Positions 1 through 64,000 of a DNA stretch of 64,000 nucleotides are shown piece after piece. The notes beneath the pieces are model-generated. The model searched no databases. It saw only the letters and a list, made by a program, of their open reading frames with translations, and was not told the origin of the DNA. The DNA is taken from assembly GCA_905221615.1 (NCBI GenBank), contig CAJNDT010004591.1, positions 484,001-548,000 of the forward strand, in the 5' to 3' direction. Positions within the stretch are counted from its first letter, which is position 1. Each line of letters opens with the position of its first letter. Position numbers and translations under genes: made by a program. Source of the stretch: Symbiodinium sp. CCMP2592 (Eukaryota; Sar; Dinophyceae; Suessiales; Symbiodiniaceae).

Positions 1-45
1 AGTCTGCCGTTAGAGTCTGCCGTTGGAACGTAGTGATGTACTTAG

Positions 46-169
46 CGTAGAGAAGCGTTCGAGACGGTAGAGCTTGTGGGTGCTGTCAGAGAGATTTTGG
101 AGCATAGCCTCTTCCAGCAGACGTATTATGGAAGCCTGAGTGATTACCACTATCATGATCCAGCCGCAA
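46..169 (+). CDS. Candidate internal exon, unknown protein
   Basis: An open frame starts after a TAG at 43 and reads FETVELVGAVREILEHSLF and onward to DPAA, with possible AG acceptors at 44-55 and a GT donor (AAG|GTTC) near 170. The residue mix is protein-like, but I do not recognise the family. Lack of homology keeps confidence low. Confidence 0.3.
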
Positions 170-773
170 GGTTCATGATTTGTATAGTATAAGCAGCCCT
201 AAGTTCCTATTCCAGCTATTCGGTCCCTATATTCGTCCAGGGGTACAGACCAGATAAGCTTCGACGCTCGTTACAGGATTTGTTCCAAGAGTTGCTGATC
301 CTGTGGGGCAAAGGGTTCATATTGAAGCTTGCAGGGTTTATGAGGCTTCTGGGGTTTCGAGGTTTTGGCTACAGGGCTAAGTTTAGCCGCGGAGTGCACT
401 AACATGCCGGTTTTTCTTTGACGTGAGAAGCCACCTGCTGGATTTGGGGGTAAAGGCTGCATGGAGTTGAGGAGAGGAACCTTCAAACCGTAAATTCTAA
501 ACCTCGGCGCAGGCTTACAGCACGAATCTTCCGCCCGCATCATTCCCGCCGTGTCGTTCTCAGAACCAGTCGCCCACTGCGTCAGGGAATAGATGTTAGG
601 AAAGCTGGCTGCTCTTAAGTATCCCAGTATTTCCAACCCTAAACCCCAAACCGGCCGGAAGAGTTTATGGTTTCCAGCGCTGCTCCCGGATTCACCCACC
701 GCCCGGATGGCCCAAGGATTTGGTGAACGAGCTGTGTTTTCTGTGCTATACTAAACCCTTGACCTCTTAGTAG

Positions 774-813
774 ACACTTGGATCCTAGTGGCATTCCTCA
801 TTCCTACTTGGAG
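774..813 (+). CDS. Candidate exon left of MITE A1
   Basis: Short open segment ending in SGIPHSYLE. The donor GAG|GTTCAT at 813/814 lies inside the terminal inverted repeat of MITE A1. It ends in phase 0 and joins in phase to 918-1117 if the MITE is removed as an intron. No family recognised. Confidence 0.35.
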
Positions 814-917
814 GTTCATAGGTAGTTATACGTGGGGTCATAAGTCCCCTGATATAGTTTTTACTTATAGTTGCCCTACTTCTAACTCCAGCTGCAGCTA
901 CCCATGCACCTCCAAAG
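805..917. mobile_element. MITE family A, copy A1 (possible introner)
   Basis: Left end TACTTGGAGGTTCATAGG is mirrored by right end CCCATGCACCTCCAAAG. The implied intron is 814-917 (104 nt): it begins GT within the left repeat and ends AG at the right repeat. Flanking frames are both in phase 0. Confidence 0.7.
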
Positions 918-1117
918 CAAGCCCTCAATTATCAATTCGACCGCTGGAACCAACATATCAGCCTTATAGCGTCGGAACCGGTTTTACCATTAAAGAAAGA
1001 CCTTTGGCTCTTGTTGGGGCGGCTTGATGTGGATCCGAATATGGCTTCTTCCAAAGCTGGTTTTGCTCTTGCTCGGCACTGCGGCCTCAACCCGAACTCC
1101 TTTGCCCGATACCCGAC
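918..1117 (+). CDS. Candidate exon right of MITE A1, unknown protein
   Basis: An open frame of about 66 codons reads QALNYQFDRWNQHISLIASE at its start and NPNSFARYP near its end, with a good donor GAC|GTGAGA at 1118. It is one of the longest protein-like exons in the first 10 kb and continues the frame of 774-813 across MITE A1. Family not recognised. Confidence 0.42.
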
Positions 1118-1412
1118 GTGAGAGCCACGAGTGCATGTGCCCGTGAGTATAATCAGTGTTTTCAATCGAAATGGCTCATTGTCGACCCTGCAATCTTAAC
1201 CCAAACCCTACATATCCCCATCCTGGGACACATCCTGCTTGCGACTCTCGTGATGCAGGGGATTTTTGTATAGAGGACCCCGCCAATCTACACGGACGCA
1301 TACAACGAAAGAGCCCATCATGAACTCACGAAGTTTCTAGCAGGAACCACACAGCTAGCATACATATAACCCACTTATAACTGCCCATGAACCTCCAAAT
1401 CGCCTCCATAAG

Positions 1413-1493
1413 AAACCCGCTGAATGTGCCCGAGGGCGGCTTCGACGAGCTCGAAATTCCCTCCCGTGCAGGCAATGCCTCTTCCATTCACCG
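1413..1493 (+). CDS. Candidate exon, unknown protein
   Basis: Reads NPLNVPEGGFDELEIPSRAG with codons mostly ending in C or G. A right-end fragment of MITE family A (to about 1398) and an AAG acceptor precede it. A GTATTAG donor and TTTAGGG-type repeat follow, which is the C-to-G repeat switch seen around verified exons. Confidence 0.42.
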
Positions 1494-2197
1494 GTATTAG
1501 TCGGTTTAGGGTTTAGGGCTATAGCTATAGCAGACCGGGCCCCCAAACCCTTTTCTAATTATTAAGACACCTATGTTACTACTTTGATTACGCTACTTGC
1601 TTATCCTGGTGACGATGACGGCGAGGATGACGATGCTGATGATGTTGATGACGATGAGTAGTATTGCTGTTGCTCTTGTCTGTCTGACAATCAGATTTTG
1701 TTGTTGCCATGGCTCCTGTTCTGACCTCCATGTTTTGTCGTTTCTATCATCAACCATATCTATTTAGATGGTAGGCTTTCTACGGCTGCAGGAGTCCATT
1801 GTACAGTTTCCGTGAAAGCTTTATCAGGGATGTGTAAGGGCGTTCTTTGTTTCATGAGGGTTTTCAGGGCTGTAGCCCGGATTGCATCACGGTCTCATGA
1901 GGTTTCACAACGGTTGCATGGCGTTTCTGAAGATAGTAGTAATATTAAGACTACTACTAACACTAATAGTAATATTAATACTAATACTATTGACATTCTA
2001 TCGGCCCCGGAGTCCCCAAGCTCTAAACCCTACACCCAACCCAGAGCAGGGATTTCAACGGCATGAAATCAACGAAGACTCCGGCTTCGTTTGAAGAAGC
2101 ATAGGCTTTGCAAAAGACACATGTGGAATCATGGGCTTCGGTCATTAAGGTGAAGCTCATTCGCATGCGAATGTGTGCATACATCCCACAATATGTG

Positions 2198-2243
<46 letters not shown>

Positions 2244-3412
2244 ATATGTGTGGATCTCTTTACTTTGGGCTTTCATGCTGTTATTGTTGTTCTGTCTGTT
2301 GCTCTTGCTTCCTTGGGATGTACTTCTTCAGCGAAGCAGTTATCCTTTGTGCGTGACTATCAGGATTTGATGGCTTCGCGCCGAAGGTTGAGGGTTCAGG
2401 CGTTGAGTTTGGGGTGACGCGATGCTTTCGGGCTGCTGTTTTAACTTGGAGCTGTGGTAGCCACGAGTATGAGCTGAAAAGATGGAGCAAGAGCTGTGCA
2501 CAGAGCCCCGTGCCCTATAGCCGAGAAAGTTTAACTATACTTCACTCACCTCCGCCCGCCTTCCGCAAACCCTAAAGTCCTGAAGCTTAAAACTCAAACC
2601 GCACGCCATGTCTGGGATCCTTGTAAATGTTTCATTGCGTGTAAGATTCGGAGTGATAGGCCGCGTTAATGCCCCATCAACGACTATACCGATTCGCGCT
2701 ATGAAACCTGCAAGCCCCAAATCCTAAACGTTACCTGGATCCTAACACTTTCAATTAAGGGGGCTCCTTGTTACAATTTCCTCAAGCCCTGAACCCCAAA
2801 CCCTAAACCGTAAGCCTTACATCCACACCCTACCCAAGGTCTCGAGCATCTTCGGACTTTAGTTAGTTGTAGGGCGGGGCCCGGTGTGAAGCATGTACAC
2901 TAGTACAGGATAGAGTAGAATATTATTGCATAGTTGAGCATACATATATGTACAAGTATCGTATACCATAGTATTATATTGTAGCATAAGGACAGTATAA
3001 TAAGTATGGTAGCCTTCAGGGCGTAGGGGTTACGGCTACAACGCCTGCCTAGACCTGTATACCCTAAATCAAGTACGCATACTGAAGGACCAAAAAGGCC
3101 TTTGCTCAGGCTATCTTTGACCGGGTCCTGGTGGGGTTTACGGTTACAGGGTCGGAGGGTTTAGGGTCTAACATTGGGGCCTCAATAATTACCTATACTA
3201 TTTTGGAGGTTCCTTCTCGTAATTATAGTATAATGGGCCCCAAAGCCATAGTCTAACTATTAAGGCCTCTATATTAAGGCGTTTAGCGACCCTAGGGATC
3301 AAAATAGCCCAAAAGCCTTATACTGTATGATCTTCGGGCCCAAAAGCCTTAATATATGAGTCCTTACATCCCCAGGGTTAAGGGCATTTAAAGCAGGTGC
3401 AGGCCATCCCTG
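1494..3412. other. Stretch without a convincing gene
   Basis: Holds a trinucleotide-rich patch (1600-1680), a short GTAATATTAAGA-like simple region (1935-1995), the TA microsatellite at 2204-2235, CCCTAAA-type fragments (2022-2045, 2570, 2785) and family D MITE sequence at 3170-3290. Short open segments at 2290-2400 and 2460-2560 are possible exons but have no decisive support. Confidence 0.5.
2204..2235. repeat. (TA)n microsatellite
   Basis: Uninterrupted TA dinucleotides, flanked by TATG-rich sequence. Confidence 0.95.
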
Positions 3413-3468
3413 GCGGCCGACGTCGCGCGAACTGGCCGGACGGGTTCTCACCGAACGATGCATGGCTG
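3413..3468 (+). CDS. Candidate exon, unknown protein
   Basis: GTGCAG|GCC acceptor (AG followed by G) opens the frame AIPGGRRRANWPDGFSPNDA with very GC-rich third positions. CCCTAAA-type sequence lies upstream and a long TTTAGGG tract starts directly downstream. The donor is probably GC (ATG|GCTGAG) or GA; the exact end is uncertain. Confidence 0.42.
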
Positions 3469-3470
3469 AG

Positions 3471-3620
3471 ATTTAGGGCTTGGGGGTTTAGGGTTTAGGG
3501 CTTAGGGTTTGGGCTTAGGGTTTAGGGCTTCGGGTTTGGGTTTAGGGTTTGGGTTTAGGGTTTGGGTTTAGGGTTTAGGGTTTGGGGTTTAGGGTTTGGG
3601 GTTTAGGGTTTAGGGCTTGA
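3471..3620. repeat. TTTAGGG telomere-like tract, degenerate
   Basis: Runs of TTTAGGG, TTTGGGG and GTTTAGGGC variants. It is interspersed rather than terminal, since the window continues on both sides. Confidence 0.85.
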
Positions 3621-3818
3621 GCAAATGTCACTCCAGCCTGGAGGCCTCAAACCCCTAAGACCTCTGAACCCTCAAACCCCGAAGACCGCCTATACAGTAA
3701 TGGGCTTCTGGCTGGGGATTTCGGGGATGATGTTGCTTTTGGGGGGGTAGTAGGTGGGGCCGCTCTTCAGAGTCACACTTTGGGTGAGGGTTTGGGGTGT
3801 AGAAGAACGACGAAGCCC

Positions 3819-3823
<5 letters not shown>

Positions 3824-3878
<55 letters not shown>
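3824..3878. repeat. (TC)n microsatellite
   Basis: About 27 TC dinucleotides without interruption. Confidence 0.97.
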
Positions 3879-3882
<4 letters not shown>

Positions 3883-3929
3883 GAGATCGGAGATTTAAGG
3901 GTAGCAAGAAGTTTTAGCGTCTAGGGCAG

Positions 3930-3980
3930 GAGGTTTCCGAGATAGCAGCTCGAATCCAACATTCGGATACCGTCAGAACG
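3930..3980 (+). CDS. Candidate small exon
   Basis: GGGCAG|GAG acceptor and ACG|GTGAGG donor enclose 17 codons, EVSEIAARIQHSDTVRT. Both splice sites fit well, but the short length and lack of homology keep this tentative. A second open segment follows from 4017 (hydrophobic FAIACSAIWAALYIRLL at its end). Confidence 0.35.
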
Positions 3981-4242
3981 GTGAGGGTAAAGCCTCTCGG
4001 TATACGAGGACTGTAGAGACGCCGTCCTGCGAATGACCTTTTTGACGTCAGGCACCCCGCGACCAAAGCACCCATCCCAAAAGCCAGCCTGGAGCCAGCT
4101 GTCATCATATCGAGCCCCCAGTTGTTTGCAATCGCTTGTTCTGCGATATGGGCAGCTCTCTATATTAGGCTCCTGTTTGGGGTTCACTTTTTCGTACCGG
4201 TGCCGTAGTAATTTGAAGGACCTAGAAAAAACCCAAATTTAG

Positions 4243-4372
4243 AATTTAGAGAATACTCATATATAGAATATATACCCCGAAACCCTATTCTAGCTGTTAA
4301 GGCCCTAAACTAAATTTAGAGAATACTCATATATAGAATATATACCCCGAAACCCTATTCTAGCTGTTAAGG
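4243..4372. repeat. Tandem 60-bp repeat, period 70
   Basis: Two apparently identical 60-bp copies (4243-4302 and 4313-4372), each starting AATTTAGAGAATACTCATAT and ending in the family-D-like TAGCTGTTAAGG. Confidence 0.85.
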
Positions 4373-4548
4373 AACCTTTAACAGCTGACACAGGTGGGCT
4401 GGGGTCGCAGTAAGTTGAATCTTCCTGAAAGCGCCTGAATCCGAGCACACGATCCCGGCCAGCGCCGAGTCCCCAAATCGGTTTAGCGTTTAGGGTGTTC
4501 CAAGGGGATAAGACTAAAACTCAAAGAACACGCCCTGCGAGCAGCAAG

Positions 4549-4651
4549 GAAAAGGTCCATGTGCATCGCGAGGTGGCTAGACGTGATTTCATGGTTGTCG
4601 AGAGGAATCAGGGATTGGCTAGGTCGAGGTGTGCGGTGCAGGAGCTGGAAG
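4549..4651 (+). CDS. Candidate exon, unknown protein
   Basis: CAAG|GAA acceptor and GAAG|GTTTCA donor bound a charged frame, EKVHVHREVARRDFMVVE at the start and RCAVQELE at the end. Helical and polar in character; family not recognised. Confidence 0.4.
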
Positions 4652-5372
4652 GTTTCAGAATCATCGCAGTGTACACAGCCTTAAAAGCCTAAACCTGTAC
4701 TTTCAGGCTGTAGGTTTTGGGAGTTGGGTGTTGCACTTGGGGCGTCGGTCTCGGTGGAGACTCGGATTTGGGGGTTTCATTCTGGGATTTGGGATCCGAT
4801 CCCCAGCCCCAACCAGTTATGTATCACCTACGCCCCTATATCCTTAGACGCAAACCGGATCCCCAAATTGAGTGGAGTTGCACTGTGTGACCGACCTCGG
4901 CTTTGCAGTGAGCCTCCCTCAGTCCATCCTGTGTCGGTGTATGGTTCTGGGTTTAGGGTAGCTCGTGTTCAAGCTTGTGAGTGTAGCACTTCGGGTTATT
5001 GCTAGGCTTTGGGGCTTTCGGGACATGAACGACTCCAGACCTCGCGCCGCAAGACCAGTGATCGTTTGCTGATAGTCCCCACAACAAGCCCCTGAAGTCA
5101 CTTGACACCGTTAGCAAACTCCTAGACTCCTAGACCGGACCTCGTACTTGTTGAGATGCCCTTAAACCCGTACGAAACTCATGGGAGGCCAAAAGGGGTT
5201 TGAGCCTATGGGGGTTTAGTAGGGATCAGGGCTCCCATAGATTATGTTAATAGGGTTCATGCTGAGGAATCCCTACCCCAAGAATCTTAACCCCCCCTTC
5301 TGGCCTCCCATCATCCTAGACCGGAGCTCGTATTTGTTGAGATGCCCCTAAACCCGTACGAAACCCTAACAG

Positions 5373-5456
5373 GTGACTGGGAGCAGCGTCCGATATCGAA
5401 ACATCTGGACCGAGTTCGCCTACAAAGACGAGGAGAGCCCGAAGCAGCGGGAAACG
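5373..5456 (+). CDS. Candidate exon, unknown protein
   Basis: CTAACAG|GTG acceptor and ACG|GTCTTA donor enclose exactly 28 codons beginning VTGSSVRYRNIWTEFAYKDE. CCCTAAA-type sequence precedes it and TTTAGGG-type repeat follows, the context of the verified exons. Function unknown. Confidence 0.48.
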
Positions 5457-5560
5457 GTCTTATTTGGGTTTACGATTTAGGGTTTAGGGCTGCTTCTGGA
5501 GGATGGACAGAAGGCTTCTGACCAGGAGAAGAATGGGATGTATATGTATATATGTGTATA

Positions 5561-5566
<6 letters not shown>

Positions 5567-5592
<26 letters not shown>
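5567..5592. repeat. (AT)n microsatellite
   Basis: AT dinucleotide run in a wider ATATGT-rich patch (5537-5595). Confidence 0.9.
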
Positions 5593-5597
<5 letters not shown>

Positions 5598-5854
5598 AAG
5601 GTTTCTAAGGGGCATCGGGAAGTTAGGCGAGAGGGTGGAGCTGTTCGTATTTCCTGCAGGGGCGATCGTATGGTTGGCGTTGACTTAATATAGGATAATG
5701 ACCAACACTTACATTATAATGGGCCCCAACACCCTATTCCAACTATTAAGGTCCCGGTATTATTCTGGATGAGGGTCCACCAGGGTTCTGAAGTTGTGCC
5801 AGACATGTCCACGCCTCCTACGGCATCAGAACGCCTGTCCCCATACACCCCACC

Positions 5855-5975
5855 TACTTGGAGGCTCATGGGACCTAGTAAGTAAGGTTACAAGTACCTT
5901 AATTGGGGTTATAAGTACTTATAAGTTTAGTTGCCTTAATTGTAACCCTAGTTACTAAGTCTCATGATCTTTTAA
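5855..5975. mobile_element. MITE family B, copy B1
   Basis: Left CTACTTGGAGGCTCATGGGA and right TCTCATGATCTTTTAAATAA are imperfect inverted repeats around an AT-rich core. Related to family A at the outer tip. Confidence 0.7.
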
Positions 5976-6059
5976 ATAAGCCCGAGTCTCCCGAATCTGA
6001 ATGGCAGAAGGTTGGTTACAAGCCCTTAAGGCAGAAACCCCGAAGCGTCCCAACCATAT

Positions 6060-6162
6060 GGGAGTTTCCGAAAATTAGGTGTACCTTATTTCGGGGTCCT
6101 TATAATAAGGATCCTACTGTTTAAGGTACTATATAATGGTCCCCTAATTCTCGGAAACTCCC
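6060..6162. mobile_element. MITE family C, copy C1, with ATAT target duplication
   Basis: Inverted repeats GGGAGTTTCCGAAAATTAGG and its complement bound about 103 bp. ATAT is present immediately left (6056-6059) and right (6163-6166), consistent with a 4-bp target-site duplication. Confidence 0.85.
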
Positions 6163-6876
6163 ATATCCCCTACACCACTTGGCCGGAGCCAAAGGTCTCG
6201 AGCCGGCCGAAGCCAATCAAACAAGGTATGAAAGCTTTAAACTCTACCTGAAGCCTATAAACCCTACCTTTTCAGGGCTCCTTACATTTTAGTAGCTTTA
6301 ACAATGGTGACACTGAAATGAAACTCAAAAGAATCTCGATCCGACTGTTCATGCAATCATGACATAACCCACCGTTAGCCCACTTGGTGTTTCGGGACCC
6401 GACCCTACCCCCGTTCCTGAAAATGAAGGCAAGCAGCATGAGCCTTACTTCGAGGACAACTGAAACAGGAGCCCGAATATTAAGAGCACCCTTGAAACCC
6501 TTCTAAAAGACCGCCATCGATCTCTTGTAACACCCTCCACCGCCACCACCACCACCACCACCACCACAACCACTACCACTACCACCGCCGCCACATGGCT
6601 GCAGCAGGAGGAGGCCCTCCGTGACTCAAGTGAGTTCTACCGCCCCTTGACTACAGGGTTCTTCAGGGTTTGCGGGATAAGAGTTTTCGGGTGTAGAGTT
6701 ACCTTTCCTAGGCTCAGGTGTCGGACCTATGTTTTTTTTTCTGGTGGTTTACTGCTTCCACCGGAAACCCTAAACCCTATCAACCCTAAACCTGTGAACC
6801 TGACCCCAAGCCCGACACCTTAGACCCACTGTGGTTTGGTCCTGAATTTGTGTGTAAACCAAAACCAAACACCTAG

Positions 6877-6963
6877 GTGATCTTCAATACCTGCAGCTGG
6901 AGCCGCACGAGTACAAAGACGGCTACACAGCGCGACTCGTCGAAGCGAGCTCAGTGTTTGAAG
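6877..6963 (+). CDS. Candidate exon, unknown protein
   Basis: CCTAG|GTG acceptor and GAAG|GTTCCG donor enclose a frame reading DLQYLQLEPHEYKDGYTARL then VEASSVFE. Directly upstream (6765-6800) is CCCTAAA-type repeat. Family not recognised. Confidence 0.42.
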
Positions 6964-7893
6964 GTTCCGAGTTGTCTGGCCTGTTGGGTTTCTAGAAACC
7001 GGACCATGAAACTTCATACCCAATACAGCAAAATTCGCGGTAGTGAGTGTATATAGGCCTTCTGATGAATGTGTTCATTCTGTACTTCTGGGAATGCTTT
7101 CAACGAACGCCTAGCTTTCAGTAGCTCCATGTCGCAACACAACTACATGCGAGAAGGAGGACGTCGTGCAGAGGCAGATTCTTCCTTTTGGTTTCAACCA
7201 CCCTAAACCCTAAACCATCGGTCAGCGTACGCGGACTTGCATATACATTTATGTGTGTGTGTGTGTGTGTGTGTGTCCAACCCTGTTACCAAGCGACGCG
7301 CTGTTTCGATGTCGCTGACGCGATGTCAGCAAAGCAGGGGGCCCAAGAATCTGCGAGTGTCTGTTCTGGCCAACGAAGACTAGACACCGCAGAGGTGCAA
7401 ACGTACGCGCATGCTGCTCGCTCATGCATCCCCGCGGGGATAGCTTGGGGACCCCCGCAAATTAACGGCCCCTGTGCCAAGATCAGCTAGCCGCCCCCTG
7501 TGCAAAAGATCAGCTAACAGTCGTTGAGCCTTGAGTCCTGTGGCCCCGGACCCTCCGGTTACCGCACATACAGCTTGGCTCTACCCAGATGTCCAGACCA
7601 ACATGGTTGGAGGCTGCGCAAAAATGCACCCGTGTGTGTGTTTTACGCATATATTATGTCTTTCGACGTGACTTACATCCCCTACTTTGAATCTCAAGAC
7701 GGGCGCGTTACCTAGTTGGCGTGAGTCTGGTTCCGGTCGGGCTTTTAGGCCGGCGCTGAGCCTCTTTCGGCCTCACCCCACATCCACACTGTAGGAGCGT
7801 GGCTGATTAACAACATGCTTGCTTAGGGCTCAATATTGTCATAAGCTGTTGTTATAGTATAACATACCGGAAAACCTAGTTAAAATCTTTCAG
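6964..7893. other. Stretch without a convincing gene
   Basis: Contains a CCCTAAA patch at 7198-7215, the TG microsatellite at 7252-7276, and two open frames (7264-7490 and 7524-7715) that end in stops without clear splice context. They could be exons but nothing decides it. Confidence 0.4.
7252..7276. repeat. (TG)n microsatellite
   Basis: Uninterrupted TG run. Confidence 0.95.
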
Positions 7894-8026
7894 ACCGCTA
7901 GATGACGCCAACGACCTTGTCAGCCGTAAGCCCGCAACCTCACGAGGCCAGGACTTTGTCATTTCCCTTAACGGCCCTGAAGGTTCGATTCGCCAAGCCC
8001 CCACAGTTTCAGAGCGACGCCGCAGG
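7894..8026 (+). CDS. Candidate exon, unknown protein
   Basis: CTTTCAG acceptor opens DDANDLVSRKPATSRGQDFV and continues to SIRQAPTVSERRRR, ending at AGG|GTTTGT. Codons are balanced and the segment is hydrophilic. No family recognised. Confidence 0.42.
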
Positions 8027-8353
8027 GTTTGTTCCCAAATGGGAGCAGTGCATTCGTTCCTTATATTCAAGATAATTTAGGAGCTTTGAATATGCTGTAA
8101 TTCCTATAAGGGGTCCTAAGAAAGTAGTTGAAGGCCCTGTATCTGTTAGGTTTCTAATCAGGGGTCCGGTTCTATGAAACGTTGAGATTCCACTCCAAGG
8201 TACTGGCGCCGTCATGGTTTCTTGGCATCCCATGTGAAACCAAGTTTGGTGCCGTCCGTACGTAAACTCAGCACACGGTTCAGAATTCAGGAGCCATGAA
8301 GCCATGAACCTTAGACCCTGGCCGCCGAGATGCTTTAAGTCGGATAGGCTTAG

Positions 8354-8450
8354 GGTTGTGGATGAAACACACCTCTGTGTTGCAACATCGCGCGTTCAAA
8401 GCCCGCTGAATTTCTTTGTCCGACAGACGCAGGCCCGAAATTCTGCCACA
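8354..8450 (+). CDS. Candidate exon, unknown protein
   Basis: Acceptor TTAG|GG and donor ACA|GTAATG enclose VVDETHLCVATSRVQSPLNF and FVRQTQARNSAT. The SPLNFFVR string is faintly reminiscent of a Tudor domain, but this is too short to call. Confidence 0.4.
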
Positions 8451-8681
8451 GTAATGAACAATTAGAAGACGGGGTTTGGGGTATACTAGATTATACTCTT
8501 GTTAAGGACCGCTCCGGAATAGTATTACTATATATTGTTTCTGACACTCGATTCTACACTTCGGACGCAAGCCGTTGTTTGAGGCGCTCCGGTTCAGAAT
8601 GTCCAGTTCAAAATCTTAAACGTCCCGGAACCCCAAACCTTAAATCCTGAACCGTTAAACCCTAAACCCTAACGCGCTCAG

Positions 8682-8951
8682 GGCTCCCCAATCCTCGACA
8701 CCGAAAGACGCCAACCACATCTGCCCCTTATCATTGACCGTTTGAAGCCCCACAAGGATTGTCCTTGCAGCTTGCATGTGGGGGAGGTACTTACCAAAAA
8801 AAGCTGCAGCACCAATTTTGTGATTCAGACACCGTGTTTCTTCGTGACGATGCAACTATTTAGGATCCCTTGTCGAGGTCTCGCGGAGTTTGAGCTGAAG
8901 CGGCTCTACCACAAATATAGGATTGAGCAGCTGAAGAAGCGCCAGTTGTAG
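8682..8951 (+). CDS. Candidate terminal exon, 89 residues plus stop
   Basis: CTCAG|GGC acceptor directly after CCCTAAA-type repeat opens an uninterrupted 90-codon frame to a TAG at 8949-8951. It contains a Cys-containing middle (HKDCPCSLHVGEVL) and a basic helical C-terminus, ELKRLYHKYRIEQLKKRQL. G-type repeat follows at 9008. Probably the 3' end of a + strand gene whose earlier exons may include those at 5.4-8.5 kb; function unknown. Confidence 0.5.
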   Translation, partial: GSPILDTERRQPHLPLIIDRLKPHKDCPCSLHVGEVLTKKSCSTNFVIQTPCFFVTMQLFRIPCRGLAEFELKRLYHKYRIEQLKKRQL

Positions 8952-9536
8952 AGCTCTCTCGGAGTCGATGCGCGACTGGACTTCCTCACACAACGTTTGT
9001 ACGGCCGTTTAGGGGGGGTAGAGGGGTAGGGGACCATATTTCCTTAGATAGGCCTTATTGGGTCCTTATTATGGGCATTAAGGCCCCCTACCCCCCCCCC
9101 ACCCCTTAAGGGTCCCTTTGAAACGTGATCGGGGAGGATGAGGTCCTTGTCTTCGGTAGAGTACTGCGACAGATGTGAGGTCGTCTTCAGCTTCAAGGCG
9201 ATACTATAGGGTTTAGGGTTTAGGGTTATCAAACGGCTGGTAAGGTCTGTCAAGCTTAGATAGAATACCACAGGACTCCGGCAGGAAATTGGCGCATCGC
9301 GATGTTTTACTCTGCGCCCTGGAATCGGGCAGCACCGGAAAACTCCGGAATGCCTGTATGTGCTCTGAAAACCCCAAGCCCCAAACCCTTTTCAACGCTG
9401 CACCGCAAGCACGCTAAAACTAAGCCCTAAACCTAAACCTCGCTATGAGCCCTAAACCAATAAACCCATCAATACTCTTAACACTACACCCATAGTCCCC
9501 TAAAGCCCTCAACACCTTAAACCCTAGACTCGTCAG

Positions 9537-9645
9537 CCACGGACTCTCGAATTCCAGAGCAGGAAGCTCGAAGATCAATCGTTGCGGCAGTCACAAAAAG
9601 AGTATTCGGAGAGGGAGTTCGAAGTCCCGGATTGAATTCTTTGAT
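9537..9645 (+). CDS. Candidate exon, unknown protein
   Basis: After a CCCTAAA tract, CGTCAG opens a frame reading DSRIPEQEARRSIVAAVTKR and VFGEGVRSPGLNSLM. It runs into TTTAGGG repeat at 9649. The donor would be GA (TTGAT|GAAGTT) and is uncertain. A second open frame (TLEFQSRKLEDQSLRQSQKE) overlaps. Confidence 0.4.
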
Positions 9646-9914
9646 GAAGTTTAGGGTCTAAGGTCTGGGGTTTATGCATCCGTGTTTTGGCGTAAGTTTC
9701 CTGGGGGGGGGGACGCCAAAGATCCACTCATCAGCGACGACAGGAGAGTCAATCGGGTTGAGAAGGCCAGGTCCCCCGAAAAACCAACTTGAAACCCTAC
9801 CTTAACCCTGAATAACCTACCTCTTTTAGGGCTCCCTATAATAATGATTTCCTTATATAAGTCCTTAAAGAAGTAGACTCTTCATGGTCTCCCCAGGCCG
9901 TGAACAGAAGTTGG

Positions 9915-10007
9915 GATACACTTTAATTTACATTTTTTGGGATAATATTACCCACTCTAAAACTGAAAGTGTACACATTTTGGGGCTAATGAACTCAGCA
10001 ACTAAGC
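9915..10007. repeat. Family H dispersed repeat, copy H1
   Basis: Shares GAAAGTGTACAC and the block ATGAACTCAGCAACTAAGCT with 12818-12912. Confidence 0.75.
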
Positions 10008-10088
10008 TATAGGGTTCGAAACTCCAGACTTCTGCACTCAGAAGGGCCTTAAGGCACGCAGTCTCGATACTTCGCGGGGTTTAGGCTG

Positions 10089-10203
10089 TACTTAAAGGAT
10101 CATGGGACTTAGTAACTAGCGCTATAGTTAGGGTAACTATACTTATAACCCCAATTAGGGTACTTATAACCTTACTTACTAAGTCCCATGATCCTCCAAG
10201 TAG
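10089..10203. mobile_element. MITE family B, copy B2
   Basis: Left GGATCATGGGACTTAGTAAC pairs with right TTACTAAGTCCCATGATCCT. The right tip CCTCCAAGTAG supplies an AG directly before the open frame at 10204. Confidence 0.8.
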
Positions 10204-10413
10204 GGTGCACCCTGATCGGACCACGATGCAGGAGGCGCTGTGCCAAACTGGCGACCGTCTGGGGCTCGACTTCTTAAGGCTCAAACAGGAAGTTTTGGTT
10301 GCCGCGAATCCTTGTAGCCCCACCGAAAGGCTCCATGATACTATTCTTTGGGCCTCAAAGCCCGTTTTGCTAGGAACTCCTTCAATTAAGCCGACAGTAT
10401 ACTGCAATACCTA
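10204..10413 (+). CDS. Candidate terminal exon after MITE B2
   Basis: The frame opens at GTAG|G at the MITE border and runs to a TAG at 10411-10413. It reads HPDRTTMQEALCQTGDRLGL then DFLRLKQEVLVAANPCSPTE. Protein-like, but unidentified. Confidence 0.35.
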
Positions 10414-10808
10414 GGGTGCTCGGAGCCCGTCAGCCAAGCCCATGCCCTTGGAGGTGTTAGGGAACCCCCCCAAAAACCCACAGGGCCCTAATTCTGCTAA
10501 AACCCTCAACCCTATAAACCCTATAAACCCCAAACCAAAACCAACCTGAAACCCCGTGAATACAGAAAACCCTCACAACAACCAAGACAGACCGAGACTC
10601 CAAGAGCTCCCCTAAACCCTAAACCCCTAATACCATGAGCCCGGAAGACCAAGCCTGATAAGCCATCTTGGGCTCCAGGGTAGGGTTTAGGGGTTTAGGC
10701 TTTAAGGGTTTAGGGTTTAGATGTTTAGCGGTCTAGGGTTTATAAGTTTTTAGGGTTTAGGGTTCAGGGGGTTTAGGGTTTCATTGTAACTTATCGTCTC
10801 CTCTGCAG

Positions 10809-10860
10809 TGCCGCATGTTTGGTGTACCAAGCTTTGCAGCTAGGACCGCATCATACTGCT
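10809..10860 (+). CDS. Candidate exon left of MITE K1
   Basis: CTCTGCAG acceptor, then ACLVYQALQLGPHHTA ending exactly at the MITE border in phase 0. Together with 10957-11025 it forms one continuous frame when MITE K1 is removed. Confidence 0.48.
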
Positions 10861-10956
10861 GATGGACAAAATCCTGCATCACCCATTATAAGGAATATAC
10901 CATAGTTCCCATAGTGTAGAGTCCTTAGGGTCATGCAGGATTTTGTCCATCAACAG
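10861..10956. mobile_element. MITE family K, copy K1 (probable introner, GA-AG)
   Basis: Perfect 18-bp inverted repeat GATGGACAAAATCCTGCA with its complement at the other end. Taken as a 96-nt intron it begins GA and ends CAACAG, and both flanking frames are in phase 0. Confidence 0.75.
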
Positions 10957-11025
10957 TACAACATACAGAGGGTGAGCCAAAAAGCCAACTACCAATGGAG
11001 ACCAGAGGGAAGGCTTGGGTCCCAA
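10957..11025 (+). CDS. Candidate exon right of MITE K1
   Basis: 23 codons, YNIQRVSQKANYQWRPEGRL then GSQ, ending at CAA|GTGTTG. It continues the frame of 10809-10860. Unknown family. Confidence 0.48.
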
Positions 11026-11125
11026 GTGTTGCATCTTGTGTCTTTGATGGTTTCGGCAGTTTGGGGCTTAGGATACTCGGGGTTCATTACTAGGGTTATT
11101 AGTGTTTAGGGTTTTTGGAGGTCAG

Positions 11126-11259
11126 GGTTCGCGACCTCCCTCAACCGGGATTGTAGATGGCATCCGAATTTTGAGTTAAGGCCCGTAGAGCAAGTGACAG
11201 GGTGGCTTGCAAACCGAGGACTTACATTTTATACGCCCGACGCCCCAAAGCCGATACCC
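11126..11259 (+). CDS. Candidate exon, unknown protein
   Basis: GTCAG|GGTTC acceptor opens a frame reading NRDCRWHPNFELRPVEQVTG then WLANRGLTFYTPDAPK, running into CCCTAAA repeat with a TAA at 11257. The true donor is not clear. Confidence 0.38.
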
Positions 11260-11506
11260 TAAACCCCGAACTCCCAACCTTAAACCCTAAACCTCAAACC
11301 ACCCTAAACCTCAAGCCCCTGCAACCTTTGGTTAAAAGACACGCGGGTTCAACAACACAAGAAGCCCCTGCAACCCCAAACTCCCAAGACTCACGATTCA
11401 GAGCAACACCCAGTGAGGCCTCGACCAAGTCCGATCCTAAGCATCTTCGGTGCTCTTGGGGACCATCGGCTCCGCAGCGCAGGGTAAAGGATTCGACATG
11501 ACTAGG

Positions 11507-11593
11507 TGTCAAAATTAGGGTCCCTTTTGGGGTACCCTAAATAGTAGGTACCGTATTATATTAGGGACCCGAAAAGGGACCATAATTTTGACA
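11507..11593. mobile_element. MITE family J, copy J1
   Basis: GTGTCAAAATTAGGGTCCC mirrored by GGGACCATAATTTTGACAG, so the element begins GT and ends AG. Its core (TACCCTAAATAGTAGG) is shared with family C in the opposite orientation. Confidence 0.8.
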
Positions 11594-12370
11594 GCCACCC
11601 ACATATCTTCTCATGGTTCGCTACTAACTCATGTGTACGAAACCTCCAAACCGCGCCGTGTGATTATTCTGGCAGCTACGGTAGATCTTGCTCTAAGCGG
11701 AGTTCCTGGCTTAGCGTTCAGAGATTGGTGTAGGCTCTGAACGAACGGAGGCTTCCAACTCACACAAGCCCCCAACCCCAAACCACCAAATCAATCAACA
11801 GAAGACCCCACACTGCATCCCTACCCCCCACCTCCTAGAACAGAAGATTCAGGAACTTGGGACTCAGGAATCGGGGGACTGTTTCAATAGAGTCCTTCTG
11901 GGTTTATCTCATGGGGTGTTTCGTGTAGACATACTGGCGACATACTGCGTGGTACATGTGTTTGTTTGTCGTCGGTGGTTGCCACCTTTAAATGGTCCTT
12001 ACATGTATCGCTGTAAAACACGCCCCGACAGTCCTGCTACAACTACGGTGGCTGTGATTCCCGGCTTTTTCCACCAATGATAGCAGGAAGACATGCTCAA
12101 TGACACGTTTTTCCGAATCAGGTTGCCGCTTCACCTGCAAAGAGCACCCAGACGGGCCCCCAAACCCCATTCTAGTTATTAAGGCCACTATAGTAACCCG
12201 GACCTTAAAACCCCCCTCAACCCTAAACCCACAAACTCTCATCAGACGAAAGCCTCTAAACCCCTATATAGGAGCTTAAATAAATACCGATACGAAGCCG
12301 TATAGTAGTCCCTATATAGTCCCCTTCGAAGGAGCCCTATTCTAATTCTGAAGGCCCCCTTTTTAAATAG

Positions 12371-12426
12371 GCTCGGCTTCTTCTCCTCGTCCGGCTCCTC
12401 CAGCCGCAGCGCCGGCACCTGCGAAG
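12371..12426 (+). CDS. Candidate small exon
   Basis: AATAG|G acceptor, then LGFFSSSGSSSRSAGTCE with C at nearly every third position, and a GC donor (GAAG|GCCATA). TTTAGGG repeat follows. Strong codon bias but no homology. Confidence 0.4.
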
Positions 12427-12515
12427 GCCATAGAGGGTTCATTCCCTAGCCTTTTGGATCATGATATAGGGTTTAGGGTTTAGGGCTTAGGGTTTAGGGT
12501 TTAGGGTTTAGGGCC

Positions 12516-12626
12516 CACTTGGAAGTTCAAAGGTAGTTAGAAGTGGGGTTTTCAGTCACGAAATATGGGCTGTAATTATACTTCCCTTACTTATAACTCC
12601 ACTTATACTTATCCCTCAACCTCCAA
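12516..12626. mobile_element. MITE family A, copy A2
   Basis: Diverged left end CACTTGGAAGTTCAAAGG and right end CTCAACCTCCAAG. The right AG precedes the frame at 12627. Confidence 0.65.
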
Positions 12627-12815
12627 GCAAGGTCCAAAAAACCGCCACGCTTTGAAGGGGCTTCTCTAAATCAGGAATCGCCGTCTTCGTGGTATAAGGA
12701 GCCGGCTCTATCGGGCAATGTTTTAACGCCTCTTGCCCCTCGCTTTCAGGGACCCCCAACGTCATATTCATCCTCGAACTGGCAACCCAAACCCAAGAAG
12801 CACTTTCTTTTGTAG
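12627..12815 (+). CDS. Candidate terminal exon after MITE A2
   Basis: The right tip of MITE A2 (CTCCAAG) acts as possible acceptor. The frame reads SKKPPRFEGASLNQESPSSW, then YKEPALSGNVLTPLAPRF, and stops at TAG 12813-12815. Proline/serine-rich, unidentified. Confidence 0.42.
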   Translation, partial: ARSKKPPRFEGASLNQESPSSWYKEPALSGNVLTPLAPRFQGPPTSYSSSNWQPKPKKHFLL

Positions 12816-12817
12816 CT

Positions 12818-12912
12818 GAGTGGATACACTCTACAGTTTTGGGATAGTATTGCCCACTATAAATCTGAAAGTGTACACTTTTCGGGGCTTATGAACTCAG
12901 CAACTAAGCTTT
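12818..12912. repeat. Family H dispersed repeat, copy H2
   Basis: Second copy of the sequence at 9915-10007, ending ATGAACTCAGCAACTAAGCT. Confidence 0.75.
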
Positions 12913-13009
12913 TTGTCAAAGCCCGTGACATGCAGAAATCCGGATTAGCGGTTTTACACTTAAACCCTTGCGTCTCCCCGTCAGAAGACTTAGACACGCT
13001 GGGGGGCTT

Positions 13010-13200
13010 TAATAATTACGTATACTATTTTGGGTGGCTCTTGTAGGGTGTAAAATGTACCCTCCAAACCCTCTATTGTAATTATGAGATACCAGAGGGG
13101 CTTTAATAATTACCTATACGATTTCGGGTGGCTCCTTATAACTATGGTGTCGAATATACCCTCCAAACCCTATCCTAATTATGAAGACCCCTATATTACA
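13010..13200. mobile_element. MITE family D, two adjacent copies
   Basis: GGGGCTTTAATAATTACSTATAC occurs twice, at about 13012 and 13096, each followed by a GGGTGGCTC core and CCCTCCAAACCCT. Further family D sequence lies near 3170, 5690, 12150, 16800, 33110, 46860, 51100, 51750 and 53985. Confidence 0.7.
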
Positions 13201-13613
13201 TCGCACCTCCGGTGCCTGCAGGATGTGCCAAAAGACAGCGCATCCGCCTCCGAAGGAGGCCGCTCTGATTTGGGGTTTAGGGACTCGGGTTCAGGGTTTG
13301 GGGTTTCAGGGCTTTAGGTTTTGGGAGTTTAGGGTTTAGGGTGGGTTTAGGGGTGTATGGTTTAGGGTTTAGTTTAAGGGCTTACGGGTCCCTAAACTCC
13401 AAACCCCTACGCCCTAAACCCCCCCAAGTTCTAAGTTTAGCACCGGAAAAGGCCCACTGCATTTAAACAGAAACCCAAGTTTAGGAGTTAGGCTGGGTTC
13501 AGGGTTTCGTGTTTAGGGGTAGGGTGTAGGTTTTCGCTCTCTGACAGTAGTACTTAGCTCATGCTTCACTGGCAACTCTTGCCGTCCTTGAAGACAGCTC
13601 GCTCGATTAGGTA

Positions 13614-13700
13614 GATAGATCGACAGAAAACTGCTGCTGAAGGCCGACTAGCATACTACCTGCAAGGACATAATGTCCCTTATTTTGACGCAGCCGTGGC
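13614..13700 (+). CDS. Candidate exon, unknown protein
   Basis: Frame QKTAAEGRLAYYLQGHNVPY then FDAAVAL, ending at a TGA that may be preceded by a GA donor (TTT|GAACAC). Unidentified. Confidence 0.28.
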
Positions 13701-13768
13701 CCTTTGAACACGATGGATGTCTTGTGGTGTAACGGCTTGGGCATTTCAATGGCACTTGAACGTGGGAT

Positions 13769-13886
13769 GAAGTCCCAAAGGGTCCTATGTACCGATATAG
13801 TAGAATGTAGGGTTTCCACATTAGGAATGGCTATTATTACTTAGGGAAGTATCCCCCATAAAAGAACAAAGACCCTTTGGGGGTTG
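13769..13886 (+). mobile_element. MITE family I, copy I1
   Basis: CCCAAAGGGTCC and GACCCTTTGGG tips around GTAGAATGTAGGGTTTCC and GGAAGTATCCCCCAT. Confidence 0.75.
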
Positions 13887-13954
13887 AGGGGTGACATCTT
13901 CCAGTCAGTTCCGGCACTTGGCGTGGGGGACTCCTGTGATTCGGATGCTTGCCC

Positions 13955-14063
13955 AAAGGGTCCGAGGTACTGTTATGGGGGATACTTCCTTAAATCATAA
14001 TAACAATTCCGAATATAGAAACCCTACATTCTACTGTACAGGTACTTTGGACCCTTTGAGTTG
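13955..14063 (-). mobile_element. MITE family I, copy I2, inverted relative to I1
   Basis: Contains the reverse complements of the I1 blocks (ATGGGGGATACTTCC, GAAACCCTACATTCTAC) in reverse order, so I1 and I2 are about 70 bp apart head-to-head. Confidence 0.75.
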
Positions 14064-14160
14064 GTGGATCTTCGATGGCCCATGCTTACGTGAGAACTGT
14101 TCGGTGCACCCGAGACTTTGGGACTTCCCTTTTCTACACCAAACTACGGCTGGAAGCTAG
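14064..14160 (+). CDS. Candidate terminal exon
   Basis: Frame SWWIFDGPCLRENCSVHPRL then WDFPFLHQTTAGS with a TAG at 14158-14160, directly after MITE I2. Unidentified. Confidence 0.33.
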
Positions 14161-14335
14161 GTGGGGCTTTGGGACATTTTATATTTTCCCTTCTTGGGCT
14201 TAAGAGGATCTTACCTACTAATATTTTTCAAAGGCTTTGAAAGCACTTCCTAGGAAGGCTTCGAGATTTGATTTTAGCATGTTTTCGGCCTGGCGTGCGG
14301 AGTGTGACTTTAGCGGTGATGGAGCCAGAAGCTGA

Positions 14336-14428
14336 TCCCAAAGGGTCCAAAGTACCTATATCTATATTACCGATTACGATTATGATTTGGGGAAGTACCC
14401 CCCATGACGATACTAGGACTCTTTGGGG
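14336..14428. mobile_element. MITE family I, copy I3
   Basis: CCCAAAGGGTCCAAAGTACC at left and ACTCTTTGGGG at right. A degraded fourth copy lies at 19550-19620. Confidence 0.65.
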
Positions 14429-15237
14429 ATGAGGTTATGAGCTTCAAGGTCTGTCCACGGTGCTTCAAGCTTTTACGGGCAGGAGGACATTCCTCAATGC
14501 AATCGGTTGTCCACGGCCGTCCCTAAACCCTTCCCTAAACCCTAAACCCTCAACCCCTGAATCCTCAACCCTAAATCCTAAACCCTAAGCCCTAAACCCT
14601 TGGAGCAGGGGCTTTTCGTAGCAGAAGACGTGCAGTCGGAAAAAAGGTCTTCCAAGCAAGTGTAAACCTAGACCCCCAAAATCCCAAACCCACAATCCTA
14701 AACCCCAAGCCCAAAAAACCCTAAACCCTAGCCCACCAACACAAACCGAAAGCTTGAAACCCACACCCCCCTGCTGCGCGTTGAGCAAGATAGGGCTCCA
14801 GCTTTCCCAACATCAGAGGTTGATCAATAAGGCCTTATGGTATCCGTTGATTCAAGCGTCAATTGTGAGAGGCGCTTCACCGAGTCTCAGCTGCAAAGGA
14901 AGTGGCATCAAGACGCCATGTGCCGAGAAGGCTGGGGCGGGGGGCTTTCGTGGCTCTTGAGTTTGGGATTTGGGCGTGGGATTTCGGAGGAACACCGGGG
15001 AAGGGGGGTTGTGCTAGGATCAGGGGACAGGGCTCCACGACAGAGCGAGGAGGGTGAAGGTGGATTGGGGGTGCCGGACATACAGTGCGTTTAGGTTTCA
15101 GAACCCCGGAACCCACGCTGCATGCTTCAGCTGCTCAATTTGACAGAGGACTTGGAATTCAGGACTTTGGGTCTGCACTTCGGGCTGGAAGGATGAGGTG
15201 CAGGGTTCGAATTGATCAGGAGTTTGGTGGTTGAGAT

Positions 15238-15423
15238 GCCTTGGGGTTCATTGCGCCTTGGCTCGTGGGAGAGAAAATTTCGTGCATCACACAGGCGACG
15301 GCCTTTTTCCCGGAGGAGCGGTGGCAGGTATTTCAGACTTCGGGGGTTGCGGCTTGCGCACGAATTGAAGCCGGCAACAGTTGTGATGCGAGGAAATTGA
15401 GTCTTACATTGAGTCTTGGCTGA
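15238..15423 (+). CDS. Candidate exon/ORF, unknown protein
   Basis: A 61-codon frame reads GFIAPWLVGEKISCITQATA then FFPEERWQVFQTSGVAACAR and ends with TGA at 15421-15423. Overlapping frames are also open, so support is weak. Confidence 0.28.
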   Translation, partial: ALGFIAPWLVGEKISCITQATAFFPEERWQVFQTSGVAACARIEAGNSCDARKLSLTLSLG

Positions 15424-15507
15424 AGGTGAGGAGACTTTAGCATGCGCGTGATGCAGTTCCAAAGCATGGGATACGAGAGTGCTTGTGTGTGTGTAATGTG
15501 TGTGTAT

Positions 15508-15548
15508 TATATATATATATACACATATATATATATATATATATACAC
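15508..15548. repeat. (TA)n microsatellite with GT-rich leader
   Basis: TGTGTG-rich then (AT)n interrupted by ACAC. Confidence 0.9.
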
Positions 15549-15931
15549 ATGTTTTCTTATTTGTTTGTTTATTTATTTAGTTAGTTAATTGAATATTCGT
15601 TTATGATTTTAGTGCGTGTGAGGTGTCGAAGTAAAGGGAGGTTGGCGGGTCGAACTTGAATCATCCTAAGCCCCAATTGAACCCAACCCTAAAGCCCTCA
15701 ACCTCCGAAGTCCAACTCGAAAGCCTCAGCCTTAAAACCAACACTATACTCCGAAATCCACCTTTGAATCCCGGACTGGACTCTTAACCGTCTGAGATCC
15801 CGGAACCCTCTGTAAGCTCGAAAACTACGAGCCCTGATTCACCCTTCATGCTAAGCCCCTGAAGCTCCGACATCCAGCCCTAAACCCTACAAGCCCTAAA
15901 CCCCGAAATGGTTTACGGGTTCCCAGACCCC

Positions 15932-16035
15932 CGGGGAGGATCCCAAAATCAGATCCCATAATAGGGGTTCCTCTAAAGTACCCTTAGTAGTATAGGGCCC
16001 CAAATTAGGGGATCTACTTTCTTGATCCTCCCGGG
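15932..16035. mobile_element. MITE family E, copy E1
   Basis: CCCCGGGGAGGATCCC at left pairs with GATCCTCCCGGGAC at right. The second copy is at 50831-50950. Confidence 0.8.
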
Positions 16036-16056
16036 ACCCTCAAAAGTCTGACTGAG

Positions 16057-16169
16057 AACCCCAAGCCGCAGACTTCGCAGAGCGGCGCGGCTTCGCAAGC
16101 CCTTTGGCACAGGAGCCGGCAGAACCGGATGCTGAGCCCGACACAGAGCCAGAGGTACAAGGGCAATAG
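16057..16169 (+). CDS. Candidate terminal exon with acidic tail
   Basis: CTGAG acceptor, then PQAADFAERRGFASPLAQEP and the acidic repeat AEPDAEPDTEPEVQGQ, TAG at 16167. A TTTAGG-type tract follows. A competing frame is also open. Confidence 0.4.
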
Positions 16170-16464
16170 GGTTTAGGCTTTAGGCTTTAGGAGAAGTGCA
16201 AAAGGGTTTGTTGAGGGCTTGATTGTCCTTCCATCGGGGTTTCCACACGAGCTTGTAGAATTTCTGCAAAGGTTTTGTGGGGGTTTGGACTGGCCTTATG
16301 GGGATTTAGACGTCCACAATCAAACCTTTAAACTCTTCGAGTTCCTGTTACATTAGTACGGTTCTGAAGTTTAACTTTTGCATTTCCTTGGGAAACGGCG
16401 ACCCTATGTGCCTGCCGCTTTGATTCCCCGGGCGGAGAGAGCTAAGATCAGACATGAATAGTGA

Positions 16465-16752
16465 ATGCACCGGCTTGGTGCAGAATACATAGGCATAGGA
16501 ATGACCGTAAAACTGCTGATGCTGTTTGGACACAGCGGCACGACGAGCAGAGAAGCAGCACAAAGTGTTTTACCCGCATATTGGAGGCATCACGGAAATG
16601 CAAATCTAGCACCCGAAAACCACATGCTAAGATTTCCCAAGTATATACGCAGGCTACTTCTGCACACGGTTTTGGTGGAACCTCGCCCCCAAGGCCATCG
16701 TTCACGGGCTGCTGCCAGTCAGTCTACAATGATTGGCGTGGCCCTACTGTAG
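16465..16752 (+). CDS. ORF, 95 residues, unknown protein
   Basis: ATG-initiated frame, MHRLGAEYIGIGMTVKLLML at the start and MLRFPKYIRRLLLHTVLVEP in the middle, ending at TAG. A 112-codon frame overlaps it; I prefer this one for its residue mix, with little certainty. Confidence 0.3.
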   Translation: MHRLGAEYIGIGMTVKLLMLFGHSGTTSREAAQSVLPAYWRHHGNANLAPENHMLRFPKYIRRLLLHTVLVEPRPQGHRSRAAASQSTMIGVALL

Positions 16753-17076
16753 GGGCCGAAGTAATTTTCTGTTTTGGGTGTTCCTTAGTGTATTTGTAGT
16801 CTACTGGGCCCCAACACCCTAGTCTTTTTATTAAGACCCTACATTATACCCCAAATTTTGCCTTAAGTTTTCATAAGTCAGATCTGGCGACCCCAAAATC
16901 CTCCCTGTCCAAGCTTTCTCAAACAAAGGAACATTGCATAGGCCATGAAATTCCGAACCTAGAGAGCAGAGCGCTCAATCCCTGAAATCCTAGCTTAATC
17001 CGTAAACCCTATGAGCCCCAGCTCTCCCCACTAGGGGTCCTTAGCCCTATGGGCTAACTGTTGCGTTGCTTGCCAG

Positions 17077-17147
17077 GCGGCTGAAGCCGATGAGGACGAG
17101 GAACCGCGGGCATCAGAGGCGGTCCTCGTGCCACACCACCTTTGTTG
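17077..17147 (+). CDS. Candidate acidic exon
   Basis: TTGCCAG|GCG acceptor and TTG|GTGTCT donor enclose AAEADEDEEPRASEAVLVPH then HLC. Both sites are good and follow the AG|G rule. A further open segment ending in CVARVYIPSTLFGN stops at 17350. Confidence 0.45.
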
Positions 17148-17474
17148 GTGTCTTTCAGCGTTTTGGTTCAAGTGTTTCACGGGTTAGGATAAGTTTTGTT
17201 GTTTTTGCTGCTGGCCTTTTCAACGAGCTTCATGTGGCATTACTGGGTATAGGCGTCTTCCTCAAGTCGGGACCGGGTGGAGCACAGGTTCCATTCTGCG
17301 AGCAGTGTGTAGCACGCGTATACATACCTTCTACATTGTTCGGCAACTAGAGAGATGTTTAGGAAGCCGCTAGCTTGCGCATGGCTTCAGCATGACGAAA
17401 ACCACCTTGCCACAGAACCTTTCGTTCCCCCCAGACCGCCAGACATCATGCTTTGTTCACCTGTTGCATGTCAA

Positions 17475-17546
17475 TAGGGGACCCTAATATAGTACCCTAA
17501 ATAGTAGGATCCTTATCATAAGGACCCCAAAATAAGGGGACATCTC
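17475..17546 (-). mobile_element. Family C core without terminal repeats (C3)
   Basis: AGGGGACCCTAATATAGTAC through AAGGACCCCAAAATAAGGGG is the internal core of family C in reverse orientation, but GGGAGTTTCCG tips are absent. Confidence 0.65.
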
Positions 17547-17787
17547 TTCTGAGAATTTCCGAGTCAAGCTGCTATCCACGATGCTCCGAAACAGCCGCCG
17601 CCGCATAGCCACCCTCTAAGACTCTGCATGTCACTTGTCTGAGGGAAGCTGAGAGGATAGGACGAAAGGTAGGCTTCCTGAGTAGGATCAGGGCATGCTA
17701 GGAGGTAAAAGCGTGAGCAATAGAACCTAAAGAATCTTACAAACCCCTGTAAAGCCTGCAAAAGCCCAATAAAGCCTTGTGTGACTC

Positions 17788-17886
17788 ATGGGGGACCCAA
17801 CCTGCTGGTCTGGACAATTCCAGCCGCAGCTATGCTGTGACACCGCGACCCACGGTGCCCGGGGAAACCTCAGATGCTGGGACGAG
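17788..17886 (+). CDS. Exon with Cys/Trp repeat, unit 1a
   Basis: Reads DPTCWSGQFQPQLCC and later GNLRCWDE, then a GC donor (GAG|GCCGCA). It matches the unit at 20371-20472 (CWSGGFGPELCC and CWDE) position by position, so it is a diverged duplicate rather than chance. Joined in phase 0 to 19141-19188 it restores the full unit, CWDE followed by FTFERCC. I associate this Cys/Trp motif with dinoflagellate surface or methyltransferase-linked proteins, from memory. The 5' boundary is unclear: a stop lies at 17782 and no AG sits between it and the ATG at 17788, so this could be a first exon or a decayed one. Confidence 0.58.
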
Positions 17887-18207
17887 GCCGCAGAGCGTCA
17901 TTTCCTTAAATCCGAAACCCCTAAATCCCTAAACCCTAAACCCCTATATCCTAAACCCCTAAATACCCTAAACCCTAAACCCCTAAAAACGAAAGTGCAA
18001 TGAGAACAGGGCTTCGAGCCACAGGGTCGCTTGAGGGGTTTAGTTTTGGGTGTCATGCTTTTGCGTCGGGCCTCTGAGCTCCGGCACGTCCCTTCAGGAC
18101 AGAGGTTCAGGGCGTAGGCCTTCAGGGCTAAGCTGGGGCTTGTATAGGGGGTCTGGGAAAGTAGAATGCTGGCTTTCGGTGTTTCTTTTTACCAGGCATG
18201 ACGACCT

Positions 18208-18318
18208 ATAGGGTGAAAGTACTCCCGACATGTCCTAAGGATTTGAGTACCCTTCGAAGCTGTGCCCCGGTAGTAGCAGCCGCAAGCTAGTAATGCTAGT
18301 ACTTTCGGGGTCATTTAG
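18208..18318. repeat. Possible MITE with GAAAGTACT ends
   Basis: GTGAAAGTACTCCCG at left and GCTAGTACTTTCGGGGTC at right are short inverted repeats, about 110 bp apart. Confidence 0.4.
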
Positions 18319-18584
18319 GTGATCTATATCCATGTCTTTGTGCTCCTTATGGTAAATAGCAAACTATAACTATAAGTTATGTCCCCTAATTGTTCAAGCC
18401 ACGATATTGGATGTTCCATAGATATGCGAATGAAAGCGGGCTCAGTCTCAGCCTCGAGGAAGAACCTGCACCCTACTTAAAAGATGGGGAGTTATATTTG
18501 GGGTTATAAATAATCTTACCTTAATATTTGGGGCTTAGGGTTTAGGGTTTAGAGTTTGGGCTGGTGCATAGAGCTACCCTGCAC

Positions 18585-18624
18585 ATAGCTCTACATATAG
18601 CTACCCATGAACCTTCAAGTAGAA
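18585..18624. mobile_element. Right-end fragment of MITE family A
   Basis: AGCTACCCATGAACCTTCAAGTAG without a matching left end. Confidence 0.6.
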
Positions 18625-19140
18625 GCTCCACATCCGACTCCTGAATGCGAGAACCCGGCCTCTGGAGCCTGATACCCGGAACTGTGAGCCTCAAATCCGA
18701 GATTTGCAACCCGCGCAGTGCAGGAACCTGTTTGTGCACACACACTAAACCCTAAACCCTAAACCCGAAACCCTAACCCTAAACCTTAAACCCTAAACCC
18801 ACACACACACACAACCCTTCTGGCAAACACCAGACAGACGCTTACTACAGGAGCTAAAGGAAGTCCAGCAACTGTGCCAGGCACCCTCGAAGGAAGCCTT
18901 AAAACAACCCTAGAACTCTTCCAGAACCCTCAGAGCAAAACCTATAATATGGTTTAGAATAAGAACAAACAAAAATCTATAGTTTGGTAGGTTAAGGTCA
19001 GCCCGAAAGCCGCCTCCGAGGATCCAAACGAAGTTCCAGTTTCGCTTGAATGAGACCTTGGAGAAACCCCCCCTTAATCCTAAACCCTAGGGTTTAGGGC
19101 TTAGGGTTCAGGGCTTAGTGCTTAGGGTTTCCCCTTGCAG

Positions 19141-19188
19141 GCCTTTACCTTCGAGCGGTGCTGTCCGCCTTTGGAGCCACCAAGCAAG
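19141..19188 (+). CDS. Exon with Cys/Trp repeat, unit 1b
   Basis: CCTTGCAG|GCC acceptor and AAG|GTGCGC donor enclose 16 codons, AFTFERCCPPLEPPSK. FTFERCC is the expected continuation of CWDE in this motif, and both ends are in phase 0. The intron between 17886 and this exon is 1254 nt with GC...AG ends. Confidence 0.62.
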
Positions 19189-19633
19189 GTGCGCCGTGTG
19201 AAAAGTTGGGGATACAAATCGAAGTAGCCTCAATTTCTACAATCCTGAAGCCCAATCAAAGCCCGAAAGCTGTGAATCCCAAACCGAAGCTGAAGCCCAT
19301 TATTTCTGGATACCAAACTCAGCCCTCAGCCCCCAAACCCCCAAACCGCAAGCTGGCGTAATTTTGAGGTTTGAGTAAGTAGTACCAGCATCTCCATAGT
19401 CCCTCTTCATACGTTACTATACTAGAATAGTTGACCCCCCCTCATCCCGCCATAGTAAAAGCGTAACCTATGAACACCGTAGGACCACTGTAGGACCTTC
19501 ACATAGAGTGCGTGCATAGTATCCTACAAAGCCCCAATCTGATAGTTTGAAGGGGTCCTAGGTACTGTTCTTGAGTACTTTCCCAAATCAGTATGGCATT
19601 CCTTCTATAGAAACCCTAGAACCCTTTTGTGTA

Positions 19634-19745
19634 TACTTGGAGGTTCATGGGTTGTTAGAAATGTACTTACAAGTATGGTGACTATATTTGTATCCCATAT
19701 TGGGGGACGTATGACTCCACTTCTAAGCACCCATGAACCTCCAAA
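19634..19745. mobile_element. MITE family A, copy A3
   Basis: TACTTGGAGGTTCATGGGTT at left and CACCCATGAACCTCCAA at right. Confidence 0.8.
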
Positions 19746-20370
19746 CCAAACCCTAAACCCCAAAACCTAAACCCTAAGCCCCTAAACCCCCAACCCTACG
19801 CCCCAAATCCTGAACCCCGTACCCCCAAACCCCAAACCCTCAACCCCAAACCCTAAACCCCTAAACCCCAAACCCTAAACCCCAAGCCCTACGCCCCAAA
19901 CCCTAAACCCCCTAACCCCAACCCCTACGCCCCAAACCCTAAACCCCTAACCCCAAACCCTAGGCCCCAAACCCTAAACCCCCTACGCCCCAAACCCTAA
20001 ACCCCCTAACCCCAGACCCTAAACCCTTATCTGCGCAAGAAGGTTGGATCCTAAACCCTAAATCCTACATCCCTGAAACCCTAAACCCTTGTCACAAGCC
20101 TCAAACCCCAAGCCCCTACAACCCTAAACCCCAACTCCTACGCCCCAAACCCTAAACCCCCTAACCCCAAAACCCTAAACCCCCTAACCCCAAACCCTAA
20201 ACCCCCTAACCCCAAACCCTAAACCCCCTAACCCCGTAACCCTAAACCCTTATCTGCGCAAGAAGGTTGGATCCTAAACCCTAAATCCTACATCCCTGAA
20301 ACCCTAAACCCTTGTCACAAGCCTCAAACCCCAAGCCCCTACAACCCTTAACCCCAACTCCTACGACAAG
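19746..20370. repeat. Long CCCTAAA-type tract with a 223-bp-period duplication
   Basis: CCCTAAACCCC and CCCCAAACCCT variants throughout. About 125 bp, including TTATCTGCGCAAGAAGG, is repeated at 20016-20140 and 20239-20363 with about one difference. Confidence 0.9.
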
Positions 20371-20472
20371 GTTGGATCCTGCTGGTCTGGTGGATTCGGC
20401 CCAGAGCTGTGCTGCGCCGATGGGAAGACGACAGACTGCTGGGACGAAGTTTACACCTTCGAGAGGCCCTGG
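20371..20472 (+). CDS. Exon with Cys/Trp repeat, unit 2
   Basis: ACGACAAG|GTT acceptor and TGG|GTTCAT donor enclose 34 codons: SCWSGGFGPELCCADGK, then TDCWDEVYTFERPW. The unit is uninterrupted here, whereas unit 1 (17788-17886 plus 19141-19188) carries an intron between CWDE and the (F/Y)TFER part. The exon lies at a switch from CCCTAAA to TTTAGGG repeat. Gene limits are unknown. Confidence 0.68.
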
Positions 20473-20900
20473 GTTCATGGCAGAGTTTAGAGTTAGGGTT
20501 TTGGGTTTAGGGCTTGGGGTTTAGAGTTTTGGGTTGGGGATTCAGGGTTTAGGGTTTGGGGTGTAGGGTCTGGGGTTTACGGTTTTCGTTCTAGGTGTTC
20601 AGAGTTTAACGTTTGGGGTCTAGGGTTTCGCGCTTGGAGGTCCTGAAAATTTGTGGTGCCCCGCCTCTTGTTATCGTCCCCATATCACCCCACTATACTA
20701 TACCAGACTATACTATACCCCGCAACCCTAGTGACGAATTATTATTGCAAGGCCCCAGTTTTAGGCGCATTGGGCTTCGTTTGGGCGGGCCTTGTATGTT
20801 GTCGGGTTCCTGGACGTTCCTTCGGAGTCATGTTCAATGTTTCTGGCATGTAACACGCGGTAACCCAAGATGATGGTCATGATGGTCCTGATTGCTACAG

Positions 20901-20943
20901 CATGGCACCTCTTGAGTTGTGGCTGTCAGCATTCTACTTGGAG
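20901..20943 (+). CDS. Candidate exon left of MITE A4
   Basis: TGCTACAG acceptor, then MAPLELWLSAFYLE. The last codons are contributed by the MITE tip (TACTTGGAG|GTTCAT). Phase 0 end. Confidence 0.42.
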
Positions 20944-21051
20944 GTTCATGGGTAGTTATAAGTGGGATGATGAGTGCCGGTATAACTGTAAATATAACCC
21001 ACAATAGGGGACTTATAGCCACACTTATAACTACCCATGAACCTCCAAGTA
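20935..21051. mobile_element. MITE family A, copy A4 (possible introner)
   Basis: TACTTGGAGGTTCATGGGTA mirrored by CCCATGAACCTCCAAGTA. The implied intron 20944-21049 (106 nt) has GT and AG in the inverted repeats and leaves phase 0 on both sides. Confidence 0.85.
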
Positions 21052-21188
21052 CTATTCAGCCCTTACCCCTCCCCGGCCTGTCGGCGGAGGTGCTGCCCTG
21101 GGGTTCAGTCCCAAAGCTCCCTGGCCTGGTGGCTACTCCCCTGCCAGCCGCAGTGCCTGGATGACTGGAGCTTCCAGGCGGGAGAAGA
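21050..21188 (+). CDS. Candidate exon right of MITE A4
   Basis: Frame YYSALTPPRPVGGGAALGFS then SPASRSAWMTGASRREK continues the frame of 20901-20943 and ends at a GTTGGG donor next to TTTAGGG repeat. Low complexity (Pro/Gly/Ala), so modest confidence. Confidence 0.4.
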
Positions 21189-21234
21189 GTTGGGGATTTA
21201 GGGTTCAGGATCTATATGGGGTTTAGGGTTTCGG

Positions 21235-21635
21235 GTTTAGGATTCAGGGTTTGGAGTTTTGGGTTTAGGATTTAACGTTTAGGGTTGAGGGTTTAGGATT
21301 CAGCGTTTGGAGTTTTGGGTTTAGGATTTAACGTTTAGGGTTTCGGGTTTAGGATTCAGGGTTTGGAGTTTTGGGTTTAGGATTTAACGTTTAGGGTTGA
21401 GGGTTTAGGATTCAGCGTTTGGAGTTTTGGGTTTAGGATTTAACGTTTAGGGTTTCGGGTTTAGGATTCAGGGCTTGGAGTTTTGGGTTTAGGATTTAAC
21501 GTTTAGGGTTTCGGGTTTAGGATTCAGCGTTTGGAGTTTTGGGTTTAGGATTTAACGTTTAGGGTTGAGGGTTTAGGATTCAGCGTTTGGAGTTTTGGGT
21601 TTAGGATTTAACGTTCAGGGTTGAGGGTTTAGGAT
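21235..21635. repeat. 56-bp minisatellite built from degenerate heptamers, about 7 units
   Basis: Each unit begins TTTAGGATTCAG and contains GGAGTTTTGGGTTTAGGATT then TAACGTTTAGGG. Units alternate between GGGTTGAGGG and GGGTTTCGGG endings, and between CAGGG and CAGCG. Confidence 0.92.
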
Positions 21636-21644
21636 TTAATGAAG

Positions 21645-21683
21645 CCTTGGAGCTAAGGAATGCGGAGCTGCTGAAGCTCTTGG
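21645..21683 (+). CDS. Candidate small leucine-rich exon
   Basis: ATGAAG acceptor, LELRNAELLKLLG, and TTGG|GTAAAC donor, with TTTAGGG repeat after it. The heptad-like leucines suggest a coiled coil or leucine zipper; too short to assign. Confidence 0.4.
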
Positions 21684-22078
21684 GTAAACGTAGCGTTGGA
21701 ATATAGTGGTTTAGGGCTTAGGGTTTAGGGTTCAGGATCTAGGGTTTAAGGTTTGGGGTGTAGGGTTTAGGGGGATTTTGTGTTTCTGGTTGCCTGCTAT
21801 TATGACTCTGAAAGTTCAACCCATAGCTACGACGGCTACTGAGAACTGAACGTTTATAAGCCCATCATTCCACAACTCCACCAAACCCGTAAAGTCGTGA
21901 AAACTTGCTCATGCATATGCTTCTGCTTTGTACAGCGTTTCGTGCTTCTGAACTAAATTCCCAAAGCCCTATGTAACATAAACCCGAAACCCTGAACCGT
22001 AAAAGCCGTGAAGGTAAGTTAAGGTATTCCCTCTGGTAATGCAGTCGAAAAAGGGCCCGCAAAAAAAAACAAAAAAAG

Positions 22079-22192
22079 CAGTGAAGGAGCTGGGGATCCT
22101 TGCCATTGCCCTGCTGCTGCCCTGTGTGCTCTATCTGCTCAGCCATTGCCGAGCTGGGAGGCCACCAGAAGTCGTCATCGCGTTAAAGTTTG
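22079..22192 (+). CDS. Candidate exon with a transmembrane segment
   Basis: After an A-rich tract and AAAG, the frame reads VKELGILAIALLLPCVLYLL then SHCRAGRPPEVVIA, a hydrophobic span of about 18 residues followed by basic residues. The downstream boundary is unclear; a (GT)n tract follows at 22223. Confidence 0.4.
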
Positions 22193-22218
22193 TGGTTGCA
22201 AGGTTGCGGGTTTCGCTT

Positions 22219-22222
<4 letters not shown>

Positions 22223-22250
<28 letters not shown>
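22223..22250. repeat. (GT)n microsatellite
   Basis: Uninterrupted run; a shorter one lies at 22501-22515. Confidence 0.95.
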
Positions 22251-22253
<3 letters not shown>

Positions 22254-23979
22254 TTTTGTCTTCTCCATATAGTGTTTGTTGACTTGCATGCGTGTTTCGT
22301 CGTGTGGCTGAAATCTTCAGGGTGCTTTAATGATTTTCCTTTCATGGTTTACAGTTCGTGTTTGTCTGGTGAACATCTCGGGCTTGTGGGAGCAGCGATG
22401 GTATGCCGTTGAAGCCGAAGAAGGTTGCGTTTTGCCCTAAACCCGGAAACCTTGAATGCTCCCGGCTCAGACCAGTTCTTGAAGACGTCAGTTCTTAAAT
22501 GTGTGTGTGTGTGTAGATGGGGTTGAGGTCTGAGGTTATTGGATTGGTCTGGCAAGCAACAAATCCGAGCCTTCACTCCCACGTCGTGGCTATCCCAGAG
22601 CTCCGAAAGGGCCCGGATATGCTTCGTAAGAATCCGGTCACGTCAGGCAGAACTAGATGTTCTTCAGCTTCTGGATCAACTTATTCGACTGTGTAGTTTA
22701 AGATCGACGGTGGTTATCGCGATTTAGAAGGGTGCGAAATGTGCTCTCACAGCTATAACCCCAAGACTCTACAATCCTATCATTTCCCCTGTGTAAACCG
22801 ATGGCATCCTTATGCAAACATTTCCAGCAAACTCTATAGCACCCTCGTACCCAAACGAAGTCCTAAGCCCCGGGCCTAAGCCATGTACAACCCCATGAAT
22901 CAAGCAACCCCAAACCCTGAACCCTTAAACCTTAAATCCAAAAATTCCAAACCGCTAAACCTTAAGACTCGAAACCCTAGACCCTATACCATTTCTCAGT
23001 TTTCGCGAGGATCGGAACTTGGCTCGCCTCTGGAGGAGTTCTGCTTCCGCAGCGCAGCTGGGCACCCGACTTCTTTCGATTGCTTTGTCTCGGCCGCTTG
23101 GAAAGTATACCCTAAACCCTAAATCCCTAAACCCTTAACCGCAATCGGCTTAGGAATTTTGGGTGTTGGTTTTGAGGTTCGTGGTTTTCGGCTACGTCTT
23201 TTGCGGCTTCAGGGTTCTGGTCTGGGTTTCTGGGTGCGCTTGATTGGGTCTCTTTTGCATGGTGTAGGAGCCTGACGTGTCCGCTTGCATTTGCTGGCCG
23301 GCTGGGGCTCAGCAAGCGAGCCGAGTGTCCTGTAATCTTTGTCATAGTCGGGAAGCATTTTACACTCTTATGGGTACTTAAACCCTAGTTAAGGAACAAC
23401 AGTTTAGATTGTCGTATTATCCAAACTATGAACTAGTAATTTCTAGATGGTGTGACATGCTTTCCGTGCACGAGTAAATCAGTGCCGATGTTGAGATAGG
23501 GTTTAGATTCGGGTGGCGAGTGTACAGGAGGCTCCACATAGGAATAGTGGTGAGTGCGTGTTTGCTGTTGGGGTTGTTATGGGTATACTGTATATGGGTA
23601 AATACAAGCCTTACTTCACATGATACTTCACATGCTTTGAACTCCATGACCCCATGATCCTAAACCCTACGCCCTAAGCGCAGGCTTAAAGGTCTAAGCC
23701 ATAAGACTAAACCAGCTTAAACCCTCATAACAAAAGATCCAGGTTCCCAGATGTCCATCCACTTCTTGCAGCGCGGACGGAAGGATCCTCGAACCCAACA
23801 ATATTAATATAGGTGTCTGACCAATTCGCAACATGTTTTTCTTTCTGGGGCACCTTATTCTAACCCTAAGCCCTAGCCCTTGACCCTGAGAGTAGCTCAA
23901 AATCCTATTCTATATGATGATTAGGCCCGTATATTAAGCTTACGGCGAAAGCTTCAAGTTATCGTTCAGGGCTTACGGT
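22251..23979. other. Stretch without a convincing gene
   Basis: Contains CCCTAAA-type repeat at 22905-22990 and 23105-23140. A segment at 22995-23102 is open in two frames (PLEEFCFRSAAGHPTSFDCF is one), which I cannot resolve. Nothing else recognisable. Confidence 0.4.
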
Positions 23980-24285
23980 TTGGGATTTAGCGCAAAGCTT
24001 CGGGAGTTTGCATTTCTGCTTGGCAAGGTGTATGTTGGGTGCTGCACGTTTGTCAACTTGCTGTTTTCACATCCACAACACACTCAGGACACAGTGCACC
24101 CAAAATATGTTGAGCTGGCTTTGCGGCATTTGCCGAATTCTCCCGACGCCTGGTCTCTCTGGGCACTCCTGTGGCTGCAACGATCCATTCACCTCTGCGC
24201 CAGCTCTGGCTGGTTTGTGCTTTCGACCGACATAGCGTTGGGGTTCGGTCTTCCTGCTGGAGGGTACTGTAGCCCCAGATCCTGA
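23980..24285 (+). CDS. ORF/exon with TPR-like helices
   Basis: Frame contains HPKYVELALRHLPNSPDAWS then LWALLWLQRS. The spacing A..A/L...P.S.DAW....A resembles a tetratricopeptide repeat helix pair, a fold used for protein-protein contact. TGA at 24283. The 5' part of the ORF before about 24040 may be intronic. The next candidate exon at 24438 has similar helical content. Confidence 0.45.
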   Translation: MGFSAKLREFAFLLGKVYVGCCTFVNLLFSHPQHTQDTVHPKYVELALRHLPNSPDAWSLWALLWLQRSIHLCASSGWFVLSTDIALGFGLPAGGYCSPRS

Positions 24286-24437
24286 CTACGACTACTACGA
24301 CTGCTACTACTAACTACTGCGACGACGACTACTCGCTACCCGCACACTCGGACAAGATACATATGAAACGCAAAAGTTCAATATTGGAGTTCCTGGTTTT
24401 CTGCAACCCATATAAGTTTTCGAGCACTATTTAGCAG

Positions 24438-24571
24438 AGCTCGCGCAGGTGCTCTCGGCCTACCTCCTCAGCCAACAGGATGTCGCACGAGCAGGCATCG
24501 CCAAGCTTTGGTTGCGCAAGGCTTTGCGTCAGGCGCCTGCCGCGATTCTGACCGGATTGATACACGCCCAG
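24438..24571 (+). CDS. Candidate exon, helical, possibly TPR-like
   Basis: TTTAGCAG acceptor, then LAQVLSAYLLSQQDVARAGI and AKLWLRKALRQAPAAILTGL, ending at a GC donor (CCCAG|GCTCGG). The A/L-rich amphipathic pattern with P after the second helix fits a TPR-type solenoid, in line with the preceding exon. Confidence 0.45.
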
Positions 24572-26394
24572 GCTCGGTCGAAAGCTGAACGGTCTAGGGG
24601 GCCTTCATGGAAGTTCGATTTCAAGACACGTAGTCTTGGCTCGTGATTGGTAAGTTTAATATGGTGTGCTTTATTGATGGTTTCAAAGGTTCTGCCCATT
24701 TTCAGAGCCTCCTGTCCTGCTTTGTTTGAGTATATAGGGGTCGGAACAACATTGAATTAAACATAGTATGCTCTTACGGAGACCTAAATACTAAGGAACG
24801 GTGCGGCAGTCTATCTGTTTAATTTCGCTATGAAGTACAGTGCCCTTTCTTATGCTTTGGGGGCTTGGGATATTCATGACGAAGAAAGGTTTGAGGATTG
24901 AAGCGCTTCGAGCCATTGCTGCCAAGCTTTCTTCAGCAAGCCGGTACATATACGATCTGGTTCGTCCCTCAAACTAAGGACTTGGACTTCCAAGTGCAGG
25001 CCCAAACATCCCAACCCTAAGTTCCAACTTGAGATTGAAACCCCCCGAACCCCTGAACCTTACACCCTAAACCGAGTCTTCGACCCCAAGTCACAGCCCA
25101 AAGCGGCAACTCATGGCTCCAGGCAGTCCCTCAGCTGTTGGAGTCCGCTGCTGGCTGGGCCAGAGCTCCAAATGCGGCCATCCGACATGCCTCTCCTCTT
25201 GAATTCAAGCCGATCTCCACCTAAATCTTGCGGTTCGGAGTTAGGGTGTAGACGGAACACTAGCAAAACATGAAACGGCTGGGATTTTGGAGGCTTGAGC
25301 ATTTCTGACTGTAGATCTCTCACAACCCTAAAACCCGAAGTCCTAAACCCCCAAACCCTGAACCCTAAACCCTAAACCGTCAGCTGGACTATGCAGACGG
25401 AAAAAGGCCCTTAAAAAAAAAAACCTAAACCGTGGTTTAGGGTTAAATCGAGTTCAGGAAATGGCTTGTTGGTTGCTGGTCTCGCTCGGACTCGCACTGG
25501 GCAGCAAAGCGCTGAGGCCAACTGGCAGAAATGTTGTCAACCTTTATTCCTTATGTACAGAGTAACGCGCACACACACACACACGTCTATACATGCAGAA
25601 GTATAGACAATAAATATACATACTCACATATATGCATATACATCTATCTATCTATATATATATACACATACACACACACACAGACACGTTTTCTCTTAGT
25701 CTTAACTGTTTAGTTCATCTTTGGTTTTGTTTGTTTCCTTTGTTGTTTGGCTAGTTAGTTTACTTTCATATTTTGTTTATTTGCCTCAATCATTTGTGAA
25801 ATGATTTACTTATTTTGTTATTTAAGTTCTTTATTGTTTGTGTTGTCTACAGGCAGTTGTACATGTGCCTATGTGTGCGTATATAATGTATGTATATTTA
25901 TAAAGAGCGTCACGTTTGTGTATTTACGTAGATATACATACATATGTGTACATGCATGTGTGACTGTAGGATTCGCTTCGCTGTGGTCGCGACGGTTGGT
26001 ATACAGACGTTTGGGCAGAGGCTTTCAATGTAGGGTGTGTTTTTGTTTCAGGGTTCCTTAGTTGGGTCTACATGGCTGGTCTATGGCTGGGTTGGGGATG
26101 TACTGATATGAATAGAATTAGAAACTTGAACAGTCGAGACCATCGCTTTTTATGATAACTCATGTCGATGACACCACGCTGGCTGCTGTATTTTTAACTT
26201 TTAAGTTGAGAACTTGGTCCCCGGAACAGTGATCCTGCAGGTTCGTATATGGACTTGGGCTCAGTCTTCTTGTGCTGCACTTCGGCATCCAGTCTTGCAG
26301 AGTCCACGATCTGGTGACTCTCAGTCGGAAGATGACGGAGCCTCGGCGCACTTGAGGCTTTGCTTCAGCTTAGCTTAGAAGCTATCTAGCACAT
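24572..26394. other. Stretch without a convincing gene
   Basis: CCCTAAA-type repeat at 25010-25075 and 25325-25375, the poly(A)-tailed motif at 25392-25424, CA and ATAC-rich simple sequence at 25571-25690 and 25880-25955. I see no supportable exon. Confidence 0.45.
25392..25424 (+). repeat. Recurrent poly(A)-tailed motif, copy 2
   Basis: ATGCAGACGGAAAAAGGCCC followed by TTAAAAAAAAAAA. Other copies: 22040-22076, 27833-27865, 54192-54222, and a degraded one at 14628. Confidence 0.6.
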
Positions 26395-26525
26395 GGCCCC
26401 TAAACCCATAAACCCTAAACCCATAAACCCTAAACCCCTAAACCCATAAACCCTAAACCCCTAAATCCATAAAACCTAAACCCCTAAACCCCTAAACCCT
26501 AAACCCCTAAACCCCTAAACCTCCA
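26395..26525. repeat. CCCTAAA-type tract
   Basis: Near-regular CCCTAAACCCATAAA and CCCTAAACCCCTAAA units. Confidence 0.85.
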
Positions 26526-26689
26526 AGCTCCAGGCTTGAGACGGGATTCTGCAGGCAATGGCAGTAACTTCGCTTCGTGAGTTGAACTCCACATCCTCTG
26601 TGCCTGAAGCTCTAAACCTTGACCCTTCCGTCCCAAAACCTTGGGAACCTTCATAGGATCCTGCAGCCTAGTTAAACTTTAAAGGGAAC

Positions 26690-26778
26690 TCCAGAAAGTT
26701 GGAATATGGTTTCAGGGTAGGATACCCTATAATTTACCATAAAGGGTTTAGGATAATCATATTCCAACTTTCTGGCTT
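26690..26778. mobile_element. MITE family F, copy F1
   Basis: CAGAAAGTTGGAATATGG at left and CATATTCCAACTTTCTGG at right. Other copies: 31597-31680, 43460-43553, 52747-52845. Confidence 0.85.
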
Positions 26779-29302
26779 TTACTTTATTGGATCCGGAATT
26801 CCTATGCCTTCAATCCCCTACATGGAATCCGTAATCCACAAGTTCCAATCCTCGAGCTCACCAGAAAGCAGGATCAGACCTCTGCACAAGCACTGATGGG
26901 GGAGCTCTTGCCGCTTTACCTCCTCGCGCCGCTCCGGCTCCAGCTTTCTCGGCCATTGTGGGTTCTTGGGATTTGGAGGCGACTCAGAACTTCGGGTTTT
27001 AGGGGTGCTTGGGGTTTAGGGGCAGAACACAGAAGCCGCAATCATTAGCATAAGGGTCTTTGGTGCATTTTGCGTAAGCGTACAGGGATCCGACCCCTAT
27101 GTCAACATGATGGGGTCCGCACTGTAACTGTGGGTCGGGGTTTCGGGAAGGTGTGAGGAGTCATGTCGTTCTGTTCTTTGTGCCTCGTCGCATGTTTTCA
27201 CGACAGCTTGATCCTGAACCGCTAGATCCGAAACCCCGGAATCCCAGACCTACCATTGCAAAGCTTTTGAAGACTCGAAGCAGTCTCTAAACTCTGAAAC
27301 GCCTTTCAAACTCCAATCCGTGGATCACCACATGCTCCGCCACAAACAACAGTCCAAGCCACGAAGTTTTCAAACCCCGGCCAAGCAGCATCTAAGACAC
27401 CAAACCGAAGAAGCCATACCTTCGTAGTACAGAGGGCAGGATACTTCGGGCCTTTTGTAATCCTCTTTTCGTATGCATATAGTGCAGGGGTCAGTAGATT
27501 AGATAAGTGCTTGGCCATTTAGCACAGCTGGTAGCACAAGGCCAAAAAGGCCACTTTTGTAAGTATCGGATCCTAATAGCGGCGCCACCAAAACTTCCAC
27601 AACCTTTCTGCCGCGATGATCGAAGATTAGATGATGATTCCAAGCCGGTACCTGTACCCTTTGCAAGCAGGCTGTAAGCCTCATAAGACGTTGTACATAG
27701 CCTTACATAGGCATGACGTCTTAACGAAAATTCCTACACTTGCTTACCCTGAAACCCGGAGTCCAAAGACCCTACACCGTAAGCCGTAAACGGCAAGCTT
27801 CAAACCCTTAACATCAAACTGCATCTTGCTTCATGCAGATCGAAAAGGGGCCCTTAAAAAAAAAAACTGCATCTTGATAAGAACCCAGAATCCACTGTTC
27901 GGGCCAGGTTTGCGTTGTCAAATCTGCCGCCTTGGCGACCACTGCCACCCATCCTCGGTCTACTCTTTGGGGTGCCTGGCCTCAGGGGCTCTTCTAGGGG
28001 CCTTTTTAGAGTTGGAAGAGGGTTTTGGGGTAGAGTTGATTTTATATATTTCTATCGAGCTGTAACGGATGAGCAGTACTTACTGTGTTTGGGGGCTCAG
28101 GCTTTTGGGTTAGCTCCTGAATTCGGGGCGCGAAATGTAAGCATTCCGGCCTGCAAGACTGCTCAAAAACATGTGCTAACCCCAGAATGCCCCACATGGT
28201 TTAGATCCGGAGGAAGTTGGGTGAAGATTTGGGCCGGGAGTCGAGGTTGCATTCGCGGCCGGCCTGTAGAGCTCGGGTATAGAGGTCTAGGATGGTGTTG
28301 TTCAGGCTTTCGGAAGGTCAGAAAGTTGTGGCTGGGATTGAGGGTGTTCTGTGGGAAGCCCATGCCAGCGTCATTTGCACTTGTCGCTTTTCGGTTTGTG
28401 GTCTAGATGGAAAGGGGATAGCTGCGAGCTTCAGGTTGGGTTTAAATACTGAGCCGCCCGAACCGTTCCCAACCCTCATCTCGGAACTTTAAATCAATAC
28501 CCTAAGTTCCCAGAGCCCGAACGAAAAAAACCCTGAACTTGAAGCCCGAAGCTCTATGAAGGCTGACAGCTTGGGACAAAGTGTGGTTAGTTGTGTGTCG
28601 TAAAGCGTCCAAGCAAGCACCCAAATTAAACAACCCAGCAGGTGCTGGGCAGTGGTTGGCTGTCGACACGATTGGTGAGCAATGCCGCTCCGCGTTCATG
28701 CAGTTGTGTAGGCTTTTATAGAGTTGTATAGAGGTTGTAGGATTATTTCAGATTTCGGCCTTCTTGTGGCGCTTGTGGAGAGCGTGGCAGCGTACGCACG
28801 GATTGGGGGCAAAGCTATGATAATGCATCTTGGGCATTTTTGGTTACATCTCTAACCTAAGACAACATTGCCGCAGTCTCGGCGAGGGCTCTTCTGTGAA
28901 TACCATGTCGTACAGTGGCCATCTAAGACAACATCCCCAAAACGGTGTTCGACTAATGCTGCCGTTCTTTCGGTGAGACTTCACGTCGGAATGCCGATCT
29001 TAAACTGGTATGGGAGCACGTAGACCGTGAGTGAAGGTGGGCGGAGATTCGCCACCCTACATGGCTGCTTTGCTTGCAGTCAACCGTGCTACCGTTGTTG
29101 GGCATTCGGAATTACGAGCTTAGGGACTACTTGCGACTTGGGCGGGGGGGGGGGAGTGGGGAAGCTTTGGGGCATTATGGTTGAGGATTTGGAGGAGTAT
29201 GGTTGAGGGTTTGGAAGGTTCAGCCACAGTTCAATTGCCTGCTGGTCCAAAGATAAGCCAGGAAGCCCTACAGCAAAAGTTCTAGATGCTATCCCTCAAC
29301 CC

Positions 29303-29406
29303 AACGTACCTATAGTCTCCATTGTAGTTCTTTTTTGGGGTTACCTTTAAGGATCCTTAATATAACATTTGTTAAACCAAACAAAGGAACTACAATGGAG
29401 ACTACA
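29303..29406. mobile_element. MITE family G, copy G1
   Basis: TAGTCTCCATTGTAGTTC at left and GAACTACAATGGAGACTA at right. The second copy is at 52418-52496 (CATAGGCTCCGTAGTAGTTC). Confidence 0.85.
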
Positions 29407-31206
29407 GGTAAACCCTAACCCGAAGCCCTTTCCATCATCCCACCCAGTCCTAGCAGAAGCGAGGACCCTCGGCTCTATGTTTGGGTGGCCACTCTGTTGC
29501 AGCTTGGGGACTATACTTCGTCATAGTTGGGTAACATTTTAAGTTGGTAAGGGTACTTGAACCCAGTTAGGACTTTACGAATACAAATTTTGAGCTTTAA
29601 TTTTTTTCCATCCATGAACTCGTGTAAGCAGTGGCAATGGCAGTTCCAGAGAAGTCGAGCGACGGAAGTACGGGACTCCTGAACCTGCAAGTCTTAGACC
29701 GTCGACCCAAACCACCAGAACCTACCTTTTTTGGGGGTTCCTCATCAGGATTTCCTTTTTTGAGTCCGTAGGATAATCAAATTTAGGGTCCAGGTACACC
29801 ATAAACCCTTTCACACTCCAGATCCGGGAAACCTTCAACGCCTGTGGCCTTCCTTTAGCTAGCACCCACTACGCAAAGCAACGCGGCCCAGAGAAGTGTC
29901 TGTCGGCTTAGGTCGCCAATTCTCAACCCGTAAATGCGTGTACCGTGAGCTTTGTTTGTTTTTATTTTTGGGTTCTGGTTTCTGCTCGTGTGGTCATTTG
30001 TTTTAGGCTCTTCTTTTTGTCATGGTTCATCGGGGTGGCCCATGCAGGAACCCTTAAGGGTACCCTTGTAGGAACCTGTTAGAGGAAAGAGTCCTCATAG
30101 GAGGAGCCCCTGGAAAGATTTCAGGATCTGCCCTTCTTGTTGGGAACCGTCTACTTCTTGAAAGCTTCGGAGACCGAGACGAGGTTGGATCAACCGGGAA
30201 GGGCGGTGAAGTTTTTGTAAAGTCAAGGGTTTAAGAGCTTGCGATTCGGGCTAAACCTTGACCGTTAGACGTTATACGGCAATTTCAAGTTTCGTCGTAC
30301 TCAGAAGACACCGCAACGAAGCTGAAGCTGCATCTTGTTGAAGAGGCATCGGAGGGGTTCTCAAGATCAGTAGCAGTAGGAGGATGAATGTCAATATTTC
30401 TATTGCACGACACCGGCAGAGACCCAGATCCTGTCAACACAGACGATACAGGCAGTACTCGCAGCACGCAGGAACCCACGTGCCAGGTACCCTGACAAGC
30501 CTCATGGTCACAAGTACCCCTGAAGAATATACCCCTGCAGTTAGTCAGGCCCGTCTTGTTGCAAGTCGTAAAACCCTGAAGTCTACAGCGCACGCAGTGC
30601 AGAGTGCTGGAGGTGCTCGGGACATCTCATGGGCGTGGTGGCATCTTCCAGCACCCAAGCCTGGATTATATCGATCGGTCGGGTTCTCTAAGGGTAGAAG
30701 TCTTCAATCCATGTTCAGGGGTCATATCCTAGGGGTTAATGGGCAAAGTGCTTGCAGTATATGTTCTTCACCATCGTGTTTGCATTTGGTCGAGCAGCAA
30801 GCAGCGGCCCATGCTCTATTCTGCTCACTCCTGTTAGGAGGCAGTCTCTGAATCACAGTATCTTGCCACTCTGGACTCGAAGGCATCAACGCAAACCTCC
30901 ACCTTAGAACCTCAATGCTGGCAATCTAACCTCCTTGACTGAAACTGAACCACAGCCTCGTGAAACTTTAACTTCCTCTGCGACAAATCCTTGAACTCTG
31001 CATGGAGAAGCTTGAGAAAGAAACATGTGACATATGGGTTACATGTCACGGGCTTGACTAACCCCGGGGTTCCTGAATACATTTGTAAAAAAAATCCTCC
31101 AACATCCAAGTCTGCTTATTTAGACCTGTAAACTACACGAAGCGCCTTGATGAGAGCGGGAAGTATCTTCCGAACCCGACACTCCGGGCTCTGTACCTGC
31201 GGAGAT

Positions 31207-31317
31207 GGGAGTTTCCGAAAATGATGGGTACCTAATTTTGCGGTCTGTTTTGATAATAAGGGTCTTACTCTTACCATTTACGGTACTGTACTAGGGTCCC
31301 TTGTTGTCGGAAACCCA
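31207..31317. mobile_element. MITE family C, copy C2
   Basis: GGGAGTTTCCGAAAATGATG at left and TTGTTGTCGGAAACCCAC at right; the right tip is diverged and no target duplication is visible. Confidence 0.75.
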
Positions 31318-31689
31318 CACTATCAGCAGCAGCAGCGGCAGAAGCAGTAATTCCGATTCCCCCAGAAAGCTCCAAGTGCTACTGATCCATATCATAAACA
31401 TCAGATTCGCCATATTCCACTGACCTCAAACCCTAAATCCCAAACCCTCAGCTCCAAAACCCCCAAACCCTAAGCCATCCCATCCCTAAGGGCCTCAACC
31501 TTCAAACGCGCGATCATCACCAAGGATTTCGAGTTTGTTTTAGAGTCTCTTTTTAGTGAGGAACCCCACAGAATGTTATTGCCAGCCCCAGACAGTTGGA
31601 ACATGGATTGAGGATGAGAAGTGCTGGGATTCCCTCTACTTGAGCTTACGGGCGTTAGGATACTGATGTTCCAGCTTTCGGGCTTCGAC

Positions 31690-31804
31690 TACTTGGAGGT
31701 TCGCGGGTAGTTATAAGTGGAGTTACAGGCAGGGTAAACTTTTCGTACAATCCACATTAGGGGACTTATAGCACCACTTATAACTACCCATGAACCTTCA
31801 AGTA
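31690..31804. mobile_element. MITE family A, copy A5
   Basis: TACTTGGAGGTTCGCGGGTA and its mirror CCCATGAACCTTCAAGTA. A right half only is repeated at 31868-31934. Confidence 0.85.
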
Positions 31805-33546
31805 GATCCTAACACCTAAACCCTAAACCCCAACACCCGAACCCTCTGTTGGCATACGCCTTTGTAGACTCACTAAAACCCACGTTAGGGGACTTGCAGC
31901 TCCGCTTATAACTACCCATGAACCTTCAAGTATAGGCCTTCGAAGGCTCCGGTATTAGGGAGACCCCTTCCAGGAGACCCTTTCTAACCCTACTTCTGGC
32001 TCTCTGAAGGTTTAGGGTTTAGGGCCCTAAAACCCTAAACCCTAATGAAAAGGGCCGACTAGAGGTCTCATGGCACAGATGATTTCCCATCGGATTTTGC
32101 TGGAGTGGGTGGCTGCTCTTCGAGGCTTTCCGCTTTTTGGGGTTAGAGGTTTAGGGTTGAGGATTTAGGGTTCAGTCAGTGTTTCGACTTCAGGGTTGAC
32201 GTTTGTTGGCTCTAGGATTTGACGGTGTGTAGTGATTTGGGATCAGGGGGTGTTGAAGGTTTTGTGTGTTTTAAGGTTTGGGGATTTTGAGATTGAGGGC
32301 TTCGGGGGTTTCAGGTTTTGGCGATTTTGAGATTTACGGCCTAGGGTTTGAGGGTTTAGTGTTCATATAGCGTGATGTACATTGGGGTTAGGGCCGGGTA
32401 CAAGCTGTTTAGGGTTTAAGGGTTTATAGAGCTTTCGGGTTTCAGGGCTATGAGGGCTTTTAGGTTTGGGGTTTGGTGTTGTTTTTTTGATTTAGGGGTC
32501 GGGTTGTTTTGGGGTTTAGGGTTTGAGGTTTTTGGGGTTTGGGGTTAGGATATGAGAGTTTTGGGTTTAACTTAAATGGCTAGAGGGAGTTTTGGGCTTA
32601 GGGCTTGTGGTTTAGGATCAGAGTGCGGGCTCGCTCATAGAGTTGAAAAAAGGGCGGATGTGTGCAATTGTTCCTGCTTGCCTACATGCCGTCCCGACAG
32701 CGAGAACCCTTAAAGCCTCAGAGCCCTGAACCTAAGAGCTTAAACCCGCACCACTGAATGAATGGCTGGGTCAACTCGACAGCTAACTTCTGAGTACCTT
32801 GAAGAGCGAGTTCATGTCATGAAGTCCACGTTTTCAAAAGCAGGCCTTCTCGTCGTAGCGAGGAAGGATTTTGCAATCATTGGGTCCGAAGTACGTAGAC
32901 GCAGAACCATGACTATTGGTTTATAGGTTCTGGGCTATTTTTTGCCTACTTTCGGGCGTTACCCTAGTAGAGGGACGCGCAAGTCTGACACTTGCGCTTC
33001 TAGACATATGTCGGGCCTTTCCGAGTTCCGACCCGGAAGGTGGTGAGAAGACGTCCATGGTGGACGCCCTCTTGTCACTCCCAGGACAGGCTCCTTTTTT
33101 CAATTACTAGTATAGGGGGGCCCAAAACCATATTCTAATTATTGAGGCTACTAAAATTGCGTCTTCTCTAAGCACCATGATCATCAGGGCTTGTATTAAG
33201 AATATCTCGAGAAAGTTCTAGTTGGTGTCGAGGGTAAACGACTCGACCGTGTTTCCCGGAGGATTCGGCCTCCTCTCCATATTGCTGGCTTATGTGATGA
33301 CAGTCCTCATCGGAATTCCGGGGACATGGCTTCTAGGCCATTTCGAGCCACATCAGAAGACGAAAACTCTTCCTGCTTTGTAAGAGCTGAACCTGAAACC
33401 CCTAAACCTTAGACCCCTGAACCCTAAACCCTACTACAAGCCATAAACCCACAACCTCTGAACCCGAAACCCTAAGCCCTATAAGCCTTATAACCCTTAA
33501 CAAGGATGTAGGCTAGGGCAGAGGTCGGTGCAAGGCGAGGGCCACA

Positions 33547-33756
33547 TTGGCAATGCGGCAGAAACGCGGAATATTAAGTTCGGGCCTAATCTGTGATTGT
33601 TGCGAAGTTTTGATTGCATTCGTCAGTTCTGGGAACGAGTTGGCCGTGGGGGACAAGCTCTGCAACACGCATTGGTCGTCCTTGTCCAGACACGCGCAAG
33701 TCGTACCAAGCGTAAAAGATCTCCTGTCGTCGGAGGAGAATCGTGATTTTGGTTGA
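33547..33756 (+). CDS. ORF/exon with Cys/His residues, unknown protein
   Basis: Frame reads GLICDCCEVLIAFVSSGNEL, then GDKLCNTHW, SSLSRHAQVV, and KDLLSSEENRDFG before TGA. The C-x-C-C...C-x2-H spacing could bind a metal. It lies in an island without heptamer repeats. A similar C-x2-C...C-x2-H frame (ACDNCLKSPF, QCHKHRH) lies at 35,080-35,185. Function unknown. Confidence 0.35.
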   Translation: MAMRQKRGILSSGLICDCCEVLIAFVSSGNELAVGDKLCNTHWSSLSRHAQVVPSVKDLLSSEENRDFG

Positions 33757-34074
33757 CCAGTTGCATGTGAACATGTGAACAGTTTGAGGGCAGCTTGGGT
33801 GGATTTCTGTGGGAGTTGCGGGTTAGTGGTTCTGGTACTTGTGGGCTGATCCCGAGGAGCGGATGTAGCTGGAATATTTCGGCCAGTGGTGTTCGCAACT
33901 GTGATTTTTTGCACCTTGTGAGACTCGTAACATTTGACGGGGACACTGCTTCCCTATCTTTCCAGCAAAATTGTTGTTGGCCGCAGACTCCCGTCAATGT
34001 CATCCCTTTGTTTCCATGCGTGTCACAAGGCTTTGTAACATGCTTCGCCCACCGCCACCAACACCAACGCCAGT

Positions 34075-34245
34075 ACCAGCAGCTGCAAGGGCAGCTGCGA
34101 CAGCAGCCTCAGCACCATCAGCGCCAACAACAACAACAACCACAACAACAACAGCTACTACTACAGCAACAGCAGCAACAACCACAACTAAGCACAATCA
34201 CGACGACCACGACAACTGCAGCAGCATCAACGACAACACCAGCAA
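34075..34245. repeat. (CAN)n / CAG-CAA-rich low-complexity tract
   Basis: Reads as polyGln, poly(Thr/Ala) or poly(Ser/Asn) depending on frame; all three + frames are largely open. Confidence 0.85.
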
Positions 34246-34317
34246 AGACAATGCAAAAAGAAGGACAGACGGAGAGGAGCCAGGAACGGAGCAGGCTCCA
34301 AAACATGCGCGTCAACG

Positions 34318-34569
34318 TACAATGTTTCCGAGGCTACTATGCCCAAAGATGTGCCGGCCCAGCGTTTCTGGGCGCGGGCACAATTTTCTCCTTTCCGCGG
34401 TCTGGCGGCGTTTCACCGCCATTCCGGCCGGCAGGCGGCGTTGCTGCAAGACTTTGTGCTGCGTCTTGCACAAGGCCGCCTGACCGAATGCGAAGTGGTC
34501 TTCGCCCTAAGTTTTTTGGCTAGGGAAGCCACTCCGGAAACAGCTGTTTGGCTACTTCGCTGGCTGTGA
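34318..34569 (+). CDS. Candidate terminal exon, unknown protein
   Basis: The frame reads TMPKDVPAQRFWARAQFSPF, then HSGRQAALLQDFVLRLAQGR and LTECEVVFALSFLAREATPE, with TGA at 34567-34569. GC-rich third positions and a helical second half look genuine. The CAN tract just upstream could belong to the same exon in another frame. Family not recognised. Confidence 0.42.
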   Translation, partial: YNVSEATMPKDVPAQRFWARAQFSPFRGLAAFHRHSGRQAALLQDFVLRLAQGRLTECEVVFALSFLAREATPETAVWLLRWL

Positions 34570-36049
34570 TGTGATCTAACTCAGAGTTGCGCATACTCGG
34601 ATTGTTGGTCATTATTAGTCTACGGAACTTTGACAGATTTAGATAAGTCGGCAGGTAGGTAGATCTATAGCATGCCGAAGCTGAAAACAATTGCTGCCGA
34701 TATGTTCCTTGCCGCAAACCCATGTATGTCAAGCAGGATTGGAAGCGGGCGCCAAGTCGTCGTGCGGGTTGCGAGACCACGCTAGCTTCTGCCACGTCTC
34801 TTGTAAAGCTTGGGGATGGACAGAGTGACAGAGGATGGCTTGCTTGAAGCCTTCCTGCGCGGGAAGTGGGTTGACGGCCGCAGCAACGTCTGTGGGCCAT
34901 TGTCCTCCTCCTCCTCCTCTTCGTCGTTGTCGTTGCTGAGAAGACCCACAGGGGTGCGGTGCAATGGCTAGCCATGGATTTTTCCTCGCTTGTCTCTCTC
35001 TTTTCACTGACGCTCGATGCTGCCCAGCCGCTGTTCTGAGCGCATTGATTCACGTCTTACAACCCGGGATCATGGGCTCATCCGTCGTGCCTGCGATAAT
35101 TGCCTCAAATCGCCCTTCGCTGTGGGCCGACGATCAATGGCTGCGATTGTACAGTGTCATAAGCATAGGCATGATCAAGTTACAACAGTCGACCCACGTC
35201 TATGCTTGCTTGAAGCTTGGTAAGAGGCATGGGTCGATGTACGATCAGAGTTCGGGTGACGCTCCTCAACTCGACTCGTCTGCGTGCGCAAGCATCGAGG
35301 GGAGTGTGATTATGATCTATCACCGCCGTGTGTAAACGTACACATTGTGCGTTTGTGAGGGTTCACGCCGATTTTGTGTCACACCCGGAGCTTGACTGTT
35401 CCTTGCTCAGGGCAAAGTTTTAGCAAAAGGCCCGCCTTCACTTGGGGTAGTGTTGGTGCTGCCTTTCCGCTGTGCAATTGAACTGACGGCTTCAATCTCT
35501 GATATCGATCTCGTTGCTTGCTCCTGCCTGCTGCCCGCTTTGCCTCGATATACGATTGGTTGCCCACTGCGTTGTGACCGGGAGTTAAGTGGTATGATCC
35601 GCTTTTCGCATTACGTCAATTCCAGCAAGCTCGACACTCGCCAAATATCCTTTGACCGATAAGGCGCACTGCGCGCAGAAGTGCGACGCCAGCTGCTAGA
35701 GGGCGGCCTGGGGACCCGCACTTCAGCGCCACCGTCGGGAGCTCAGATGAGTGTGGGTTTTCAATGCTCGACGCTTGCTTTTGTCTAAATTTGGAAGGTA
35801 TATGGTAAACATGCACGCTCAAGACGCATAGCGATCATTGCGCCAATCTCTGTTAGCGTCAGCTTATCGGGCACCCATTACACGCACAACTTCATGGAAG
35901 GAGCCTTGCAATGTTAACATTGCCATGATTTGTCGCATTGCCGGCGCATGGGTGAGTATCCCGAGTTTGTTGGGTTAAGCATCGGCCGAGGCAGCAGCCA
36001 CTGCAGCCCCATGTGGTGGTGCCTCCTCCGGTGGGGCCCCCGGCCTCAG

Positions 36050-36131
36050 GTCATCAAAGAGTTACTGGACGCGACTCCCGAGTTTCGCGATCTCGTGATC
36101 GCGCACTTGCCCACCTACAAGCATCAAGCCG
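36050..36131 (+). CDS. Candidate exon, unknown protein
   Basis: GCCTCAG|GTC acceptor and GCCG|GTCGTT donor enclose VIKELLDATPEFRDLVIAHL then PTYKHQA. It lies between a GC-rich segment and a (GT)n tract at 36154-36184, which would be the next intron. Confidence 0.48.
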
Positions 36132-36153
36132 GTCGTTCGTGCGCGCGCGCGCG

Positions 36154-36184
36154 GGTGTGTGTGTGTGTGTGTGTTGTGTGTGTG
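36154..36184. repeat. (GC)n/(GT)n microsatellite
   Basis: GCGCGCGCG followed by GTGTGTGT. Confidence 0.9.
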
Positions 36185-36980
36185 TTCTGGCTTTTGATGC
36201 TTTGCTGGTTTTGTGCCAGAAGAGGCGCCAACGTGTTGAGTTGCGGCACTGATTTACTGAGGCGGACTCATCGCCGGCGACTGCTAAGACCAATTCAGAC
36301 GTGAACCTTCGGCACAAGGCTAGCCTTTGCTGCTCTGCTGTCGTGTTGGTTTTAAAGTCGTTTTGGTCGGATTGTTACATGTTGCCGGAGATGTTGCTCA
36401 CGGTGGTGTTGCATACTGTTGCGGGGCGGCGGGTGTGGTAGTAGGAGTTCGTGGATGTTGTCCTTGTTGGTTTGTGTTTGTGGTGGTCGCTGCGGTCGTC
36501 GTGGAAGTTTGGCTTGTCGTGGGGTTTCTATTGTCGTTGAAGCTTTTGCTTGTGGGTAAGCAATGTTTTTTTTCCGTTTCGTCGCCGTCCTCGTCCGCTT
36601 CGTCCCGGGCTGTCTTTCTCTTGTTGCTGCTGTTGCAAATGCCGAATCCACAATTACAGTCAGTATACTGGTACTGTCGTGATGGATGTCAATGTTGCGA
36701 TGTTGTTCTGATTTCGGTGTTTGCTGTGGCAACCACGTTGGCTGTTCTGGCGTTGCCGTCACAGAGGCCCCTGTAGCATATGAGTGGGGGACTCCGGGCT
36801 TCGATTCCCGTCAAGTTGCGAAAAAGCAGTAGGTGCTCCCTAAGCTTTAATCCTTCTAAGCCTTAAAAGCCCTAGAATGGTCATAGGGTTTTGGGGTTTA
36901 GGGGCCCCTAAACCCGAACCCACAGAAGGATTTGCGGAGGGACCATAAACCCTGGCCCCTAAACACACAGGCACCAGAAG

Positions 36981-37233
36981 TTGATCATCCTTCAGTCCAT
37001 TAGCATGATAGCATATACCGCAAAACCCGATCCATCAAGATTCCTTTATCATCTACTTAAGAACTTTCGAAGACTTCAGCTTTCATGCAAATTACGAGAG
37101 GCTACAGCCCTGAAAGGCAAGTTGGTAACGCCTTGGTTCTCCCCTGCTGCAAATTTCTTCTTCGCTGCCTACGTGCTGTTCTTCGCGGCTTACGTGGTCA
37201 TCGAAGAGGAGGTCGTTTCAGCTGTCAAAACAG
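36981..37233 (+). CDS. Candidate exon with a transmembrane segment
   Basis: CCAGAAG acceptor opens an 84-codon frame: SMIAYTAKPDPSRFLYHLLK, NFRRLQLSCKLREATALKGK, then the hydrophobic NFFFAAYVLFFAAYVVI, ending at AACAG|GTGTTG. The length, single clean donor and membrane span make it one of the better non-homology exons. Next candidate exons at 37329 and 37774 lie on the same strand. Confidence 0.5.
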
Positions 37234-37328
37234 GTGTTGTGCATTTTAAGAGTTAGGCTTACTCACCTTGTAGATCGGCAGCGAATCTCATATAGTTCTA
37301 CCACCTTCGGACATGTCCTTTGTTGCAG

Positions 37329-37456
37329 CTTCTCACCAAGGTCTTCAGCATTGCGAGACAAGGAATGGCCTTTCATGGCGCGTGCCCCATTGCGGTTTTC
37401 GTGAAGGAGCCGAGCCTCCTTCTGAGCAGGGCCTCTTGGGCCATAGCAGGCGAGAG
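37329..37456 (+). CDS. Candidate exon, unknown protein
   Basis: TTTGTTGCAG acceptor, LLTKVFSIARQGMAFHGACP, then VFVKEPSLLLSRASWAIAGE, and GAGAG|GTGAAA donor. Well-formed sites and 42 open codons. Confidence 0.5.
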
Positions 37457-37773
37457 GTGAAAAGCTAGGACGGATGGGAAGACGGGCACATGGTGCAGAA
37501 CCCTAAACCTCCAACCCTAAAACTTACGCCCCAAACCCTATACAGCCAAAACCCTGAACCCCAGAACCTGCTCTCGGTGTTCCGCGTCAAAAAATTTAGA
37601 GCCACAGGCCAAAGGTATCCGAAATCCCAGGCCAAAGATTTCACGTCACCCTCGCACAGCAGTTCTGAATCCGAGACATGCTCTATACTTCGGCACTTGG
37701 GTTGTGGGATATAGTGGTAATGTGCGGGCCATAGATTCAACCCTGAACCCTACAAAGGCCCGGCGCAGCAAAG

Positions 37774-37816
37774 AAACCGAAGCTTTGTATCCCTGGAATG
37801 CACTTCATGCTCGGAG
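37774..37816 (+). CDS. Candidate exon left of MITE A7
   Basis: GCAAAG acceptor, KPKLCIPGMHFMLG, ending after the first base of a codon at GGAG|GTTCCT inside the MITE inverted repeat. Confidence 0.48.
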
Positions 37817-37928
37817 GTTCCTGGGTGATCAGAGGCGTGGTTACACGTCCCCTGATATGGGTTAATACGTACAGTACCCCTATGTACTTTTAAGCCTCCA
37901 CTTATAGCTACCCATGAACCTCCAAGCG
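37808..37928. mobile_element. MITE family A, copy A7 (probable introner)
   Basis: CTCGGAGGTTCCTGGGTGAT at left and CTACCCATGAACCTCCAAG at right. As an intron (37817-37926, 110 nt, GT...AG) it separates phase 1 on both sides and yields a continuous frame to a stop. Confidence 0.75.
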
Positions 37929-38000
37929 GGCGAAGATGAGCAGGCGCCTCGGAGTGAGGAGACCGCGTTGGGGGCCCCCAGTACTTTGGGGACCGAATGA
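37927..38000 (+). CDS. Candidate terminal exon right of MITE A7
   Basis: With the G carried over from 37816, the frame reads AGEDEQAPRSEETALGAPST then LGTE and stops at TGA 37998-38000. The hydrophilic acidic C-terminus is plausible for a gene end. Confidence 0.48.
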
Positions 38001-38539
38001 CCCTTACAAGTAGGGACCTTGCTATGCATTTGGATCTTGAGCCCTCTCAGGGTACATCCAGTACGGTCGAGGATTTGACGTTCAGGGTTGTGGCTTTAAG
38101 GCACAGGCTTCAAGGGTTTACAGGGTCCAGTGTTTGCGGTTTGGACGCGTTGCGTTTGTATGATGCAGTTTAGGGCCCGAGATCTTGTACGGGTCGAGGG
38201 GCGCACATGTCCCGTGCCACCCATCATTTAGTTTCTCATGCGCTGGAGTTGCTTTTCAGGGTTTCCCACGTTTTTCCCCGAAACTTCCGGCTTGGTCGCC
38301 AGATTTGTTCTGCCTTTGGGCGAGTTCAGTAGGAATGTTTGCGGAGCTTGGAGTAGCAATCCTTCTATCGAGTCATGGCCTTTTGGTCCTGCGGCATTCG
38401 AATAGGGAAAGGACTGGGAGACTCAAGATTATGCCATATTATAAGCATGATAATGCTGGGCCATTAGCCTGAATACAGCGCAAATGAACCCTTACAAAAC
38501 ACTTAGGGCCTGAAACCCTGCATCAAGCGCCGGAGCCGG

Positions 38540-38821
38540 ATGTTCCAGGCAAAAGTTCGGGTTGTGGCTTGGGCTCGTGGGCTCAGCGTACCATTCTGGG
38601 GCTCAGGTTTGCAGGTCAGGGCTGACATGGTGGAAGGCTCTGGGTGTGCGACGCAGGCTTTAGCACGGACCCTCACCTTGAAGGTCTGCACGCTTCAGCG
38701 ACTGGAAGAGCAAGCCGCACGCACGGAGCACTTCCTGTGTAGGCGCGTCAGGGTTGGCTCGCACGAAGTCTCGGCGATTTGTGTTCTTTACACGACTCTT
38801 GGATTCTACTCGGCCGAGTAG
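38540..38821 (+). CDS. ORF, 93 residues, unknown protein
   Basis: ATG-initiated frame with ALARTLTLKVCTLQRLEEQA and HEVSAICVLYTTLGFYSAE before TAG. It could be a terminal exon or single-exon gene; no family recognised. Confidence 0.35.
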   Translation: MFQAKVRVVAWARGLSVPFWGSGLQVRADMVEGSGCATQALARTLTLKVCTLQRLEEQAARTEHFLCRRVRVGSHEVSAICVLYTTLGFYSAE

Positions 38822-39551
38822 TTTGGTCAAAACTGTGGTGCCGTTAAACTTCGTGACTACTCCTTGCGTCAGAGCTCACAAGGCCGTAAACCCTAAACCC
38901 TATACTCCCTATACCCTAAGCCCTAAACCCTAGCATTAGCATACGACCCGCTTGAATAGGTAGAAGACATTATTCCCGCTATGGTTTTACAGAACTATAC
39001 TATAGTAGGTTCGTGCATCGGGATCAGTGCAATGCTTGCCAGTCGGAGCTTTGTGAGGTGTAGGGTTCTGGGGGCCTGGGTTGTTCCATTTAGTTTAGGG
39101 TTTGCGTGTCGGGATCGGGTTTGGTGTTTGGGGCTTCGGTGTGGCAGCTGAAAGCCGTCAGCCCACCATCGACGCCAAGCCGAGGAGTTGATAGCAGTTG
39201 CTGGCAGCCCCTCTCTGATAATACTACTAATATCACAGTTGCTGTTACTAAATACCATGACTACATACTAGATAGGGGTTGGGAGAAAGTCATAGTTGCA
39301 GGGCCGGGGCTATGAGCAACACCTCATGAACCGGCACGGTCTGGGGTGTCAAACCCAGTCTACTGGAGTGCATCTCGCTTCTTCTACATTTCTACAACCG
39401 TACGCTACAATAGCAGGCAACCCTCCGCCCACATCAAAAGTGATTCTCAAGGTAAACGCAGCCCAGAAATCGAGCTCGAAACACCAAGTCGCAAGACATG
39501 AAGCTGCCTTAATCTCAATCCCGCCGCCCAACCCTTACCCAAACGGCCAAA

Positions 39552-39926
39552 ATGGCCCAGTGGCCCAGAAGCCTCATTCAAATGTATGTCGCTTCAGTAT
39601 CTCCAGAGATTGCTGTCGGGATCCTGAAATCAAGGCCCTGCAAGACAGATGTCGTTAAACCACAGGTCCACACTAGCGTGGTCTCTGGGCCAAAGGCCTC
39701 GGATTTGGAGCTTTACGCAAGTCCCAGTCTCCTCCAAAGTTCTCGGGTCTTGGGCTCATCGCTTCTATGGCTTGCGGCGCCCATAACCCTGAGCCCTGCA
39801 TTGCTGAACCGTGCTTGTGCGGTAGGCCGTCCTTGTGGCTCGGCGTCCAGCGTCGCTGCACTGCGGGCTGAATTGCACGGGGAAGTTTCTGGCTGTTTTG
39901 TAGGCTGCTGGATTCTTGTTAATTAA
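39552..39926 (+). CDS. ORF, 124 residues, unknown protein
   Basis: Frame contains MYVASVSPEIAVGILKSRPC and LLQSSRVLGSSLLWLAAPIT, with TAA at 39924. A 120-codon frame at 39296-39658 overlaps its start, so at most one is real in the overlap. Confidence 0.3.
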   Translation: MAQWPRSLIQMYVASVSPEIAVGILKSRPCKTDVVKPQVHTSVVSGPKASDLELYASPSLLQSSRVLGSSLLWLAAPITLSPALLNRACAVGRPCGSASSVAALRAELHGEVSGCFVGCWILVN

Positions 39927-40193
39927 GGGGTTTAATTTTTTATTTACCATAATGAGGAAACCATTTTCCCACAGATCCCGATGATGGTAACTTATATAAA
40001 ACAATTCCTTATAAAACAAGAACCCCGGCTGCGTGACGGTCTAGCAAAATCTCGCTCTGAGCATTATTCCTCAAAGCCCAATGTAGTGCTGGCAGAACAT
40101 GCCCCAAAGAGTGCTGTGAATTTCCCACCGTGCCTCTCTCTACATTGACGGTGCTTAGAGGTCAAGATCGCAAAGCATTGTTTGTTGATCTTC

Positions 40194-40303
40194 TACATGG
40201 AGGATCATGGGACTTAGTAAGTAAGGTTATAAGTACCTTAATTGGGTTTATAAGTATAGTTACCCTAATTATAACCCGAGTTACTAAGTCCCACGATCCT
40301 TTA
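40194..40303. mobile_element. MITE family B, copy B3
   Basis: GGATCATGGGACTTAGTAAG and TTACTAAGTCCCACGATCCT pair. The left-flanking frame (LTVLRGQDRKALFVDLLHG) ends at the border with a possible GA donor. Confidence 0.85.
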
Positions 40304-40581
40304 ACAACTACACTTCGGATTGGGTTGGGTAAGGCCCTCCCTCGTTGTGTGCACATCTTCCTATTGCAGAGCACGAGTACTCTGGGGGTGGTGGGGTGCC
40401 GTAAACACTAAACCGTTGACGAGATCAGCTTTCCGACTTGTGCTCTCAGTTTGACAGTTTCGCGGTAGAGGCAATCAAAGCCAGTCGGATTGTTGTCATC
40501 AACGCTTCAACTCTAAATCCTGAAAAAGCCCCTAAACCTTAAACCGCCAAGTACAACCCTAAGCCCTGAACCCTAACATAG

Positions 40582-40705
40582 ATGCATGTAAGAATCCTTG
40601 TTCGTGCAGCTTCCCATATATGCCTGGCATTTTTCTCCCGTCTGAGCCATACGCTTGAGGATGAGACCCTTTCCACTTCCCAACGGAATGTGCAGGATTT
40701 CTATG
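40582..40705 (+). CDS. Candidate exon, unknown protein
   Basis: ATG-containing frame with SHICLAFFSRLSHTLEDETL then STSQRNVQDFY, ending at ATG|GTATAG. The start could be the ATG at 40582 or an acceptor (CGTGCAG) at about 40609. Confidence 0.42.
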
Positions 40706-40885
40706 GTATAGGGTTTTCGGCCTTTGGGTTTAAGTCTTGTGTTGTGGCGCGTGCTTCAAACCTACTTTCCAAAGCCTGAACCCTATACCCTGCTTCAAGC
40801 TTTGCAACGCCATCCGGATGTCGCGAGCCCTTAGGTTCCAACCCCGATACCTCGACAAGAGCAATTTCATAACTCCTGCCAGACA

Positions 40886-41140
40886 GCAGCTGCAGCTGCA
40901 GCTGCCGCCGCTGTGGCCCGTGATGGTCGACCATGGTGGGAAAGGCCGTCGAAGCAGGTATTTGAACGGTATTTGTGGCTTACCAGGTCGAGGTCTGCAC
41001 CGAAATACTCAGAGCGTCTCAATTCTAAACCATACGGAAGAGGGTCCGGGATGCCGAAGTTGTCGTTGGGGGTTGCACACTTTACATTTGCAAGGCTTGT
41101 TAGGTTGGTTCAGGGTCGTTTAAAGTTTTCAGTGCAGCTG
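40886..41140 (+). CDS. Candidate exon, unknown protein
   Basis: After CTGCCAG, an alanine run leads into VARDGRPWWERPSKQVFERY, then SAPKYSERLNSKPYGRGSGM and FARLVRLVQGRLKFSVQL. It ends at the strong donor CTG|GTGAGT, with (GT)n in the intron. A second frame is open to 41123. Confidence 0.42.
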
Positions 41141-41159
41141 GTGAGTGTGTGTGTGTGTG

Positions 41160-41355
41160 TGTGCATCCAGCTGAGTTCCTTTATCCATGCAAGAGGGCAG
41201 CGACTTGTCAGGTTGTATCTAGTGAGACTACCATTCGTCTAGAGTTCAGGGCTCAATATTGGCGAGACATTGGCAGATTTGTCATATATCCTGCCGTGTC
41301 ATCAAGTATCAGTATCACAATCAGGCAGCATATTCCCGTCCAGAGAAAGTGCTGA
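41160..41355 (+). CDS. Candidate terminal exon, unknown protein
   Basis: After the (GT)n intron the frame reads RAATCQVVSSETTIRLEFRA, QYWRDIGRFVIYPAVSSSIS and ends with TGA at 41353. It may follow 40886-41140; the acceptor is not fixed. Confidence 0.38.
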
Positions 41356-41567
41356 TAGTGATGTGGTCGCTATTGATGTTGTTTTTGATGATGGTCGTGC
41401 GAAGCTGTTGGTGTCTACTTCGTAAAAACACCAGCTGTGCTGGTGATCGCTTGTACACATATCACCGCGAGCATTACAAATAGTCGTGCATCTCTGATGT
41501 GGTTTTTCAATTTTTCAATGTGAGGAAACTAGCTGTAACTAGCCCGTACTGGTACGAGTACAATGCA

Positions 41568-41815
41568 TACATGCATGCATGCGAACATTCATACATGCAC
41601 ATTCAGAAGTTCATGCCTGCATACGCACATGCTTACAGACATACATGCCCACATACCGACGTACATGCTTTCATACATACATACGTACATACATACATGC
41701 ATACCCACCTGCATACATAGAGACATACACACATGCAGCCATGCATACACATGGAAATACAAGCACACATTCGTCCGTACATACATACAGCATACATATA
41801 GACAGGGAGATGGAT
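41568..41815. repeat. Imperfect (CATA)n / (CATG)n satellite
   Basis: CATACATGCATGCATG-type tetramers over about 250 bp. Long ORFs on both strands here are artefacts of the repeat. Confidence 0.93.
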
Positions 41816-42022
41816 AGATAACGATATACATGTACATCTTCATGACAAGATCACGAAGAGAATGGCATATAATGACATGCACACCCGGAGGGAGAGGTCG
41901 CTGCAAAATCGACCAACAAAAGTAGTAGCCACAACAGCCTGAAAACAACAGCCTGAACACAAACAGTAGCAATACTAATTAATTACTAGGTATGTTCTGT
42001 AAACTGGAAAGCCTTTTGGATT

Positions 42023-42287
42023 GTGTTGTTTCTATGCCCTGGTCACAGCGGAAGCTTGCCTTGTGTAGTTAGGGCAGGCAACAACGAACACGATGTAACC
42101 TCTCAGGTGCAGCATAGGGCAGAACAAGTGCCTGTCAAAAGCAGAAAATCGAGTGTTAATTATAAGTTTCGGGTCGAGTTGACCCTGACCGCAGCCTGCA
42201 AAACCTTGCCACGCCTTGCCATGACGAGGCTTCACGAGCGGAAGGGTTTCAACAAGGCCCCCGCGAAGTTTGCACGTACCGTTGAGG
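42023..42287 (+). CDS. Candidate exon, unknown protein
   Basis: Open frame with VRAGNNEHDVTSQVQHRAEQ, VELTLTAACKTLPRLAMTRL and HERKGFNKAPAKFARTVE, ending at a GC donor (GAGG|GCTTGG) just before the poly-G tract. The basic 3' half is convincing; the 5' limit is not fixed. Confidence 0.42.
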
Positions 42288-42291
42288 GCTT

Positions 42292-42316
42292 GGGGGGGGG
42301 GGGGGGGGGGGGGGGG
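42292..42316. repeat. Poly-G tract (25 bases)
   Basis: Homopolymer; a matching poly-C tract is at 50121-50142 (22 bases). Lengths may be sequencing-limited. Confidence 0.9.
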
Positions 42317-43397
42317 TTGGGCTTCAAGGTTCAGGGTTTAGGGGCTTAGAGTGTAGGGTTTGGGGGTTAAGGCTTTAGTAAGTTTAGGGTTTAGTGGCGT
42401 AATTAGACTGTAGGGTGTTTAGGAGTTTGGGGTTATTAAGATTCGCCTCAGGCTCATGGTTGTCTCCCTCGTCATTACCACGATCACCATATCAGCAGTA
42501 GGGGCAGGGGCATCAGATGCATTTCTTGATCCTAAACCCTAAACTTGACCCCAGCCTTGATTGTGTCCTTTTTCGGTGCTCATATCATTACTGCCCTTCT
42601 CCCCAGTGTCATAGTGGCTAAACTTCTGCTCTGTCTTCGATATCACCGTCGTCACCGCCACCAAGTTCTGAGTTTCAACATGTTTCAACATTAATGTGCA
42701 AAATTTGGTCGGGTTGAGGCTACAGTGGGGGGATCTCTTCGCTTGAGTTAGAGCAATGACTTTGCAGGGTTCGGCTGCGTTTCAGGTTGCTTGGCTCAAC
42801 CAATGGAAAGCTGCACATCTTCCTGCTTACGATCCCCGTTGCCGACTGCTCCCTAAACCCTAAACCTTAAACCTTACCTGCAAAGCCATCCTCGAACTCG
42901 GAATTCAAAACTCAGTATGTCCTGACTCCGGTCTGCCTCCTCTCACATCCTGTTGCCCTCCCGTTTTGTTTCGATCCTTAAAGCTAAACCCTAATCTAAT
43001 CTCGACTGGGAGTATCCGGAGCAAGTCCAGGTGCATCGTCGTAGCGGCGGCATCCCACGGCGACCTGCGCCAGAGGAATTCTGCCTAAATGACCATGGGA
43101 TGTGGTAGGTAGGGTTATGAGTATAAGGTATTGTTGTTTGACTGAAGACTCGTAACCGCCGTCAACGTGGTTAAAAATATGTGACCTTACTACGTTCCGG
43201 GATCCCCTGAGTGGATTTGGAGTTGAGGGTCTGGTCCTCGTAGTTTGGGTGATGTAGAGTTCTGAATGAGTTATAATTAGTCTTAGTTTTCCCCTGCGAT
43301 TAGATTAGAGCTTGCGCCCAAAATCCTATTGGGTTTGACACTGTGGAGGCTTAAGGAATCTGGATTAGGGACGTGTCCTTGCCATGTCAGCTTTGAT

Positions 43398-43457
43398 ATG
43401 AGCGGCGCTTGCATAGCTCCAGCTAAAGCCTTGCACCGCATGATGTGCCAACAAATA
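43398..43457 (+). CDS. Candidate exon left of MITE F3
   Basis: Frame SFDMSGACIAPAKALHRMMC then QQIQ ends at CAGG|GAACTC on the border of MITE F3, suggesting a GA donor. Unidentified. Confidence 0.35.
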
Positions 43458-43459
43458 CA

Positions 43460-43553
43460 GGGAACTCCAGAAAGTTGGAATATGGATTAATGGTAGGATC
43501 CCCTATAAATTACCTTAAAGGGGTTACGATAATGATATTCCAACTTTCCGGCT
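43460..43553. mobile_element. MITE family F, copy F3
   Basis: GAACTCCAGAAAGTTGGAAT mirrored by ATATTCCAACTTTCCGG. Confidence 0.85.
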
Positions 43554-43957
43554 TCTACTGTAAGCCCGAAACCCTGAAGCCAAATTCATCCTTGAGCCTG
43601 AACCTTCAACCATGGTCCAACGGCGCTTCTACCCCCCAATAACCCGGCCGCTTCGCCCGACCACGCCTTTATAGAGCTGATTGGAGTTCGGATGAATAAA
43701 TCGGGCACCCCGTTTAAATCTATAACTATAACCTTACGAAACCTCTCCAGAGGCCCTAGACGCACCACAGAAGCCCTACGAAGTATTTGCAGCGCCCTTT
43801 TTTGACCACTAGAAACCCATGCTCGAATCATTAAAGCGCAACGCCTCGAAGCACGAAGCCGTGAGCTCTGGGAATTGGAGCTATTGGTACATGTGATACA
43901 AGGTCGAAAATTATGTTCAGGACAAGGTTCCAAGATGGCTTCCAGGCTAGTATACAT

Positions 43958-44082
43958 AGATAGATAGATAGATAGATAGACAGATGATCTGTATGTATAT
44001 ATATATACACACACACTTTCTTACTTGCTTAGCAGTGATGCTTGTACTTGTTGATGTACATAGAAGCACATACATACATACA

Positions 44083-44118
<36 letters not shown>

Positions 44119-44165
44119 TATATACATACATATATGCCGCAGTATATATATATATATATATGTAT
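43958..44165. repeat. (GATA)n, (CATA)n and (TA)n compound microsatellite
   Basis: GATAGATA at 43960, CATACATA at 44068-44110, TATATA at 44111-44162. Confidence 0.95.
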
Positions 44166-44265
44166 ACCTTTATATGCATATGCATGCGTGTATGTCTGTA
44201 TGCATGCATTGATGAATGTTTCTATGTGCGTTTCATGATTTCGGCCTTCATATACGGCATACCGA

Positions 44266-44313
44266 AGAAACAAGGCGGCTGCCGACACCGAGAAGCGGGA
44301 GGAGGCGGCCTGA
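44266..44313 (+). CDS. Candidate terminal exon
   Basis: CCGAAG acceptor, then NKAAADTEKREEAA and TGA at 44311-44313, with TTTGGGATTAGG-type repeat after it. Highly charged helix; short and unassigned. Confidence 0.35.
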   Translation, partial: RNKAAADTEKREEAA

Positions 44314-44772
44314 TTTGGGATTAGGTGGAGGGCTTCGGGCTTGGGGTAGTGTATAGAGTACTTTCGGATAGGGTTGAGGGTTGAAGGTTTGGGGGTCGGG
44401 GTTTGGACTTCCGAAGCCCCTACCGGAGCCTAGTTCCCAATTCATATGCTCTCCGCATCTATTCCTTTGACAAGTACTCAATTTTGTGAGGGGCTGGATG
44501 TAAACCCGAGACCTTCGAATATGTAACTTGTGCAGAGGTCAGTGCAGGGTAGTTCGTAGTTGCGTGGATCATTTTGGTCACTGCTCCTCCGAAAATATGG
44601 CGACAATCACTGGTGCTGCGACCTTAAATCATGCAAGAGTTCAGGACCGAGTTGCTCTTTGTTGAGATTGCTCTGTGAAACGACTTCTGTTGTGAACCTT
44701 TGCTGCCATGGGAGGGGGCCAAGCAAGCGGAGCAAAGCAGGTGTGTCTGAAACCAAAATGAAGGTGTCCACT

Positions 44773-44776
<4 letters not shown>

Positions 44777-44853
<77 letters not shown>

Positions 44854-44854
44854 T
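44777..44854. repeat. (GA)n microsatellite
   Basis: About 78 bp of GA. Reads as Leu-Ser or Arg-Glu repeats, which are not genes. Confidence 0.97.
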
Positions 44855-44943
44855 ATTCCGCAAAACGATGCAATCAGAGTCCGCCTCAAAAGTTAGTGCC
44901 ACTTGCTACGGCGAGTGGGTTTTGTGGTACTGGAGGCGCCTGA

Positions 44944-45045
44944 ACAGTTACTGGTACCAATACTATTGTGGGGGTTCCTTATGAAAGTTATAGCATAACG
45001 GGCCTCGAAACCCTATTCTAATTATCAAGGTCCCTATATCAGCGA
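44944..45045. mobile_element. MITE family D copy
   Basis: CAATACTATTGTGGGGGTTC through CCCTATTCTAATTATCAAGG. The right end CCCTATATCAG supplies an AG before an open segment ending at CAAG|GTTAGA (45122). Confidence 0.65.
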
Positions 45046-45267
45046 AACAGAACTGCCATCATCATCTTGATCGGAGCTGCCAGCAGGCATGTGCGTACTT
45101 TCAGATTCAATGGCCGTCAAGGTTAGAGTTTTCTTTCTGAATTGGTTTAGGGTTTAGGGTTCTGAATGGGTTTAGGGTGCAAGGTAAACAAGAGTAGACC
45201 TTGTAAAACCCGATCAAGTCTTCGCAGCACCAGTTTTTTGTTGCTGGTGTGCGTTGTGTGCATGCAG

Positions 45268-45408
45268 GTGCCGCCTTGCCCACGCAGGCTGGGCTGGGCA
45301 TATATACCAAGTCAGATGATCCACCGTGCTGGGTTTTCCCCTGAGCCACTTGAGGCACTAGGCCACCTGCAGATTCAGCTCCTAGCATTTGGATACTCTA
45401 CACCATGA
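45268..45408 (+). CDS. Candidate terminal exon, unknown protein
   Basis: GCATGCAG|GTG acceptor, then VPPCPRRLGWAYIPSQMIHR and EPLEALGHLQIQLLAFGYST, stop TGA at 45406. AG|G context and 46 open codons. Confidence 0.43.
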   Translation: MPPCPRRLGWAYIPSQMIHRAGFSPEPLEALGHLQIQLLAFGYSTP

Positions 45409-45765
45409 TAGTAATATCAATCTATAATATATAGTAATAATATAGACTAAGAATAAGAATAATATAAGAAGAATAAAATATCAGAGCCGAAAAGTAGCCC
45501 CCCTTTAGAAACCCGGACCTTCAACCCAGAACCAGCAAGTATCAACCCAAAGACGCCGCTTGTTCTTAACCCGAACGCCTGAATATCCTACATGCTAAAA
45601 TCTTAAAACCTTAGCACCCTAAACCCTAACCCCTAAAGCCCTAATGCCCTAAATAAGCCTAAACCCTGACACCTGACACCTAAAACCCGTAAAAGCACGG
45701 GAGTTCTGATAATTACCCTAACGCCCGGATGCCCTAAATCCTAAAATCCCGCTTTCTCGGTTCAG

Positions 45766-45862
45766 GGCTACCGTCGCCGGGCTGTACTCATCCTCCTCTC
45801 GACCAAGCTCCCGACCGAGTTCGGCCCGCAGCCGGGACCAGAGGACCGCTTCAGGGTCGAGG
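45766..45862 (+). CDS. Candidate exon, unknown protein
   Basis: TTCAG|GGC acceptor after CCCTAAA-type sequence, then GYRRRAVLILLSTKLPTEFG and PQPGPEDRFRVE with strong C/G third positions, and GAGG|GTACCA donor. Lies upstream of the VOC gene but I cannot show it belongs to it. Confidence 0.46.
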
Positions 45863-46344
45863 GTACCATGTGTAGAGGCGTAGGTCTATAGCATAGATAG
45901 AACCATGTAATATTAACACTATAATCATAACTAAATAGCTTTACATACACATATCCACATAGAGTTATGCATAATTATATACATGCATATATATATATAC
46001 ACACACACATCGGTTTATGGCCGATGTGTCCTCGCTCTCGTTCATTCTCACTCTCTCTATCTATCCGTCTGTGTGCCTGTCTGTCTATCTAGCTAGCTAC
46101 CTATATGTATGCACATGAGAGAAGTAGCATCATAAAACAAGAGCCGATATAGAGAACCGCGTTGTTGTTTTTTTGTCTCAGTCGTCTTCGTCATCTTCTC
46201 GATGCTGCTGTCTTAGTCCAAAACTGGGCACATGCTTCAACGTGTGTGCTTTGTGCCGAGTTTGCAGCTTCGCTCTGTCGGTGTTGTCACTGGTGCTTCT
46301 GTTCGACTGTTAGCTGTCGGGTTGTTTGGCGATTAGTTTCTCGA

Positions 46345-46425
46345 AAAAGAGTGGTGATGGTGATGACGATGGTGATGATGATGATGATGATGACACTGAT
46401 GACGATGATGATGATGATGACGGTG
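46345..46425. repeat. GATGATG trinucleotide-rich tract
   Basis: GTGATGATGATGATGATGAT-type sequence; ORFs across it are low complexity (Met or Ile runs). Confidence 0.9.
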
Positions 46426-46529
46426 AAGTCATTTACCAGTGATACTTGTTGTGCAGGTTTATTGTGATTGCTAACGTGAGGATAGCTGTCGGCTCGCTGT
46501 CCGCTCGCTGTTGTGGTACCTCTGGTCAG

Positions 46530-46683
46530 GATTCGAGGAGTCATTACAGGAGCAGAGGTTCCAATCGCATGCTTTGCACAAGATTTTGAGCATGGTTCAC
46601 GAAGTCAGGCAGCACTGGATGGCATTCGTGCATCTATATACAATGGGGAATGTTGGAGTTGCTTTCTGCCTTAAGCTGAGAGG
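46530..46683 (+). CDS. Candidate exon, unknown protein
   Basis: TGGTCAG|GA acceptor, SLQEQRFQSHALHKILSMVH, HWMAFVHLYTMGNVGVAFCL, and GAGG|GTGACG donor. 51 open codons with a helical, Met/His-rich character. Confidence 0.47.
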
Positions 46684-47197
46684 GTGACGCATGACCGTCG
46701 CTGTCTCGGCCTGCAGATTCAGCCCTTCACACTGCAGTGTGGGTTTTAGGGTTTAGGGCAAGAGACTCAGCTCTTCAAACTTGCCAGGATGGACACACAC
46801 ACACACACACCGCTTATGCTTTCCGAACTCGTGGTAGCCCTCATATAGGGGTCGGACCAGTTAGCAATCTTACTGCGTAATCGTCCGATCGTTAGTAGAT
46901 AGTAGACCCCAACGCCATATTCTAGTTGGTTCAGGCTACCATATTACACAGCCCTGCTTTGAATCTCCAAACTCCACCCTACACCCTGAACCCTACGCCC
47001 TGAACTCCGAAGGAGTGATATCACTCTCTGAGTTCTGTACCTTTCAGTGGGAGCAGCCGTTTCGACATTGTGGATTCTGGGTCTAGAGGTTGCGAGGGTT
47101 TCTGAAGGGTTAGTATACGGATTGCTAGAATTTAGGGTTTAGGTTTCGGGTTTGGGTGGTAGGGGATTGGAGGTTTAGGGCTTCGCGGTTTCAGTCT

Positions 47198-47313
47198 AGG
47201 ACAATCAGTCGGCTCTTGCAGCTCAAAGATTCCTTCAGTTTAACAGTTCATTCAACCTCCCAGGTCTGCATCGCACACCAACTTCGTCCTAGGAGTTTAA
47301 GAGGATCTGAGGC
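47198..47313 (+). CDS. Candidate exon, unknown protein
   Basis: Frame RTISRLLQLKDSFSLTVHST then SQVCIAHQLRPRSLRGSEA after TTTAGGG-type repeat; stop at 47313. Boundaries unclear. Confidence 0.3.
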
Positions 47314-47335
47314 GTAATTAAGTATGCTGAGAAAT

Positions 47336-47437
47336 GGGGGTCTCGCAAATTAGGGGGTACCTTACTTTGGGGTCCTTCTAATAAGGATCCTGCTGCTTAG
47401 GGTACTACCTTAGGGTCCCCCATTTTCGGAAACTCCC
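47336..47437. mobile_element. MITE family C, copy C4, with AAAT target duplication
   Basis: GGGGGTCTCGCAAATTAGGG at left and TTTTCGGAAACTCCC at right; AAAT on both sides (47332-47335, 47438-47441). Confidence 0.85.
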
Positions 47438-48005
47438 AAATGGAGTTGCTTGAGTCTCGAGCCGTGACATCCCCCGAGGAAGTCGTAAGCCCAAAGTATT
47501 CAAACTGTCGTCCTTGAGCCCATCGAATCCGACATCCCTACGCACAGAAGGCCCGCAAAAATGTCGCGCCCACCCGTCTCGGACATAACATGGTAACCCT
47601 AAACCCTAAACCCTAAACCCTAATCAGATAAGAACCATAAACCCTCGATCCAAATCCTCTCTTCTAGGGGCTGACGGTCAGAGAGTCAAACGACAATTCC
47701 CTGCCTATGCAGGTTTAGGGTTTAGGGGCCCACTGCACCGTGGAACCCCAAAATCCTTCGTTGAAGAAGCCCTGAGAAGGAAGATGTGTCATCCTAAAAC
47801 TGAGTCACCAGTGCAGATGATGCTGTACACTAGTGATAGTGCAGATGATAAGGGTAGTGGCTATGCTGGAGCAGCAACAGTCGGAGCAAGCACATTAATC
47901 CATCACCGTATAAAGTACGCTTAAGGACTAAATACATCATATAATATAGGGTTCAGGGTATACGCAGGGTTTAAGAGTTTAAGTTGCAGATCGCTTCTCG
48001 CAGCC

Positions 48006-51000
48006 ATGGCCTTCAATTCCATCGGACTGGTCACCGGGGATAAGACCGTGACGCTCAAGATCTTCTCTGAGGGTTTGGGCCTCACGCTGCTCTGATGCAA
48101 GCCACCCCCATTTTCCCAGAAGGCCCAATACCTTTTAATTAAGGAATATGGGTTAGATTATATAGGGCTTCATATTATGATTTAAGCTATATTCCTGAAT
48201 TAAGGGGTATTGGGCTCTCTGGGTTGTTGGCATTCGACTCTCTTTTGTTTGGGGTTCCGATGAGGTGCAGTTGAGGATGAATAAAAAACAGAGCCGAGAG
48301 TTCAGGAGTTGGTCTTCTTCGCGAACTGCCGGATGTGTTCGAAACCCGATGGTGCTCGCGAAGTGAGAATCGAGGAGGACAGGCTGAATGTAGAGGTTGG
48401 ATCATGACAGGAACTGGAGAGAATGAACAGGGTCAGAGCTTCGCTTTTCCGTTGCAAATACGCTGCCCAAGCTGTCGCGTGTAGGATCAGGGTTCAGCAC
48501 GCTTTCGCCCTGAACTAAAGGCCGGGCCCCGGTAGGGTGACTAATCGCGCTTGATGCCGATGCAGCTTTGGGTCAGCACACACTTTGGCACGGCATGTCA
48601 AAGACTGTACTCGCGCCAGGAATCTGCAGACAAAACTTAAATCCTTCAAAAGAACCCAGATCACCTCAACAATCTAAGTCTAAGCTAATACCAACCCTTA
48701 GCTTTCCAACTCTCCGCTCATTCGCACCGGGGTCCAGGGTTCAGGGTTTAAGGTTTCAGGGTTTAGGGTAAGAAGAAGCAACACTCAATCCCCCAACTAC
48801 ACCCTGAGCTCCCTGAACGCCAAACTCCCCCGAAACTCCCTAAATCTTCGGCGCACGGCTCCCGAAATCATAAGCTCTCCCAAATAGGAGTTTCCGAAAA
48901 CTAGGGGGTACCGGGATCCTACTATTTGAGGTACTATATTAGGTTCCCCTATTTTCGGAAACTCCCAAGTTTTTGCTGGGTCCTAAGCCTAAACCGACCG
49001 GCTGAGAGGTTCCAGGAGTTTGGAAAGGGTGAGCACCTCGAGACGACGACGGCGTCGGGAGCAACTTGCCCGTGGGACATTACAGCTTTCGGTTTAGGAT
49101 TTAGGGGTTTGGGGTTTAGGATTTAGGGGTTTGGGGTTTAGGATTTTAGGGTTTGGGGTTCAGGATGGGGTTTGGGGTTAGTCTGGGGTTCAGGATTTAG
49201 GGTTGGTGGTTTTAGGCTTTCTTGAGCACGCCACAGTGCGAGGTCGGAGTTGTGGGTTGCAGGATTCATGGGTTGCGCTTGGAGTCAGATTGAGCCCTAC
49301 CTTACCTTAACCCCACATGACCTACGTGTTTGAGGACTCATATAAGAAGACCATGATACGGAACCCTAACAAGGTAATTAGCCGTTTTGGGGATCAGGTA
49401 CAGCCTTGGAGCACAGGAATTCCTTGTTTACCAAGCAAGCGCCCCAAATCATTGTATTTGCCCGGAAATCGTCCTCCTAATTCGCGATGTTCCCTTCTCC
49501 TGCTTCTTTGTCTTCTTCTTGTTCGTCTTCTGTTTGTTCGTGCTTGCAAATGCTGCTCGTTTTGTCGTTGTCAGGAACTAACAAAAGGCCCGCATTATCT
49601 CACAACGACTGCCAGACCCCGCGAGGGCCGTTCACGAGAATGTGGTTGCTACCTTGAATACTGAATCTTCCGCAGGACTAGCTCGGCGATGCTGCTCATT
49701 GTGCTCCTGTGTTTCTGGCACGAGCGTTACTCAATTCGATATTCCTGCAAGCAGTCTGCAATGGTCAGTTGCTCCATGAGATAAGACACACCCCAGCCCA
49801 TCAGCATTTCCAGCCGACTTCTACCGCACTTTCTGGCAACGGCCAGTCCAGCCTTACAGCTAAGATCCTGAGTAGAGACCCTTAAGTTAAAGATATCAGC
49901 CGCGGAGCCAAGTCATCACGGACACGACCCTACCAGGAGTTGGGTTTAGGGGGACCCTTGAAAATCTAGATCCTCTCAATGTCAATAAGGATACCACCCA
50001 AACCCCCTAAAGCATCCTAAGCCCCTCAGCCCCAAACCCCCTAAACCCCCAAACCTTTTAACCCCCAAAGCCCCTACAACCCAAAACCCCCTAAACCCCC
50101 GAAACCCCCTAAGCCCCTAACCCCCCCCCCCCCCCCCCCCCCAAGCCCCCAAAGCCATGAGACCCAGAGACCCAGAGACGACCTAAACCTTCAGGTTCGG
50201 ATCATGCTGGACACCGTGACCCTCATGCGGGAGATTAACCCAGACTACAAGTTCTTGCCGGAGGTCTCTTGGGGTTTAGGATTTAGGGGTTTAGGGGTTT
50301 AGGGTTTAGGATTTAGGATTTAGGGATTTAGGGGTTTAGGGTTTAGGGGTGTCCGTGGCCAGAGCATGTTGTAAAACCTACCTGAACCTGAACCCTTAGA
50401 TGGTTTAGGGTTAGGGACGGTTAGGGATCTACGGGTTTAGGGTTTGGGGCATGGCAAGAGCATCTTCTAGATCTGATCTACCTGAACCCATAAAAGCCTA
50501 CCGGCTAAGGGTTCCGTATTATGATTTCCTTACATGAGTTCTTGCAGAAGGTAGGTGTGAAAGTATGTTATTTTTGGGTTAAGATGCACTCCAGGACTCT
50601 GGAGTTCTGGTGAGAAAATGCAACCTTGTTTTTCCACGATCCCAAAACGGCAAACAGCAACACCTTCGGAATAGATCCGAACATAGGGGGTACTTTAGGG
50701 TTCCTTTAAAGCATTACTATAAGGGTGCTATAAGGGTTCCTTTAAAGACTTTGCAGACTTCAGCGAGTCGAAGGCTCGACCATGGCGAGTGCCGGAGCCC
50801 GACAAACTGACGAGGTTTCATGGTAACCAAGACCCCCGGCGGGAGGATCCAAAAAGGAGATCCCTTAATGGGGGGTTCCTATAAAGTACCCCTATAGTAG
50901 TATAGCGCCCCAAATGAGGGGATCTACTTTCTAGATCCTCCCGGGGGTCTGGGAAGTTGCACACTCACAGCAGAATCAGCCAGGCTTGGAGAGAACATAA

Positions 51001-54000
51001 TGCAAAAAAAGGCCTAAACCCTCAGCCCCACATCAACTAAGCCCTATGAAGCCCAGTCCTAAGTTTCCCAAACCATTCACTGGGAACCCCCGAGACCCGC
51101 TATTCCAGAATACTGTAGGGGCCTAAACTAGAGAAGGGTTTTGGGGCCCATTACACCACAATAATAAGAAGGAGCTCCCCAAATAGTATTGGTAATGATT
51201 CAGGCCCCGATAGTACTCGGATTAAGCGTTAGGGTTTAGGGTTTAGATTAAGAAACCCTTGGTCTTTATTAGGGTTCTAGTGTATGAGTCCTTATTCAAT
51301 GGGCTTATCCTAGCCCCAAACTCTTATGGAACCTTGCTAGACCCCTAAAGAAACCCTAAACTCCTGACTTCAACCTCCCAGACTCTTCTAGAACCCTGCC
51401 AGATTCTAGAACCTGATGAAACCCCAAACTCCCAACCGCTGCCCTTGTAAATCCGCTTCTAAACATTCAGAGACTGACCTTAATCCTAAATCCGAAACCC
51501 TGAGCCCTCTTCCGGAAGGAAAACGGCTTCCCTAAACATAAAACCAGCCCTAACCCCTAGAAGGCTTCAACAATGGGCTCACCCTAAACCCTATAAACCC
51601 TAAACCACATAAAATTGCTTCTAATCCCCAACCCCGTATCGGAGGCGTGCTCAATCCATCTTGGCTTCGAGTGCTCGAAGCCAGCTGAGGCTCAATGGGT
51701 TGAGCTGAGAGGCTTAGTGCTCTTAGGAATTCGTGTCGGAGTCTTAATTCGGGTTTGGGGGGTTCCTTATTATGGTAGCTACTTCTATGGTATAATATAC
51801 CCCCAAACCTTTTTCTAATTATTAAGGCCCCTATATTATCTTAGGCGAACCTCGAGGTTTAGGGTTTGGGGAGTTGGGTTGCAATAAACTACAAGGTGCT
51901 ATCAAACCATACTGATTAGTTTACTAAGGTTCTGAGGACGGTGAAGTGTAAAGGTCTAGGGATCCCGGTGTTGCTTTCATAAGTCCCATTACACTGAAAA
52001 TGCTAGACCTACCTACTGTTCGATCTTGGAGCCTAATTGGGTCTTTTTGCAAGGTTTTACCAGAGCGTTGTACAGAAATCAAGTTCAGTGTTTACAGTAA
52101 ACGCAGCATAGTATGTACATGTATTTACCATCTGTATGGATCTATATAAACGGCCTATCATCATGACTGAGATCGAGTTCCTGAAAGAGGACCCAGCTTT
52201 GTGCCGGGCGGTTGCTCGAGTGCTGTGTGTTGTCCGTCTGTATTTGTCTGCCTGTCTGCAGGCAATCCTAAACCCTAAGCCCCAAGAATAAGACCCTAAA
52301 CCCTAAACCCACAAAAAACACCTTATTCTTGTTTGTATTATGAGCAAGTGATGTATTGGAGGCTCGAGGCTCCATCAGCCGAGGACGAAAGAGCGCCCGG
52401 AGAGGGACCCCAACGACCCATAGGCTCCGTAGTAGTTCCTTTTCGGGGCTTACCTTATAGGATTCTAGAAAGGAACTGCTATGGAGCCTGTAGGTATAGC
52501 TAAGTCCCGAAGGTCGAGAACGCAGCAAATTTGGGAGAGTCCGTAGCACTGCAGCCTTCCTGAGCCGAGTCATAGCTGTTGCAAAAGCTGAAGCCAAGGC
52601 CGTACTGTAAGCCCTAGACCCAAACCCTAAACCTTTAAGCCCTAAACCCCTAAACCCTGAACCCCTGAACCCCTAAACCCATAAAACCGTAAACCCTAAA
52701 CTCCTAAACCCTAAATCTTTAAACCCTAAACCCCTAAAGTACAACCCACAGAGTTGGAAACCGGAGTAAGGCCAAATAGTGCTGGGATTCCCTATACATT
52801 AAATTATTCTTAAGGATCGGGGCTATTGGGTTTCCAACTTGTGGGCTTCTACTGTAAATCCCTAAACCCTTCACCCCAAACCCACACCCCAAGCCCTATA
52901 AACCCTAAACTTGGCCCCGCACCCTGCATTTTAAACCTTTAGACTTTAGACCCCTAAACCTTAAATTTTACACCTTTAAACCCTAAACCCCAAACCCCAA
53001 ACCCTAAACCCCGAGACAGGTCGATGACCTCTGTTCGAAGCTGAAGGCTATATGTGCGTCGGGGCGATTTTGATTGATATAGGTGTTCAGGGTTTAGGGT
53101 TCAGGATTAGGGTGTACAGGGTTCGGGATTGAGGATTTAAGTGTTCAGGGTTTGGGGTTGAGGGCTTCGAGCTCCCCCATTTGGTCACTTTGTGATCCTG
53201 GCTTGGGCTGAGAAAGCTTTGGACTGAGGGCTTTGCAAGAAGAGTAGAACCATGTCTTTGCATCGCCTGAGCTGGAACTGACACTCTCGCAACCTATTGA
53301 ATCTCGTGGTGTTCAGGGCCATGTTTCGATTTGCAAAGTGCTCCGAAGCATCGAACTCGCACGAGAAGCTGATGCAGGCTGCGGGCGCTGCAGTGGAGAA
53401 GGAGATCACTCGTCGTAATAAGTTTTGGTTATGTCACCGCAGACCCCACAACCCTAAGGGGTCAAGGGAAGGGCCTATAGGGCACAGGAGGCACAGGACC
53501 GGGTTTACCGGCTCAGGATCTGGAGGCCTTAGGCAGGATTTTTGGAGTTTGCGTTTAAGTTGAGCTCTCATTCTCATGTTGCTCCGGGAGGACACTGAAG
53601 GGCCGGTATCCTTAACTCCGGACGAGGAGTTTGGAAACAGTCGTGGTGACACTCAAGTTCTCAGCAGCGAAGTCCTTACGCTAGGCCCTAGTTCCCCAAA
53701 ACTTTATGAGCCTGGGGTTCTACAAGCCCCAGATCCTGGTCCTTAAACCTGTCCAGGGTGGGGTGCGGTGGGAGCAGGATCCATCCTCTTGCACTACAAT
53801 GGACCTTAACCCCTAAAGCCCTCAAAAACTAAGCCGAAGCAAACTAGTCGCTGAAGTCGGCTGAAGGAGCCCTGGGACGCTTTCTGGGGCCAGCGCTATG
53901 CCACGCTTCGCGCGGCTCGGTTTGGCTGGCCGGTTTCTGAAATTCTGAAAGTCCTGGGGCTCTGCAACAAAAAAATTAGCGGCTTAGAATGGGGTTTGGG

Positions 54001-54494
54001 GCCCATTATACTTAATTACAATAAGGACCCCCAAATAGTATTGGTAATCATTTAGGCCCCTATATCAGAGGTGTTTCTCGTCAGGGCACAAAAGCACTGA
54101 ACGGCCAAAAGCCCTGCGTCGTGAAGTGCAGAAGAAAGTAGCCCTCGCCAAATAAACCCTGGGCCCTAAAACCCAGGCGTTCCGGATTCCAGCAAGACGG
54201 AAAAAGGCGCTCAAAAAAAAAAAACCCTGTAACTCCCAAACCCTAAGGTTCGAAAGCCGGTCCTTCTTGTGTGGGAGCCCTCCCAGTATCCTAAGCACTA
54301 AAACCGTTAACCTACTGCGAGGCCTTACCTTCTTCAAGCTCTCTCCCTTACCAGGGGTACTTAACACCCCACAAGCCCATAAACCTTACTAAGCCTCTAA
54401 GCCCAAAAAACCGAAGGAGCCGGCTTCCGGCGTCATCCTCGATCTCTTCGCCACCTTGCCCGAGGATGCCGATGCCAAGAAGCCGAAGACCTGA
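48006..54494 (+). CDS. Glyoxalase/VOC-fold protein, seven exons
   Basis: Vicinal-oxygen-chelate (glyoxalase/bleomycin-resistance) family protein of about 133 residues; such proteins are small metal-dependent enzymes or binding proteins, substrate unknown here. Exons: 48006-48068 (ATG, MAFNSIGLVTGD), 49009-49060 (FGKGEHLETTTASG), 50195-50263 (VRIMLDTVTLMREINPDYK), 51645-51689 (SIHLGFECSKPAE), 53020-53063 (VDDLCSKLKAICAS), 53857-53911 (LKEPWDAFWGQRYATLR), 54417-54494 (GVILDLFATLPE, TGA). In order they follow the family consensus: IGLV.SD, GGVRLM.DT, LAFECDGPAEVD, PWDAFWGQRYA, VDLFA. Donors are GC for introns 2, 4, 5 and 6, and GT for intron 3. The first junction (GA donor) is ambiguous by a few bases because GAG occurs at both sides. 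All joins are in phase. Introns are 500-1400 nt and contain MITEs. The C-terminal tail DADAKKPKT is basic. Exon order and family are confident; exact boundaries less so. Confidence 0.8.
48117..48215. mobile_element. MITE family L in VOC intron 1
   Basis: AGGCCCAATACCTTTTAATT mirrored by AATTAAGGGGTATTGGGCT. Confidence 0.8.
48886..48966. mobile_element. MITE family C, copy C5, in VOC intron 1
   Basis: AGGAGTTTCCGAAAACTAGG and TTTTCGGAAACTCCC; the core is shortened. Confidence 0.82.
49090..49215. repeat. TTTAGGG-type tract at the 5' part of VOC intron 2
   Basis: Repeated GGTTTAGGATTTAGGGGTTT units directly after the exon. Confidence 0.85.
50000..50190. repeat. CCCTAAA-type tract at the 3' part of VOC intron 2, with poly-C
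   Basis: CCCCCTAAACCCCC-type repeats and 22 C at 50121-50142, ending just before the CTTCAG acceptor. Confidence 0.88.
50831..50950. mobile_element. MITE family E, copy E2, in VOC intron 3
   Basis: GACCCCCGGCGGGAGGATCC at left and GATCCTCCCGGGGGTC at right. Confidence 0.85.
52418..52496. mobile_element. MITE family G, copy G2, in VOC intron 4
   Basis: ATAGGCTCCGTAGTAGTTCC and GGAACTGCTATGGAGCCT pair. Confidence 0.8.
52747..52845. mobile_element. MITE family F, copy F4, in VOC intron 4
   Basis: CCACAGAGTTGGAAACC at left and GGTTTCCAACTTGTGGGC at right. Confidence 0.8.
54192..54222 (+). repeat. Recurrent poly(A)-tailed motif, copy 4, in VOC intron 6
   Basis: GCAAGACGGAAAAAGGCGCT followed by CAAAAAAAAAAAA. 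Confidence 0.6.
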
Positions 54495-54815
54495 AAGAGG
54501 TTCCGGGGGTGTAGGGTTTAGGGTTTGGGGTTTAGGGTTCAGGGTTTAGGGTTTTAAAGATGTCGGGTTTAGGAGTTTGGGGATTTGGGTTTAGGGTTTA
54601 GGGTGAAGAGTTTAGGGGGTGTGCGGAGTTTAGGGTTTAGGGCACTTGGGATTTAGGAGCTTTGGGGGTTAAGGGCTTTAGGATTGATGCTCGGCTGTCA
54701 GAGGGCTTCCCAATCGTCTCTTGCAAGGTTGAGTGTTTTGTTTGTTGAAAGCTTCTTATTCGTAAGGGTTTGTGGGGATTTTTCACATCTGAGAGGGTTT
54801 AAAGGCCCCCAATAT

Positions 54816-54917
54816 GGGAGTTTCCGAAAATTAGGGGTGCCATATTTTGGGGCCCTTATAATAAGGATCCTACTATTTAGGGTCCTATATCAGGGTCCCC
54901 TGTTTTCGGAAACTCCC
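54816..54917. mobile_element. MITE family C, copy C6, with ATAT target duplication
   Basis: GGGAGTTTCCGAAAATTAGG to TTTTCGGAAACTCCC; ATAT at 54812-54815 and 54918-54921. Confidence 0.9.
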
Positions 54918-55206
54918 ATATGTGTGGTTGTATGAACCTTGGTGTGCCACTGCGGGGGTGAGGGGGCGCGGAGCATTGTCCTGATTCTGACAGCGATGAT
55001 CCTGCTGCTTAGGTGTTGTTTTAAGGGTCCTCCTACAAAAAGTCCCGTAAGACTACATAACCCATGAACTCCGAGTATACAAACGGTACCTACTTTGGGA
55101 TCGAAGGTCCGTAAGTAGTACCTACTTTGGGCTGTTTGAAGCCTCAGGGTAAGGTGCCAGGCATGGAACCTAGAAAGTTGTGTCATGGGATGGTTTGAGT
55201 TCATTT

Positions 55207-55308
55207 GAGAGTTTCCGAAAATTAGGGGTACCTTATTTGGGGGCCCTTATACTAAGGGTCCTACTATTTAGGGTACTAGACTAGGGTCCCCTATATTCGG
55301 AATCTCCC
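55207..55308. mobile_element. MITE family C, copy C7, with ATTT target duplication
   Basis: GAGAGTTTCCGAAAATTAGG to ATATTCGGAATCTCCC; ATTT on both sides. Confidence 0.88.
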
Positions 55309-56006
55309 ATTTAAAAAAACTATGTATTACCGCTGTGTGTTTTGAGTTTTGGGGAGTAGTTGTCGTTTGCTTACTGCATAGAGTCCTCATGTTTCTGAGC
55401 CAGCAGAACGCAAAACGACACACGCCAAAGCCTAAACCGGAACCGCGAAGAAGAATCATAAACCTTAAATCTTAAACCCTACCTGACTCTGATAACGGCC
55501 CTTTATAGGTATTGGGCCCGTATTTTGCCTACTTGTGGGGGTGGTTGAACTTCCAATGTCCAAGGCCCACGAGGGCAGTAGCCTCGGTAGGATAATGTCG
55601 AACCATCCATTGGGGTGTGCAGGCCAAGGCAATGTAAGGCTTCTTCAAAACGGTTTTAATTCTGGGTATTCATAACCCCTATATTCATCAACAAGCATTT
55701 CTAATCTAATCATAGCAATGACAAGAAATCAAGTATGACTATCTATCAACGTTATCTGAGTGCCCTTAAGTGAAACAACGAAGGTCGAACATGCTACGAA
55801 CAAGGCTGCCTAGAATCCTAGAGCCTTGTGTCTGATCCAGGACCCCGTCGCGGCGTGCTGACAAGATGGGAACGTGATGTAGGGGTCGGTGCACCCAGTA
55901 GGTACTGGTATTTCCTAGAAGGGGCCCCTTTAATATTAGGGTTTAGGGTATAGGGTTTGGGAGTTTGTGTTATGGGTCCGGAGGTCATGCTTCTTAAGTT
56001 CAGCAG
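55309..56006. other. Stretch without a convincing gene
   Basis: Short CCCTAAA-type fragments at 55430-55490, otherwise unique AT-rich sequence and TTTAGGGT repeat at 55938-55965. Nothing recognised. Confidence 0.5.
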
Positions 56007-56103
56007 GGAGCGGGATGGCAGTAGAAATGCTGAGCGCCAGACGAAGCAAGTATATCGACCCCATGATCCTCGACGGCGCCCCTCCGGACACGCTCGTTTG
56101 GAG
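56007..56103 (+). CDS. Candidate exon, unknown protein
   Basis: TTCAGCAG|GG acceptor, MAVEMLSARRSKYIDPMILD then GAPPDTLVWR, and TGGAG|GTGTTT donor. Third positions are strongly C/G and both splice sites are good, which makes it one of the better non-homology candidates. The frame stays open to 56380. Confidence 0.5.
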
Positions 56104-57345
56104 GTGTTTCGGGTCTAATCACGAGCTTCTTAAGTATACATTAACTCAAGAGCGACACGGAGATGAAGTGAAGCTGATCGATTCATTTTGTACTGCTGGC
56201 ATGCTTCACTGTGGACCAAGGTGTGGGGTTGAAGGTTTAGGATTTGGTGGTTTACGGTGCAAGCTGCACTTCGGATTACAAGCTTCAAGGTTAAGGATAT
56301 CACCTATCCACAGCGACAATCTTGATCCGAGTCAGAGACTGGATGAGACATCGAGGCGGCTTTTGGTGCAATGGCCTTAGACGCCAAGCCCTAAACCGCA
56401 AACCGTATTGCAAGCAGTTTTGTTAGCTCCCCGGGCAATCTGAAGGTACAGGTCAGAAGTAGGTGTAGCTTCAAGGACCTGATGGGTGGCACTGGCACCC
56501 GGTTAGATCAGAGTTGTGCTTGAAGCCAGCTCAGCTGCGCACGTGCACATACACGCATGCACATACACACAGAGGCAGACAGACACAGACGCACAAAGCA
56601 TGCGGCCACGGCCACGGGCTTGGCTTGACAAAAAGGATGCTTTATTCTTCAGCCGCCCTTGGGCCATTTGCATAACAGACCTGAGAACCCCAAACCCGGT
56701 ATATACGTTAACTAATTTCCTCACGCATATTAAATCCAGCACCCTATGCTGCCGAGAAGTGTTTTCCAGCCAGTTTCTGCTTGTCGGAAGATCCAGCGTC
56801 ATGGCAGACCAAAAAGTGGGAGAACACGGTTTAGGGTTTGGGTTGAGGTATGCTGAGGTTAAGTTAAGGTTTCAGAGTTTAGGATTGCATTGCTTTGTAT
56901 GTGGCAATAGATCCTCGACCCGCCTTGTGTTAGGTCGGTTTTGAGTTCGAGGCTTCTTCAGGGGTGAGTGAAGAATGACAGTCTTGCAGTGTCTACTGTA
57001 CATCCATATACCTTGTTGCAGGAGATAACCCGTCGTCCCGTTGAAGCTATGAAGTCTCGATGTTGAATGTGGGGGAAGGAGACTGAGTTGAAGCCATCTG
57101 GCGAAGGCGTCGGAGCGGTTTAGGATTTGGTTTTTTTATGGGCCAACGTATGATAGCAGCGTGATATACACCCAATTGTGGACTAGCTGTGGCAGGCTGT
57201 TAATTTCAAGGTTCAGCACATGGCGCAAAATTGCATGGCTTACGCCAGGCCAGTGACATGGCTTACGCGATAGAGTCAACCCCAAAGCCTAAACTGTGCC
57301 CTAAAACCCTCTCTCAACTTTGCCCTAAACCCTAAATCCACCTGG

Positions 57346-57443
57346 GTGGTTGTCAATATTAGGGTCCCTTTTTGGGTCTTGACTATAATACGGCACCTAA
57401 TATTTAGGCTACCCGAAAAGGGACCCTGATTTTGGCAACTACC
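57346..57443. mobile_element. MITE family J, copy J2
   Basis: GGGTGGTTGTCAATATTAGG at left and CTGATTTTGGCAACTACCCA at right. Confidence 0.85.
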
Positions 57444-57783
57444 CACCTGCCATTCTTGAGCCTGGAATTCGTCAGTTGTTCCTGTGACCATCGTCTGGCG
57501 AGTTAGGACAAGTTGGCGTTTAGGGTTTGGGCATTGGGGGGTTTAGGGGTTCAGGGTTTAGGGTCGGGGAGTTGGTGCATTTGGGGGATTTAGGGGTTAA
57601 CAGATTTGTGGGAAATTGGGTTTCTATACGAGAAGCTCAGAAAACCAGCAGCTTCCACCACACAAGTGTTGTCTCTTACCTAAGTCGGGTACAACTCCGC
57701 CATGTGCAAATTGAACCCAAGCTTCCCGTAAGCCGAAGAAGTGGCCCCTGGGCTTTAGAGTTTCAGGTTTAAGGTTTAGAGCT

Positions 57784-57875
57784 TACTTGAAGGATCATGG
57801 GTAGTTAAAGTGGGGTTATAAGTGCCCGAATCTTACTGAGAACTCCACTTCTAACTGCCCATGAACCTCCAAGTA
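57784..57875. mobile_element. MITE family A, copy A8
   Basis: TACTTGAAGGATCATGGGTA and TGCCCATGAACCTCCAAGTA pair. Confidence 0.85.
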
Positions 57876-57916
57876 GGGCTTAGATCTTGACCGAACCTGA
57901 AGCCGCTCTCTCGCAG

Positions 57917-58014
57917 TACCGGCGACTGTGGCAACGCTGGCTCTTCAGATCCTCGCCCCAGGCATGGTGTTGCCGATCTTGCGGTCGGCTCGATCCGGGT
58001 TGTTCATGGAGTAG
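57917..58014 (+). CDS. Candidate terminal exon, unknown protein
   Basis: Frame VPATVATLALQILAPGMVLP then RSARSGLFME ends in TAG; hydrophobic. Competing frames are open, so weak. Confidence 0.27.
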
Positions 58015-58196
58015 GGCTCTGGTTTAGAACCGAGGGTTTATAAGCTTCGCTTTGTGGTGTCAGGTCGGGGATAGAGGGTTTCCGTTAACGCCCGGAGGAT
58101 GGCTTGTTTGATGTTGACATCTGGTAGCACATCCGGCCATGACCATCATCGTGAGGGATATCGTAAGTTCGATCTCGGACGATCACAATCCCTCGG

Positions 58197-58281
58197 GTCC
58201 AAGTACTCCTTATTATAGGACTTTGGGGCCATTTTGGGATACCGAAAACCATATATAGATAAGGACTACTTGGACCCTTAG
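58197..58281. mobile_element. MITE family M
   Basis: GGGTCCAAGTACTCCTTAT and ATAAGGACTACTTGGACCC pair. Confidence 0.78.
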
Positions 58282-59135
58282 TGAACGTTTCGAGTCCTCG
58301 TGGCGGTAGAGTGGCGGTCTGCTCGTGGGGCTTCTGGTGGTGGTGATGATGGTGGTCGGCGTCGTCCTTAGAACTCGTGCTAGCATTAGGACTGGTGGCA
58401 GTAGTGGAGTTGGTGGTGGTGCCCGTTGTTTTTGTGGTGCTGGTGGCGATAGCTTAGTCGTAGCAGGTGTAGCAGCACCAGGGGGAGCGGCAGGACGATG
58501 CCTGATGTTGGGCGATGGTGACGTGGAGGATGGTCATCATGATGATGGTGATAGTGATGGCGCGACCATGTTGAGGATGGTGCTGATGACGACAGCGATG
58601 CGTTCATGTTGGTGAGCCGCCGAGGACGAGCACATACGAGCACGATCAGTGTTGCCTCCAATTGTCGTGACTCCATCGTTTTTCACGTTTCTTCACTTAC
58701 AAGACTTCAGGCCTGCGGGTTCATGAGTTCGAGCTCCAGATTTAGATTTCACCCCGGGGCTCCAGGTATTGGACCTAGTGTAGGGGCCGGAATGGTTGGA
58801 GCAGGGTTTTTGGGGGCATATCTCATTCGGCCTACATAAGGACTCTAAAGACTACTTTCTTCAGACCTCTTCCAGGACCCCCAAGTGCCCTTTAACACAG
58901 CCCTTATGGTCCTTAATAGTGGGCATGGTGGGTCTATGAGAGGGTAGTTTGGGGGTCCTGGTTGCCGCACCGGTGCATAGGACGCTTCGGGATGGGATAA
59001 TATTTGATAATATATTTGAACAAATACTATTATTTAAGCAAATCGAACAAACGATATTCAGATTGTAGATCGAAACATACTTTGATTTAATGCGATATTG
59101 GTTCTTGTAATATACATATACATGTGTGTCTGTAT

Positions 59136-59168
<33 letters not shown>

Positions 59169-59629
59169 CATATATATATATATGGTCACCCCCCCCCCAA
59201 GATCTACGCTTGCACTGTGCATACCATCTTGTGTTTAACTACAGACACGTGTGCACGAGTCCTTAGTACAGAAAACACCGTAAATATCGGTATAATCGCT
59301 GCTATCGTAGAATACACACAACTGTGCTGCTACGCATCTTGCTCCGATACATCGATTAATATGCGGCCGATTTTCGGCCACCAGAAATACTACTTTATGT
59401 ATTCGGAAAGCCGAAACTGCTGGAAGGTAGTACCCGATTTTTGTTGTGGTATTAAAAAACCCCATGTTTTTTGCATTTTTGAGGCGTCAACAAACAATAA
59501 TCGCACATCACGGGCACTGTGCAATTCTTTCGGCGCTTGAGGGCTGCACTCACGCATGTTCACACGTCAGATTGCTACACTGCTACATCTGCCAAAACTG
59601 AGCCAAAACTAGGTTCGAAGCATTCTCTG
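58282..59629. other. Transition region, no convincing gene
   Basis: GGTGGTGATGATGG low-complexity DNA at 58330-58610, an AT-rich stretch at 58990-59110, a TA microsatellite at 59133-59185, then unique sequence. The heptamer repeats and MITEs that fill the window to the left stop at about 58.9 kb. Confidence 0.55.
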
Positions 59630-60909
59630 TCACGACTCCGTAAACAAGGTGTCCAGCATTTTGCCGGTAGCCTTCCACATATTGCACCGGCTAAACCAGT
59701 ACTCAAACTGAGCTGAGCGGATCTTTCGGGTGAGAATGGGGCTACCGGGGGTGCGGGCGGTGTGCTTAATGTGGGACCGCAACAAGCCCCAAAAACGGTC
59801 GATAATTTGAGTGCCACTCTTGACTTTCATCTGGTCTCCGGTGGGCATCTTGAGGGAGTAAACCTTCGTGTAGTGCGGCTTCACCCATCGAACCTGTAGC
59901 GATTTTCGCGGTTATCTGGTTGTTACATTTGTTACAACAAAATAAAAACCCAAATGACAGCATAACGACCGGCCTTCCCATCCACTTTGACTTTTTTCTT
60001 CTTGTGAATCACGTTGCAATGCATCACACCGGGAACCTTGAGCTTGTAGGCACGGGCGCCATCGCTATGGAGGACAACCTTCCTGTTGGCAAGATGTTTG
60101 GTGGCGATGGGTTTCCACTCCCTCTTCCTCATAGCTCCTGGGCCTGGTGCTCGTTTGACGGTTTTTGCGGGATGCAAACGAATCAACTTCAACGAAGAGG
60201 GTCGCCCGCGTTCAACCAAACCTCCCCACTGTTCCCAAACCGTATTCTTTGTGCTTGTTGTAGTGTTGTCCGTGAGCTTTCCCACATCCACTTCGTCAAC
60301 CTCTACGTCCTCCCACTTGCCTCCGTAACGGATTTCCTTCTCCTTCAACTGAACATAACGAGCTCGAGATGTGTCGACATTTGTGTAGATCCGCTCTACG
60401 GCTTTATGGTCAAGGTCGAGGATGAGATGCGCAGATTGTGAGGAAACGCCTGCAACCGCACAATAAAGTGCCGCAGCTTGATGACCAAGATCTGTGATGG
60501 AATTCCCGCTGCCCTTGAAAAAGATCGGGTGGAAGTCATGGGCCAAGAGTAGCTTGTTGCATCCACGATGGCCGCATCTGTACCCCCATACTTTCTTGGA
60601 TTTGACATACGACAACGAACCCAAAGTACCATGACCACACCGAGGACAGTCATGACCAGACCAATTGGGAAGGATCTTGTCCGTGACGAGCTTTCGGATT
60701 AGACTGCGACCGGTCATGGACAACAGTGTGTGCACTGAAAGACCCCATCGATCACGATGCCCTTTGTTCTTGGTTGTCTGGATTCCATGCCGAACATACG
60801 GTACCTGCACATACTTCTGCTTCATGGCTCGCTTCTGTACACGCTGCTTGCCACGTTTCGGACAAGGGAATGGTGGCGATTTCATCGCCTTCTTTACACT
60901 TTTTGGCAT
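59630..60909 (-). CDS. ISXO2/IS1595 (Merlin-like) transposase, two exons
   Basis: DDE-type transposase of about 407 residues; this family cuts and pastes DNA using three acidic residues. Exon 1 is 60909-59950 and exon 2 is 59893-59630, with a 56-nt GT-AG intron (59949-59894, AG followed by G). The join is in phase 0 and restores the family C-terminus that exon 1 alone lacks. Order: basic N-terminus (MPKSVKKAMKS), zinc ribbon with Cys at about 88, 91, 112 and 117 (CPRCGHG ... YRCGHRGC), first catalytic Asp in EVDEVDVGK (about 205), second Asp in VVLHSDGARAYK (about 283), third acidic position in TQIIDRFWGLLRSHI (about 352), which is Asp where the family usually has Glu or Asn. The frame is open upstream to 61023, but a GTGAGT...AAG|ATG boundary suggests the ATG at 60909 starts the protein. 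Confidence 0.85.
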
Positions 60910-61279
60910 CTTGCGAAAAGTGTTAATCGCAAAAAGGAAAATACTCACTGACTTAATGTTGAAGCCGTGCAAACAAATCAAGTCTCGAATGAGTGGGCTC
61001 CGACATGACACATCATGACACATGAGGCATCGCAGTATGTTTGCAGCAATCTCAATTTTTCACGTTCGTGCTTCGGCATCTTGTCACGTGTGCTACACAA
61101 ATCCTCAAAACTAGCCGGCTGTATGGCTGCGCGCCATTTCTCGGAGCATCAATCTTTGGGTATAACATCTATACGACCTAACCTAACACACAGCAAGCAA
61201 ACCAACTTTAATAAACTCATTTGATTCAAACACCAATATTGGCTCCCGGCTTTCCCCATTCCCACACTGTACACGAAAT

Positions 61280-62774
61280 TTAGCTCTCGTCATCCAAAGA
61301 CCCGCCATGTCCGAGCACACCCGCATCCTCATCATCATCGTCATCCTTGGCAACCCCAAAGAGAGATTCTTCCTCCCCCGATGCCACGTCCATTTCATCG
61401 ACGTCGTCGTCGTCGTCATCCACTCCGGGAAACAATGGGTTGGGAATATCCGCTTGGGTTTCTGTAACATGCGAGGCTTGACTGCTGCGATGCACGGATG
61501 TTGAGGGAGAGAGCTCAATGACACCACTGGGGCCCAAGGCACGGCTGAAGGCAGAACTCGCAAGAAGAAAGCGCGCGTATGACTGATCGAATTGCTCTTG
61601 CTGCTCTTGCTTGACTTTGCTGGGTGGGGTCTTTGGGGCAGGAGGCTCTGGACTGTCTGCACTTAGCGCCTCCCCGTTGCACATGTTTGCGAGTCCTTCG
61701 TTTGCGTCTGCAAATTCATCGGGCTCCATCTTGATTCTGACCCCTGGTGGTGGGGCGTTGGGGCCGGGCATGTTGTTGTGCTGCTCTACGGTGTTCACGG
61801 CTTGATGACGGCGAATAGCTTCATGTAGCCAAGCTTGCTCTGTGTCGACCCTGTTCTGGTAGTCGGGGGGCACCGGACCATCAAGCTTGTAATTGGAGAA
61901 CCGGGGCTTGCTCTCATCCGAAAGAATGTCCTTCAAATGCCATCGGAATCGAGTGACACTTGTAACCCGTTCGGAGGGGAGTCGAATGAATATGGAGTCG
62001 CGGCCGAAGACTATGAACACACTGCGTTTGAGGATAGCACGAGTGTCTGCATCGGAGATATGGCCGATCGCTGGACGGACGATGCTGATGAAATCATGGT
62101 GGTCAATTTCCTGCTGCGGCATGCTGGGGATGTCCTTGTCGTTGTACGAGTTGTCGATGATGATGCGGAGTTGGTGCTTCGTGAACTTTGCGGCCGTCCA
62201 GCGTTCTTTGAGAATGCCTTCCGTATCGCCTACATCACAAAACGCCTTCTTTTTCTTGATTGATTCGTCCGAAATGTCCCCATCGTCGTACAATGCCGGA
62301 ATAGTTTTGTTGAAAGGCAACCCTCGGAAGAAATCGAAATCCGATGAGCTTCTGAATGAGCCTTTGCCGCCGTGGTATCTGCTGAATGCCATGGCGAGCG
62401 TGCGTGCCAGTGGCGTTTTGCCCTTCCCCGGTTCGCCCAAAAGCCACAAACTGTGATCCAGTAGGTATGGGACTACCGTTTCCATGACACCCTGCACGAA
62501 CACTGGCTCGAAATCCTGCATGGTGAGGTCGTACCTGGTGGTCAGTGAAGCCAAACACCCGTCGTTAGCAAGGCTGTCAAGGGCTCGCTGAACAAGCTTT
62601 TCGGGCCATCCCTTGATCGGCGAGCCTTCCCGATTGATGTGCCTGTGAATCCAACGAAGTTGCCTCAACTCACCCTTGTCCCGCTCCCCTTCGTTGATGA
62701 TGAAATCCCATCCTGCATCCTGCTCCTCGTCATTCGATATGCTCAAGACCGATGATGAAGCGGGTCGTTTCTTC
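61280..62774 (-). CDS. P-loop ATPase, superfamily-3-helicase-like, with acidic tail
   Basis: About 490-residue ATPase lying 370 bp upstream of the transposase on the same strand. Counting from the TTG at 62746: Walker A GEPGKGKT at 104-111, a Walker-B-like IPALYDDGD at about 149-157, and FTKHQLRIIIDNSYND near 188-203, which resembles motif C of SF3 helicases (hydrophobics, then SN/NS). A spacer is followed by Pro-rich and Asp-rich low-complexity stretches (DDDDDDVDEMD) at 320-475. No in-frame ATG lies between an upstream stop (62776-62778) and residue 76; an AAAG|G acceptor at 62775/62774 would allow an upstream exon. TTG is unlikely to be the real start. In Mu, Tn7 and IS21, ATPases help target choice; here that role is inference. 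Confidence 0.75.
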
Positions 62775-62883
62775 CTTTATGCTTGTTATGTTTATGTGTA
62801 GATATACCACTGAGTCACTCTTTTTCTGAATGAACAAACCACACAACATCAGGTTTGTTTACATATACAAAAAAAACAAACCA

Positions 62884-63571
62884 TTAGCTAAGGCTCTCAC
62901 TTGAGAGTGAAAAGTATGTATATTGAGTACCGCCCATTTGCTCCAACATCCATTGCAGAGCTTTGCGTTCCACGACTTTGTTCCCACTGCCCCAAGCGAT
63001 CTCATAGCCTGTACCCCGGGTTAGTGTCTGAACAACGGCCCCGGAGGTTTTGGTTTGGCCAAGGACGTAGTGCGTCAGGACGGTAATCTTGCCGTTGAGT
63101 TGCGGAATGAGGAAATACTGTGATTTATACTCGAAGGGGGGGATTTTTTTCAACCGCATTGGTTCCGGCAGCTCGTGAAAATTCTTCGACTTGAGGATCG
63201 CCTTGACTTGTTCTCGGTCAATATCTTCGGGGGTCGCATCATGCACGATGTCGATGAAGTGTTTGAGACTTTTAGCTGTATCGGATAGCCTTGGCAGGTA
63301 CTTCGACAATCATATCTACATACCATACCGCGTATATGCACATATACAAACGTTACTGTAGCTCGCCATCCCCCAGTAAAAGAACAACAACAAAAACAAC
63401 ACCAAACACATACATTCATTCGAGCAGCTCTCGCATCGGAAGATTTGTGATGTTAATCACCCCTACTGGCATTGGACCCACACACACGTGTTCATGCATC
63501 TCACGTAGGACCATATCCGTAGTTGCCTCCTTTGCTTGATTGAACCGCACCTCGTCCGGGTGGATTTCCAT
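62884..63571 (-). CDS. Two-exon protein of unknown function next to the ATPase
   Basis: Exon 1 starts at an ATG at 63571 (MEIHPDEVRFNQAKEATTDM, then VGVINITNLPMREL). Exon 2 covers about 63289-62884 and reads DTAKSLKHFIDIVHDATPED, HELPEPMRLKKIPPFEYKSQ and GGTQYTYFSLSSESLS. A GC donor at 63425 and AAG|G acceptor at 63290 join them in phase (136-nt intron); a GA donor a few bases later also works. The joined protein is about 182 residues, without signal peptide or membrane span. I do not recognise it. Same strand and tight spacing with the ATPase suggest it belongs to the same element. Confidence 0.6.
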
Positions 63572-63720
63572 GGCGTCGTGTGCTGCAAGATTTCAATAGG
63601 CTTGGAGTCACACTTGATTGTGCACAGCTGCGCACCCATCACATATCACATGTCCCTATTCAATAGACCCTCTCATAAACACTCACTGGCTCATTACTTC
63701 AGCTGTGGGAGAACGAGACG

Positions 63721-63749
63721 GACCACACGGTTTTGGTTTTAGGACCAGC
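63721..63749 (+). repeat. 29-bp direct repeat near element edge, copy 1
   Basis: GACCACACGGTTTTGGTTTT then AGGACCAGC; the second copy is at 63912-63940. Confidence 0.85.
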
Positions 63750-63911
63750 ATCAGCAAGTTTGGGGGCGGACAACACACGCGCATCATGAGCATCAGCGGT
63801 GCTGCTTGGCAGTGCAATAACTGAAGCCGCTACCCCATGACCTCGTTGTTGAGTGGTGCATTAAGCAAATTCACTTCTTTTTGACCATGATCAATCTCAA
63901 AGACCATTTCT

Positions 63912-63940
63912 GACCAGGCGGTTTTGGTTTTAGGACCAGC
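63912..63940 (+). repeat. 29-bp direct repeat near element edge, copy 2
   Basis: GACCAGGCGGTTTTGGTTTT then AGGACCAGC, differing at two positions from copy 1. Confidence 0.85.
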
Positions 63941-64000
63941 CCCGAAGCCGACTGATGCTCATGAGGCCACGGCTGATGCTCATGTTTCTATACGTCTTCG

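Follow-up and report, generated by a model that had tools for sequence, protein, structure and literature searches.

A Likely Two-Gene DNA Transposon in Symbiodinium Combining a Predicted HUH-SF3 Rep-Like Protein with a D-D-D Transposase

Introduction

A 64,000-nucleotide stretch of the genome of Symbiodinium sp. CCMP2592, a coral-symbiont alga (contig CAJNDT010004591.1, positions 484,001 to 548,000; hereafter termed the window), carries a gene for a P-loop ATPase and, downstream on the same strand, a transposase gene whose product has a zinc ribbon of the form CPxC...C. The locus raises the question of whether these genes move together and, if so, what such an ATPase contributes to a eukaryotic transposon. 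A preliminary description of the window had proposed a mobile unit at 59630..63940 consisting of a transposase, a helper ATPase and an extra protein. The analysis described here indicates that the locus is likely a two-gene dinoflagellate DNA transposon, in which a Rep-like protein with a predicted HUH fold and SF3 domain is combined with a transposase with a predicted RNase-H fold and a D-D-D triad.

Limits and Copies of the Element

The transposon spans 5.46 kb, from 59184 to approximately 64643, and thus exceeds the originally proposed interval on both sides; its right end, 0.64 kb past the window, was read in locus L029 (Table 1). Copies with 97–99.5% identity are present at three other loci, and all four loci of this family possess inverted ends, of which the left starts with GG and the right with GC in the window element. 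The block was initially described as repeat-free, but short tandem repeats oriented both ways form an array between the Rep-like gene and the right end, mostly past the window, and the sequence from 63540 onward is common to at least 34 other loci with a different interior. The family is inserted in (TA)n, where the length of a target duplication is unreadable, and a search for the empty site of the window copy using the right flank yielded interspersed repeats only.

Table 1. Features of the element (window coordinates unless stated otherwise).
Feature	Position	Strand	Remarks
(TA)n-rich microsatellite	59110..59183	.	Contains the element's left end; the right end is flanked by a comparable tract, L029 5645 onward
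Left (transposase-side) terminal inverted repeat, GGTCACCCCCCCCCCAAGATCTACG	59184..59208	.	Also in L010, L011 and L012
Transposase exon 2: third acidic residue (D)	59630..59884	-	Frame; splice site approximate; profile match E 6.8e-34
Transposase exon 1: zinc ribbon, first two catalytic D	59932..60909	-	Likely ATG 60909
Rep-like gene, last exon: SF3-type ATPase core and acidic C-terminal tail	61280..62746	-	GEPGKGKTP, LYDDG, RIIIDN
Rep-like gene, middle exon: predicted HUH-fold N-terminal domain	62884..63309	-	N-domain matches to Rep nuclease domains
Rep-like gene, exon 1	63425..63571	-	ATG 63571; 3′ limit approximate
Rep-side end of the element	63540..64000, on to ~64643	.	Takes in the first ~11 Rep codons
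Right terminal inverted repeat, CGTAGATCTTG(G)nCGAGC	Ends at L029 5644 = window ~64643		Outside the window

The Rep-Like Protein

The reading frames recognized at 59630–63309 on the minus strand were confirmed, but they constitute two genes rather than three coding units. The frame at 62884–63309, previously assigned to a separate unknown protein, shows homology to the first ~130 residues, at the N-terminus, of the full-length relatives P0123, P0143 and P0167, in which this part runs on into the ATPase as one protein; since these relatives join both regions, the frame is part of the ATPase gene, and its reading as a third gene is rejected. P0143 and L016 denote a single locus.

Walker A, Walker B and motif C are all present in the Rep-like protein, for which an SF3 fold is predicted; the ATPase motifs are kept across the family, and the frames are open over most of their length at many loci. 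Fold comparisons were performed on the relative P0147, for which Foldseek ranks 1–8 were all Rep, NS1, T-antigen or D5, in agreement with the initial label “SF3-like”, and BFVD matches extended over the N-terminal domain as well. This domain, folded only within the P0147 model, gave a TM of 0.56 (by target) against the FBNYV Rep nuclease domain and 0.46 against the N-domain of PCV2 Rep. The predicted order is therefore an HUH-fold domain followed by an SF3 ATPase of the hexameric-helicase type, with viral Rep-type proteins, rather than TnsC or IstB, ranking closest to the model, an arrangement resembling that of CRESS-DNA virus Rep, parvovirus NS1, papillomavirus E1 and SV40 T-antigen.

In contrast to these viral proteins, the Rep-like protein does not conserve the nicking residues and is encoded in a DDE/DDD transposon. 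When the nicking motifs were placed by alignment and secondary structure, one His was found to be kept on the motif II strand (38/40 non-gap rows), and the place of the motif III Tyr is occupied by W in 32 and by F in 8 of 45 non-gap rows; the following Lys/His place is E in 42/47 rows. Several KDZ-clade proteins, as well as L022, do have Tyr at the motif III position. Nicking by the window's protein is thus unlikely, because the nicking-site residues are not kept in it. All named relatives of the protein are from dinoflagellates. No sequence match to virus families was obtained, and scans of viral and prokaryotic contigs, which depend on short conserved peptides and may miss distant relatives, gave 12, 16 and 262 pattern matches with none confirmed.

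The Transposase

Exon 1 of the transposase gene has 122 matches in the same genome, and homology to L022 begins 10 nt upstream of its ATG. All four zinc-ribbon Cys are kept in 71–72 of the 72 rows of the transposase alignment. The window transposase itself has no Pfam match up to E 1; among its 72 relatives, Zn_ribbon_IS1595 matches two (best 0.05) and DDE_Tnp_IS1595 weakly matches four (best 5.3e-4). The third catalytic residue is D in all 53 rows where it was located, and in 44 of them it follows the second D by 61–62 residues. A Foldseek comparison of the transposase model with the PDB returned nothing at E <= 0.001, the best match being Mos1 (1.4e-2). The predicted structure is an RNase-H fold with a D-D-D triad, and the protein is likely a distant IS1595/Merlin relative.

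Merlin/IS1595 elements are characterized by a DDE_Tnp_IS1595 domain, an 8–9 bp target duplication, ends starting with GG and a D-D-E triad, to which IS1595 groups other than IS1016 add an N-terminal zinc ribbon. The window element shares with them the zinc ribbon, one GG end and a Symbiodinium host, as far as described in the available part of PMC8101967, where the IS1595 family has one transposase gene. It differs from them in its third catalytic residue, which is D at ~61 residues after the second D (53 of 72 rows located) and hence departs from D-D-E in 53/53 rows, and in having a second gene inside its ends, GC at the other end and an insertion in (TA)n.

Co-occurrence of the Two Genes

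In the Symbiodinium genome, a listed transposase lies within 4 kb of 87 of the 116 ATPase loci listed, IS1595/Merlin-like in 52 cases and KDZ-like in 35. In 86 of these 87 pairs the transposase is located downstream of the ATPase gene and shares its strand. Random scatter would produce approximately 0.2 pairs in total (0.09 IS1595-type and 0.13 KDZ-type); the pairing is therefore not due to chance. An earlier, narrower listing had found 39 of 85 ATPase loci paired within 10 kb, and wider searches led to the present figures. When seven initially unpaired loci were read, L023–L028 each proved to have a KDZ-type partner, and no transposase was found on reading L020. Apparent absence of the transposase is thus explained in part by incomplete listings and a second transposase kind. 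Among the 29 ATPase loci listed that stay unpaired is L015 (C4889), with a listed transposase 5.8 kb away. On the IS1595-type side, 52 of the 96 transposase loci listed have a listed ATPase gene within 4 kb; of the 44 counted without one, at least L048 (C213:1083386) does carry it.

The recurrence in the same order that the preliminary description anticipated was thus observed, and the opposite pattern, with transposases mostly alone and ATPase genes unlinked, was not. Repeated co-occurrence, inverted ends around both genes and near-identical copies at several loci support, at the sequence level, the view that the Rep-like gene and the transposase of the window form one mobile two-gene unit; of the originally proposed unit, the transposase and ATPase remain and the extra protein falls away.

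KDZ-Partnered Elements and Possible Partner Exchange

In the KDZ-partnered family, comprising four loci (L023–L026), both genes are likewise enclosed by one pair of inverted ends. Target duplications of 8 bp flank L023 and L025, 7 of 8 positions agree in L024, and none is present in L026. The inverted ends and the 8-bp duplications outside both genes indicate that the Rep-like gene and the KDZ-type transposase move together.

For the L027 transposase, Pfam gives matches to KDZ (4.9e-5) and CxC5 (5.6e-5), neither of which reaches the curated cut-off; the transposases of L023 and L028 have no Pfam match and are related to L027 at E 2e-6 and 5e-13, respectively. By eye, a small extra frame is seen near L023, L027 and L028. 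Linkage to a Rep-like SF3 gene distinguishes these dinoflagellate transposases from KDZ (Kyakuja-Dileera-Zisupton) elements, for which the accessible part of PMC12730594 describes no such gene.

Parsimony on a phylogenetic tree requires four partner changes, and the same number with nodes under 80 collapsed. In this tree, gene models from other species or sources supply the partner labels of P0131, P0194, P0216, P0241, P0242, P0232, P0124 and P0130, and P0162, P0167 and P0172 are labelled by record matching only; the L-numbered loci, read as DNA, by themselves require only one change (by eye). Neither the pairing of a Rep-like gene with a transposase in dinoflagellates nor partner exchange was found reported in the literature searched.

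Possible Roles of the Rep-Like Protein

Papillomavirus E1 and SV40 T-antigen assemble at origins and melt or replicate DNA. By analogy, the Rep-like protein may bind the repeats beside the Rep-side end, assemble there and melt or replicate the DNA, which would ready the ends for the transposase or couple transposition to copying; we infer these steps jointly, and the balance tips slightly against them as a set. The transposase would then cut and join at the inverted ends. What the helper does, whether opening DNA or copying it, is probably a general function that is not bound to one kind of transposase, since related Rep-like proteins accompany KDZ-type transposases in other elements. A candidate origin hairpin is at most suggestive: a 20-bp stem was reached by 4 of 40 random pieces, no stem above 14 bp was found in L016, L021 and L022, and the hairpin of L018 is located on the transposase side. 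A tentative and somewhat improbable extension is that dinoflagellates host a class of transposons in which interchangeable DDE/DDD transposases share a non-nicking Rep/E1-like SF3 initiator; transposition would depend on this protein to open or replicate the element, starting at a subterminal origin that bears a hairpin. We know of no described eukaryotic counterpart of such a modular replication-coupled transposon system.

Should the helper prove necessary, these elements would be a eukaryotic example of transposition that depends on its own replication-type helicase, as well as a natural experiment with a constant helper and changing transposases. The system also bears on module exchange between small-DNA-virus Rep proteins and transposons and on the forces shaping repeat-rich dinoflagellate genomes.

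The strongest alternative, improbable but a real contender, is that the transposase alone suffices and that the Rep-like gene is a passenger, serving the element or host otherwise or representing a viral-type gene that was captured and has persisted by chance. Such a role would accord with the 44 IS1595-type loci listed without a Rep-like gene within 4 kb, with Merlin-like families of Symbiodinium published without one (in the part of PMC8101967 available) and with the TET/JBP genes that ride as passengers in fungal transposons of several lineages (PMC12730594, in part). It is harder to reconcile with the fixed order and strand next to two unrelated transposase kinds, the conserved ATPase motifs and the mostly open frames.

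Helpers of Tn7, Mu and IS21 are AAA+ proteins, and in these systems, as here, the transposase adjoins an ATPase gene. A protein acting like TnsC, MuB or IstB, which would select the target (TA repeats) and activate the transposase, is nevertheless unlikely: SF3 proteins rank first in Foldseek, the N-terminal domain is included in the BFVD matches, and the window's predicted helper resembles a replication-initiator helicase. Moreover, L023–L026 carry a related Rep-like protein and sit outside (TA)n, so the choice of TA sites does not go with the helper. The resemblance to Tn7, Mu and IS21 noted at the outset is thus at best functional, and a helper of the Tn7/IS21 AAA+ type is not favoured.

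Rolling-circle mobilization, in which the Rep-like protein nicks and mobilizes the element itself, with only a secondary part for the transposase, would fit the HUH fold, the kept His and the Tyr of several KDZ-clade proteins and L022, but is very unlikely given the W, F and E substitutions and the terminal inverted repeats with 8-bp duplications, which are the outcome of a DDE transposase. Helitrons rely on an active HUH nuclease and, to our knowledge, have no DDE transposase, whereas the window element has a DDE/DDD enzyme and an HUH nuclease domain that appears to be inactive; what is shared with Helitrons is a transposon encoding HUH-type and helicase functions (PMC6668415, available part).

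That the genes are chance neighbours, as unrelated repeats or as a lone transposon next to an integrated Rep-like gene of an ssDNA virus, such as occur in many eukaryotes (PMC3198968, in part), can practically be dismissed in view of the pairing counts, the inverted ends round both genes, the target duplications that lie beyond the two genes in L023 and L025 and the lack of relatives in the viral contigs scanned.

Among the closest published arrangements is the multi-copy geminivirus-like transposon of the truffle Tuber melanosporum, with a Rep-like frame and transposase frames within terminal inverted repeats; according to the accessible part of PMC3198968, its Rep frame is interrupted, its two transposase frames are broken and no target duplications were seen. 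Its Rep is recognizably geminivirus-like, unlike the present protein, and the dinoflagellate frames are open at many loci and accompany two transposase kinds.

Annotation is affected as well: in public gene models, the two genes are fused into one protein (P0121 and P0124) or left without a name.

Structure of the window element

In the 1.1 Gb genome of the dinoflagellate Symbiodinium sp. CCMP2592, a Rep-like gene and an IS1595-type transposase gene constitute a mobile unit that targets TA repeats and is present in near-identical copies. In the window element, both genes lie on the minus strand and are transcribed in the order Rep-like gene, then transposase gene; the GenBank model P0121 splices them into one protein, and a single message for both is therefore possible. 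The preliminary description proposed a three-gene transposon comprising a transposase, an SF3-like ATPase and a separate unknown protein. The joint mobility of the transposase and the ATPase is supported by their recurrence in the same order and by the near-identical copies, but the frame of the extra protein belongs to the Rep-like gene as its N-terminal part, being joined to the ATPase in the matched proteins P0123 (in which its counterpart is residues 1–124), P0143 and P0167.

Coding features of the window element (window positions)
Feature	Position	Strand	Basis
Rep-like gene, first exon	start ATG 63571	-	3' limit approximate
Rep-like gene, middle exon	inside 63309-62884	-	frame; splice limits approximate
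Rep-like gene, last exon	inside 62746-61280	-	frame; splice limits approximate
Transposase, exon 1	ATG 60909 to about 59932	-	frame; splice limits approximate
Transposase, exon 2	inside 59884-59630	-	frame; splice limits approximate

The element is 5.46 kb long, extending from 59184 (left end, GGTCACCCCCCCCCCAAGATCTACG) to position 5644 of the DNA-read locus L029, which corresponds to window position ~64643. Copies at three other loci (L010, L011 and L012) are 99.5, 99.2 and 96.9% identical over 5.1–5.6 kb, and their similarity stops within TA repeats. Both ends were established in 9 of the 15 IS1595-type loci read (L010–L022, L029 and L048), and all nine have (TA)n on both sides; one side only was seen in L017 and L048, and the ends of L013, L014, L015 and L020 were not found. 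Because the flanks are themselves TA repeats, the target duplications of these copies are unreadable, and a search with the right flank found no empty site of the window copy.

Recurrence with two kinds of transposase

Genome searches with the ATPase exon, the N-terminal exon of the Rep-like gene and the transposase yielded at least 94, 93 and 122 matches, respectively; these lower bounds, with every row used, merged into at least 116 Rep loci and at least 96 IS1595-type transposase loci. An IS1595-type transposase lies within 4 kb of Rep at 52 or more of the 116 listed Rep loci, and a Rep within 4 kb at 52 or more of the 96 listed transposase loci, whereas uniform placement predicts about 0.09 pairs by chance. 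The transposase is downstream on the same strand in 51 of the 52 listed pairs, the exception being on contig C5015. The window spans C4590:484001-548000, and a second, divergent pair of a Rep-like gene and an IS1595-type transposase is located on that contig about 19 kb to its right (C4590:567209-570956, plus strand), with a very similar, equally spaced pair on at least seven other contigs.

Rep loci without an IS1595-type transposase often carry another kind instead. The frame at locus L027 matched the Pfam families KDZ (4.9e-5) and CxC5 (5.6e-5), both under their cut-offs; the frames at L028 and L023 had no Pfam match and are related to that of L027 by sequence comparison. Two genome searches (at least 108 and 106 matches) placed a KDZ-type neighbour within 4 kb of at least 35 listed Rep loci, downstream on the same strand in all 35. 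Among the matches listed, none of the 116 Rep loci has both kinds of transposase and 29 have neither. Joint movement of a Rep-like gene and a transposase as a single unit is most clearly proved by L023–L026, four 99% identical copies of a KDZ-partnered element of about 5.2 kb, which share the exact inverted ends CAGAAAGGACTGTTGTGGCGTG and GAGAGGGGACTGTTGTGGCGTG; 8-bp target duplications flank L023 (AATCCCAG) and L025 (AACCCTAA), 7 of 8 bases match in L024, and none was found at the element ends of L026.

A small frame, of similar character by eye, occurs in or near three KDZ-partnered elements (L028:7542-8231, plus strand; L023:1770-2312, minus; L027:5682-6428, minus) and may represent a genuine third gene in these elements. 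In the gene models P0131, P0241, P0242 and P0260, the Rep-like part is separated from the KDZ part by a stretch that resembles a cysteine-protease domain by eye, for which Pfam gave no match. Some KDZ-type matches lie within open frames of about 1,570–1,680 residues (e.g., on contigs C548, C5026 and C2224) with no Rep-like gene nearby among the matches listed, and may represent other KDZ elements.

Possible exchange of partners

The transposase half of L022 is 86% identical to that of the window element over 1.83 kb, the similarity beginning 10 nt before the ATG of the transposase, and the Rep-like proteins are only 37% identical. In gene models from other species, P0131 and P0194 join a window-like Rep to the beginning of a KDZ protein, and in the Effrenium model P0232 a Rep of the KDZ clade is joined to an IS1595-type end. 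Four partner changes are required on a phylogeny of 43 Rep-like rows built with IQ-TREE; by eye, one suffices for the DNA-read loci, and repeated exchange therefore rests on the gene models. In P0273, a Prorocentrum cordatum model, the IS1595-type part precedes the Rep-like part, the reverse of the order in the window genome.

Distribution and related elements

Those Rep matches that bear a name, a minority of at least 80, belong without exception to dinoflagellates (Symbiodinium, Effrenium, Polarella and Durusdinium); a second search (at least 76 matches, again with a minority named, all dinoflagellate) added Cladocopium and Prorocentrum. Rep and transposase profile searches of viral contigs confirmed no relative, nor did a Rep profile search of prokaryote genomes. 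Merlin-like families have been described from Symbiodinium, and the accessible text of that report mentions no Rep-like gene with them (PMC8101967). A truffle transposon, as presented in the accessible part of its source, carries, inside 37-bp inverted repeats, a Rep frame that is interrupted and two transposase frames that are broken (PMC3198968); nothing closer was found in a literature search beyond whose reach most subscription papers lay.

Possible mechanism and the Rep-side end

The folds of the two proteins are predicted. The Rep-like protein would open or copy DNA close to its own element end, and the transposase would cut and join at the inverted ends. The main rival remains that the Rep-like gene is a passenger carried along in the transposon. 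Between the Rep-like gene and its element end lies an inverted repeat with stems of 20–111 bp in the window family; in L019, L023 and L028 the stems measure 24, 34 and 28 bp, respectively. The 21-bp stem of L018 is on the side opposite the Rep-like gene, and no stem in L016, L021 or L022 exceeds 14 bp. Stems of at least 20 bp also occur in 4 of 40 random pieces of the window, and this candidate origin-like site is therefore treated as only a lead.

The part of the element's right, Rep-side end that falls in the window (63540-64000), which takes in the opening ~11 codons of the Rep-like gene, is common to at least 34 other listed loci with different interiors. Nineteen of these (L031–L047, L049 and L050) were read over 2.4–2.8 kb each, their far ends lying outside, and profiles detected no Rep or transposase frame in any of them within that length. 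Eighteen align mutually over at least 1.1 kb, L049 aligning only weakly. With the Rep-side end kept and another interior, they look like non-autonomous elements, and may be moved in trans. Elsewhere in the window, 55938-57779 contains scattered degenerate TTTAGGG-like (telomere-type) motifs (repeat families D2 and D3).
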